A stretch of 42,487 nucleotides of DNA from Candidatus Adiutrix sp. Its GTDB lineage: Bacteria; Desulfobacterota; Desulfarculia; Adiutricales; Adiutricaceae. The notes under the pieces were generated by a model. That model did no database searches, was not told the origin of the DNA, and was given only the letters and a program-made list of their open reading frames with translations. The stretch lies in assembly GCA_031261565.1 (NCBI GenBank), contig JAISJK010000133.1:1-42487 (forward strand), read 5' to 3'. Shown piece after piece: positions 1-42,487 of the stretch. The position numbers and the translations under genes were made by a program. Numbering within the stretch: the first letter of the stretch is position 1; the number at the start of each line of letters is the position of its first letter.

Positions 1-99
1 AAGCTATCTCTCAACTTGCCGCAAAAATAATATCCAACCTTCCGAGGCCCTCAATCTTCTCTTCGATGGAAAATTGCCAGATTTTATCTACGCATAGAA

Positions 100-243
100 T
101 TATCCGGCTGAATAGTTACGAATTATCATCCCGGTGTCTTTGTCGAGCTCATACTTGGTTTTGCCGCCCTTTGAGATTTCGATAACCGCGACAAAGTCCT
201 CGCTCTGGATTCTGTTGGGTGAAATGCCATGCCAAATGTTCAT
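100..243 (-). pseudogene. ppa: Truncated family I inorganic pyrophosphatase (N-terminal fragment)
   Basis: The reading frame from the ATG at 243 gives 47 residues. They begin MNIWHGISPNRI, followed by FVAVIEISKGGKTKYELDKDTGM, which is the first beta-strand region of soluble family I pyrophosphatases. Known family members continue with a DRxLYTS-type segment and the aspartate-rich metal site and reach about 175-220 residues. Here the match stops after the MII residues, four or five unrelated residues follow, and a stop comes at 100-102. None of the three frames down to base 1 resumes the family sequence. An AAAGGA ribosome binding site lies about 9 bases before the ATG, so the start region is intact. 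I read it as a deletion or rearrangement remnant. A short functional peptide is possible but unlikely, because every catalytic residue is absent. Confidence 0.75.
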
Positions 244-346
244 AACGGTCAATCCTTTCAGTTTAGGCATTGTATCACAGGCGGGCGGCAATTGCCAAAG
301 GCCCGGCCAAAGGCCAAAGCGGCCGCTGGCCCCAGGGCGGTCTTGG

Positions 347-355
347 TGGTATAAT
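347..355 (+). promoter_or_regulatory. Extended -10 promoter of ycjX-ycjF
   Basis: TGGTATAAT is a consensus -10 hexamer preceded by the TGn extension. The -35 region is poor (TGGCCC at about 17 bases), as is usual for extended -10 promoters. It would start transcription near 362, about 35 bases before the GTG of ycjX. Confidence 0.5.
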
Positions 356-396
356 CAAGCCCATCGACCGCGATAGATAACGGGAGGGCGGGGGCC

Positions 397-1833
397 GTGA
401 CTTATAATTTTAAAAAATATCTTGAAAAGGCTATCACCGCTGCGGCGGGAACTGCTGAAAAGCTGATGACGGCCAACCTGAAAGTGGCCGTTACGGGTTT
501 GGCCTCATCCGGCAAAAGCGTGTTTATTCTATCCCTGCTTCAGCATCTCAGGTATTTCGATGAGCATCGCTTCAATATCCAAAAGGGGGGAACCACCCTC
601 AAAATTCAGGATTTCCAGGAGTTGCCTGTTCCGGCCGGCTTTGAAAAGTTCCCGCTTAACGCCATGCGCGCCCGTATCCTCGCGGCCCAGGAATGCAAAT
701 GGCCCCACAAGACCAGAGACTCCTATCGCTACCGGGCCTCGTTCAAATACACCGGCAAGCTGAGGTTCAATGATAAAATAGAGATCGATCTGCTGGATTT
801 CCCCGGGGATCGGCTGGCCGATGTCGATGTGGCCCGCTATGATAATTACGCCGCCTGGTCTGACCGCCTCATTGAAATATTGACCGGTGATGAAACGACT
901 GAACTATACGCAGCCGATAACGCTGATAGGGAAAAAATCAAAGTAAAACGCCTTGTTGAGCTTTATCTGGCTAAAGTAAGGGCCCTGGACGCCCCGCCGG
1001 GCTGGCTGGCGGCCTACAAAGAAATGATGACCTTATTCCTGCATAATTTCAGTCACTTCATCACTCCATCCAGTTTCGCGCTGGATTGTGAAAATCTATC
1101 CGTGTTTTCGGCCCAAGATAGTCAGAATCAGGGTCGTGACCGAGTATGTGGATTATCCGGCCGCGAATTTGCGCCCCTGCCGCCGGATGTCAGAGCCAAA
1201 TATCCGGCTCTGGCAGCTGAATGGGCCGACAACTACGCGGTCTATCGTGACCAGGTCGTGCTAAGATTATTCAACTATTTAAATGAATGCGGCCAGTTGA
1301 TTTTGATGGTGGATATTCCCTTCACTCTGGCTGGCGGAGTCCAGCGTTACAATGCTTTAATATCCCTTCTGGAGTCCTGGGCTCAGATACTTAAACCATC
1401 TAAATGGTATAACCCTTTCACCCATTTAAAAAAATTCGCTATCGTGGGCACCAAAAAAGATTTAACTGTCCACGAAGATGAAGACAATATGAAGTCCCTC
1501 CTTAACCAGATTCAAAAGATTGTGGAGAATAAGCAGCCGAATATCAAGTGCGCCTCATTTTGCGTGTCAGCTTGGGTCAGCACGGAAGAAATAGAAGGCC
1601 AGCGGCAGCTAAAAGGTCGGCGCGCCAAATATAAGCCCGGGGAAACAGCGACTTTAGACGCGGAGGGCTATGACGTCTGGCCGGTCAACCCGCCAGTTCC
1701 CTGGGAATGGCCGGACAACTGGGAGGCCGGGAGTTTCAGCTACCCGCGCACCCTGCCCAGCCCCCTTTTAAACGCAGCCAAACCCCCGAAGCAATCCGGG
1801 ATGCCGGATGTATTCCGTTTTATCGTTGATTAA
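397..1833 (+). CDS. ycjX: YcjX-family P-loop GTPase
   Basis: 478 residues from a GTG start preceded by GGGAGG at 381-386. The P-loop GLASSGKS is at residues 34-41. A second nucleotide-site motif of the form DFPGDRLAD is at 134-142, corresponding to the DYPGE motif of the family. A TKKD guanine-specificity motif is near 352-355. These three motifs and the length match the DUF463/YcjX family, dynamin-like GTPases that E. coli expresses with the phage-shock response and that are thought to act on the inner membrane in stress. The protein has no membrane segment itself. The next gene encodes the usual membrane partner YcjF, starting 20 bases later, so the two are surely co-transcribed. The exact function is unknown in any organism. 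Confidence 0.88.
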   Translation: MTYNFKKYLEKAITAAAGTAEKLMTANLKVAVTGLASSGKSVFILSLLQHLRYFDEHRFNIQKGGTTLKIQDFQELPVPAGFEKFPLNAMRARILAAQECKWPHKTRDSYRYRASFKYTGKLRFNDKIEIDLLDFPGDRLADVDVARYDNYAAWSDRLIEILTGDETTELYAADNADREKIKVKRLVELYLAKVRALDAPPGWLAAYKEMMTLFLHNFSHFITPSSFALDCENLSVFSAQDSQNQGRDRVCGLSGREFAPLPPDVRAKYPALAAEWADNYAVYRDQVVLRLFNYLNECGQLILMVDIPFTLAGGVQRYNALISLLESWAQILKPSKWYNPFTHLKKFAIVGTKKDLTVHEDEDNMKSLLNQIQKIVENKQPNIKCASFCVSAWVSTEEIEGQRQLKGRRAKYKPGETATLDAEGYDVWPVNPPVPWEWPDNWEAGSFSYPRTLPSPLLNAAKPPKQSGMPDVFRFIVD

Positions 1834-1853
1834 CCCGTATAGAGGTGATTAAA

Positions 1854-3023
1854 ATGTCTGAAGCCGTGTTAAACAATTACCCCGACGATGATGAATACGA
1901 TGGGGGTTGCCCGGATTTCGCCCCCATAGAAGCCAAATCTCCACCAGCCGCGTCGAGCATATCTGAAAAGTCCGCCCCGGCCAGGCGTTCCCTAATAGTC
2001 GAAACAGTGGTGGAGATCCATCGTGAAGACGAGTGCGTGGTGAATATCCCCGATTTTCCGCCCCTAACCGAGGCCCATATTCGGCCGGCAGATCCAAGGA
2101 GTCGGCCGAGCTGGCCTGATGACGGGCCGAATCCCAGGGCCAGATATGACCAGTTGCGGCTTAACTGGATATTTTTAGGCGCCTTGGCGATCGTAACGGC
2201 CTTTTTCGGATTCTACCTGTTTGCCCAGACCATCAACACCGTGGCCCTGGCTCAAACAATGCCGACCTGGGGGAAGATGCTGTTTTTGCCTCCGCTGGCC
2301 TTGTGCGGCATGGTCGTTATTGCCGTTTTGATCGCTTTCGTCTGGTCCTGGTATCGGTTAAACAGCTTTATCCAGGTAAATTTAGCCGAGATTAACCAGT
2401 TGGCCACGCGGCGTCAGACCCGCCAGGAGGCTTTCCACCACTCCAAAGAAGCCCAAAAACGACTTCGGGCTTACTTGGAGAGCTACCCCATACCCTCGGC
2501 GGATGACCCCCAAAGCTCCCTAAGCCGCGAGAATATCGCCAATTTGGTCAAAACAAGAAATCGGCTGCTGGCCGAAACCACCGATGCCGGAAGCTGGATC
2601 GACAAATTCAGCGGCGAGTTCCTGGGGCTTCTGGATGCCATTGCCTACTCCGGGATTAAACAACAGGCGCTTAAAGCCGGGGTGGCCGCGATGGCTTCGC
2701 CCCTGCCCCTGCTGGATTCCTTTCTTATTCTTGGTCTGTCATTGGATATGTTGCGGCAATTGTGCAAGATCTATAATATTCGCGTCGGAGGGCTGGCTCT
2801 GCCCATTCTTTTGACCAAAGTAATTCGTAACGCCTTTATCGCCGACATTTCCATGCAGGTTACGGAAGAGGCCGCCCATTACCTCAGCGAAGAGCTGGGC
2901 AGCAGCTTATTAAGCTGGGTGGGGCCCAAGCTGGCTGAAGGCAGCATCAACGGCATTTTCATGCTCAGGCTTGGCCGTTCCACCCAGCGGCTGCTTCGGC
3001 CGGTGGCCGGCACCCACAGTTGA
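1854..3023 (+). CDS. ycjF: YcjF-family membrane protein (DUF697)
   Basis: 389 residues. The ATG at 1854 is chosen because AGAGGTGA at 1841-1848 sits at good spacing; an in-frame GTG at 1845 overlaps that site. The first ~95 residues are acidic and proline-rich, probably disordered and cytoplasmic. Two membrane helices follow, around residues 102-125 and 137-163. After a charged helical linker comes a conserved C-terminal domain with a LPLLDSFLILGLSLDMLRQL segment and an IYNI motif, which matches the DUF697 domain of YcjF. The partner GTPase is immediately upstream. YcjF probably anchors it to the inner membrane; this is inferred from gene pairing and topology. Confidence 0.85.
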   Translation: MSEAVLNNYPDDDEYDGGCPDFAPIEAKSPPAASSISEKSAPARRSLIVETVVEIHREDECVVNIPDFPPLTEAHIRPADPRSRPSWPDDGPNPRARYDQLRLNWIFLGALAIVTAFFGFYLFAQTINTVALAQTMPTWGKMLFLPPLALCGMVVIAVLIAFVWSWYRLNSFIQVNLAEINQLATRRQTRQEAFHHSKEAQKRLRAYLESYPIPSADDPQSSLSRENIANLVKTRNRLLAETTDAGSWIDKFSGEFLGLLDAIAYSGIKQQALKAGVAAMASPLPLLDSFLILGLSLDMLRQLCKIYNIRVGGLALPILLTKVIRNAFIADISMQVTEEAAHYLSEELGSSLLSWVGPKLAEGSINGIFMLRLGRSTQRLLRPVAGTHS

Positions 3024-3048
3024 ACGGAAGGCATAAGGGGGAGGGAAG

Positions 3049-3612
3049 ATGGCTAAAAAGAAGCCGACCCAGGAGGAGTTCCCGCTGGAGCGGGCTTTCA
3101 CTTTCGTTGAATCAGGCCCGGTCATTTTAGTTTCCACCTGGCGCAGGCGCAAGCGCAACCTCATGACCGTCAGTTGCCACGCCTCCCTCGGCTTTGAGCC
3201 CACTATTGGCCTGGTCTTGGGGCCCTGGAATCACAGCTATGATGCTCTGGTGGAAACCGGCGAGTGCGTCATCGCCATTCCGCCGGCCAGTTTGATGGAG
3301 GCTGTGGTGGAAATAGGCAACTGCTCGGGCGCTGAGGTTGACAAGTTCAAGAGATTCGGCCTGACCCCGCTCCCGGCCTCTGAAGTGAAAGCGCCGCTGG
3401 TCGCTGAATGTCTGCGCAATCTTGAATGCCGGGTGGTCGATCGGGAGATGGCCTCCCGCCATCTGTTTATCCTTGAGGGCGTCAAAGCCTGGCATAATCC
3501 GCTGCTCCCGGATCAGCGCACTTTCCACGCCAACGGAGACGGAACTTTTGTGATTGATGGCGAAACCATAAACCTGCGCCATAAAATGACCAAGTGGCAA
3601 GACTGCATCTAA
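3049..3612 (+). CDS. Flavin reductase-like FMN-binding split-barrel protein
   Basis: 187 residues, start supported by GGGGGAGGGAAG before the ATG. The opening segment (GPVILVSTWRRRKRNLMTVSCHASLGFEPT) has the P-V-x-L-V-S-T ... N-x-M-T-x-S pattern of the flavin reductase-like/flavoredoxin family, which binds FMN in a split beta-barrel. It continues with the E-x-C-V-I-A-I-P and G-x-x-x-G-x-E-V-D-K-F features. Such proteins reduce flavins with NAD(P)H or act as FMN redox carriers in anaerobes; the electron donor cannot be read from sequence. It lies 25 bases after ycjF and may be read through from it. Its stop is only 6 bases from the convergent galE stop. Confidence 0.82.
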   Translation: MAKKKPTQEEFPLERAFTFVESGPVILVSTWRRRKRNLMTVSCHASLGFEPTIGLVLGPWNHSYDALVETGECVIAIPPASLMEAVVEIGNCSGAEVDKFKRFGLTPLPASEVKAPLVAECLRNLECRVVDREMASRHLFILEGVKAWHNPLLPDQRTFHANGDGTFVIDGETINLRHKMTKWQDCI

Positions 3613-3618
3613 GTTGGG

Positions 3619-4614
3619 TCAAGAATCATTGCGGGGCGCCTTTCGGCCCTGATGCCAGCGCCAAGCCGTGGTCACAATGGTGGTCAGGTCAGCCAGGGAT
3701 GGTTGCCAGCCCAGCTCGGAGATAGCCCTGGCCGCGCTGCCCACCAGAATCGGCGGGTCGCCGGGCCGCCGGGCCGAGATGACCGCCCGGATGGCCCGCC
3801 CGGTCACTTTTTCGGCGCACTCAATGACCTCCCGGACGGAATACCCCTGGCCATTGCCCAGATTAAAAGCCGCGCTGGCCTGATTTTGCAGGAGATATTC
3901 CAGGGCCAGGATATGGGCCTCAGCCAGATCGCTGACATGAATATAATCGCGCACGCAGGTGCCATCCGGGGTGTCGTAATCATCGCCAAAAATGCTCAGG
4001 GCCGCCCGGCGGCCGGCGGCGACCTCCAGAATAATGGGGATCAGGTGGGTCTCGGGCTGATGATCTTCGCCTATTTCACCGCCAGGGTCGGCCCCGGCGG
4101 CGTTAAAATAGCGCAGGGCCACATACCGAAGCTGGTAAGCCGCCGCAAAATCGCTCAAAATCCTCTCCACCATCAGCTTGGTCTGGCCATAGGGGTTGAC
4201 CGGGGCTTGCCGGTGATCCTCGGCGAGGGGCACGGAGAGGGGCAGACCATAGGTGGCCGCGCTGGAAGAAAAAATAAAATAGCGGCAGTCAAATTCTCGC
4301 ATGATATTCAGGAGATTAAGAGTCGCGGCCACATTGTTGGCATAATATTTGTCCGGGGCGGCCATTGACTCCCCCACCGAAGTCAGGCCGGCGAAGTGCA
4401 TGACCGCCTCTATCCGGTAATGCTGGAAAATGAGCCGGAGCTGAGAGGGGTCAGCCAGCTCGCCCAGGGCGAAATCGCCCCACTTGACGGCCTCTCGGTG
4501 GCCGTTCAGGAGATTGTCATAGACGACCGTGGGGTAGCCGCGCCGGGCCAGCCCCTGGTTGACGTGGCTGCCTATGTAGCCGGCGCCGCCGACCACCAGC
4601 ACTGTTGGCTTCAT
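3619..4614 (-). CDS. galE: UDP-glucose 4-epimerase
   Basis: 331 residues from the ATG at 4614, which places VLVVGGAGYIGSH at residues 5-17 as in the family (E. coli GalE is 338). It interconverts UDP-glucose and UDP-galactose with tightly bound NAD, feeding LPS and exopolysaccharide synthesis. Visible motifs are the Rossmann GGAGYIG, the catalytic serine region SSSAATYG, the YGQTK tyrosine-lysine pair, the ALRYFNAAGADP segment and VRDYIHVSDLAEAH. The start is not certain: an in-frame ATG at 4623 lies 14 bases after AGAGGTG (4638-4644), and an ATG at 4668 lies right at the expected transcription start. It is monocistronic as far as can be seen. Confidence 0.92.
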   Translation of the reverse strand: MKPTVLVVGGAGYIGSHVNQGLARRGYPTVVYDNLLNGHREAVKWGDFALGELADPSQLRLIFQHYRIEAVMHFAGLTSVGESMAAPDKYYANNVAATLNLLNIMREFDCRYFIFSSSAATYGLPLSVPLAEDHRQAPVNPYGQTKLMVERILSDFAAAYQLRYVALRYFNAAGADPGGEIGEDHQPETHLIPIILEVAAGRRAALSIFGDDYDTPDGTCVRDYIHVSDLAEAHILALEYLLQNQASAAFNLGNGQGYSVREVIECAEKVTGRAIRAVISARRPGDPPILVGSAARAISELGWQPSLADLTTIVTTAWRWHQGRKAPRNDS

Positions 4615-4674
4615 GGGATCCATCCAAAATTGTTGGGCACCTCTTTCCCGCAACTGTTGTCGCGCCATGTTCCC

Positions 4675-4680
4675 ATTATA
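4675..4680 (-). promoter_or_regulatory. Putative galE-proximal -10 box
   Basis: On the minus strand this reads TATAAT. It would start transcription near 4668, giving a leader of about 45-55 bases to the ATG at 4623 or 4614. No good -35 hexamer is seen 16-18 bases upstream. Confidence 0.35.
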
Positions 4681-4749
4681 TTTTTTACCCCGGCAGTTTA
4701 ATTTTGAAAGAATACCACACCGGGAAAAGCGGGGCAACCGCATATTCAA

Positions 4750-4778
4750 TTTATCAATTTTAATACGTTTGACGTCTA
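4750..4778 (-). promoter_or_regulatory. Putative distal galE promoter (TAGACG-N17-GATAAA)
   Basis: The minus strand carries TAGACG at 4778-4773 and GATAAA at 4755-4750 with exactly 17 bases between them, four of six consensus positions in each. It overlaps the palindrome at 4759-4788, which would cover its -35 and spacer. Confidence 0.3.
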
Positions 4779-4788
4779 GCGTATTAAA
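4759..4788. repeat. 30-bp interrupted palindrome between recO and galE
   Basis: TTTAATACG (4759-4767) and CGTATTAAA (4780-4788) are perfect inverted arms, and the central GACGTC (4771-4776) is itself a palindrome on the same centre. Thirteen of fifteen positions pair. The shape suggests a binding site for a dimeric regulator rather than an RNA terminator: the arms are AT-rich and no T-run follows. Confidence 0.55.
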
Positions 4789-4817
4789 GTTATCATAGAC
4801 GGCCGCGCCGTGCGCTT

Positions 4818-5597
4818 TTACAAGTAGAAAAGCCGGCGGGCTGTTTTTAAGGCTTTCAGGGGGTGCCCGAGATGGTGCTCGGCCAGTTTTTCAAAGAAAA
4901 GCTCGGCCTCGGCCAGATCGCCTGGGGAGAGAGGCGGGAGAGGCTGGCCGGCTGGCCGGGGCGTCAGGCGGAACAGCAGATTTTTGGACACCGGGCGGCT
5001 GCGGGGCGTCCTGGAGGCCAGGCAGTCGGGGCAGTAAAGCCCGCCGGCGGCCGGATCCCAGTGCCAGCCGGCGGCCACTGTCGGGGCGGCCCCACAGACC
5101 AGACAACCTGACAGGCGGGGGCCGAAACCGGCCAGCTCCAGGTATTTTAAAGCGAAATCAAGGGAGACCAGCCGGGCCATCCGCTCGTCAGTAACCAGGG
5201 CCAGACGGCCCAGGTGGCGCACCAGCAGGTTAAAGCTGGCCTCGGCCGGGTTGCCGGGGGCTTCAAAGCCCCGCACCAGCTCCAGGGCAAAGGCGGCCAG
5301 ACACTGAGATACCGGGTCAGGGGTCAGGCGGCGAGCTTTGGGGTTTTCCTCGCCGTTTTCCACAAAGGCTAGCGTGGAGGTGGGCTTGATGGTAAAATCA
5401 TACCAGGCGCTGACCCCCGGGGACAATAACCCGCCGCCAAAGCGCCGGAGGCTGCGCCGGCCATAGCGGGCCATGGCGCTGACCAGGCCCAGCTCGCGGG
5501 TCAAAAATGTTATAATCAGGTCGGCCTCGCCGTAATTAGCCCTGGCCAGCACCACTGCGGCCAGTCTCCGCTGCCCGCCCCGACTTCCTCCGCCCAC
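4818..5597 (-). CDS. recO: DNA repair protein RecO
   Basis: 259 residues from a GTG start, supported by GGAGG at 5603-5607 five bases upstream. RecO anneals SSB-coated DNA and loads RecA with RecR in gap repair. The N-terminal OB-fold segment shows the family pattern of a repeated valine/leucine strand followed by YGEADLIITFLTRELG. A zinc site is present as C165-x2-C168 and C189-x2-C192. The C-terminal part is helical. The gene is divergent from ftsH with about 95 bases between their starts, so both promoters must lie in that short stretch. Confidence 0.88.
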   Translation of the reverse strand: MGGGSRGGQRRLAAVVLARANYGEADLIITFLTRELGLVSAMARYGRRSLRRFGGGLLSPGVSAWYDFTIKPTSTLAFVENGEENPKARRLTPDPVSQCLAAFALELVRGFEAPGNPAEASFNLLVRHLGRLALVTDERMARLVSLDFALKYLELAGFGPRLSGCLVCGAAPTVAAGWHWDPAAGGLYCPDCLASRTPRSRPVSKNLLFRLTPRPAGQPLPPLSPGDLAEAELFFEKLAEHHLGHPLKALKTARRLFYL

Positions 5598-5692
5598 CCC
5601 GGCCTCCGTTATTCCCTAAAAATAGGTTGAAAAAAAACGCGAATTGTCGTAAAACTTTCAGGTTAGACTTAATTTTTATAAGAGAGGCTGTT

Positions 5693-7624
5693 TTGGGTAA
5701 TTTTTCCAGAAATCTTTTGGTCTGGACCATGATAATCATCACCGTCATTGGGGTGATGAATTTCTTCAAGCCGGTGGAAGCCCACGACCGGAAAACTTAT
5801 TCCGATGTCTGGCAGGCTATCTCCGATAACCGGGTGACCAAGGCCTCTCTGACCGACACGGAAATTGTAGCGCAACTCAATGACGGTAGCAAGTGGATAG
5901 CCAGTTACAGCCGATTTGACCCAGATTTACTGCCTTTTTTGCGGCAGCAGGGGGTGGTCATTGATATTGTCCCTCAGGCCTCGTCCTTCTGGATGAGCAT
6001 GGGCTCGGCCCTCCTGCAAATACTTTTTCTGGTGGCCATCTGGATGTTTTTCATGCGCCAGATGCAGGGCGGCGGCAAGGCCATGACTTTCGCCAAGAGC
6101 CGGGCCCGGCTCCTCTCCGAGGATCAAAAGCGGGTCACTTTCGCGGATGTGGCCGGCATTGACGAGGCCAAGGCCGAGCTCTCCGAAATCGTGGATTTCC
6201 TGCGGGAGCCCAAAAAATTTGTGCGCCTGGGGGGCCGTATTCCCAAGGGCGTCCTGCTGATGGGCTCGCCGGGCACCGGCAAAACCCTCCTGGCCCGGGC
6301 CATTGCCGGGGAGGCCGGGGTGCCTTTCTTTTCCATCAGCGGCTCTGATTTTGTGGAAATGTTTGTGGGCGTCGGCGCTTCCCGGGTGCGGGATATGTTT
6401 CTCCAGGGCAAAAAAGCCGCGCCCTGCATCATGTTTATTGATGAAATTGACGCGGTGGGCCGTCACCGGGGGGCCGGCCTGGGGGGCGGCCACGATGAGC
6501 GGGAGCAGACCCTCAACCAGCTTTTGGTGGAGATGGATGGCTTCGAGCCCAATGACGGCCTGATCCTGATCGCCGCCACCAACCGCCCTGACGTGCTGGA
6601 TCCGGCCCTCCTGCGGCCGGGCCGGTTTGACCGGCAGGTGGTGGTGCCGGTGCCTGACCTCAAGGGGCGGGAGCAGATTCTGGTGGTTCACAGCCGCCGG
6701 GTGCCCATGGCCCCGGACGTAAATTTGTCGGTGGTGGCCCGGGGGACGCCCGGTTTTTCAGGGGCCGACCTGGAAAACCTCATCAATGAGGCCGCTCTCC
6801 TGGCCGCCCGGAGCGACAAGGATAAAGTGGAGGCGGCCGACCTGGACGCGGCCCGGGACAAGATGATGATGGGCGTCGAGCGCAAGAGCATGATGATGAG
6901 CGAGGAGGAAAAGCGCACCATCGCCTGGCACGAGGCCGGCCATACTCTTATTTCGGTGCTGTCGCCCGGCCTGGATCCGCTGCACAAGGTCAGTATTATT
7001 CCCCGGGGGCGGGCTCTGGGGGTGACCGTCTCGCTCCCGGCCGAGGATAAATACATCTATGGCCGCGATTATTTCAAAGCCCGGCTGGTCATGATGCTGG
7101 GCGGCCGGGTAGCTGAGGAAGTGGCCTTAAACCAGATGACCACCGGGGCCGGCAATGATATTGAGCGGGCCACCGACCTGGCCCGCAACATGGTCTGCAA
7201 GTATGGCATGAGCGAGGCCATGGGCCCCCAAGCCTTTGGCAAGAAGGAAGAACAGATTTTTCTGGGCCGGGAAATAGCCCAGCACAGCGACTATTCCGAG
7301 GCTACCGCCCAGCGCATTGACCAGGAGGTTTCCGACCTGATGCGGCAGGCCCACCAACAGGCCACGGCCATTATCACCAAACACCGGGACAGCCTGAAGG
7401 GTCTGGCTGAGCGGTTATTGGAGAAAGAAACCATTGACGCCGAAGAGGTCATGGATGTGTGCGCCGAGGCCATGAAGGCCGAAGGCATTGAACGCCCGGC
7501 CAAACCTGAGCCGGGCCCAACTGAACAGAAGGCGGAATCCACCAAGGAGCAATCTTCAGATGAGCAGTCTTCAGACGGGCAGTCTTCAGCCGGAAAGCCG
7601 GATGACCGGGGGGGCCAAGCCTGA
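5693..7624 (+). CDS. ftsH: ATP-dependent zinc metalloprotease FtsH
   Basis: 643 residues from the TTG at 5693. GAGAGG at 5682-5687 lies five bases upstream, and [10 protein letters not shown] is the usual family N-terminus; an in-frame TTG at 5627 would add 22 atypical residues. This membrane AAA+ protease degrades misfolded membrane proteins and regulators such as LpxC in enteric bacteria. Two membrane helices flank a short periplasmic domain. Walker A is GSPGTGKT (191-198; most relatives have GPPGTGKT), Walker B is IMFIDEID, the second region of homology is [19 protein letters not shown], and the zinc site is HEAGH (413-417). The C-terminus is a disordered Q/S/D tail encoded by a short tandem repeat. 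It is the first gene of a seven-gene operon. Confidence 0.96.
7547..7591 (+). repeat. Three 15-bp tandem repeats in the 3' end of ftsH
   Basis: Three copies of a GAGCAGTCTTCAGAC-like unit lie head to tail at 7547, 7562 and 7577 with one to three differences each. They encode an EQSSD-type pentapeptide repeat in the FtsH tail and end just upstream of the folP ATG. Confidence 0.85.
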
Positions 7625-8471
7625 TTTCCTGACCTGGAAAACCACGGCCGGCCAGTGGGCGCTTGATTTCAGCCGCCCTCTGATCATGAGCATTATCAAC
7701 CTGACCCCGGATTCCTTTTCCGATGGCGGGCGTTTCGCTCACCCGGAGGAGGCCGTCTTGGCCGCCCTGGCCGAGGAGGCCGACGGGGCGGATATCTTCG
7801 ATTTAGGCGCGGAATCCACCCGGCCCGGCTCAGCCCGGGTCACCCCGGAGGAGGAATGGGCCCGGCTGGCCCCGGTGCTGGCCTCCTTGACCCGGAAAAG
7901 CCGTCAGCCTATTTCCATCGACACCTATCGGGCCGAGGTGGCCGAAAAAGCCCTGAAGGCCGGCGCGGCCATTTTGAATGACATCTACGCCGGGCTCAAA
8001 GCCCCCCGGATGCTGGATCTGGCCGCTGAATACGGGGTGCCGATTATTCTGATGCACATGAAGGGCGAGCCCCAGACCATGCAGCTTGACCCCCGTTATG
8101 ATGATGTGGTCGCGGAAGTGCATGATTTCCTGGCCGGGCGGGCCGAAGCGGCCCAGGCGGCCGGGGTGCCCCGCGAGCGCATTATTCTGGATCCGGGTCT
8201 GGGCTTCGGTAAAAATATGGCTCACAACCTGAGCCTCCTCAAGCATTTTGACCAGGCTGTGCCCCGAGGTTACCGCCGCCTGATGGCCCTGTCGCGCAAG
8301 AATTTTTTAGGCCGGATCATGAACGGAGCCCCGCCTCTGGAGCGGGACGGGCTCACCGCCGTGGCCGACGGCCTGGCCATGTTGCAGGGGGCCGATATTG
8401 TGCGGGTGCACCGGGCCGGCCCCAACCGCGATGCGGCCGCTCTGATCCGGGCTATTCTCACTGCTGACTGA
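7602..8471 (+). CDS. folP: Dihydropteroate synthase
   Basis: 289 residues from the ATG at 7602, preceded by GGAAAG and overlapping the ftsH end by 23 bases. It condenses p-aminobenzoate with hydroxymethyl-dihydropterin pyrophosphate in folate synthesis and is the sulfonamide target. Signature segments are IINLTPDSFSDGG, the ID-T-Y-R-AEVAEKAL strand, LNDI, LMHMKGEPQTM, ILDPGLGFGKN and the SRKNFLG loop. The last anion-binding motif reads RVHRAG rather than the common RVHDV, keeping the arginine and histidine. The place between ftsH and cdaA matches the order seen in many deltaproteobacteria. Confidence 0.94.
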   Translation: MTGGAKPDFLTWKTTAGQWALDFSRPLIMSIINLTPDSFSDGGRFAHPEEAVLAALAEEADGADIFDLGAESTRPGSARVTPEEEWARLAPVLASLTRKSRQPISIDTYRAEVAEKALKAGAAILNDIYAGLKAPRMLDLAAEYGVPIILMHMKGEPQTMQLDPRYDDVVAEVHDFLAGRAEAAQAAGVPRERIILDPGLGFGKNMAHNLSLLKHFDQAVPRGYRRLMALSRKNFLGRIMNGAPPLERDGLTAVADGLAMLQGADIVRVHRAGPNRDAAALIRAILTAD

Positions 8472-8490
8472 AGATTGAAAGGGTCGCGGC

Positions 8491-9306
8491 TTGTTCTCCA
8501 ACCTATCCATAGACGTAGCCGTCAAAGCCATGCGCTGGCAGGATTACGCCGACATTATCCTGGTCGGCGTCATGATCTACTATGTCCTGCGGCTCTTGCG
8601 GGGCACCCGTAGCGGCCAGGTGCTCCTGGGCCTGGGGCTGGTCATGGGGGCCTATTATCTGGCCACCAAGTTCGAGTTCCTGACTCTGCGCTTCATTATC
8701 GCCTACTTCGCCAACAACCTGATTGTGGTGCTGGTGGTTATTTTCGCCTCGGATATGCGGCGGGGCCTGGCCCGCATGGCCCGCTTCTCCTTCACCAAAG
8801 CCAACCCCCAGTTGGTGGACGCGGTTAACGAAGTGGTGCGGGCCTCATTCTTTATGGCTGAAAAACGCATCGGGGCCCTGATCGCCTTTGAGCGCGGCGT
8901 GACTTTGGGCGAGTATGTGGAGGCCGGGGCGGTCATTAACGGCCTAGTTTCCGACCGGCTACTCCTGGCTCTTTTTCACACCTCTTCGCCCATCCACGAT
9001 GGGGCGGTTATTATTCAGGAAGGGCGGCTGGCCGCCGCCGGCTGTTTCCTGCCACTTTTGCCTTCGGAAGACAATGTCAGCCGGTTTTTCGGCACCCGGC
9101 ACCGGGCGGCCATCGGCCTCTCCCGGGAGACCGATGCCCTGGTGGTGGTGGTTTCCGAGGAGCGTGGCCTGGTCTCCCTGGTCAGTGACGGCGAAGTGGT
9201 GGTCATGATGGGGGCGGCCAATCTGCGGGATCGGCTGTTGGCCAAGCTGAACCTGACGCCAAAAAAGGACAGGAAGAAAGCGAAAGGCGGTTCCGGTGCG
9301 CGGTAA
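8491..9306 (+). CDS. cdaA: Diadenylate cyclase CdaA
   Basis: 271 residues from a TTG start with GAAAGGG upstream. It makes cyclic di-AMP from two ATP at the inner membrane. Three N-terminal membrane helices (roughly residues 18-95) precede a DAC domain with both hallmark motifs: DGA at 170-172 (in SPIHDGAVII) and GTRHR at 201-205. Both are intact, so an active enzyme is expected. The downstream ybbR (overlap 11 bases) and glmM form the classical cdaA-cdaR-glmM module, in which CdaR and GlmM modulate the cyclase in Firmicutes. The weak TTG start may keep levels low. Confidence 0.94.
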   Translation: MFSNLSIDVAVKAMRWQDYADIILVGVMIYYVLRLLRGTRSGQVLLGLGLVMGAYYLATKFEFLTLRFIIAYFANNLIVVLVVIFASDMRRGLARMARFSFTKANPQLVDAVNEVVRASFFMAEKRIGALIAFERGVTLGEYVEAGAVINGLVSDRLLLALFHTSSPIHDGAVIIQEGRLAAAGCFLPLLPSEDNVSRFFGTRHRAAIGLSRETDALVVVVSEERGLVSLVSDGEVVVMMGAANLRDRLLAKLNLTPKKDRKKAKGGSGAR

Positions 9307-10243
9307 GGTTTTGCGAAATCAAATATGGTCCATTACCATCTCCCTGGCCCTGTCTTTTTTTCTGTGGCTGGCCCTGGCCGGGCATAACACCAGCACCATC
9401 AGCCTGTCGTTGCCCCTGGAATTGACCAACTTGCCCGAAACTCTGGCCAGAAAGAGCAATGTCCCGGAGGCTATCACCGTGCAGATCCAGGCCAACGCCG
9501 CTCAACGCCGCTTTCTGGATGACTTTCAACTGTCGGTCAAGATAAATGTGGCCTCGGCCCGGGAGGGCCACAACACCTTTCCCGTTGTGCCTGATCTGCT
9601 GGCTTTGCCCCGGGGCGTCCAGATTCAGGACATCAACCCGGCGGTGGTAGAATTTGAGGCGGTTAAAATTGCCCATAAGATTGTCCCCCTGGAACCCAGG
9701 ACTTACGGCCATGTGCAGGAGGGGTTCAGGTTAAAGGCGGTGACCACCGATCCAGACATGGTCAATATCACCGGGCCCCTGGAGCTACTGCAACCCATCC
9801 ACGAGCTGGCCACCACCCAGATTTCCCTGGAGGGGCTGAGCGGCACCACCACTATCCTGGTCACTCCGGTGCTGACCGACCTGGATCCCAGCCTGGATGT
9901 CACGCCGCGAGAGATCAAAGTCACTATTGAGGTTGTGGAACAGACTCTGGAGCATACTTTCTCCAATCTGCCCATTGGGGTTGAGTTCAAAGGCGGGGTG
10001 AAGCATCCCGCCCTGCTGAACCTGTATCCGGATCGGGCTGAAATAGAAGTTTCCTGGCCTATTTCCCGAACCAGACCGGTCACCGCCGCCGATATTCAAG
10101 TCCGGGTTCCAGCGGTGGCTGAGGATAAACTTCTCCAGAGCGGACAACTGACCCTGCCGGTGACGGCGGTGGTTCCCAACGGGGTGACCCTGATTTCCAT
10201 CAAGCCGCCCCAGGTCACGGTGACCTTGAAAGAGCCGAAATGA
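9296..10243 (+). CDS. ybbR: YbbR-domain protein, CdaA partner (CdaR-like)
   Basis: 315 residues from a GTG inside the end of cdaA. One N-terminal membrane helix (residues ~10-28, SITISLALSFFLWLALA) anchors a long beta-rich extracytoplasmic part with about three YbbR repeats, seen as recurring P-x-x-V-x-I-x-G/A-type strands. In Firmicutes the homologue CdaR binds CdaA and regulates c-di-AMP synthesis from outside the membrane. The same role here is inferred from the overlap with cdaA. Its stop overlaps the glmM start (ATGA). Confidence 0.85.
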   Translation: MRGKVLRNQIWSITISLALSFFLWLALAGHNTSTISLSLPLELTNLPETLARKSNVPEAITVQIQANAAQRRFLDDFQLSVKINVASAREGHNTFPVVPDLLALPRGVQIQDINPAVVEFEAVKIAHKIVPLEPRTYGHVQEGFRLKAVTTDPDMVNITGPLELLQPIHELATTQISLEGLSGTTTILVTPVLTDLDPSLDVTPREIKVTIEVVEQTLEHTFSNLPIGVEFKGGVKHPALLNLYPDRAEIEVSWPISRTRPVTAADIQVRVPAVAEDKLLQSGQLTLPVTAVVPNGVTLISIKPPQVTVTLKEPK

Positions 10244-11607
10244 AAGCTGGCTCGCGGCGTCTTTTCGGCACCGATGGTATCCGGGGAGTGGTCAATCTAT
10301 TCCCCATGACCGCCGAATTCGCCCTGAATCTGGGCCGGGCGGTGGCTCACCTGCTCAACCAAAAGGGTCTCAGCCGACGGCCCAAGGTGGTGGTGGGCAA
10401 AGACACCCGCCTGTCCGGCTACCTGCTGGAGGAGGCTTTTTCCAGCGGCCTCCTCAGCCAGGGGGCCGATGTTTTTCTGGCCGGCCCCCTGCCCACCCCG
10501 GGCATCGCCTTTCTGACCGCCAGCCTGAGGGCCGATGCCGGCGTGGTCATCAGCGCCTCCCACAACCCCTATCAGGACAACGGGATTAAAATCTTCGCCG
10601 GCGACGGCTTCAAGTTGCCCGATGAGGTGGAGGCCAGCCTAGAGGAGTATCTGGATCCGGCTCTGCTGGATCGCCACCGGCCCCGGGCCGAGGGCGTGGG
10701 CCGGGCCGACCGCATTGACGATGCGGTCGGGCGCTATGTGGTCTATCTGAAAAGCACTTTTCCCCGGGCCATGACCCTGGAAGGTCTGACCCTGGCCCTT
10801 GATTGCGCCCACGGCGCGGCTTACCGCACCGCCCCCATGGTTTTTGAGGAGCTGGGGGCCAAAGTTCATCTCTTCGGGGCCCGGCCGGACGGAGTCAACA
10901 TCAATCTAGGAGTCGGCTCCCTCCACCCGGAATTGTGCGCCAAACAGGTCAAGGCCCACGGGGCCGACCTGGGCCTGGCCCTGGACGGCGATGCCGACCG
11001 GGTTATATTTATTGATGGCCGAGGCCAGACCGTGGACGGCGACCAGATCATGCACATCTGCGCCACCAGGCTGAAGCGCTACGGCCGACTCAACCATGAG
11101 ACCATGGCCGCCACCATCATGAGCAACATGGGCCTGGAAATAGCTTTAAACGAAGCCGGCATCAATCTGGTGCGCACCCAGGTGGGGGATCGCTATGTGG
11201 TGGAGCGGATGCGCCAGGACGGCCTCAATTTCGGAGGCGAGCAGTCCGGCCATCTTATTTTTCTGGACTACGGCACCACTGGCGATGGCATCCTGGCCGC
11301 TCTGCAGACCCTGGTGGCCATGAAAGAGGAGGGGCTGGCCCTGGCCGATCTGGCCCGGCGGATGACTCCCCTGCCCCAGGTGCTTCTGAATGTCCAGGCG
11401 GCCCGCCCCCGGGAAGCGGATTTGAACCCGTCCATCGCCGGCCAGGTGGAGAAAGTGGCCGCCCATCTGGGCCGCCGGGGCCGCATAGTGCTCCGGCCCT
11501 CCGGGACTGAGCCGGTGGTCAGGATCATGCTTGAGGGTGATAATTATGAAGAAATCACCCGGCTGGCCGAGGAGACGGCCGAGCTGGTGGGCCGGGAGTT
11601 AAGTTAA
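10240..11607 (+). CDS. glmM: Phosphoglucosamine mutase
   Basis: 455 residues, starting in an ATGA overlap with ybbR. It converts glucosamine-6-phosphate to glucosamine-1-phosphate for peptidoglycan and LPS precursors. The N-terminus GTDGIRG, the phosphoserine loop ISASHNP (Ser107), the metal loop DGDADR, the sugar-binding GEQSGH and the phosphate-binding RPSGTEPVVR are all present and in order, and the length matches the family. In cdaA operons GlmM can also bind and inhibit the cyclase, coupling wall synthesis to c-di-AMP. Confidence 0.96.
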   Translation: MKAGSRRLFGTDGIRGVVNLFPMTAEFALNLGRAVAHLLNQKGLSRRPKVVVGKDTRLSGYLLEEAFSSGLLSQGADVFLAGPLPTPGIAFLTASLRADAGVVISASHNPYQDNGIKIFAGDGFKLPDEVEASLEEYLDPALLDRHRPRAEGVGRADRIDDAVGRYVVYLKSTFPRAMTLEGLTLALDCAHGAAYRTAPMVFEELGAKVHLFGARPDGVNINLGVGSLHPELCAKQVKAHGADLGLALDGDADRVIFIDGRGQTVDGDQIMHICATRLKRYGRLNHETMAATIMSNMGLEIALNEAGINLVRTQVGDRYVVERMRQDGLNFGGEQSGHLIFLDYGTTGDGILAALQTLVAMKEEGLALADLARRMTPLPQVLLNVQAARPREADLNPSIAGQVEKVAAHLGRRGRIVLRPSGTEPVVRIMLEGDNYEEITRLAEETAELVGRELS

Positions 11608-11609
11608 AA

Positions 11610-12383
11610 ATGCTGTTTACCATGGATGTGGGCAACACCAACATTAACTGCGGCCTGTGGCAGGGCGATGAGTTGCGGGCCGACTGGCGGCTGTCCACTC
11701 GCCGGGAATCGACCCTGGATGAGCTGGGGCTGGCCATTGGCGGCTTATTCGCCTCCAGCGGCTACAGCTTTGACCTGGTCAGCGGCTTTATCATCTCCAG
11801 CGTGGTGCCGCCCATGCGCCCGGCCCTGGAGCGTTTTGGCGCCAAATACGTCAAACTGCGGCCCATCTTTCTGGAGGCCCACAAGCAGACCCTGATGCCC
11901 CTGTGCTACACCAACCCCATGGAAATGGGCGCGGACCGGGTGGCCGTCTCCATTGCCGCCTACCGCCGGCTGCGCGCCAGCGCCATTGTCATTGATCTGG
12001 GCACGGCCACCACCTTTGACTGCATTTCCGATAAGGGCGAGCACCTCGGGGGAGCTATCGCCACTGGGCTGCGGCTTTCGGCCGAGGCCCTGTTTCAGAA
12101 AGCCAGCCGTCTGCCCCGGCTGGAACTTTTTGACCTGCCCGCCCGAGCCATCGCCCGGGACACTATTTCCAGCCTGAATGTGGGCCTTATCTACGGTTAT
12201 ATCGGCCTGGTGGACGGGCTGGTGGTTCGCCTGAAAAAGGAGCTGGGCCAGTCGGCCCGGGTGGTGGCCACCGGCGGTCTGGCCGGCCTCATCGCCTCGG
12301 AATCCTCCCAGATTGAGGAGGTTTTGCCTGATCTGGCCCTGGAGGGCCTCAAAATCGTCTATAATGAAATGGCTTGGCGCTGA
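11610..12383 (+). CDS. coaX: Type III pantothenate kinase
   Basis: 257 residues, two bases after the glmM stop. It phosphorylates pantothenate in the first step of coenzyme A synthesis. The ASKHA-fold motifs are clear: DVGNTN near the N-terminus (phosphate 1), MGADRVAVSIAA, and DLGTATTFD (phosphate 2), with a C-terminal ATGGLAGLI adenosine loop. Type III enzymes are not feedback-inhibited by CoA and require a monovalent cation; that is family knowledge. Confidence 0.95.
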   Translation: MLFTMDVGNTNINCGLWQGDELRADWRLSTRRESTLDELGLAIGGLFASSGYSFDLVSGFIISSVVPPMRPALERFGAKYVKLRPIFLEAHKQTLMPLCYTNPMEMGADRVAVSIAAYRRLRASAIVIDLGTATTFDCISDKGEHLGGAIATGLRLSAEALFQKASRLPRLELFDLPARAIARDTISSLNVGLIYGYIGLVDGLVVRLKKELGQSARVVATGGLAGLIASESSQIEEVLPDLALEGLKIVYNEMAWR

Positions 12384-13256
12384 ATCATGGCGGCTAGCCT
12401 GTCCTGGAGCGGGGAGGCCGGCCCCGGAGTCATCTGGCCTCGGCCTCTGGCCCCGGGGGCCAGAATCGGCCTTATCGCGCCCGCCCATAAATTTGACCCG
12501 GCTGACCTGGCCCGGGGCGCGGATGTGTTGCGATCCTGGGGGCTGGAAGTGGTCATACCCAGGGGGCTGACCAGGTGCCAGGCCTATCTGGCCGGCGATG
12601 ACCGCCATCGCCTGGGCCTCCTGGCCGGGCTGATGGAAGATAAAACAGTGGACGGCCTTCTGGCCGTGCGGGGCGGCTACGGTTGCCAGCGTCTCCTGCC
12701 TCGGCTGGCCGGCCTCTGGGCCGGCTGGCCCAGCAAACCCATTTACGGTTTTTCCGACCTGACCGCCCTGCACCTGGATCGCTTCCGAGTGGCCCGGGTG
12801 GTGGGTTTTCACTGCCCCATGCTGCTTTCCCTGGGCCGGGCCGACCCCCGGGAGCGGGCCGACAGGCTCAGTCAGGCTGATCTGAAAAAAGCGCTGCTCA
12901 CGGCTGACCGGGCCGGAAGCTGGACTTTGGCCGACCGGGATATCTTGCGCCCGGGCCGGGCCGTGGGGCCGCTCCTGGGGGGGAACCTGACGCTGGTGGC
13001 CGCCCTGGCCGCTTCGGCCAATAGGCCTGATTTTCGGGGGGCGATCCTGATGCTGGAAGATGTGGATGAGCTTCCCTACCGGCTGGATCGGCTACTGGTC
13101 ACCCTGCGTCAGAGCCCGATCTGGGCCGAGGCCGCCGGCCTGGTTTTCGGGCGCTTCACCCGTTGCGGTTCAGGCACCGAGGTGGGCCGCCTCCTGCGGG
13201 AAGCGGCCGCCGACTTCCCCGGGCGCCCGGTGCTGAGGAATGCGCCCTTCAGCCAC

Positions 13257-13987
<731 letters not shown>

Positions 13988-13991
<4 letters not shown>

Positions 13992-14677
13992 GGGCGGCCT
14001 CTCTTTGGTTTTTCCCGCTCTGGTTTCAAAAACTGAAGAGCCAGCATGGTGGCGATGGAAAAGACGACCAGGCCGGCGGCCAAGACGTGAGCCCGCCCAT
14101 ATTCCAGGCCTTCCACATAGACATAAATCTGCATGGACAGCACCCGGGTCACCTCGGGGATGTTGCCGCCGATCATCAGCACCACGCCAAACTCGCCGAT
14201 GGTGTGGGCAAAGCCCATCACCGCCGCCGTCAGAAAGGCCGGCCGGGCCTGGGGCAGGATGACGGTCATAAAGGCGTCCACCGGCCCGGCCCCCAGAGTC
14301 GCGGCGGCTTCCAGGGGGCTTTCGCCCAGAGCTTCAAAGGCGTTTTGCAGAGGCTGCACCACAAAGGGCAGAGTGAAGATAACCGAGGCCACCACCAGCC
14401 CGGAAAAGGTAAAGGGGAGCAGCCGCAACCCCAGAGCGCCGAAAAGCCGGCCCAGCGGGCCGTTGGGCCCGAGAAAGACCAGCAGATAGAACCCCAGCAC
14501 GGTGGGGGGCAAGACCATGGGCATGGTCACCACCGCCCCGAAGAAACGCCGGCCCCAGGTTTCGCCCCGGCTGAGCCACCAGGCCAGCGGCGCGCCGAGC
14601 AGCAGAGTGAAGCAGGTGGTGGTGGTGGCCAGCTCCACCGACAGGCGGATAGCGCTCAGATCCTCCGAAGTCAACAT
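13988..14677 (-). CDS. modB: Molybdate ABC transporter permease
   Basis: 229 residues with five to six membrane helices. The cytoplasmic coupling loop EAAATLGAGPVDAFMTVILP is the EAA motif of importer permeases, and the MPMVLPPTVLGFYLL segment is typical of ModB. It forms the membrane channel of the ModABC importer. It starts 128 bases downstream of modA, beyond a stable hairpin, and overlaps modC by four bases, so modB and modC form a translational pair expressed apart from modA. Confidence 0.9.
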
Positions 14678-14706
14678 ACTCCTGGCTTAGCTCCTGACCA
14701 AAAATG

Positions 14707-14736
14707 ACCGGGGAGACCCGCAATGGTCTCCCCGGT
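14707..14736 (-). terminator. Hairpin between modA and modB (attenuator-like)
   Basis: ACCGGGGAGACC (14707-14718) and its exact complement (14725-14736) enclose a six-base loop. On the minus strand the stem is followed by CATTTTTGG, a short T-run. It probably stops part of the modA transcripts or protects their 3' end, giving more binding protein than permease. Confidence 0.65.
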
Positions 14737-14805
14737 GCTGCCGGCCACGTATTTACTTTACCTGAGGAGACACGCAGCGACATTTTCTATAAATTGAGAC
14801 GATCT

Positions 14806-15567
14806 TTAGGGCAGGGTGTAGCCGAAAGACAGGATAATTTCCCTGGCCTTGGGGCTGTTTTTGAGGTAGTCGGCAAAGGCCTGGACAGCGGCTTTATCCG
14901 CAGCCCCTTTCAGGATGACCGCATCCTGCACAATGGGGGAGTAGAGGTTGGCCGGCACCTGCCAGACCGAGCCCTTGGAGAGCTTGCCCTCGCGGCAGAC
15001 CTGGGACCAGGCGATAAAGCCGATCTCGGCGTTGCCGCTATCAATTAACTGAAAAGTCTTGCCGATATCGTTGCCCGTGACGATTTTCTTCGCTTTTTCC
15101 AGAGGCTCCAACAGACTCCAAGCCTTGAGCACATCGTAAGCGGCCTTGCCGTAGGGGGCCAGATCGGGGTCAGCCACGGCCAGGAACTTGAATTTGTCGC
15201 TCTTGAGGATATTACCCTGGTCATCCACCAGACCCTCTTGGGCTGACCACAGAGCCAGAGCGCCCTGGGCGTAAGTGAACCGGCTACCGGGTTTAATCAG
15301 GCCATCGCCTTCCAGGTTTTTGGGCGTTTTGGTGTTGGCGGCCAAGAGTACATCAAAAGGCGCTCCCTGGCGAACCTGGGTCTCAAAACCGCCGGTGGGG
15401 CCAAAGATCAAAGTGGCCTTGTGCCCGGTTTCCTTTTCAAACTCGGCGGCAATGGCCTTGGACGGCTCGGTGAAATTGGCGGCCACCGCCACCTGAAATT
15501 CATCGGCCTGAACCAGGGCCGGCCAGATTAAACAAACAGCGGCCAGCGCTAAAATCATTTTTTTCAT
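14806..15567 (-). CDS. modA: Molybdate ABC transporter substrate-binding protein
   Basis: 253 residues from the ATG at 15567, which has AAGGGGA upstream and begins a clean Sec signal peptide (MKKMILALAAVCLIWPALVQA, cleavage before DEF). An ATG 30 bases earlier would bury the signal. The mature protein has the ModA opening VAVAANFTEPSKAIAAEFEKETGHKATLIFGPTGG, then QGAPFDVLLAAN and the C-terminal domain with AEIGFIAWSQV. ModA captures molybdate (or tungstate) in the periplasm. No lipobox is seen, so it should be soluble. Confidence 0.93.
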   Translation of the reverse strand: MKKMILALAAVCLIWPALVQADEFQVAVAANFTEPSKAIAAEFEKETGHKATLIFGPTGGFETQVRQGAPFDVLLAANTKTPKNLEGDGLIKPGSRFTYAQGALALWSAQEGLVDDQGNILKSDKFKFLAVADPDLAPYGKAAYDVLKAWSLLEPLEKAKKIVTGNDIGKTFQLIDSGNAEIGFIAWSQVCREGKLSKGSVWQVPANLYSPIVQDAVILKGAADKAAVQAFADYLKNSPKAREIILSFGYTLP

Positions 15568-15646
15568 AATTTCCCCTTTTTGACCATGTTTAATCATGGC
15601 TTGATGGTCGGTGATGTGATATATTGCTCATGTTCTGCCTTTTTTC

Positions 15647-15658
15647 GTTAAGTTTAAC
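15647..15658. promoter_or_regulatory. Palindromic operator candidate over the modA -10
   Basis: GTTAA-GT-TTAAC is a perfect inverted repeat centred on the modA -10 box, in the 147-base region shared with the divergent regulator gene. A dimeric repressor bound here would block modA. Confidence 0.35.
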
Positions 15659-15679
15659 CCAGAGGTAAATTTCTGTCAA
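15651..15679 (-). promoter_or_regulatory. modA promoter (TTGACA-N17-TAAACT)
   Basis: The minus strand has a perfect -35 TTGACA (15679-15674), a 17-base spacer and TAAACT (15656-15651). Transcription would begin near 15644, about 77 bases before the modA ATG. The leader includes CCATG/CATGG arms (15584-15599) that could form a small hairpin. Confidence 0.6.
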
Positions 15680-15714
15680 GTATTTTATGTTCATCTCCAG
15701 GAGCATGAGGAATA

Positions 15715-16701
15715 ATGAGAATACCTAGCCTTGAAAGTAAAGCGGCTCTAGATGCCCAGGATGTGGCTGATATCCTTAAAATAGCCAAAAACACGGTCTA
15801 TGAGCTGGTCAAACGCGGCGAAATAAAATTTTATAATGTGGGCCGTAAATTCCGCTTTACCTCCGCTGATGTGGAGGAGTATATCAACCGTTCCCGGCGG
15901 CTGGTGCCGATCATGGGCCCGGGGGGGGCAGCCGGCCAGGACAATGACCGGCCGGCGGAGCGGGCCATGCCCCGGCCGGAAAAGGAGGTGGTGACCCGCA
16001 ATTTCGTCATCGGCGGCCAGGACGGGCTCCTCGACCTCCTGGCCAGCTACCTGACCGCCCACCCCTGGGGCCAGCCGGTCTTAAGGGCCCATATCGGCAG
16101 CTACAACGGCCTGATAGCCCTTTACCGGGGAGAGGTGCAGGTAGCCGCCACCCATTTGTGGGACGGCGACTCCGGGGAGTATAACCTGCCCTATGTCCGC
16201 CGGCTTTTGCCCGGCCTCAAAACCATGATTGTCCGCCTGGCCTGGCGCACTCAGGGTCTTTTTGTGGCCAAGGGCAATCCTCTTGACCTCAAATCCTGGC
16301 ACGATTTGGCCCGCCCGGGCCCGACCCTGATCAACCGGGAAAAGGGGGCCGGCTCCCGGGTGCTCCTCGATGAGCATCTGCGGCGGATGGGGGTTTGGGG
16401 CAGGACCATCAAGGGTTATGACCACGAGGCCCAGTCACCCCACACCGTGGCGGCGGCCGTGGGCCGGGGCGAGGCCGATGTGGCTGTGGGCCACAGCAAG
16501 GCGTCTGACCAGATGGCCAGCGTGGACTTCATCCCCCTCCAGCAGGAGTGCTACGACCTGGCCATTAAAAAAGAGGATTTGAATCTGCCGGTCATCCGGG
16601 CCCTTCTGGAAATCCTGCGCTCGGAAGAATTCCGCCGCGAATTTGAGCCGCTGAGCGGTTATGATTTGAGGGATATGGGCCAAGTCGTAGCCGAAACCTG
16701 A
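15715..16701 (+). CDS. HTH (excisionase-type) regulator with molybdate-binding-like PBP domain
   Basis: 328 residues; the ATG at 15715 has GAGGA just upstream. Residues ~12-60 form a MerR/excisionase winged helix (LDAQDVADILKIAKNTVYELVKRGEIKFYNVGRKFRFT). After a proline-rich linker, residues ~95-300 look like a type 2 periplasmic-binding domain without a signal peptide (VIGGQDGLLDLLASYL, THLWDGDSGEYNLPYVRRLLPG, LVAKGNP-like FVAKGNPLDLKSWHDLARPGPTLINREKGAGSRVLLDEHL). This is the architecture of COG1910-type molybdate/tungstate-binding regulators. Divergence from modA makes it the likely one-component controller of Mo uptake, replacing ModE. The ligand is inferred. Confidence 0.82.
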   Translation: MRIPSLESKAALDAQDVADILKIAKNTVYELVKRGEIKFYNVGRKFRFTSADVEEYINRSRRLVPIMGPGGAAGQDNDRPAERAMPRPEKEVVTRNFVIGGQDGLLDLLASYLTAHPWGQPVLRAHIGSYNGLIALYRGEVQVAATHLWDGDSGEYNLPYVRRLLPGLKTMIVRLAWRTQGLFVAKGNPLDLKSWHDLARPGPTLINREKGAGSRVLLDEHLRRMGVWGRTIKGYDHEAQSPHTVAAAVGRGEADVAVGHSKASDQMASVDFIPLQQECYDLAIKKEDLNLPVIRALLEILRSEEFRREFEPLSGYDLRDMGQVVAET

Positions 16702-16725
16702 TTTTGATCCCCATTTATATAACAG

Positions 16726-16754
16726 TAGGCAAAAATAGCCTGAAGTTGTATAAT
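16726..16754 (+). promoter_or_regulatory. Promoter of the TPR/PilZ/propeller unit
   Basis: TAGGCA (16726-16731, four of six consensus positions) and a perfect TATAAT (16749-16754) are separated by 17 bases. Transcription would start near 16761, about 33 bases before the GTG at 16794. Confidence 0.6.
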
Positions 16755-16793
16755 GGTTAACCAAATAGGTCTAGGGCTGGGAGAAAGGCGAGA

Positions 16794-17825
16794 GTGCAGG
16801 AAAAAGGACAGATTACCATTTTACTGGTGGATCCAGCCAACCAGACGCTCGACCAACACGCCTCCCTTTTGCAGGAAATGGGCTACTTTAATTACCTCCA
16901 GGCTGAAAACGGCTCCGATGCCCTGGGTATCGTCAACACTTTTGAGCCGGATATGGTCATTGCCCAGCAGGCCACGCCGATTATTAACGGCCTGAGTCTG
17001 CTCAGGCTGGTGCGCGAGAAGGACACCCCGGAAAAAGAGACGGTCTTTATCCTCTACGGCGATAACCTGACCAGCCGTCAGGTGGCCCAGGCCGGGCGGG
17101 TGGGAGTCAACGCCATTGTGCCGATGCCCTGCGAGGCCGAGACCTTTAAAACCCGGGTTCATGAGACTCTCTATCCGCCTCTGGAGCCGGAGGATGAAAA
17201 AGTCGAAGAACTATATGACTTGAGCGTCGAGCAGATGAACGAGGGCAAGCTGGATGAGGCCCTGGAAACCTGCCGCTCCATCCTCGACATTCACGACAAT
17301 TCCGAAGTCTATTACAATATGGGCTATATCAAAAGCCTCAAGGGCGAGCTGGACGAGGCCCTGGCCTGTTTCCGCCGGGCCACCATCATCAACGGCCATA
17401 ATGCCAAGGCCCATCAGCAGATGGGTCTCATCTATCAGAAGATGGGGCGGAATGAAGAGGCCCGGGCCAGTTTGGAGCTGGCCGCCGAAATTCACATGGA
17501 GCGCAACCAGAATAACGAGGCTGAGGAAATATTCAACACGGTGCTGGCTTTTCGGCCCGACACGACCAATGTCTATAACAGTCTGGGCATCATCTACCGG
17601 CGGCAGGGCCGGCTGGAGGAGGCGCTTAAGGCCTACGAAAAGGCCCTGAAAGTCCATCGGGATGATGAATATATCTATTTCAACACGGCCAGAGTGCATC
17701 TGGATATGGATAACCCGGTCATGGCCCAGAAATATCTGCGCCAGGCCCTGAAAATAAACCCTGATTTCACCGCAGCCATTGGCCTTTTGCGGGCGACCGC
17801 GCTTGGTCTCAAAGTTGATATGTAA
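16794..17825 (+). CDS. Pseudo-receiver domain protein with TPR repeats
   Basis: 343 residues from a GTG preceded by GAGAAAGG. Residues 7-125 align with a response-regulator receiver (ITILLVDPANQTLDQHASLL, LVREKDTPEKE), but the chemistry is gone: the acidic pair is reduced to D13-P14, the phospho-acceptor position is Q58 (VIAQQATP instead of VLLDxxMP), the conserved T/S position reads FILYG and the lysine of the KP motif is methionine (VPMP). It should therefore be a phosphorylation-independent scaffold. Residues ~140-330 carry about five TPR units (for example YYNMGYIKSLKGELDEALACFRRA and VYNSLGIIYRRQGRLEEALKAYEKAL), a protein-interaction superhelix. No signal peptide: cytoplasmic. It leads a unit with the PilZ and propeller genes. 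The specific role is unknown. Confidence 0.82.
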   Translation: MQEKGQITILLVDPANQTLDQHASLLQEMGYFNYLQAENGSDALGIVNTFEPDMVIAQQATPIINGLSLLRLVREKDTPEKETVFILYGDNLTSRQVAQAGRVGVNAIVPMPCEAETFKTRVHETLYPPLEPEDEKVEELYDLSVEQMNEGKLDEALETCRSILDIHDNSEVYYNMGYIKSLKGELDEALACFRRATIINGHNAKAHQQMGLIYQKMGRNEEARASLELAAEIHMERNQNNEAEEIFNTVLAFRPDTTNVYNSLGIIYRRQGRLEEALKAYEKALKVHRDDEYIYFNTARVHLDMDNPVMAQKYLRQALKINPDFTAAIGLLRATALGLKVDM

Positions 17826-17848
17826 AATGGAAAAGGTCAGAACAGCTC

Positions 17849-18541
17849 GTGCCTGAACGAAAACCACTCCCCCCGGAAGTGTTGATCTGCGGAACCAGCA
17901 TCCGTTTGCTGGCCCTGGAAACGACCAAATCCAAATGGACGACCACGCTCATTGGAGCCCGGCCCGGGCGCTATTTAATTGTGGAGATGCCCAAGGTGGC
18001 CGGGGGCCCGGTCAAACTTGACGACGGGACGCGCTGGGCGGCCAATTTCATTTCCAAAGGGGCGGTTTACAGCTTTAACACCGAGGTGCTGGGCTACACT
18101 TACCGGCTGGTGCCTCTCCTGTTTCTTAATTATCCGCTTGAGGCCGAAATGGCCAACCTGCGCACCGAGAAGCGCTACCCTGTCCATATTCCCATAGTTT
18201 CCAAAGTGACCAAAGTCCCCCCCCCTGCGGAACCGGTTGAGGGCGAGGTTGCGGCTGCGGCCGTTGGCCAGCAGTTAAAATCGCTGGCCGTGGATATTTC
18301 CGAGGGCGGCTTTATGATGGCCTGTCCTGTGGCCCTGCCGGTGGATACCCTGATTGAGGCCGCTTTCTATCTGCCCAAGGAAGAGCCCATCGGCGGCATC
18401 AAGGCCGTAGTGCGGGCTTGCCGGGGGAAGCCCGGCGGCTATTTCATCGGGCTGGCCTATACCCCGTCCAACGCCCCGGAGGTTAACACCCGACTGGGGG
18501 ATTTGATTTCAACCATTGAAAATATGCCCCTGAGGCTGTAA
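17849..18541 (+). CDS. PilZ-domain c-di-GMP receptor (flagellar-brake-like)
   Basis: 230 residues from a GTG 23 bases after the TPR gene. The first ~100 residues form a beta-rich domain resembling the YcgR N-terminal domain. The PilZ domain carries both binding signatures: RxxxR as R105-TEK-R109 and DxSxxG as D149-I-S-E-G-G154. c-di-GMP binding is therefore expected. YcgR-type proteins slow or steer flagella on binding the messenger. A short alanine/proline insert (VPPPAEPVEGEVAAAA) interrupts the PilZ barrel between the two motifs. No membrane segment or signal. The flagellar link here is by family only; its direct partners may be the flanking TPR and propeller proteins. Confidence 0.85.
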   Translation: MPERKPLPPEVLICGTSIRLLALETTKSKWTTTLIGARPGRYLIVEMPKVAGGPVKLDDGTRWAANFISKGAVYSFNTEVLGYTYRLVPLLFLNYPLEAEMANLRTEKRYPVHIPIVSKVTKVPPPAEPVEGEVAAAAVGQQLKSLAVDISEGGFMMACPVALPVDTLIEAAFYLPKEEPIGGIKAVVRACRGKPGGYFIGLAYTPSNAPEVNTRLGDLISTIENMPLRL

Positions 18542-18557
18542 TTAAGAGGTGATGATA

Positions 18558-19745
18558 ATGCGCAACTTCAAACTGACTCTGCTTTTAGCCCTGGTGTTCC
18601 TGGTCGGCTCTTTCCCGGCCGGGGCCGAGGATCAGCCGACTGGACGCCATCCCAAATACAACATGATCGGCCGGGACGCCCCGCCGCCCACTTCGCCGCT
18701 TAACCCCAACTTTGTGGTGGCCGAGGAATCCAAGCTGTCGGAAAGCGGTTTCTGGCGTAGCACCTATATCACTGAAAGCCTGGTCGGCCTGGGCGTGGGC
18801 GATGTTGACGGCGATGGCCGGAACGAAGTGGTCTACGCCTCCAGCCACAATGTCTATGTGACCCGCTTTACTGAAAAAACTCTCCAGCAACTGGCCGTTT
18901 TCAATCACCCGGCCACCGACAATATCGTTTCCCTGGATCTGATGGATCTCGATGGCGACGGCAAGCTGGAAATTATCGTCTCCAGCCAGAATGAGGCCAA
19001 GAGCGCGGCCAGTTTTATTCTGGCCTTTAACGGCCAGGAACTGACTCCCTTGGCCAAGAACCTGCCCTGGTACCTGCGGGTGGTGGGCGGCCATGACGCC
19101 CAGTTTCTGGCCGGGCAAAAGCCGGCCACAACCCGCAACGAGTATTACATCGGCAGCGTCATGAGAGTGAGCTTTAACGGCTCCTCCATTACCAGCCAGG
19201 GCCCGGTGGGTCTGCCGCCCTTTGTCAATATTTTTAATTTCACCCTGGGCCGGCTGGCCAGCAGCAACACCCAGATGACGGCGGCCATCAAATTTCCGGC
19301 CGAGCACATTTTCCTTTTTGAGAGCGCCAACCGCTCCTGGGAGAGCAAAGAGGAATACGGCGGCACCATGATTTACCTTGATTCGCCCAACCCCGTCCCG
19401 GACAGCAGCCGCCGGGAATATCTCCCCTCCCGTATTTTGATAGCCGATATCGACGGCGATGGCCAGAATGAGCTGATCGTGGCTAAAAACGACCGGGGCG
19501 GGGTGCCCTTTATGAGCAAGCAGCGGGCCTTCACCAGCGGCGCCATTCAGGCTTTTAAATACACCAATATGTCCCTGACCCCGTTTTTCCGCACCCGCAC
19601 CCTGCCCGGCCCCGGCGTGGATTACACCCTGGCCGACTTTAACAATGACGGCACCCAGGATCTGGTGGTGGCCGTGGTCACCGAGCAAAAAAGCGGAATG
19701 CTCAAAGACGGCCGCTCGGTCATCGTGGCCTATGAGCTGAAATGA
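18558..19745 (+). CDS. Exported FG-GAP/VCBS-repeat beta-propeller protein
   Basis: 395 residues. The ATG at 18558 is chosen: AAGAGGTGA lies at 18544-18552 and the product opens with a Sec signal (MRNFKLTLLLALVFLVGSFPAGA, cleavage before ED). No lipobox cysteine. Four calcium-loop repeats are visible near residues 82 (DVDGDGRNE), 132 (DLDGDGKLE), 297 (DIDGDGQNE) and 360 (DFNNDGTQD), each followed by a short hydrophobic strand, as in integrin-like propellers. Spacing suggests further degenerate blades between 140 and 295. The protein should be periplasmic or on the outer surface. Function unknown; it follows the PilZ gene by 16 bases and so is likely co-expressed with a c-di-GMP receptor. Confidence 0.8.
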   Translation: MRNFKLTLLLALVFLVGSFPAGAEDQPTGRHPKYNMIGRDAPPPTSPLNPNFVVAEESKLSESGFWRSTYITESLVGLGVGDVDGDGRNEVVYASSHNVYVTRFTEKTLQQLAVFNHPATDNIVSLDLMDLDGDGKLEIIVSSQNEAKSAASFILAFNGQELTPLAKNLPWYLRVVGGHDAQFLAGQKPATTRNEYYIGSVMRVSFNGSSITSQGPVGLPPFVNIFNFTLGRLASSNTQMTAAIKFPAEHIFLFESANRSWESKEEYGGTMIYLDSPNPVPDSSRREYLPSRILIADIDGDGQNELIVAKNDRGGVPFMSKQRAFTSGAIQAFKYTNMSLTPFFRTRTLPGPGVDYTLADFNNDGTQDLVVAVVTEQKSGMLKDGRSVIVAYELK

Positions 19746-19759
19746 ATGAGCTGAAATGA
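19732..19759 (+). repeat. Two 14-bp tandem repeats across the propeller-gene stop codon
   Basis: ATGAGCTGAAATGA occurs at 19732-19745 and again at 19746-19759 without change. The first copy contains the stop codon; the second lies just after the gene. It looks like a recent slippage duplication. Confidence 0.85.
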
Positions 19760-19771
19760 GAGACTGACCAG

Positions 19772-19797
19772 CCGGGAAGCGCGGCCGCGCTTCCCGG
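19772..19797. terminator. 26-bp perfect palindrome between convergent genes
   Basis: CCGGGAAGCGCGG is followed directly by its reverse complement, with partly complementary AGACT/AGTCT flanks at 19761 and 19799. It lies between two converging genes and overlaps the last stop codon region of the response regulator. It probably serves as a bidirectional terminator or mRNA end, although neither strand shows a T-run after it. Confidence 0.6.
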
Positions 19798-20700
19798 TTA
19801 GTCTCCCCAACAAACCTTATTTCGCCCCGTCTCTTGGGCGGCATGGAGATTTTTAGCGGCCTGACCAATGAAATCTCGGATGGTGTCTTGTAATTTGGGA
19901 ATAAACGATACTACCCCGATGCTAATAGTGGCCGCCGTCATAATTTTCTGGTCTTGGGTCAGTATTCGGGCCGCCTGCATGGCCGCCCGAACCTTCTCCG
20001 CTACGATCAGCGCGTTTTCCAAATTTGTGTTCGGCAGCAGCAAGCCAAATTCTTCCCCGCCCAAACGCGCCGCCAGATCCTCAGGCCGACGGGCGGCTGA
20101 GGCAAATATCCACGCCGAAGCTTTAAGAAGTTCATCCCCCTGCGGGTGCCCATAGTCGGCATTGTAGGTTTTGAACTTGTCTATATCCATCATCATAAAG
20201 GCAATAGGCGATCTCACGCGAAGCGCTCTATTCCATTCCCGCTCCAGGGTTTCTTCAAATTTTCTCCTGTTGGGGAGGCCGGTCAGCGGGTCTGTTTTGC
20301 TGATTTCTTCCGTGGCCAGCAATTGTTGCCTGAACTGGATATGCATACTGACCCGCGCTTTGACGACTATACTGCTGAACGGTTTTTTGATGTAATCCAC
20401 CACGCCGTGGAGAAAGCCATTTTCCTCTTCGTGTTCATCGTCCAGACCCGTGATGAAAATGACGGGAATAGCGGCGGTCTCTTCCGATGCTTTCAACTCG
20501 GCGAGCACCTCAAAGCCGTTCATCTCCGGCATCAGCACATCCAGCAGGATGATATCCGGTTTGTTTTCCCCGGCGAGCCGAATCGCAGCATCCCCGGATT
20601 TTGAATAAAGAATCTCATATTCAGGTGAAAGGATTTCATTCAAGGCCAGGATATTCGGCCATTCATCATCTACGAGCAGGATTGTTCCCCTCTTTTCCAT
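19798..20700 (-). CDS. Response regulator with receiver and GGDEF diguanylate cyclase domains
   Basis: 300 residues. Receiver domain (1-125) with D11-D12, phospho-acceptor D54 (LLDVLMPEMNG), T in FITGLDD and K in YIKKPF, all intact. The GGDEF domain opens with DPLTGLPNRRKFE and has the active-site GGEEF at 214-218 and the product-inhibition I-site RPED at 205-208, exactly five residues before GGEEF. It should make c-di-GMP when phosphorylated and be feedback-inhibited (PleD/WspR type, but a single receiver). It begins 30 bases downstream of the hybrid kinase, which is its likely phosphodonor through the kinase HPt domain. Its product could act on the PilZ protein encoded convergently nearby. 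Confidence 0.92.
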   Translation of the reverse strand: MEKRGTILLVDDEWPNILALNEILSPEYEILYSKSGDAAIRLAGENKPDIILLDVLMPEMNGFEVLAELKASEETAAIPVIFITGLDDEHEEENGFLHGVVDYIKKPFSSIVVKARVSMHIQFRQQLLATEEISKTDPLTGLPNRRKFEETLEREWNRALRVRSPIAFMMMDIDKFKTYNADYGHPQGDELLKASAWIFASAARRPEDLAARLGGEEFGLLLPNTNLENALIVAEKVRAAMQAARILTQDQKIMTAATISIGVVSFIPKLQDTIRDFIGQAAKNLHAAQETGRNKVCWGD

Positions 20701-20730
20701 AATTCTTGGCCCCCCTTTCTGAAATTTAGG

Positions 20731-23700
20731 TTAAGACTGCGCCGTAACAGCTTGTCTGACAGTGGATAATTTTCCCATAGCCCCGGGAAAATCATGATCT
20801 TCCAGCCTGGCGGCGAATTCAGCATAGACCGCGCCGACCGGGGCCAGCACAAGTTCCGCTTCCTCCAATAATCCAAGATACCTCAGATTTCCCGCTTTAA
20901 TCAGAGGCTCCAGGTTGTCCAGCAGAGCCAGGGCCCTGTCGGTATCCAAATCGCCGATTTCTTTTGGGGGCGGCTGGTCCGCGATTATCTGCGACAGTTC
21001 CGACAACACCAGGCTCAGTTCAGCGCCCAGGGCTTCGAGTTGTTGGGTTTCAACAGGGCCACCGTTCCCGGCCAGAGCCATTTCCACCGCGTAAGCCGCT
21101 GGCCGCAGTCTTTCTGCGCCTATCAGGGCCGCCGTGCTTTTAAGCGTGTGGGCCAAACGGTGGGCTGTCGCGCGGTCGCCCTCGGCCAGCAGGCTACCTA
21201 TTTTTTCGGCGATACCGCTGTTATCGCGTTTGAAATTTGATAAGATTTTTTGGTATAGCTGATAGTTGTTTTGAAAATTGGCGAGCCCGGCGGTTTGGTT
21301 AAGGTTCTGGCTACCGTGGTTGGCGGGCGGGGCAATCATTGGCGGCGCCCATTTAGCCTCTTCGGCAAATGAAATCTTATCCGGCGGCAGCCATTTAAGC
21401 AGGACACGATTGAGCTCAACCGGGTCAATCGGCTTGGAGATAAAATCATTCATCCCAGCTTCAAGGGTAAGCTCGCGGATGCTCGACAGGGTATTGGCCG
21501 ACAGGGTGATAATCGGCACTTCGGCGTTTCGGCCGCCCAAGGCGCGGATTCGCCGCGTCGCCTCGGCGCCGTCCATGCCGGGCATCATATAATCCATAAA
21601 TATTAGGTCATAAGAGGTGCCTTTAACTATTTCCAGCGCGCCGACGCCGCTGCAGGATGTGTCGGCGCTGATTCCGTGCCTTGATAAATAGCCGAGGGCG
21701 ACGGTGAGATTGATATCGTTATCATCCACCACCAGGGCCTTGATGTCCGGCGAAACCATGGCGCGCCGCAAATCATCCGGCGGGAGAACGGAGAGAGAGG
21801 GTAGCCTTTCAGCTTCATCGGCCAGTGAAATCCTATCCGGTGGCAGCCATTTAATAAGAAGGCGATTGAGCTCGGCATCGTCAATCGGCTTGGCAATAAA
21901 ATCGTTCATCCCGGCTTCCAGGAAAAGCTCGCGGGCATTCGACACCGCGTTGGCCGAGAGTGCGATAATCGTCGCGTCGGCGTGCCGGCCGCCTAAAGCG
22001 CGGATTCGCCGGGCCGCCTCAATGCCGTCCATATCCGGCATGATATGATCCATAAATATCAGGTCGTAGGACGTTTCTTCCAGTTTTCTCAGCGCGCCGG
22101 CGCCGCTGTCGGCTGTTTCGGCGCTGATTCCGTGCCTTGACAAATAGCCGAGGGCAACGGTGAGATTAATAGTGTTATCGTCCACCACCAGAACCTTGAT
22201 GTCCGGCGAAACCATGGCGGTCTGCAAAACATTGGGCAACGGAACGCGATCCGGGTTGCCCTCCACAAACGGCAGCAGAATGGTAAAAACAGACCCCTGG
22301 CCGTATTCGCTCTCAAGGAGCAATTTGCCGTCCATTAAGGCCACAATTCTCTGGACGATTGAAAGCCCGAGCCCTGTCCCGATAATGCCTTTGTTTTTTT
22401 GGGCGTCCACTTGCTCAAACACATTAAATACCTTTAAAAAATCTATCTTCTTGATGCCGATGCCGGAATCCTCGACCCTTATTGAGAGGTAACCGGCTTC
22501 GCCCACTTCAACGCAGTCAACGCGCAGATCCACAAAGCCTCTCTGCGTATATTTAACGGCGTTATTCAGAATGTTAATAATGACCTGCTGGATGCGGTTT
22601 TCATCGCCGTAGAGTATGCACGGCACCCTGTCTGAAATGCTGTGCCTGAATTCCAGCGATTTTTCCGCAGCCATAACCTTGGTCATGGCGCAGATATTGT
22701 CATACAGGATTTGAACATCGAAGTCTGACCGTATCAGGTCAAATTTCCCGGCCTCAATCTTGGATGAATCCAGAATATCGTTGATAATCGTGAGCAAAGC
22801 GCGGGAAGTGCGCTGAATATTCTTGAAATAGCTCTGCTGGGTCGCGTCCAGGTTATCGGTGCGCATAAGCTCGCTCATGCCGATAATCGCGTTCATAGGC
22901 GTCCGGATTTCATGGCTCATAGAAGCGAGGAACTGGCTTTTGGCCACTGAGGCGGCCTGGGCCGCCCTGGTCTCGACCTCCAGCTGGCGGCTGCGCTGGT
23001 CGGTCTCTTGCGCTATTTGCTGCTGGGCCTTGACTTCGCGGAGGTCACGGATGTATGAGGCGATGCAGTCGGCGTTGTTCCATTTGACGCGAACCAGCGT
23101 AACCTCCGCCGGAAGCGGCGCTCCCGCCGCAGTCGCGTACATCCTCTCTATGGTGTAATGTCCGTGTTCATAGGCCCGGCGGAGGAGTTTTTCTCTTTGC
23201 AGCCGGCTGTTCGTCCCGTCCGGCTGCAAATCCGGTACCAAATTGAAGAAAGACTCCAGCAGTTTTTGTTTCTCGCCTACGCCGAAGAGGTTGACCGCTT
23301 CCTGATTGCAGTCTACCAGATGGCCATACTGGTTTAGAAAAACGCAGGCCAGCGGTGTGGTGTCAAACATAATACGCGTGAGATCTTCCGCTGTCCGGCG
23401 TTCTCGCTCCGCCAGGTCGCGGGCTATTACATTCGATAAGATGCCGCTGACCATATTCGCCAGCGATAGGTCGCTCTCCTCCCAAAATCTGGGCGATCCG
23501 GAGCAGTCCTCCACGGCGAGCGCCCCCCAGTATAGGCCATGAATGTATATCGGGGCCCAAATGAAAGACTTCAGACTGGGAATCTTCATAATATCATATT
23601 GGCTGCCGGCTTCGCTGTGGATGTCGTTGCCGGAAACGGCAGTTATTAGGCCATCATTGGGCCTCAAAACTTTTGGAAATATGTTGTAAATGGCCGGGCC

Positions 23701-25278
23701 GATACCTTCACGCGGAACGGGGATAAACTCGGCCGACCTGCACCAGTGGTAGAGCGGATAGTCGGTGTCGGTTTCTTCGTCCAGGACGCGAACCAGCACC
23801 CTGGAAGTATCCACAAATTCTCCGACAAATCTCAAAGTGTTGCCAATAAAATCAGTCACGCTGGCCCCGGAGAGAGTATTCCTGACAATCTTGTTAAGTA
23901 TTTTTTCCTGCTCAAGCTGATAAGCGGCCAGCGCCTGATCCCTGGCCGACAACATGGAAGCCCCGAACGAGAAGCCCATGGCCGCGGTGAGGATAAGATA
24001 CAGCGTGATATCTGCATTGGTGTGGAGCGCAAACCTGTCGATGATTTCATAGGCCACGGCAAAGGGTATGAAAAATGTGGCGAGGATGGTGTTGCCGTGC
24101 ATATGGCCAAACAGCCCCCTTTTGAACGAATCAAAAGCCGATGCTCCGCCGTAAGCGCGGGAACGGGCCCGCTTAATAAACTGAAACCATAATGAATAGG
24201 AATGCACGTAAAGCACATATAGGGCGATCAGCGCTAAGCCCAGGTCAAACAGAGTAGTCCTCGCCACGGTGTAACCGCCGGCCGATACTCCCAGAATGAC
24301 CGCGCCGAAAGCGCCGGCAAAGACCTGGCTTACGCGCGTCAGCTTGTTAAAACTGAGATAATCGAAACAATAGCCCAAAAACATGGCTCCCAAAATAAGG
24401 GCTATCGCCAGGGGTTTATAGACCAATGATGATTGCGGGGTCAGGGAATCAAGACAACCTGACCGCAATAAAAAATAGGCCCCCAAGCATATATTGGCCA
24501 AACTGAAGCACAGACGGTATTTTTGGCGGAGCAAGAGATAATTAAGCCCGAAGAACAGCCCGATGAACAGATAGGCACCGACTAAAATCACATCCGCCAC
24601 ACGCGATTCATTATTTTCAACAACCTCGGCCGCCTCAATATATGAATGTGAGAAATTCAGCCCCAATTCAGACGAGGCCGGGTCGCCCACCAGGCGCAGC
24701 GTCAGACGATTCCGGCCCTGGGCAAGGCAAGCCGGGTTAAACGACCAGGCCAGCAGGCGGCGCTGTTTGTGCAAAACAACAAAGCCGTCCTCATCAAGAT
24801 GTATTTCGGAGACAATCTTGTGCCCATTGATGAAAATTTCATAATTATCCGAAAGGCCGCCCAAAGCCAGACGCGGCAACTCTTCAGAGTCCAGCAGGTA
24901 ATGAAAGGTCTCGGCAGTATAGTCAAAGTCAAACGCCAGTGTAAACTCACGGGCGGGATTGTCGAAGAAGCGCACGGGCGTGTCCGGGACTTTAAGCCCC
25001 AGCTCCTTCAGGCGGTAGGAGGAGGCCGGAGGCTCTTCCTGGCCGTGAACCTTTTTCAGATCGGGGGAAACGAACCCGGCCGCCAGATAGCGCTCGTCAA
25101 ATCCGCTGGCGGCGTAAGCGTCGCTGGTCATCAGGTTGACATAAAGCGGCGTGTTTTGATCCGCAGGGGATAGCCGAATGGCCAGGCCAGCGATCAAAAT
25201 CGCTAAACCGGCCAGCAAATAAAACACCAGAAACGGCTCCAATACCTCAACTTTTCTACGCTTATTTATCGGCTTCAT
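20731..25278 (-). CDS. Hybrid sensor histidine kinase: 7TM-GAF-PAS-HisKA-HATPase-REC-REC-HPt
   Basis: 1515 residues from the ATG at 25278, preferred over an in-frame GTG at 25335 that would lie only ~10 bases from the predicted transcription start. No strong ribosome site is seen. Order: one membrane helix (~16-38), a periplasmic beta-sandwich-like region, a seven-helix membrane block (~230-445, 7TMR-DISM-like), GAF (~460-620), PAS (~630-745), HisKA with His789 (MSHEIRTPMNA), HATPase with N905 (ILNNAVKYT), two receivers with D1077 and D1229, and an HPt domain with His1377 (AHTLKSTAAL). All phosphotransfer residues are present, so a full phosphorelay to the adjacent GGDEF regulator is likely. 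The two receivers are near-copies. GGCC-rich runs are fewer than in neighbouring genes, perhaps a sign of separate origin. The signal is unknown. Confidence 0.9.
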   Translation of the reverse strand: MKPINKRRKVEVLEPFLVFYLLAGLAILIAGLAIRLSPADQNTPLYVNLMTSDAYAASGFDERYLAAGFVSPDLKKVHGQEEPPASSYRLKELGLKVPDTPVRFFDNPAREFTLAFDFDYTAETFHYLLDSEELPRLALGGLSDNYEIFINGHKIVSEIHLDEDGFVVLHKQRRLLAWSFNPACLAQGRNRLTLRLVGDPASSELGLNFSHSYIEAAEVVENNESRVADVILVGAYLFIGLFFGLNYLLLRQKYRLCFSLANICLGAYFLLRSGCLDSLTPQSSLVYKPLAIALILGAMFLGYCFDYLSFNKLTRVSQVFAGAFGAVILGVSAGGYTVARTTLFDLGLALIALYVLYVHSYSLWFQFIKRARSRAYGGASAFDSFKRGLFGHMHGNTILATFFIPFAVAYEIIDRFALHTNADITLYLILTAAMGFSFGASMLSARDQALAAYQLEQEKILNKIVRNTLSGASVTDFIGNTLRFVGEFVDTSRVLVRVLDEETDTDYPLYHWCRSAEFIPVPREGIGPAIYNIFPKVLRPNDGLITAVSGNDIHSEAGSQYDIMKIPSLKSFIWAPIYIHGLYWGALAVEDCSGSPRFWEESDLSLANMVSGILSNVIARDLAERERRTAEDLTRIMFDTTPLACVFLNQYGHLVDCNQEAVNLFGVGEKQKLLESFFNLVPDLQPDGTNSRLQREKLLRRAYEHGHYTIERMYATAAGAPLPAEVTLVRVKWNNADCIASYIRDLREVKAQQQIAQETDQRSRQLEVETRAAQAASVAKSQFLASMSHEIRTPMNAIIGMSELMRTDNLDATQQSYFKNIQRTSRALLTIINDILDSSKIEAGKFDLIRSDFDVQILYDNICAMTKVMAAEKSLEFRHSISDRVPCILYGDENRIQQVIINILNNAVKYTQRGFVDLRVDCVEVGEAGYLSIRVEDSGIGIKKIDFLKVFNVFEQVDAQKNKGIIGTGLGLSIVQRIVALMDGKLLLESEYGQGSVFTILLPFVEGNPDRVPLPNVLQTAMVSPDIKVLVVDDNTINLTVALGYLSRHGISAETADSGAGALRKLEETSYDLIFMDHIMPDMDGIEAARRIRALGGRHADATIIALSANAVSNARELFLEAGMNDFIAKPIDDAELNRLLIKWLPPDRISLADEAERLPSLSVLPPDDLRRAMVSPDIKALVVDDNDINLTVALGYLSRHGISADTSCSGVGALEIVKGTSYDLIFMDYMMPGMDGAEATRRIRALGGRNAEVPIITLSANTLSSIRELTLEAGMNDFISKPIDPVELNRVLLKWLPPDKISFAEEAKWAPPMIAPPANHGSQNLNQTAGLANFQNNYQLYQKILSNFKRDNSGIAEKIGSLLAEGDRATAHRLAHTLKSTAALIGAERLRPAAYAVEMALAGNGGPVETQQLEALGAELSLVLSELSQIIADQPPPKEIGDLDTDRALALLDNLEPLIKAGNLRYLGLLEEAELVLAPVGAVYAEFAARLEDHDFPGAMGKLSTVRQAVTAQS
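21360..21763 (-). repeat. Second receiver copy of the hybrid kinase (DNA-level duplication)
   Basis: This stretch matches 21816-22219 at a constant offset of 456 bases (152 codons), with shared blocks such as AMVSPDIK, NLTVALGYLSRHGIS, RRIRALGGR, LEAGMNDFI and KWLPPD. The similarity extends to the nucleotide sequence, so it is a tandem intragenic duplication rather than two unrelated receivers. Confidence 0.85.
21816..22219 (-). repeat. First receiver copy of the hybrid kinase
   Basis: Partner of the copy at 21360-21763. Differences are concentrated in the alpha-2/beta-3 region and near the phospho-acceptor (MDHIMPDMDG here, MDYMMPGMDG in the second copy), which could separate partner choice. 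Confidence 0.85.
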
Positions 25279-25351
25279 AACATGGCGGCATCCCGTTCTG
25301 TCGAGTGATGTTGACCCGAAAGACGTCAACCCCACCAGACGTATTTTATTC

Positions 25352-25380
25352 TTTATAGCGTATTGCTCCGCAATTTACAA
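25352..25380 (-). promoter_or_regulatory. Promoter of the hybrid kinase gene (TTGTAA-N17-TATAAA)
   Basis: On the minus strand TTGTAA (25380-25375) and TATAAA (25357-25352) are 17 bases apart, four and five of six consensus positions. The leader of about 65 bases contains a GTTGAC/GTCAAC inverted repeat (25310-25330). Confidence 0.55.
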
Positions 25381-25416
25381 ACTAACTTTAGTGGTAATAT
25401 CGCCCCGCCTCCTCTT

Positions 25417-25899
25417 TTACTCCCTTATCCGTCTGGCGCTGTGATAATATTTCTGGTAATAGGGCGTGGACAGGCTGGCGATGGCCACTTTCTTGCCGCT
25501 GCCCGGGGCGTTGATGAACTGGTCATGGCCCAGGTAAATGCCCACATGGCTGACCGGGCCGAAGAATCGGCTGGTGCGGAAAAAGACCAAGTCGCCCGGC
25601 AGAAGATTCCGCTTTTTGACATACTGGCCTTTTTGGGCCTGCTGGTCGGCCGTGCGGGGCAGGGAAACGCCGTGACGCTTATAGACGTAGGCGGTCAGGC
25701 CGCTGCAGTCAAAGCCGCTGGGTGACTGGCCCCCCAGTTTATAGGGCACGCCAAGATATTGGCGGGAAGTTTTGGCGGCGGCCCGCCCCAGCGGGTTGTC
25801 CCGCTGGCCAAACAGGCCGCAGCCGCTTAAAAAAAGCAAAAGGGTCGGCAAAATAATCAGGAATTTAAGAACGCTGAAGCCAGGGCGCGGAGTTCTCAT
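25417..25899 (-). CDS. NlpC/P60-family cell-wall peptidase lipoprotein
   Basis: 160 residues with a lipoprotein signal: LSGC lipobox with Cys27 after a hydrophobic stretch. The NlpC/P60 domain shows the catalytic cysteine in FDCSGLT, the histidine in SHVGIYLG and a third polar position in FINAPGSGK (asparagine where many relatives have histidine). These enzymes cut D-glutamyl-diaminopimelate bonds in peptidoglycan peptides; this one is likely tethered to the inner leaflet of the outer membrane. It is similar in length to Spr/MepS. It follows gpmI by 46 bases on the same strand. Confidence 0.9.
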   Translation of the reverse strand: MRTPRPGFSVLKFLIILPTLLLFLSGCGLFGQRDNPLGRAAAKTSRQYLGVPYKLGGQSPSGFDCSGLTAYVYKRHGVSLPRTADQQAQKGQYVKKRNLLPGDLVFFRTSRFFGPVSHVGIYLGHDQFINAPGSGKKVAIASLSTPYYQKYYHSARRIRE

Positions 25900-25945
25900 G
25901 TTTCACCACCGGGGCCCGCGCCCTGATTTTGGTTATTGAGACCGG

Positions 25946-27496
25946 CTAAACCAAAAGGCTGTCAGCGGTCATCTCGGACGGCACGGGCAGTTCCATAAGT
26001 TTTAGCAAAGTCGGGGCCAAATCGCTGAGCTTGCCCCGGCTCCCGGTCAGGCCGAACACCGGCCGGTCGGCCACATAGATGCACTCCACCGGAAAAATAG
26101 TGTGGCTGGTCTTGACCAATCCGGTTTCGTAATCAATCATTTCCTCGGCATTGCCGTGGTCAGCCGTCAGCAGCACCTGATAACCCCGGCTCACCAGGGC
26201 CGGAATCAGCCGCGAAAGGCACTCATCCACCACCTCCACCGCTTTGACGGCGGCGGCCATCACCCCGGTGTGGCCGACCATATCGCAGTTGGCGTAATTG
26301 ATGACGATCAGGGGATAGTCCCCTGGCAAAAATTCAGTCAGAAATTTGTCGGTCAGGATATAGGCCTCCATCTCCGGGTGACTGGCGAAAGTGGCCGGAT
26401 CAAAGCGGCCGCTGATCTCCACCTGGTCTTCCAGGGGGAAGGGTTTGGTGGATTTGCCGTTGAAAAAGCTGGTGACGTGGCGAAATTTCTGGGTTTCAGC
26501 CAGGCGCAGTTGCCGGAGGTGGTGGCCCGAGACAATTTCCCCCAGCAGGTGGGGCATACCCTCATCCCCGCCCATGGGGCCCAGCAGATATTCGGTGAAC
26601 TCATCGTAATATCGGGTCAGGCCCAGATACCGAACCTGGGGCCGGTAAGCGAGATGGCCGGGGTAGGCCGGCTCGACAAAGGCCTGGGTCAGTTGAATGG
26701 CCCGATCCTGCCGGAAATTGGTGTGGATGACGCAGTCGCCGTCTTTAATGCCGGGGAAGCCCTCGCTGATCAGCGGGGGGATATACTCATCCACCATGTC
26801 AAAATTATCCGGCGTTTTATCCCGGGCCCAGGCCTGCTCCACGGCGGCACCGGCCTCGCGGAAGGAGCGGCCCTCGGCCAGGGTCAGAGCCCGGAAAGAT
26901 TGGTCGGTCAGGGCCCAGTCCCGGCTGCGATCCATGGCGTAATAGCGGCCCATCATCGTGCCCAGCTTCGCTCCGCCCACTTCATTCATGACTATCTTCA
27001 GCTTGGCCAGATACTGGAGAGAGGAGCGGGGCGGCGTATCCCGGCCGTCGAGAAAGGGGTGGAGGATGATTCGGCCGCCCGGGTTGGCCTGGCGGGCCTG
27101 GCGCATGATTTTGAAAAGGTGCTCCTGGTGGGCGTGGACGCCTTCATCCTGAAGCAGCCCCATCAGATGCAGGGCCCCGCCCTTCTCCCGCCACTGCTCC
27201 ATCATCTCCCCCCATTTGGGAATTTTAAAGAATGTGCCGTCCCGCAGGCCGTCGTCAATGCGCTTCAGCTCCTGAATGACGATGCGCCCGGCCCCCATAT
27301 TCAGATGCCCCACTTCGCTGGAGCCCTGGTAGCCATCGGGCAGCCCCACCGGTTCCCCCGAAGCGTCCAGAAGCGTCCAGGGGTATTTCTCCAGAAGGGA
27401 ATCGACATAGGGCTTTTTAGCGGCCAAAACGGCGTTGCCCCGGGGGTCGTCGTTGCGCCCCCAACCATCGCGGATAATCAGGCAGGCTGGCCTCAT
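25946..27496 (-). CDS. gpmI: 2,3-bisphosphoglycerate-independent phosphoglycerate mutase
   Basis: 516 residues. The ATG at 27496 has AGGAG five bases upstream; a GTG just before it is too close to that site. It interconverts 3- and 2-phosphoglycerate in glycolysis and gluconeogenesis using two manganese ions. Metal and phosphoserine motifs are in place: LIIRDGWG, GSSEVGHLNMGAGR with the catalytic serine, the DGRDTPPRS loop, INYANCDMVGHTG, and TADHGNAEEM with HTIFPVECIY near the end. Length matches the family. It may be read from the fliF operon, starting 27 bases after fliI in transcription order reversed (fliI ends at 27524). Confidence 0.95.
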   Translation of the reverse strand: MRPACLIIRDGWGRNDDPRGNAVLAAKKPYVDSLLEKYPWTLLDASGEPVGLPDGYQGSSEVGHLNMGAGRIVIQELKRIDDGLRDGTFFKIPKWGEMMEQWREKGGALHLMGLLQDEGVHAHQEHLFKIMRQARQANPGGRIILHPFLDGRDTPPRSSLQYLAKLKIVMNEVGGAKLGTMMGRYYAMDRSRDWALTDQSFRALTLAEGRSFREAGAAVEQAWARDKTPDNFDMVDEYIPPLISEGFPGIKDGDCVIHTNFRQDRAIQLTQAFVEPAYPGHLAYRPQVRYLGLTRYYDEFTEYLLGPMGGDEGMPHLLGEIVSGHHLRQLRLAETQKFRHVTSFFNGKSTKPFPLEDQVEISGRFDPATFASHPEMEAYILTDKFLTEFLPGDYPLIVINYANCDMVGHTGVMAAAVKAVEVVDECLSRLIPALVSRGYQVLLTADHGNAEEMIDYETGLVKTSHTIFPVECIYVADRPVFGLTGSRGKLSDLAPTLLKLMELPVPSEMTADSLLV

Positions 27497-27523
27497 CACA
27501 GCTCCTTTCCAGTTTGGGAAAAA

Positions 27524-28849
27524 TCAGTTGGCGGTCAGGCGGATCAGCATTTCCCGGGCCTGGGCCAGGGCCACCGGCTGATCAAAAGGTTGTTTCAGAA
27601 AATTCATAAAATTCGGGTAGTGCTCAATGGCCCGGTCAATTTCCGGGTTGGCCCCGCGCTGGTAGGCACCCAGGTTGATCATGTCTTCATTTTTGTTATA
27701 GGTGGCCAGGGCGTCTTTAAAACGGCCGGCGGCGGCCAGTTGATCTTTGTCGGCCAGGTCGGTCATGAGGCGGCTGATGCTGGAGAGGACGTCAATGGCC
27801 GGGTAATGGTTTTTGGCGGCCAGCTCCCGGCGTAGCACAATGTGCCCATCGAGAATGGAGCGCATGGCGTCGGCCACCGGCTCATTCATATCGTCGCCGT
27901 CCACCAGCACGGTGTAGAGCCCGGTGATGCTGCCGCAGGGCCAGCGCCCGGCCCGCTCCAAAAGGCCCGGCAACTGGGCGAAGACCGAGGGGGTATAGCC
28001 CCGGGTGGTGGCCGGCTCGCCCACCGAGAGGCCCACCTCCCGGGCGGCGTAGGCGTAGCGGGTGGCGGAATCCATCATCAGGATAACGTTTTTCCCCTGA
28101 TCCCGAAAGTATTCGGCAATGGCCGTGCCCACATAAGCTCCCCGCATCCGCACCAGGGCCGGCTGCTCGCTGGTGGCGGCCACCACCACGCTGCGGGCCA
28201 TGCCCTCCGGCCCCAGGTCTTTGTCGATAAATTCCATGACCTCGCGGCCGCGCTCGCCAATGAGGGCGATGACGTTGACATCGGCCTTCATGTGACGGGC
28301 AATCATTCCCAGGAGGGTGGATTTGCCCACCCCGGAGCCGGCGAAAATCCCCACTCTCTGCCCCTGGCCGATAGTCAGGAGGGCGTTAATGGCCTTGACC
28401 CCCACGTCCATGGCCTCGGTGATGCGATTCCGTTCGAGGGGGTTGCCGGGCCGGGCGTGAACTTTATAGCGCCCGGTGTAGTTGAGCGGCCCCCGGCCAT
28501 CAATGACCCGGCCCAGGCCGTCCACCACCCGGCCCAAAAGCTCCGGCCCGATGCTCACGGTGGCCTGGTTGCCGGTGGAGAGGATGCGGCTGCCGGGGGT
28601 CAGCCCGGCCATCACCCCCACCGGCATGAGCTGGATAACCCCCTCGCGGAAGCCCACCACTTCGGCCTCAATGGGCGGCCGGCCGTCCACCGGAAAGATG
28701 CGGCAGACCTCGCCCACCGAGGCGGCCGGGCCATCGCCCTCAATCACCAGGCCCAGCACTTTGGTCACCCGGCCCTCCAGCGACAGGGGCCGGACATCCT
28801 GGACGACACTGAGAAAGGGGGCGAAATCAAGGGGTTTGAGCTCAACCAT
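27524..28849 (-). CDS. fliI: Flagellar type III export ATPase FliI
   Basis: 441 residues from the ATG at 28849, overlapping the fliH end by eight bases. It is the hexameric ATPase of the flagellar export apparatus. Walker A AGSGVGKST is at 170-178; other F1-beta-like features are ALIGERGREVMEF, the Walker B strand VILMMDSATRYAYAAREVGL and the GYTPSVFAQLPGLLERAGR segment, diagnostic for FliI/SctN. The tight overlap with fliH matches their physical complex. The flagellar rather than injectisome identity rests on fliF-fliG-fliH context. Confidence 0.95.
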   Translation of the reverse strand: MVELKPLDFAPFLSVVQDVRPLSLEGRVTKVLGLVIEGDGPAASVGEVCRIFPVDGRPPIEAEVVGFREGVIQLMPVGVMAGLTPGSRILSTGNQATVSIGPELLGRVVDGLGRVIDGRGPLNYTGRYKVHARPGNPLERNRITEAMDVGVKAINALLTIGQGQRVGIFAGSGVGKSTLLGMIARHMKADVNVIALIGERGREVMEFIDKDLGPEGMARSVVVAATSEQPALVRMRGAYVGTAIAEYFRDQGKNVILMMDSATRYAYAAREVGLSVGEPATTRGYTPSVFAQLPGLLERAGRWPCGSITGLYTVLVDGDDMNEPVADAMRSILDGHIVLRRELAAKNHYPAIDVLSSISRLMTDLADKDQLAAAGRFKDALATYNKNEDMINLGAYQRGANPEIDRAIEHYPNFMNFLKQPFDQPVALAQAREMLIRLTAN

Positions 28850-30158
28850 GGTCAGTGGGACTGCCTTCCGTCTCCGCCTGGGGGTAAGCCCGGCGGAAAG
28901 ATTCGCGCAGCACGGACAGCACCTGATTGGCCCGGTGCTTGACCGTGGCATCGAGACGGCCGATATCTGATTCCATAATCAGGTCGCCCGGCCCCAGGGT
29001 CTCGTCGGGCTGGAAAGTGACTTTGACCAGGGCCCCCAGCTGCTCCCGGCACTCGGCCCGGGCCTGATCCAGTTGGGCGATGTCCTGGGGTCGGGCCAGA
29101 AAGGTGACCCGATGGGCCTGGGAGAGAAAGGCGATGCAGGAGCGGAAGGCGGCGGCGGCCAGCTCTTTGTCCTCGGCCAGCTCCTTGCCCAGGATATGCT
29201 CCACGGCCTCAACGGCCAGTTTGACCATCAGCGGTTCATTGGCGGTCCACAGGTCATTATAAAGATTTTCCATCTTGGCCATGATGGCCACCAGGCCGGC
29301 CGTCTGCTCCTGAAAATTTTTCAGAGCCTCAGCCTGCCCGGCGGCCCGGCCCTCGGCCAGGCCCCGGTCGTAGCCCGTCTGATGGCCAGAGGTTTGGGCC
29401 TCGGCCTGGGTTTTGGCCCGATCCTGCTCCACTTCGGCCAGACGGGCGGCGTGCTCGGCCTCCAGCCTTCCCCTTTCCTGATCCAGGCCGGCGATGCGTT
29501 CGGCGGCGGCGGCCAGCTCGGCCTCGGCCTCAGCCCTCAGCCCGGCGGCCGTCTGGCGCTCATCCTCGGCGGCGGCCCGCTCAGAGGCGGCTCTAGCCAG
29601 CTCGGCCCCGGCCTCGGCCAGCCGCTCATCCGTCTCCCGGCGGATTTTGGCCAGGCCGGCCTCTTCCTGAGCCCTGACTTCGGCAGCCCGGCCTTTGGCC
29701 TCGGTCACCGCCGTTTCAATGATGGCCGCAGCCCGGGCCTTGGCCTCGTTGGTAATTTCCTGGCGCCGGGTCTCGGCCTGGGCCAGGGTGCGCACCACAT
29801 CCGGGTCGCGGATATCCATATCTTCGTAGATGTATTGGGAGGGCTGGCCGGGGTTAAAAAGATCCTCGTAGGCCGCCTGGTTGGCCTGGCTGTCCCCGGC
29901 CAGATCAAAGGGCTTGAAAAGCCCCTCCAGGGAAGGCAGATCATCCATAAAGCCAGCCAGGGGCGGCCGGTCGTCTTTAAATTCCTCCAAAGGGTCAGGG
30001 GGCGGCTCTTTGGGGGTGATCAGCCGGCCAAAATCCTCATGGATATCCGGAACCGGGCCGGTCTGGTTCAGCACCGGAAAAGTTTCCGGCTGAAAATCGA
30101 CGACCTTGATGGTCGGGCCCACCTTGGCGCGCGACTCAGACAAACTGGTCGCCTCCAT
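28842..30158 (-). CDS. fliH: Flagellar assembly protein FliH, extended form
   Basis: About 438 residues; common FliH proteins are near 230-270. The C-terminal ~170 residues are recognisable FliH/SctL (LAVEAVEHILGKELAEDKELAAAAFRSCIAFL, then a VTFQPDETLGPGDLIMESDIGRLDATV segment), the part that binds and restrains FliI. Before it lies a long alanine/glutamate-rich coiled coil (about residues 125-280) with GxxxG-like GYDRGLAEGRAAGQ, and a proline/aspartate-rich N-terminal ~120 residues with no recognised domain. The start is uncertain: ATG 30158 has weak AAGGG, while a TTG at 30143 has GGAGG at eight bases. It overlaps the fliG end either way. Confidence 0.85.
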   Translation of the reverse strand: MEATSLSESRAKVGPTIKVVDFQPETFPVLNQTGPVPDIHEDFGRLITPKEPPPDPLEEFKDDRPPLAGFMDDLPSLEGLFKPFDLAGDSQANQAAYEDLFNPGQPSQYIYEDMDIRDPDVVRTLAQAETRRQEITNEAKARAAAIIETAVTEAKGRAAEVRAQEEAGLAKIRRETDERLAEAGAELARAASERAAAEDERQTAAGLRAEAEAELAAAAERIAGLDQERGRLEAEHAARLAEVEQDRAKTQAEAQTSGHQTGYDRGLAEGRAAGQAEALKNFQEQTAGLVAIMAKMENLYNDLWTANEPLMVKLAVEAVEHILGKELAEDKELAAAAFRSCIAFLSQAHRVTFLARPQDIAQLDQARAECREQLGALVKVTFQPDETLGPGDLIMESDIGRLDATVKHRANQVLSVLRESFRRAYPQAETEGSPTDHG

Positions 30159-31149
30159 CGCCCTTGCCGATGGCGATCTTGCCCTCGGCCTCCAGCTTTT
30201 TGGCCGTCCGCAGGATGGTCTGCTGGGCCTTTTCCACATCGGCCAGCTTGGTCGGCCCCATGGATTCCAGGTCTTCCTTGATCATGCCGGCGGCCCGCTC
30301 GGAGAGGTTGGAGAAAACCTTGGCCCGCATCTCCTCGGAGGCCGATTTCAGGGCCAGGGTCAGCTCATCGTTGTTGACCTCTTTCAGAATGGTGCGGATG
30401 GAGCGGTCGTCCACTGTCAGGAGATCCTCAAAGACAAACATGAGCTTGCGGACTTCGTTGGAAAGCTCGGGGCGGTCTTCCTCCAGCTTGCTCATAATGG
30501 CGTTTTCCGTATTCTGATCCACCTGGTTGAGAATCTCGGCCACGGTATTGGAGCCGCCAGCCCCCCGGCCGCCAATGGGGCCCTGGGCCTTGATTTCCTG
30601 CCGCAGGACATCCTCCACCTCGTCGAGGATATTGATGGGCACATGATCCAGATCGGCGATGCGCAGGATGACGTCCTGCTGCAAAGGCTCCGGGAATTCG
30701 GAGATTATCTGGGCGCTTTTGCCGGGGTCGATGTGGGCCAGCACCAGGGCGATGGTCTGGGGGTGCTCGTTGCGGATAAAATTCCCGAGGGACTTGGTGT
30801 CGATATTTTTGATATTGGAAAAGGGCACCGGGGAGTTGACGTCCTGCAATAAACCCTCGGCCCGGTCGCCGTCCAGGGCCCGACCAATGGTGTTTTTGAA
30901 GAAATCATCGCCCTTGATGCGGATATCGGCCGGCAGATCCATGGCCCCCACAAACTCCCACAAAACATCCTGCACCTGATTGGGGGTGACGTTTTGGATT
31001 TTGCTCATGGCTTTGCCCAGATCCTTGATTTCAATATCCTCCAGAGCTTTAAAAATCTCGGTGGTGAATTCCTCGCCCAGGGTCAGCAGAAAGATGGCCG
31101 CCTTTTCCGGGCCGGTCAGACCTGCTGGTTTTTTTTCTTCTTTGGCCAT
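30136..31149 (-). CDS. fliG: Flagellar motor switch protein FliG
   Basis: 337 residues. FliG couples stator torque to the rotor and sets the rotation sense. The middle-domain hallmark EHPQTIALVLAHID and the PLQQDVILRIADLDHV strand are present. The C-terminal torque domain has MFVFEDLLTVDDRSIRTILKEV with the charged D/R/K positions that face the stator, and ends EVNNDELTLALKSASEEMRAKVFSNLSERA. It lies 57 bases downstream of fliF past a GC-rich hairpin. An eleven-residue hydrophilic N-terminal lead precedes the usual GPEKAAIFLLTLGEE start. Confidence 0.96.
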   Translation of the reverse strand: MAKEEKKPAGLTGPEKAAIFLLTLGEEFTTEIFKALEDIEIKDLGKAMSKIQNVTPNQVQDVLWEFVGAMDLPADIRIKGDDFFKNTIGRALDGDRAEGLLQDVNSPVPFSNIKNIDTKSLGNFIRNEHPQTIALVLAHIDPGKSAQIISEFPEPLQQDVILRIADLDHVPINILDEVEDVLRQEIKAQGPIGGRGAGGSNTVAEILNQVDQNTENAIMSKLEEDRPELSNEVRKLMFVFEDLLTVDDRSIRTILKEVNNDELTLALKSASEEMRAKVFSNLSERAAGMIKEDLESMGPTKLADVEKAQQTILRTAKKLEAEGKIAIGKGDGGDQFV

Positions 31150-31167
31150 GGCTGAAGTATCCTGTAG

Positions 31168-31191
31168 GCGGGGCCGGCTATCCGGCCCCGC
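31168..31191 (-). other. GC-rich stem-loop between fliF and fliG
   Basis: GCGGGGCCGG (31168-31177) and CCGGCCCCGC (31182-31191) pair perfectly around a four-base loop. No T-run follows in the direction of transcription. It more likely adjusts mRNA stability or relative FliF and FliG output than ends the transcript. Confidence 0.5.
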
Positions 31192-31206
31192 TGGAAAATT
31201 GACAGA

Positions 31207-32961
31207 CTACATTTTGTGCTCATCGCCCTGGGGCGGCTTCTCTTCAATCCAGCTGCGCACCAGGCCCACGGTTCGCTCCAGGTTATCCCTGGCTATGGGC
31301 AGGATATTGTCCCGGCTGAGATTGCCATAGGCCAGGGCCGGGGTCTCCTCATCATCCTCGTCGGCCTCGTCCTCATAGTCTGGGGCCTCATTCTCGTCAG
31401 CCGGGGAGTAGGCTTTGTCAGGCAATTCATCGGTCTCTTCCCCGGCGGCGGCCAGCGGGGCCGGGGAGGCGGCGGCCGGCAGAGGCAGACTGTCGCCGTA
31501 GGAGGGGCCACCGGGCAACTCCGGCAGGATGGGCGGCTCGGCCCCGGCTCCGGCCGGCTCCACCTCCCGTTTCAGCCAGTTGACAATGGGCCTGACCACC
31601 AGGAAAAAGAAGAGGATAATCAGCAGGATATTAATCAGGGGATGGGCGAATTCCCGCACCAGGTCGAGGGCGAAGAGAGCCCAGGGAGAGATTTCCTCGG
31701 GCCGGGCGAATTGGGCGCTGGTTATGGACACGATATCACCTCTGGCGGCGTCAAAGCCGATGGCGGCTTTGACCGCCTCTTCCAACAGTTGCAACTTCTC
31801 CGGGGACTGGGGCTCAAAAACCGTTTCGCCCTCTTCATTTTTGACATAGAGGCCATCGAGGAGGACGGCCACGCTGATCTTTTTCAGGTCGCCGGCCTTG
31901 GAGACCGTCTGCCGCTTGGTGTTGGTGACTTCATAGTTGTTCTGTTCCTCGGTTCGGGTGTACTGATCCTGCCCGCCCACCCCGGAATTCTGGCGGTTGG
32001 CCGTGCCCAGCTCGTAAGTCGCGTTGGGCACCCCGGCGTTGTAGCGGCCCGGGCCGACGCTTTTCTCCACAATTTTCTGCTCGCTGCGGACGGCGGTGCG
32101 CTCCGGGTCAAAAATGTCTTCACTGGTGACCACTTCCTTCAGATCCAGGTCGGCGTGAACCGTGGTGATAGCTTTGTCATGGCCCACCACCCGCTCCATC
32201 ATGGCCTGAATGCGACGTTTGATAGCCTCCTCATACTTGGATTTCTGGGCCATCTGGTCGTCATTTAGGAGGCCGGGCTTGTTGGTGTCTTTGCTCCAGA
32301 TGAGGCCGCCGTCAGTATCCACCACCGAGACGTTATCCGGGGTCAGGCCGGCCACCGACGAAGTGACCAGATTGACGAGGCCATTGAGCTGGGGCTTGGT
32401 CAGCTCGGCCCCGCGGCGCATCTTGATGACCACCGAGGCCGTCGGGTCTTTCTGCTCCTCAATAAACAGCGTCTCTTTGGGCACCGAGAGGTGCACCCGG
32501 GCCATTTCAATTTCGGGCATACTGGTGATGGTTCGCTCCAGCTCGCCGGAGACGGCCCGCATCAGGTTGGTCTTCTGCACCAGGTCGGTGACGCCCAGTT
32601 TCTGGTTGTCAAAAATTTCAAAGCCCACATTGCTCTTGGACGGCAAACCTTTGACGGCCAGATCCACTCTGGTGGCCGAGACCAGCTCGGCCGGCACCTC
32701 AATGGCCGTGCCATCCGCCACCAGGTTATAGGGCACCTTCTGGGCCTTTAATTCATTGGTTATGGCCCCGGCGTCTTCCGGGCTGAGCTGGGAATACAAG
32801 ACGCCGTAAGACATCTCGCTGCCGCTGCTGCGAAAGATGATGAAAAGCAAAAGGGCCGCGGCCGCAGCGATGAGCAGGCCGCTCACCGCCAGCTTGGAAG
32901 GGCCGGCCGCGACAATTATTTCGCGCCCCCGGTTGAGCCTGTCCTGAAAATTAAAAGCCAT
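31207..32961 (-). CDS. fliF: Flagellar MS-ring protein FliF
   Basis: 584 residues with AAAGGGGC before the ATG. FliF builds the membrane ring on which the flagellum assembles. Membrane helix 1 is near residues 24-45 and helix 2 near 437-457, bracketing the periplasmic ring-building domains (YxxLSPEDAGAITNELKAQKVPYNL, PEIEMARVHLSVPKETLF, VTSSVAGLTPDNVSVVD). The cytoplasmic tail contains a long acidic insert (DEADEDDEETP) before the terminal FliG-binding helix (NLERTVGLVRSWIEE). First gene of fliFGHI and preceded by a sigma-54 promoter. Confidence 0.96.
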   Translation of the reverse strand: MAFNFQDRLNRGREIIVAAGPSKLAVSGLLIAAAAALLLFIIFRSSGSEMSYGVLYSQLSPEDAGAITNELKAQKVPYNLVADGTAIEVPAELVSATRVDLAVKGLPSKSNVGFEIFDNQKLGVTDLVQKTNLMRAVSGELERTITSMPEIEMARVHLSVPKETLFIEEQKDPTASVVIKMRRGAELTKPQLNGLVNLVTSSVAGLTPDNVSVVDTDGGLIWSKDTNKPGLLNDDQMAQKSKYEEAIKRRIQAMMERVVGHDKAITTVHADLDLKEVVTSEDIFDPERTAVRSEQKIVEKSVGPGRYNAGVPNATYELGTANRQNSGVGGQDQYTRTEEQNNYEVTNTKRQTVSKAGDLKKISVAVLLDGLYVKNEEGETVFEPQSPEKLQLLEEAVKAAIGFDAARGDIVSITSAQFARPEEISPWALFALDLVREFAHPLINILLIILFFFLVVRPIVNWLKREVEPAGAGAEPPILPELPGGPSYGDSLPLPAAASPAPLAAAGEETDELPDKAYSPADENEAPDYEDEADEDDEETPALAYGNLSRDNILPIARDNLERTVGLVRSWIEEKPPQGDEHKM

Positions 32962-33014
32962 GATTTTGCCCCTTTAGCCAGAGTTTTAAGCTATGTTAGC
33001 CATCACGGCCTGAT

Positions 33015-33034
33015 AAAAGCAAGATTAAGGCCAA
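33015..33034 (-). promoter_or_regulatory. Sigma-54 promoter of fliFGHI
   Basis: The minus strand reads TTGGCCTTAATCTTGCTTTT. GG (33032-33031) and GC (33020-33019) are exactly ten bases apart, and the -12 element TTGCT is full consensus. Transcription would begin near 33007, with a ~45-base leader. Sigma-54 control of mid-class flagellar genes is well known in deltaproteobacteria and vibrios. Confidence 0.72.
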
Positions 33035-33095
33035 TATTCGTCAAACCTCAAGTGATGTTATACTATAAATGGCCCCGGCCCCGCAAGCCGCAGAA

Positions 33096-33121
33096 AAAAA
33101 CCCGCTGGCCGGCGGGTTTTT
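33096..33121 (-). terminator. Intrinsic terminator downstream of lpxC
   Basis: AAAAACCCGC and GCGGGTTTTT form a perfect ten-base stem around a six-base loop. On the minus strand the stem leads into a run of seven T. It separates lpxC from the fliF promoter and, having A and T tracts on both sides, could work in both directions. Confidence 0.9.
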
Positions 33122-33147
33122 CGAGGAGTTAAAAGTGATCTTTCAGG

Positions 33148-34140
33148 TCATAAACCGATGGAGGGCAGAGCCTCTTCCAGGGTCAGGGTCAGGCGGGGCA
33201 GGAGAGACCGGGCGTCAGTGGGCAAATCATCGGAGGGCTGATCATAGGTGGGCCTATGAACCGATTGGCCCTTTTCAGCCCCGGGCCGGGTCATTTCCAG
33301 GAGGCCCGGCTGGGCCAGGGCCTCGATCAGGAAGCGGCGGTTGAGCTCATGCCCCGGCTTATGGAGGACAAACTGGCCGATGACCGGAACGCCGGCCATG
33401 GCCAAATCGCCAATGAAATCCAGAATTTTGTGACGGACAAACTCGTCGTTATAGCGCAAGCCCTCGGGGTTTAAGATGCCGTCGTCGCCCACCACCACCG
33501 CGTTGGCCAGGGAGCCGCCCAGAGCCAGACCCTGCCGGTGCATCATCTCCACGTCTTTAAGCTGGCAAAAGGTGCGGGAGCGGCTGATTTCCCTGATGAA
33601 AGCCGGCTCGGACTCAACATAGTAAAAACAGTGGCGGCCAATGGCCCCGCCGAAATCAATGTGGGCCTCCACCGAGAAGCGGCTGGCCGGGCGCACCGAG
33701 ATGGACTTGTCGCCGGAAGCGACCTGATACGGCCGGGTAACCCGGTAATGACCCCGGGGCGCGTTTTGCTCCACCAGGCCGGCCTCGGAGAGGAGGCGCA
33801 CCCACTCGACGGCCGAGCCGTCAAAGACGGGCAATTCCGGGCCGTCCACCTCCACCAGGAGGTTGTCCACCCCCAGGGCCAGCAGGGTGGCCATCAGATG
33901 CTCGACCGTGCTGACGCTGTTGTCGCCCCGCCCCAAAGTGGTGGCCAGGGTGGTGCTGGTAACATTGCCGGATTTGGCCGGGAGGGCCGGCGAGCCGGGC
34001 CGGTCAGAGCGCTTAAAGGCGATGCCCCGGTTGGCCGGGGCCGGCTTGAGCTTCACATTAATATCGCGGCCGCTGTGGAGGCCGAGGCCCCGGGTGGCTG
34101 TCTCTTTAATAATGGTTTTCTGTCTGATCATGACCGCCAT
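33148..34140 (-). CDS. lpxC: UDP-3-O-acyl-N-acetylglucosamine deacetylase LpxC
   Basis: 330 residues; AGGAG lies about eight bases before the ATG at 34140. LpxC performs the committed step of lipid A synthesis, removing the acetyl group with a zinc ion. Family features: QKTIIKE-x-GLGLHSG near the N-terminus, the zinc histidine in STVEHLMATL, DNLLVEVDGPELPVFDGSA, and the second metal cluster HKILDFIGDLAMAG with GHELNRRFL. About 25 residues beyond the usual C-terminus are poorly conserved. It stands alone between a hairpin (upstream) and a strong terminator, with its own sigma-54 promoter. Confidence 0.95.
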   Translation of the reverse strand: MAVMIRQKTIIKETATRGLGLHSGRDINVKLKPAPANRGIAFKRSDRPGSPALPAKSGNVTSTTLATTLGRGDNSVSTVEHLMATLLALGVDNLLVEVDGPELPVFDGSAVEWVRLLSEAGLVEQNAPRGHYRVTRPYQVASGDKSISVRPASRFSVEAHIDFGGAIGRHCFYYVESEPAFIREISRSRTFCQLKDVEMMHRQGLALGGSLANAVVVGDDGILNPEGLRYNDEFVRHKILDFIGDLAMAGVPVIGQFVLHKPGHELNRRFLIEALAQPGLLEMTRPGAEKGQSVHRPTYDQPSDDLPTDARSLLPRLTLTLEEALPSIGL

Positions 34141-34177
34141 GGCTCACTCCTGTTCGGCTTTTAGCTTCTAAACAAAT

Positions 34178-34196
34178 AAGCAAAAGATGTGCCATA
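34178..34196 (-). promoter_or_regulatory. Consensus sigma-54 promoter of lpxC
   Basis: The minus strand carries TGGCAC (34194-34189), five bases, then TTGCT (34183-34179), matching TGGCAC-N5-TTGCW at every defined core position. GG and GC are ten bases apart. Transcription would begin near 34168, leaving a ~27-base leader that still includes the AGGAG ribosome site. No competing -35/-10 pair is evident in this region. Confidence 0.78.
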
Positions 34197-34276
34197 GACC
34201 AGTCAGGATCGGGCCGGTTAAAACATCCATCATTTGAAATAGCTAAGCGGGGTGCCGGCCACGCCTCCGGCCCGGG

Positions 34277-34316
34277 CCATAGCCCCCTGTGGCCAAATCG
34301 CCACAGGGGGCTATGG
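34277..34316. terminator. 17-bp perfect inverted repeat after ybeY
   Basis: CCATAGCCCCCTGTGGC (34277-34293) and its exact complement (34300-34316) enclose a six-base loop, 14 bases after the ybeY stop. It probably ends or stabilises the che-to-ybeY transcript; no T-run follows on the minus strand. Confidence 0.65.
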
Positions 34317-34330
34317 TTAGAAAGCCACAC

Positions 34331-34786
34331 TCAGATATCCAGCAGTTGCCAGAGGCGATCGGTTTCGGCCTCCTGGCGGGCCGCCTCGGCCGGGCCCCGC
34401 TCATGGTCATAGCCGAGCAGGTGCAAAAGGCCGTGAATCAGATAAAAAAAGAGCATCTCCTCAGCGGTGTAGCCCAAGGGGGGGGCTTCCCGGATAATGG
34501 TGTCGGCGGAGAGGACAATATCGCCCAGCACCCGGGGCGCGCCCCTTATCTCCAGCGTGGGCCAGCCTTCCCCATTCTCCTCCAGAGCGAAGGCCAGCAC
34601 ATTGGTGGGAGTGTCCACGCCCCGGTACTCGCGGTTAATCCGGCGGATTTCCGCATCGCCCACCACGCTCACCGAGACCTCGGCTCCGGTTAAATCCAGA
34701 ATCTTGAGTAGCCTGACCAGGCGGCGGCGGAACTTAGCGCGGTCAAGCAGCAGCGCTTTTTGGCGATTCGACAGGTGGACGGCCAC
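34331..34786 (-). CDS. ybeY: Endoribonuclease YbeY
   Basis: 151 residues from a GTG with AAAGGAAG upstream, overlapping the pgpH end by 44 bases. YbeY matures the 16S rRNA 3' end and takes part in ribosome quality control. The zinc site H-x3-H-x5-H is complete in HGLLHLLGYDH, and the NREYRGVDTPTNVLAFAL strand is characteristic. The gene order phoH (ybeZ)-pgpH-ybeY is the common one in bacteria that possess PgpH. Confidence 0.95.
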   Translation of the reverse strand: MAVHLSNRQKALLLDRAKFRRRLVRLLKILDLTGAEVSVSVVGDAEIRRINREYRGVDTPTNVLAFALEENGEGWPTLEIRGAPRVLGDIVLSADTIIREAPPLGYTAEEMLFFYLIHGLLHLLGYDHERGPAEAARQEAETDRLWQLLDI

Positions 34787-37130
34787 TGGGGGCTTCCTTT
34801 AAGGCCGGGGTGCCCTTTTTACTGGGGTAGGCCACCCGATGGTGATAGATGCCGGTGAGGATGGTGGTGAAGGTGTTGACGACCTCGGCGATTTCCTGGG
34901 TCCGGAGCAGGCAGTCGTCCAACTGGCCATCGGCGAAAATATTGTTGACCAGTTGACGCACCATGGTTTTAATCTTGGCCGGCGTGGGGTTGGAGAGGGA
35001 GCGGGTGGCCGCCTCGCAGATATCGGCCAGCATGACCAGCCCGGCCTCCTGAGAGCGGGGCCGGGGGCCGGGGTAGCGGTAGTCGCCCTCGTTGATCTCG
35101 GGCTGGCCCTCCTGGCGCTGTTCCTGAGCCTTGTGGTAAAAGAAGGACATAAGGCTGGTGCCGTGGTGCTGCTGCACGATATCAATGATGCTGGGGGGCA
35201 GGCCGCTCTCCCTGGCCAGCTCGGCGCCCTCCCGGACGTGGCCGATGAGAATCAGGGCGCTCATGGAGGCGGCCAGGGTGTCGTGGCGGTTTTCCCCGGA
35301 CTGGTTTTCCACGAAATAGAGAGGCTTTTTCATCTTGCCGATGTCGTGGTAGTAAGCTCCGACTTTGGCCAGATGGGGGTTGGCCCCGATGACTTCGGCC
35401 GCCGCCTCCACCATGGCCCCGACAATGACCGAGTGGTGATAGGTGCCCGGGGCGGAGAGCATGAGCTCCCGGAGCATCTGGCGGTCAAGGTTGCCCAGTT
35501 CCAGAAGCCGGAGGTTGGTGGAAAAGCCGAAAATGAATTCAATAATGGGAATGAGGCCGCAGGCGGCGATGCCGGACAAAAGACCGCTGGCGGCGGCGGC
35601 GGCGAAGTTATAGGCCACCTGCCGGCTCCAGTGGATATCACCCAAAAAGGTCAGCCCCAGGAGAGTCAGACAGTTGACCACCACCACCCAGAAAGTGGCC
35701 GGGATGAGCTGGCTCCGCTCATTCATGTTTCTAAGGCACCAGGCCGCAGTGATGGAGCCGTTGTAGCAGTAGAGGATGGCCATAAACCAGCCGCCGCTCA
35801 CCGCCGGAGAGACCACGGCGGCCGTCACCGCCGCGAAAAGAGCCATGAAGGCCGCCTTGCGGAGATCCAGAAAAATGGCCGCCAGCATGGTGGCTGCGGG
35901 AATGGGCATGGCGTAGAAGACCGTGTGGCTGTCCAGAAAGTCGAAATCCCAGGCCAGGCTGGCCCCGAACATATGGGCGCTGTGGGCCATGAAGGCCACC
36001 ATCAGCAAAAGGCCGGTGATAAAGGCGTGATCTTTGACGGAGATGGGCAGGTGTTGGCCTTTGGGCCCCAAATTGGATAACAGCATACTGGCGTTAAAAA
36101 AGACAAAGAGGGCCAGAAACAGACCCATGAACCGAAAAACCAGGCCCTTGGCCTGGCCCGGGCTGTGGAGCTGTTTGATTTTTTCCAGCGCCTCCGGGGT
36201 GATGACCGCGCCCTCCCGGATCAGCACTTCCCCGGCCCGGATATTGAAATAAGAGACCGGGATCGCGGCTTTGGCCTCTTCGATCCGCTTTTCCGTTTCC
36301 TTGGCGTCGGGTTTCAGGTTGGGCTGGATGAGCCCCCGAACCAGGGCCAGGATGAGGTTGATGTCCTCCTGGTTGAAGCGGGATTTCAAAAACCGGGAGC
36401 GCACCTCTAGGGTGCGATTGGCCGAGGCCTGATCCAGCAGGCTGGCGGCCATGGGCACCACATATTCCGTCTGGGTGGAGAGGGTGACGATGGCCGCCGG
36501 CTGGGGTCTCTGGCCGCTGAAGGGGTTGGGGCGATCCATTAGCCCCAGGCTCATGATCTCCATGGCCAGGCTCAGCACCTGGCGCTCCAGGCCCTGGTCA
36601 AACCGGCACCTGACCACCCCTTCCCAGACTTTGGATTCCGGGGGCACGTTGAAGAGGTGGCGGAAATCCATCTCCAGTTTTTTCAGCTCGGCCAGGCGGG
36701 TTTCCTCGGCCGCCGGGCTGGGAATGGCCCCGGGCCGCCCGAAGGATTCCCGGCCGCGCTGGAAGACCCCGGCCGCCTCTTCCTCCAGGAGTACACCCAA
36801 GACATCGTTACGCAGGAAAACCGGGGGCACCTGGGCGGCCGCCTCCTGTCGCTGCATTTCCGTGACCGCCTTATCTTCCAGTTGGAAACCCCGGTCAGCC
36901 CGGATGGTCGAGGTGGCCGTTTCCCCCACCCGGTAAGAGATGGAGCTGGGAAAGGCCAGTAAAATGGCGACAGCGGTCAAAATGCTGACGAAAAAGGCCT
37001 GGATGAGCAGTTCCCGGGTGGGCAGCCGGCGGAGACGGCGGGCCAGCTTTTTCCCCAATGTCAGACGGGCCGAGCGGGAGTGGCTCAGGACTCTGGTCAT
37101 TTCCGAGGTCATGGTTTTGTGAGAAATCAT
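34743..37130 (-). CDS. pgpH: 7TM-HD cyclic di-AMP phosphodiesterase (PgpH family)
   Basis: 795 residues. A first membrane helix (residues ~40-60) is followed by a large extracytoplasmic 7TMR-HDED domain (~65-320), seven membrane helices (~325-530) and a cytoplasmic HD phosphohydrolase domain. The HD core is visible as the GTYHHSVIVG start, H595-D596 in AYYHDIGKM, the ESGLPPSIIDIVQQHHGT helix and MLADICEAATRS. PgpH cleaves c-di-AMP to pApA, so it is the expected counterpart of CdaA upstream in the window. The ATG overlaps the phoH stop by one base (TAATG). Residues 1-35 are basic and may contact the membrane or nucleic acid. Confidence 0.92.
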   Translation of the reverse strand: MISHKTMTSEMTRVLSHSRSARLTLGKKLARRLRRLPTRELLIQAFFVSILTAVAILLAFPSSISYRVGETATSTIRADRGFQLEDKAVTEMQRQEAAAQVPPVFLRNDVLGVLLEEEAAGVFQRGRESFGRPGAIPSPAAEETRLAELKKLEMDFRHLFNVPPESKVWEGVVRCRFDQGLERQVLSLAMEIMSLGLMDRPNPFSGQRPQPAAIVTLSTQTEYVVPMAASLLDQASANRTLEVRSRFLKSRFNQEDINLILALVRGLIQPNLKPDAKETEKRIEEAKAAIPVSYFNIRAGEVLIREGAVITPEALEKIKQLHSPGQAKGLVFRFMGLFLALFVFFNASMLLSNLGPKGQHLPISVKDHAFITGLLLMVAFMAHSAHMFGASLAWDFDFLDSHTVFYAMPIPAATMLAAIFLDLRKAAFMALFAAVTAAVVSPAVSGGWFMAILYCYNGSITAAWCLRNMNERSQLIPATFWVVVVNCLTLLGLTFLGDIHWSRQVAYNFAAAAASGLLSGIAACGLIPIIEFIFGFSTNLRLLELGNLDRQMLRELMLSAPGTYHHSVIVGAMVEAAAEVIGANPHLAKVGAYYHDIGKMKKPLYFVENQSGENRHDTLAASMSALILIGHVREGAELARESGLPPSIIDIVQQHHGTSLMSFFYHKAQEQRQEGQPEINEGDYRYPGPRPRSQEAGLVMLADICEAATRSLSNPTPAKIKTMVRQLVNNIFADGQLDDCLLRTQEIAEVVNTFTTILTGIYHHRVAYPSKKGTPALKEAPSGRPPVESPKSAAA

Positions 37131-38107
37131 TACAACCTGCGGCCCGTCCGGGCCTGGTCTGCCCGCTCATAGGCTTCAATTATTTTTTTCACCAGCCGGT
37201 GGCGCACCACATCAGCCGCAGTGAAGCGGCAACAGGCGATGCCGGTCACGCCTTCCAGCAGGGTCACGGCCTCAGACAGGCCCGTGGGCTCGCCCCCCGG
37301 CAGGTCGCTCTGGCCCGGGTCGCCGGTGACCACCGCCCGGGAGCCCGGCCCCAGCCGGGTCAGGAACATTTTCATCTGCTCCCGGGTGCAGTTTTGAGCC
37401 TCATCCAGGATGACAAAGGCCTGGCTCAGGGTGCGGCCGCGCATAAAGGCCAGCGGGGCGACCTCAATGGCCCGCCGCTCAATCAGTTTAGTGTATTTTT
37501 CGTAAGGTATCAAGTCGTCGAGGGCATCGTGGAGGGGCCGCAGATAGGGGTTGATTTTTTCGGCCAGGTCGCCCGGCAGAAAGCCCAGCCGCTCGCCGGC
37601 CTCCACCGCCGGGCGGGTGATGACGAGGCGGGAAACCTGGCCCGCGCCCAGGGCTGAAACAGCCATGGCCACGGCCAGATAGGTCTTGCCCGTGCCGGCC
37701 GGGCCCAGGCCGAAGACCAGCTCGTGGGCGTCAATGGCCGCCAGGTAAGAGCGCTGGGCGGACGTGCGGGCCGTGACCCGGCGGCGGGCCAGGGGCGAGT
37801 CAAACAGGGGCCGGGTGTAGTCGGACAGATCGGCCGCCGGGTCAGCCAGGGCCAGATTGGCCAAACACTCCGTGTCCCACTCGGTGGGCGCCTGGCCGAC
37901 AGCGGCCATCTCGGCCAGGGCGGCGATGACTGCGGCGGCGGCGGCGGTTTTGTCCGGCGGCCCCTGGCCCAGGATAGGCTCCAGGCCCCGCTGGCCGATG
38001 GACAGGCCAGTCAAGCGGGCCAGGAGCCTGAGATTGGCCGCCCCCGGGCCGAAACTGCGCAGAGCCACATCGGCCTCATGGGCCGGCCCATATTTTTTGG
38101 CGCTCAT
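37130..38107 (-). CDS. phoH: PhoH-family ATPase (YbeZ-like)
   Basis: 325 residues from the ATG at 38107, in an ATGA overlap with the preceding gene. An upstream in-frame extension of 67 residues is rejected, because it runs inside the neighbour's coding sequence and lacks family similarity. The PhoH domain shows Walker [12 protein letters not shown], the [34 protein letters not shown] segment and Walker [24 protein letters not shown] with [12 protein letters not shown]. YbeZ acts with YbeY in rRNA processing; the nearby ybeY supports this. Confidence 0.93.
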
Positions 38108-39222
38108 GCGGCGGCGGCGGCCAGAACGGTGGCCTCGTATTCCTCGCGCAACCCGGCTATCAATTTTTTGACCGAGACAATATCGCAAACCCGGTTGACG
38201 TTGGCCCCGGCAAAGGCGAAACCCCGCTCCAGAAAGCCCCGCTGGGCGTTGACCAGGGCCAGACTGATGCAATAGGGGGCGGTCTTGGGGTCGCAGGTCT
38301 TCAGGCACTGGTAGGTGCAGCGGGGCGGCTTTTTTAGACCATTTTCCATGTCTTCCAGAAATTTGGAGCGCACGGCCCGGCCGGGCATACCCACCGGGCT
38401 GTGGATAATCATCTGGCTGTCGGCCTCCAAGTAAGCTTTTTTAAAGGCCAGGGAGGCGTCGCATTCCCAGGTGGCCACAAACCGGGTGCCCATTTGTACC
38501 CCGGCCGCCCCCAGTTTCATCAGCTCGTAAATATCCCCGCCGGTGTAAATACCGCCCCCCCCAATGACCGGCACAGCCCGCCCGGCTTTATCCTCAAAGG
38601 GTTTGACCGCCTCCAGCACCTGGCTGATCAAAACTTCCAACTGGTGCTCCGGGGCCTCCAGGTCGTCCATTTTAAAGCCCAGGTGGCCCCCGGCCTTAGG
38701 GCCTTCCACCACCACCAGATCAGGCACCTGATTGTAGTTGGCCAGCCATTTCCTGGCGATGATGGTGGCCGCCCGGGCTGAGGAAACAATGGGGGCCAGC
38801 TTGGTCTGAATCTCGGCCTGGGCCTTTTCGGCCGCCTCCCGCAGATAAGCCGGCAAATCCAGGGGCAACCCGGCCCCGGCGAAAATGATGTCTATTTTTT
38901 CAGCCAGGGCGGTGCGCACCAGAGTGGCGAAATTGACCAGGGCCACCATAATATTGAGACCCAAAAGGCCCGAGCCCCCCCGGCTCTTTTCCCTGGCCTG
39001 CCTGATTTCTCCAGTCAGGGCCAGACGGTCGGCCTCGGCCGGATCCTGGCCAATACCCTTTTCCCGAAAGCCGATCAAAGCCCCGGAAATGACCCCCACC
39101 CCGCCCTCGTTGGCCACGGCGGAGGCCAGATTATTCAGGGAAACGCCAATGCCCATGCCACCCTGAATGATGGGCAGGGGTATAGTTTTGTCACCAATGG
39201 TCAGCGGGGGGAACATGTCCAA
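38104..39222 (-). CDS. Nitronate monooxygenase-family flavoprotein with C-terminal cysteine motif
   Basis: 372 residues forming an FMN-binding TIM barrel: [29 protein letters not shown] at the start, [14 protein letters not shown] in the middle and [33 protein letters not shown] as the phosphate-binding end. This is the NMO/FabK (2-nitropropane dioxygenase) family; FabK is an enoyl-ACP reductase. A C-terminal cluster C302-x3-C306-x3-C310-x7-C318 is unusual for classical NMO and could hold an iron-sulfur cluster or zinc. The true substrate is unknown. It lies in the che-phoH run and overlaps phoH by four bases. Confidence 0.82.
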
Positions 39223-39240
39223 TCCTTAAAGCATAATTAG

Positions 39241-39813
39241 TTACGATTTATAATTCGTCAGGGCCTTGAAGCCGTCAAACAGCAGATTGCGCTCATCGGC
39301 GGCAATGGCCGTGGCGATGGCTTCCTCAAAGTCGTCTTCCGGCCGGTCGTCTTCCAGACAGTCGCCCTCCGGGCTGAAATCCCGGCTTAAAAGCTTTTCA
39401 GCCTGGGCCAGCATCTCTCCGGCCTCCCGGCCGGCCCGGGGGAGGGCCAGAGCCAGGGCCCAGGCGCTGGGGGCTAGGCCGGCCTGCTCCAGCTCGGCGC
39501 TGAGATCGGCAAACCAGCGGCGGGCTCGGACGCTGTTGGCGTCAGGCAGAATGACCGCCGCCCGGCTGGGGGCCAGGCGGGCGGCCAGATCAATGGGCCT
39601 TAGCGAGGCCAGGAGGAGCCGGCCGAAAGCGGCCCAGCCGCCCTGATCAGCCGGCTTCTCCAGCAAAACCAGCGACAGGGGGCGTGACCAGCGATCCAGG
39701 CGGGCCATCTCCTGCTCCAGCACCGACCAGAAATGGGTCAGGGTGTAGAGACCGCTTTCACCGTCCAGGCAGGAACCGGTGCGAATGAGGTCAGGCATTT
39801 GGGCCAAAATCAT
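39241..39813 (-). CDS. Degenerate GGDEF-domain protein
   Basis: 190 residues. The opening ESGLYTLTHFWSVLEQEMARLDRWSRPLSLVLLE follows the DxLTGLYNRRxFxxxLxxELxRARRxxRPLSLLLLDxD pattern of GGDEF domains, and DLAARLAPSRAAVILP matches DLAARYGGEEFALLLP. The active-site GGEEF reads APSRA, and the metal aspartate after the RPLSL strand is replaced (LEKPAD). It cannot make c-di-GMP by the known mechanism; binding is possible but unproven. A 40-residue acidic C-terminal tail follows. It starts 21 bases after cheB, so it is likely a chemotaxis-linked adaptor. Confidence 0.75.
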   Translation of the reverse strand: MILAQMPDLIRTGSCLDGESGLYTLTHFWSVLEQEMARLDRWSRPLSLVLLEKPADQGGWAAFGRLLLASLRPIDLAARLAPSRAAVILPDANSVRARRWFADLSAELEQAGLAPSAWALALALPRAGREAGEMLAQAEKLLSRDFSPEGDCLEDDRPEDDFEEAIATAIAADERNLLFDGFKALTNYKS

Positions 39814-39834
39814 CGGAGCCGGAATTACCGGTCA

Positions 39835-40872
<1,038 letters not shown>

Positions 40873-41736
40873 TTATGCTTTTAAATAAATGCAGGGGGCC
40901 ACATACTTGAAAGAATGCTGCAAACCGGACAGGCTTTCGGAATGGCCGATAAACAGATATCCGCCGGGCGCCAGGAGGCGGTAATATTTGGCGACCAGAT
41001 CGGTGATGGTCTCTTTATCGAAGTAGATCATCACATTACGGCAAAAAATCAGATCCATGGGGCCCTTGAAGGGCAGGGGCTCCATCAGGTTAAAACGGCG
41101 GAAGGCGATGGTGTGGCGCAGGGTCTCGGTGACCTGGTGCATTTTCTCACCCCGGCCGCTGTCCACCTTGGTGAAGTATTTGGCCAGATACTGTGGCGGC
41201 AGGTCTTTAATTTTCTCCGGGCCGTAGAGGCCCCGCTTGGCCATGTTGAGCACCTTGGTGGAGAGGTCGGTGGCCAGGATTTTAAAATCGCCGCCATGGC
41301 CGAAATAGGGGCACTTTTCCAAAACGACCATGCCAATGGTGTAGGGCTCTTCACCGGAGGAACAGGCAGCGCTCCAGATGCGCAGGCGGTGGCTGCCCGA
41401 GCGTTTGAGCCTGGCCTCCAGCTCCGGCAGCATGGTTTGATACATGAATTGAAAATGCTGGGGCTCGCGGAAGAAACTGGTCAGGTTGGTGGCCAGGGCG
41501 TCCAAGAGAAAAATTATCTCCTCGCCGGTCTGATCGCCCATGACATATTTGAAATATTCATGAAAATTCTTAAACTCCAGAGACTTCATGCGCTTGGCCA
41601 GGCGGGTGCGCATGAGCTCCTTTTTGCCGTCTTTGAGGTTTATGCCGGCCGTCTTGTGGACAAACTCGGCAATGGCCATATAATCGCGGTCGCTCAAATC
41701 GGGATTAAAGTCGCCGGGGGCAACAAAGGAGGACAT
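40873..41736 (-). CDS. cheR: Chemotaxis protein methyltransferase CheR
   Basis: 287 residues from the ATG at 41736, chosen for AAGGGG eight bases upstream; an earlier TTG at 41766 overlaps the cheW stop. It methylates chemoreceptors with S-adenosylmethionine. The N-terminal helical domain (AIAEFVHKTAGINLKDGKKELMRTRLAKRM) precedes the SAM-binding fold with IWSAACSSGEEPYTIGMV, ILATDLSTKVLNMAKRGLY and DLIFCRNVMIYFDKET, ending in GHSESL. Confidence 0.96.
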   Translation of the reverse strand: MSSFVAPGDFNPDLSDRDYMAIAEFVHKTAGINLKDGKKELMRTRLAKRMKSLEFKNFHEYFKYVMGDQTGEEIIFLLDALATNLTSFFREPQHFQFMYQTMLPELEARLKRSGSHRLRIWSAACSSGEEPYTIGMVVLEKCPYFGHGGDFKILATDLSTKVLNMAKRGLYGPEKIKDLPPQYLAKYFTKVDSGRGEKMHQVTETLRHTIAFRRFNLMEPLPFKGPMDLIFCRNVMIYFDKETITDLVAKYYRLLAPGGYLFIGHSESLSGLQHSFKYVAPCIYLKA

Positions 41737-41762
41737 AATTAAACCCCTTGGGTCATTATTGG

Positions 41763-42251
41763 TCAACCGCCGAAGGTCAGATCCTCGTCGGTCAGGATGA
41801 GGTCAATATCAAGAATGATGATGACCCGGTTTTTAACCTTGGCCATGCCCAGGATGTATTCGCTTTTGAGGCGCACGCCGAAGTTGGGGGGCGGCTCAAT
41901 ATGCCCGCCCTGGAGGCTGACCACCTCGGAAACCGTATCCACCACCATACCCATCTGCACCTGGCCGTGAATGGACTTAAACTCAATGACGATGATGGAG
42001 GTTCGCTCATCATAATTGGATTCCTGAAGGCCGAATTTAAGCCGCAGGTCAATCACCGGCACCACTTTGCCCCGCAGGTTGATGAGCCCTTTCATAAACC
42101 TGGGGGTCTGGGGCACGGCGGTGATATCCATCATCCCATTGATTTCGCGGACTTTCAGGATATCCACCCCGTAGAATTCACCATCGATCTCAAACTGGAG
42201 AAATTTATTTTCCTCCGAGCCTTTGAGCGGCTCTTGAGTCCTGGACGTCAT
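41763..42251 (-). CDS. cheW: Chemotaxis coupling protein CheW
   Basis: 162 residues, AGGAGAAG seven bases before the ATG. CheW bridges chemoreceptors and CheA. The single CheW domain is full length, with FLQFEIDGEFYGVDILKVREI, the FMKGLINLRGKVVPVIDLRLKFG core and MGMVVDTVSEVV. It lies 22 bases after the cheA stop. Confidence 0.95.
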   Translation of the reverse strand: MTSRTQEPLKGSEENKFLQFEIDGEFYGVDILKVREINGMMDITAVPQTPRFMKGLINLRGKVVPVIDLRLKFGLQESNYDERTSIIVIEFKSIHGQVQMGMVVDTVSEVVSLQGGHIEPPPNFGVRLKSEYILGMAKVKNRVIIILDIDLILTDEDLTFGG

Positions 42252-42273
42252 CAGCTTCTCCTGTTATAAAAGT

Positions 42274-42487
42274 TTAGACTGCGTCCGGGCGGTCATCCAT
42301 GCCCCAGTCGTCAGCCGCGCCCTCGTCCTGGCCACGGCCGATGAGCATGGGCGCGCAGAGGCCGGACACCTCGAAAAGGCCGGTCACATCCAGAATCAGA
42401 CCCACCCGGCCATCGCCCAGGATGGTGCCCCCGGCCAGGGATCGCACATATTTGAGCCTCTCGCCCAGCGACTTGATGACCACTTCC
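42274..42487 (-). CDS. cheA: C-terminal end of chemotaxis kinase CheA (partial)
   Basis: About 70 residues are visible; the gene runs off the right edge. VIKSLGERLKYVRSLAGGTILGDGRVGLILDVTGL is the last part of the CheW-like P5 domain, which in CheA ends the protein after the kinase domain. CheW itself is encoded next, so the assignment to CheA rather than a second CheW rests on the GDGRVxLILDV signature and the position. A 30-residue acidic tail follows the domain. Confidence 0.88.
   Translation of the reverse strand, partial: EVVIKSLGERLKYVRSLAGGTILGDGRVGLILDVTGLFEVSGLCAPMLIGRGQDEGAADDWGMDDRPDAV

What the first reader, a model, noticed from the sequence alone, without database searches (positions are those of the whole stretch)
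34178..34196. lpxC stands behind a perfect-core sigma-54 promoter
The minus strand reads TGGCAC-N5-TTGCT, 27 bases or so before the lpxC ribosome site region, and lpxC is otherwise a lone gene closed by a strong terminator. LpxC is usually a housekeeping gene under sigma-70, and its dose is set by proteolysis. Activator-dependent sigma-54 control would tie lipid A synthesis to the same regime that drives the adjacent flagellar operon, perhaps matching membrane growth to sheath, pole or flagellum building. The motif is seen; the coupling is inference.
Basis: partly seen in the sequence, partly recalled or inferred. Interest (0 to 1): 0.65.

Follow-up and report, generated by a model that had tools for sequence, protein, structure and literature searches.

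The report
Sigma-54 enhancer promoter drives lpxC
The gene for the committed step of lipid A (endotoxin) synthesis has an activator-dependent sigma-54 promoter and a matching upstream enhancer site; both are conserved through most of this bacterial phylum and point to one dedicated two-component regulator, of which a single example (in Desulfovibrio) was known.

Summary
The motif is real. TGGCACATCTTTTGCT lies at 34194..34179 (-), 54 bp before the lpxC ATG. It is conserved: a sense-strand -24/-12 site precedes lpxC in 29 of 29 relatives and 81 of 106 loci sampled across the phylum, against 0 antisense and 0 reversed matches and 1.6% of other genes in the same loci. An unbiased motif search finds this palindrome in about 93% of 108 sigma-54/lpxC upstream regions, often as tandem copies two or three helical turns apart, as for an enhancer. 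It occurs once, exactly, in the window's genome. The likely activator is an NtrX-like regulator (contig C119). Its orthologs follow lpxC and an NtrY-like kinase in many relatives, and in Desulfovibrionaceae some follow a REC-HD-GYP gene, the published arrangement of DVU2934, whose single mapped target in D. vulgaris is lpxC. So sigma-54 control of lpxC is not new in itself. New here are its phylum-wide spread, the enhancer motif, and the NtrYX-lpxC linkage. The proposed coupling to flagella is not supported. Binding and transcription were not tested.

The parts
33148..34140 (-). lpxC, UDP-3-O-acyl-GlcNAc deacetylase, 330 aa
   Evidence: TIGR00325 equivalog over its cut-off, 2.5e-86; Pfam LpxC 2e-96
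34179..34194 (-). sigma-54 -24/-12 promoter TGGCAC-ATCTT-TTGCT; predicted start about 34168
   Evidence: exact match; conserved 29/29 and 81/106, controls 0
34288..34305 (-). enhancer (UAS) palindrome TGTGGC-GATTTG-GCCACA, 111 bp upstream of the -24 element
   Evidence: de novo motif; only exact copy in the genome; best window score 15.2, next 7.1
34312..34329 (-). weaker second UAS copy TGTGGCTTTCTAACCATA, offset 24 bp, just after the ybeY stop
   Evidence: score 6.0; second sites at offsets 22-24 and 29-33 in 50/88 loci against 5.4 expected
34277..34316 (.). longer inverted repeat (17-bp arms, loop of 6) around the main UAS, in this genome only among those compared; may also end ybeY transcripts
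   Evidence: seen in the sequence; flanks in relatives differ
33094..33119 (-). terminator-like hairpin with T7 after lpxC
   Evidence: seen in the sequence; not listed by the scan
33018..33033 (-). separate -24/-12 site TGGCCTTAATCTTGCT upstream of fliF; not part of the lpxC unit

Best explanation
lpxC is transcribed by sigma-54 RNA polymerase from 34194..34179. An NtrX-like enhancer-binding protein (own genome C119:3004-4383, REC-AAA-HTH with an intact GAFTGA) binds the tandem palindromes at 34305..34288 and 34329..34312, loops to the promoter and opens it. A membrane NtrY-like kinase (C128:11884-14055) probably phosphorylates it in response to an unknown envelope signal, so lipid A synthesis is set by activated transcription of its committed enzyme. 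Shown by sequence and comparison: promoter, enhancer motif, their joint conservation, and linkage of lpxC with ntrY-ntrX in relatives. Inferred: that this NtrX binds this palindrome, that it activates, that NtrY is its kinase, and the signal.
For: Sigma-54 site before lpxC in 29/29 relatives and 81/106 phylum loci, controls 0; 76% against 1.6% of other genes in the rest of the phylum, and site plus dyad 24 against 0. EM from random starts gives TGTGGC-N6-GCCACA with fitted occupancy 0.93; 94/108 reach score 6 against 1.8 in shuffles; log-likelihood gain 585 against 52-64 for shuffled sets. Tandem second sites in 50/88 against 5.4. Most loci with neither a strong nor a weak promoter site also lack the dyad. 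The NtrX ortholog is in 40/40 relatives. It lies about 3.3-4 kb downstream of lpxC on the same strand in 33 of 80 larger phylum loci, and in G037, G039, G040, G041, G043, G047-G050 at 3-7 kb, with an NtrY-like kinase between. Own NtrX, lpxC-linked NtrX and Desulfovibrionaceae NtrX form one clade, 100/100, without the own paralogs. In Desulfovibrionaceae some orthologs follow a REC-HD-GYP gene, as DVU2933-DVU2934 do; DVU2934's single mapped target is lpxC (PMC3333781; PMC4641369).
Against: No binding or expression data for this organism. In the window's family ntrX and ntrY are unlinked from lpxC. DVU2934's own sequence and motif could not be read, so the identity rests on best hit, clade and synteny. 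About ten lpxC-ntrX-linked loci have no recognisable sigma-54 site or dyad, so the rule is not universal. Myxococcota lpxC genes have the promoter but no clear dyad. NtrX scores below the NtrX equivalog cut-off, 515 against 600 bits.
Confidence: 0.85

Rival explanations
1. The sigma-54 promoter and palindrome are real, but a different enhancer-binding protein (one of about 11 others in the genome) uses them, and the NtrYX-lpxC linkage reflects something else.
For: The window genome has 12 strong and 1 weak Sigma54_activat matches; ntrX is unlinked from lpxC in the window's family.
Against: Among own EBPs, the NtrX-like one is the best match for every lpxC-linked EBP on the same strand about 3.3-4 kb downstream of lpxC; it is kept in 40/40 relatives; DVU2934's single target is lpxC (PMC3333781).
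Confidence: 0.1
2. lpxC has a sigma-70 promoter or read-through from ybeY as its main supply, and the sigma-54 promoter only adds to it under some condition.
For: LpxC is usually essential, and sigma-54-only supply would make rpoN and its activator essential; the ybeY gene lies just upstream on the same strand.
Against: No sigma-70-like site in 33000-34400 (a crude scan); a 40-bp inverted repeat lies between ybeY and lpxC; the sigma-54 site and UAS are far more conserved than expected for an accessory promoter.
Confidence: 0.25
3. One reading: lpxC and the adjacent flagellar operon are driven by one regulator to match membrane growth to flagellum building.
For: Both have -24/-12 sites and adjoin here; several flagellar genes have exact sites genome-wide.
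Against: The enhancer palindrome is only at lpxC in the window and exact only there in the genome; lpxC-fliF adjacency found in only one other same-genus locus; different activators are known for the two in D. vulgaris (DVU1063 and DVU2934; PMC4641369).
Confidence: 0.04
4. Chance motif.
For: Short degenerate motif.
Against: Conservation with zero control matches and 585 against about 60 log-likelihood for the enhancer.
Confidence: 0.01

Closest known systems
DVU2934 -> lpxC (DVU2917) in Desulfovibrio vulgaris Hildenborough (Rajeev 2011, PMC3333781; Kazakov 2015, PMC4641369)
   Same: NtrC-type sigma-54 response regulator whose single mapped target is lpxC; orthologs of the own NtrX in Desulfovibrionaceae share the HD-GYP neighbour
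   Different: That work reported its motif upstream of lpxC only in two other Desulfovibrio; here one palindrome and promoter are shown across most of the phylum, with an NtrY-like kinase and lpxC-ntrYX linkage
NtrYX control of lpxC in Rhodobacter and Caulobacter (PMC7240162; review PMC12444477)
   Same: NtrYX-type two-component system affects lpxC transcription
   Different: There the effect is repressive; in Rhodobacter no NtrX site was found upstream of lpxC, so it is considered indirect there, and both regulons are broad. Here the arrangement predicts direct, sigma-54-dependent, dedicated activation
FtsH/LapB/YejM proteolysis of E. coli LpxC (PMC12444477)
   Same: Sets the amount of LpxC, the committed enzyme
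   Different: Control of protein degradation rather than of transcription
Sigma-54 as controller of the bacterial exterior (Francke 2011, PMC3162934)
   Same: General proposal that sigma-54 governs envelope building
   Different: lpxC is not mentioned in that paper's text

Membership tests
sigma-54-dependent promoter | GG at -24 and GC at -12 with 10-nt spacing, close to TGGCAC-N5-TTGCW | tested here: met
   exact match; conserved
sigma-54-dependent promoter | rpoN present in the genome | tested here: met
   PF04552 at C40, 4.7e-61
sigma-54-dependent promoter | upstream enhancer sites for an activator | tested here: met
   palindrome 111 bp upstream, tandem copy
sigma-54-dependent promoter | transcription lost without rpoN | not testable with these tools
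   needs RNA data or a mutant
NtrX-type enhancer-binding protein | REC + Sigma54_activat + Fis-type HTH, GAFTGA intact | tested here: met
   Pfam domains; GAFTGA in the translation
NtrX-type enhancer-binding protein | passes the NCBI NtrX equivalog cut-off | tested here: not met
   best family NF051870 but 515.4 against 600 bits; hence called NtrX-like
NtrX-type enhancer-binding protein | paired with a membrane NtrY kinase | tested here: inconclusive
   39% full-length homolog at C128, adjacent to ntrX in relatives but not here
DVU2934-type regulator of lpxC | orthologous regulator | tested here: met
   clade 100/100; HD-GYP synteny in four Desulfovibrionaceae loci; DVU2934 itself not in hand
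DVU2934-type regulator of lpxC | binds upstream of lpxC | not testable with these tools
   site predicted only

The most novel reading that the evidence does not exclude
Throughout most of this phylum, and in some Nitrospirota, the rate of lipid A synthesis is set by activated transcription of lpxC through a dedicated NtrYX-sigma-54 circuit with a single genomic target, instead of or alongside proteolysis of LpxC.
Probability: 0.5. Interest if true: 0.75.

Novelty: new member of a known kind. Interest (0 to 1): 0.62.

Why it matters
LpxC is the committed and best-studied control point of endotoxin synthesis and a drug target. A 2025 review knows transcriptional control of lpxC only as broad NtrYX and ChvGI effects in two alphaproteobacteria and does not mention sigma-54 control or Desulfovibrio. 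A dedicated sigma-54/NtrX circuit conserved over a phylum gives a clear alternative way to set lipid A dose. It ties the little-understood NtrYX system to a defined target, and supplies an exact binding site and promoter that can be tested in culturable sulfate reducers.

Tried and rejected
Chance: rejected by conservation and zero controls. Flagellar coupling: adjacency not conserved, enhancer not shared. Counting the dyad with loose consensus matching gave a noisy picture, so an unbiased EM was used, then checked on shuffled sequences and on a set thinned for similarity. One-mismatch dyads in the genome are at background level (4 against 7 control), so only the exact copy was counted. Rfam found nothing in the three loci tried. 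Seven genomes of one Desulfovibrionaceae genus (g83) gave no LpxC match; I take this as a miss of the tool's first look, not absence, and did not use it. Association of the dyad with Myxococcota lpxC was looked for and not found.

Full report
Observation. The minus strand reads TGGCACATCTTTTGCT at 34194..34179, an exact -24/-12 core, 54 bp before the ATG of lpxC at 34140. lpxC is certain: TIGR00325 over its cut-off and Pfam LpxC. By itself a single 11-base match is weak evidence, since looser matches in the window are no more frequent than in shuffles. The genome as a whole does use such sites: 18 exact copies against none for the reversed pattern, several in front of flagellar, pilin-like and TRAP-transporter-like genes, and rpoN is present.

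Conservation. I located lpxC in relatives and across the phylum, fetched upstream DNA and scored a GG-N10-GC core plus flanking consensus. All 29 relatives with enough sequence (genus, family and more distant members of the class) and 81 of 106 phylum loci have a sense-strand site within 200 bp of the start; none has one antisense or in reversed orientation. Other genes in the same loci have such sites at 1.6% in the rest of the phylum, and 8.6% in the small class-level set.

The missing half: an enhancer. Reading the upstream regions side by side showed a dyad about 100 bp above the promoter. An expectation-maximisation search for an 18-bp palindrome, started from 150 random positions, converged on TGTGGC-N6-GCCACA with a fitted occupancy of 0.93 in 108 regions; 94 score at least 6 against 1.8 in shuffles. 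The gain in log-likelihood is 585, against 52-64 for shuffled sets, and 545 on a set thinned to 99 for similarity. Half of the loci have a second copy, clustered at offsets of 22-24 or 29-33 bp, two or three helical turns (50/88 against 5.4 expected). This is the anatomy of an enhancer bound by a sigma-54 activator. In the window the main copy is at 34305..34288 and a weaker copy at 34329..34312, just after the ybeY stop. The exact palindrome occurs once in this genome. In 247 genomes of the phylum the exact form occurs about 45 times; in nine genomes (G000, G004, G044, G047, G152, G177, G186, G209, G269) it lies shortly upstream of lpxC and is the only exact copy in the genome. Of 25 phylum loci with no strong promoter site, eight have a dyad-like sequence, seven of these with a weaker promoter-like site at a suitable distance, and most of the others have neither, so the two elements come and go together.

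The activator. Twelve proteins with strong Sigma54_activat matches exist in the genome. When these were compared with the phylum lpxC loci, one of them, the NtrX-like regulator at C119:3004-4383, was the best match for every EBP lying about 3.3-4 kb downstream of lpxC on the same strand, in 33 of 80 larger loci and six named ones (the named ones reach 5 kb). There the order is lpxC, sometimes a DUF4390 gene, an NtrY-like kinase (HAMP, PAS, HisKA), and ntrX. The same linkage, at 3-7 kb, is seen in the window's own order and class: G037, G039, G040, G041, G043 and G047-G050. In the window's family the regulator has moved next to rapZ, PTS genes and rimI, but it is kept in all 40 relatives searched, reduced genomes included; an NtrY-like kinase (39% identity) is at C128. 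A tree places own NtrX, lpxC-linked NtrX and Desulfovibrionaceae NtrX in one clade (100/100) apart from the ten own paralogs used (paralogs of other genomes were not included).

Link to experiment. In D. vulgaris, DVU2934, an NtrC-type regulator with GAFTGA in one operon with a REC-HD-GYP gene (DVU2933), has lpxC as its single target by DAP-chip, with a motif validated by gel shift (PMC3333781; PMC4641369). Orthologs of the own NtrX in several Desulfovibrionaceae follow a REC-HD-GYP gene. I therefore take NtrX and DVU2934 as the same regulator; DVU2934's own sequence and motif letters were not available. The 2011 authors saw their motif at lpxC in only two other Desulfovibrio and noted that Syntrophobacter has lpxC next to the ortholog operon without the motif.

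Interpretation. The most likely mechanism is that NtrY senses an envelope state, NtrX binds the tandem palindromes and opens the sigma-54 promoter of lpxC. Alphaproteobacterial NtrYX also influences lpxC, but negatively; in Rhodobacter without a binding site at lpxC, and with broad regulons (PMC7240162; PMC12444477).

Limits. All of this is sequence comparison. About ten loci have lpxC linked to ntrX but no recognisable promoter or dyad. Some Nitrospirota have both elements (L119, L138) and Myxococcota have the promoter without the dyad. A second, sigma-70 supply of lpxC is not excluded; the scan that found none is crude. Organism names are not given for the genome set. L065 (Desulfarculales UBA696) is among the nearest named LpxC matches, and the length of G042's single contig, 3,655,731 bp, matches what I recall of Desulfarculus baarsii; this placement is from memory and was not checked.

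Noticed in passing
L004 about 1501-1640 (+) and L009 about 1380-1516 (-), own contigs C39 and C88: Two exact -24/-12 sites are followed by nearly the same roughly 100-nt sequence ending in a GAAACCGAGACT...AGTCTCGGTTTC hairpin and T-run: a possible pair of sigma-54-dependent small RNAs. No Rfam match.
   Followed up: partly
L005, L007, L012, L014 (own contigs C54, C76, C102, C109, near the contig starts): A repeated TGGCACGGATATTGCT is followed in three of the four (L007, L012, L014) by long CT-dinucleotide runs of different length close to contig ends; possibly a dispersed repeat or variable promoters that broke the assembly.
   Followed up: no
L252 (own C119) 80-5614: In the window's family the NtrX-like regulator sits after rapZ, PTS EIIA/EIIB/EIIC and rimI and before a YihY-like membrane protein gene.
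   Followed up: partly
L066, L069, L075, L079: Myxococcota lpxC genes have strong sigma-54-like sites 105-120 bp before the start but no clear copy of the dyad; a different activator may act there.
   Followed up: partly
window 34277-34316: In this genome the enhancer palindrome is extended to a 40-bp inverted repeat with 17-bp arms between ybeY and lpxC; relatives keep only the 18-bp core. It may double as an end for ybeY transcripts.
   Followed up: partly
L211, L212, L218, L224, L228, L230, L237, L242, L248, L251: lpxC linked to an NtrX-like gene but without a recognisable sigma-54 site or dyad at lpxC; the regulator may act differently in these lineages.
   Followed up: no
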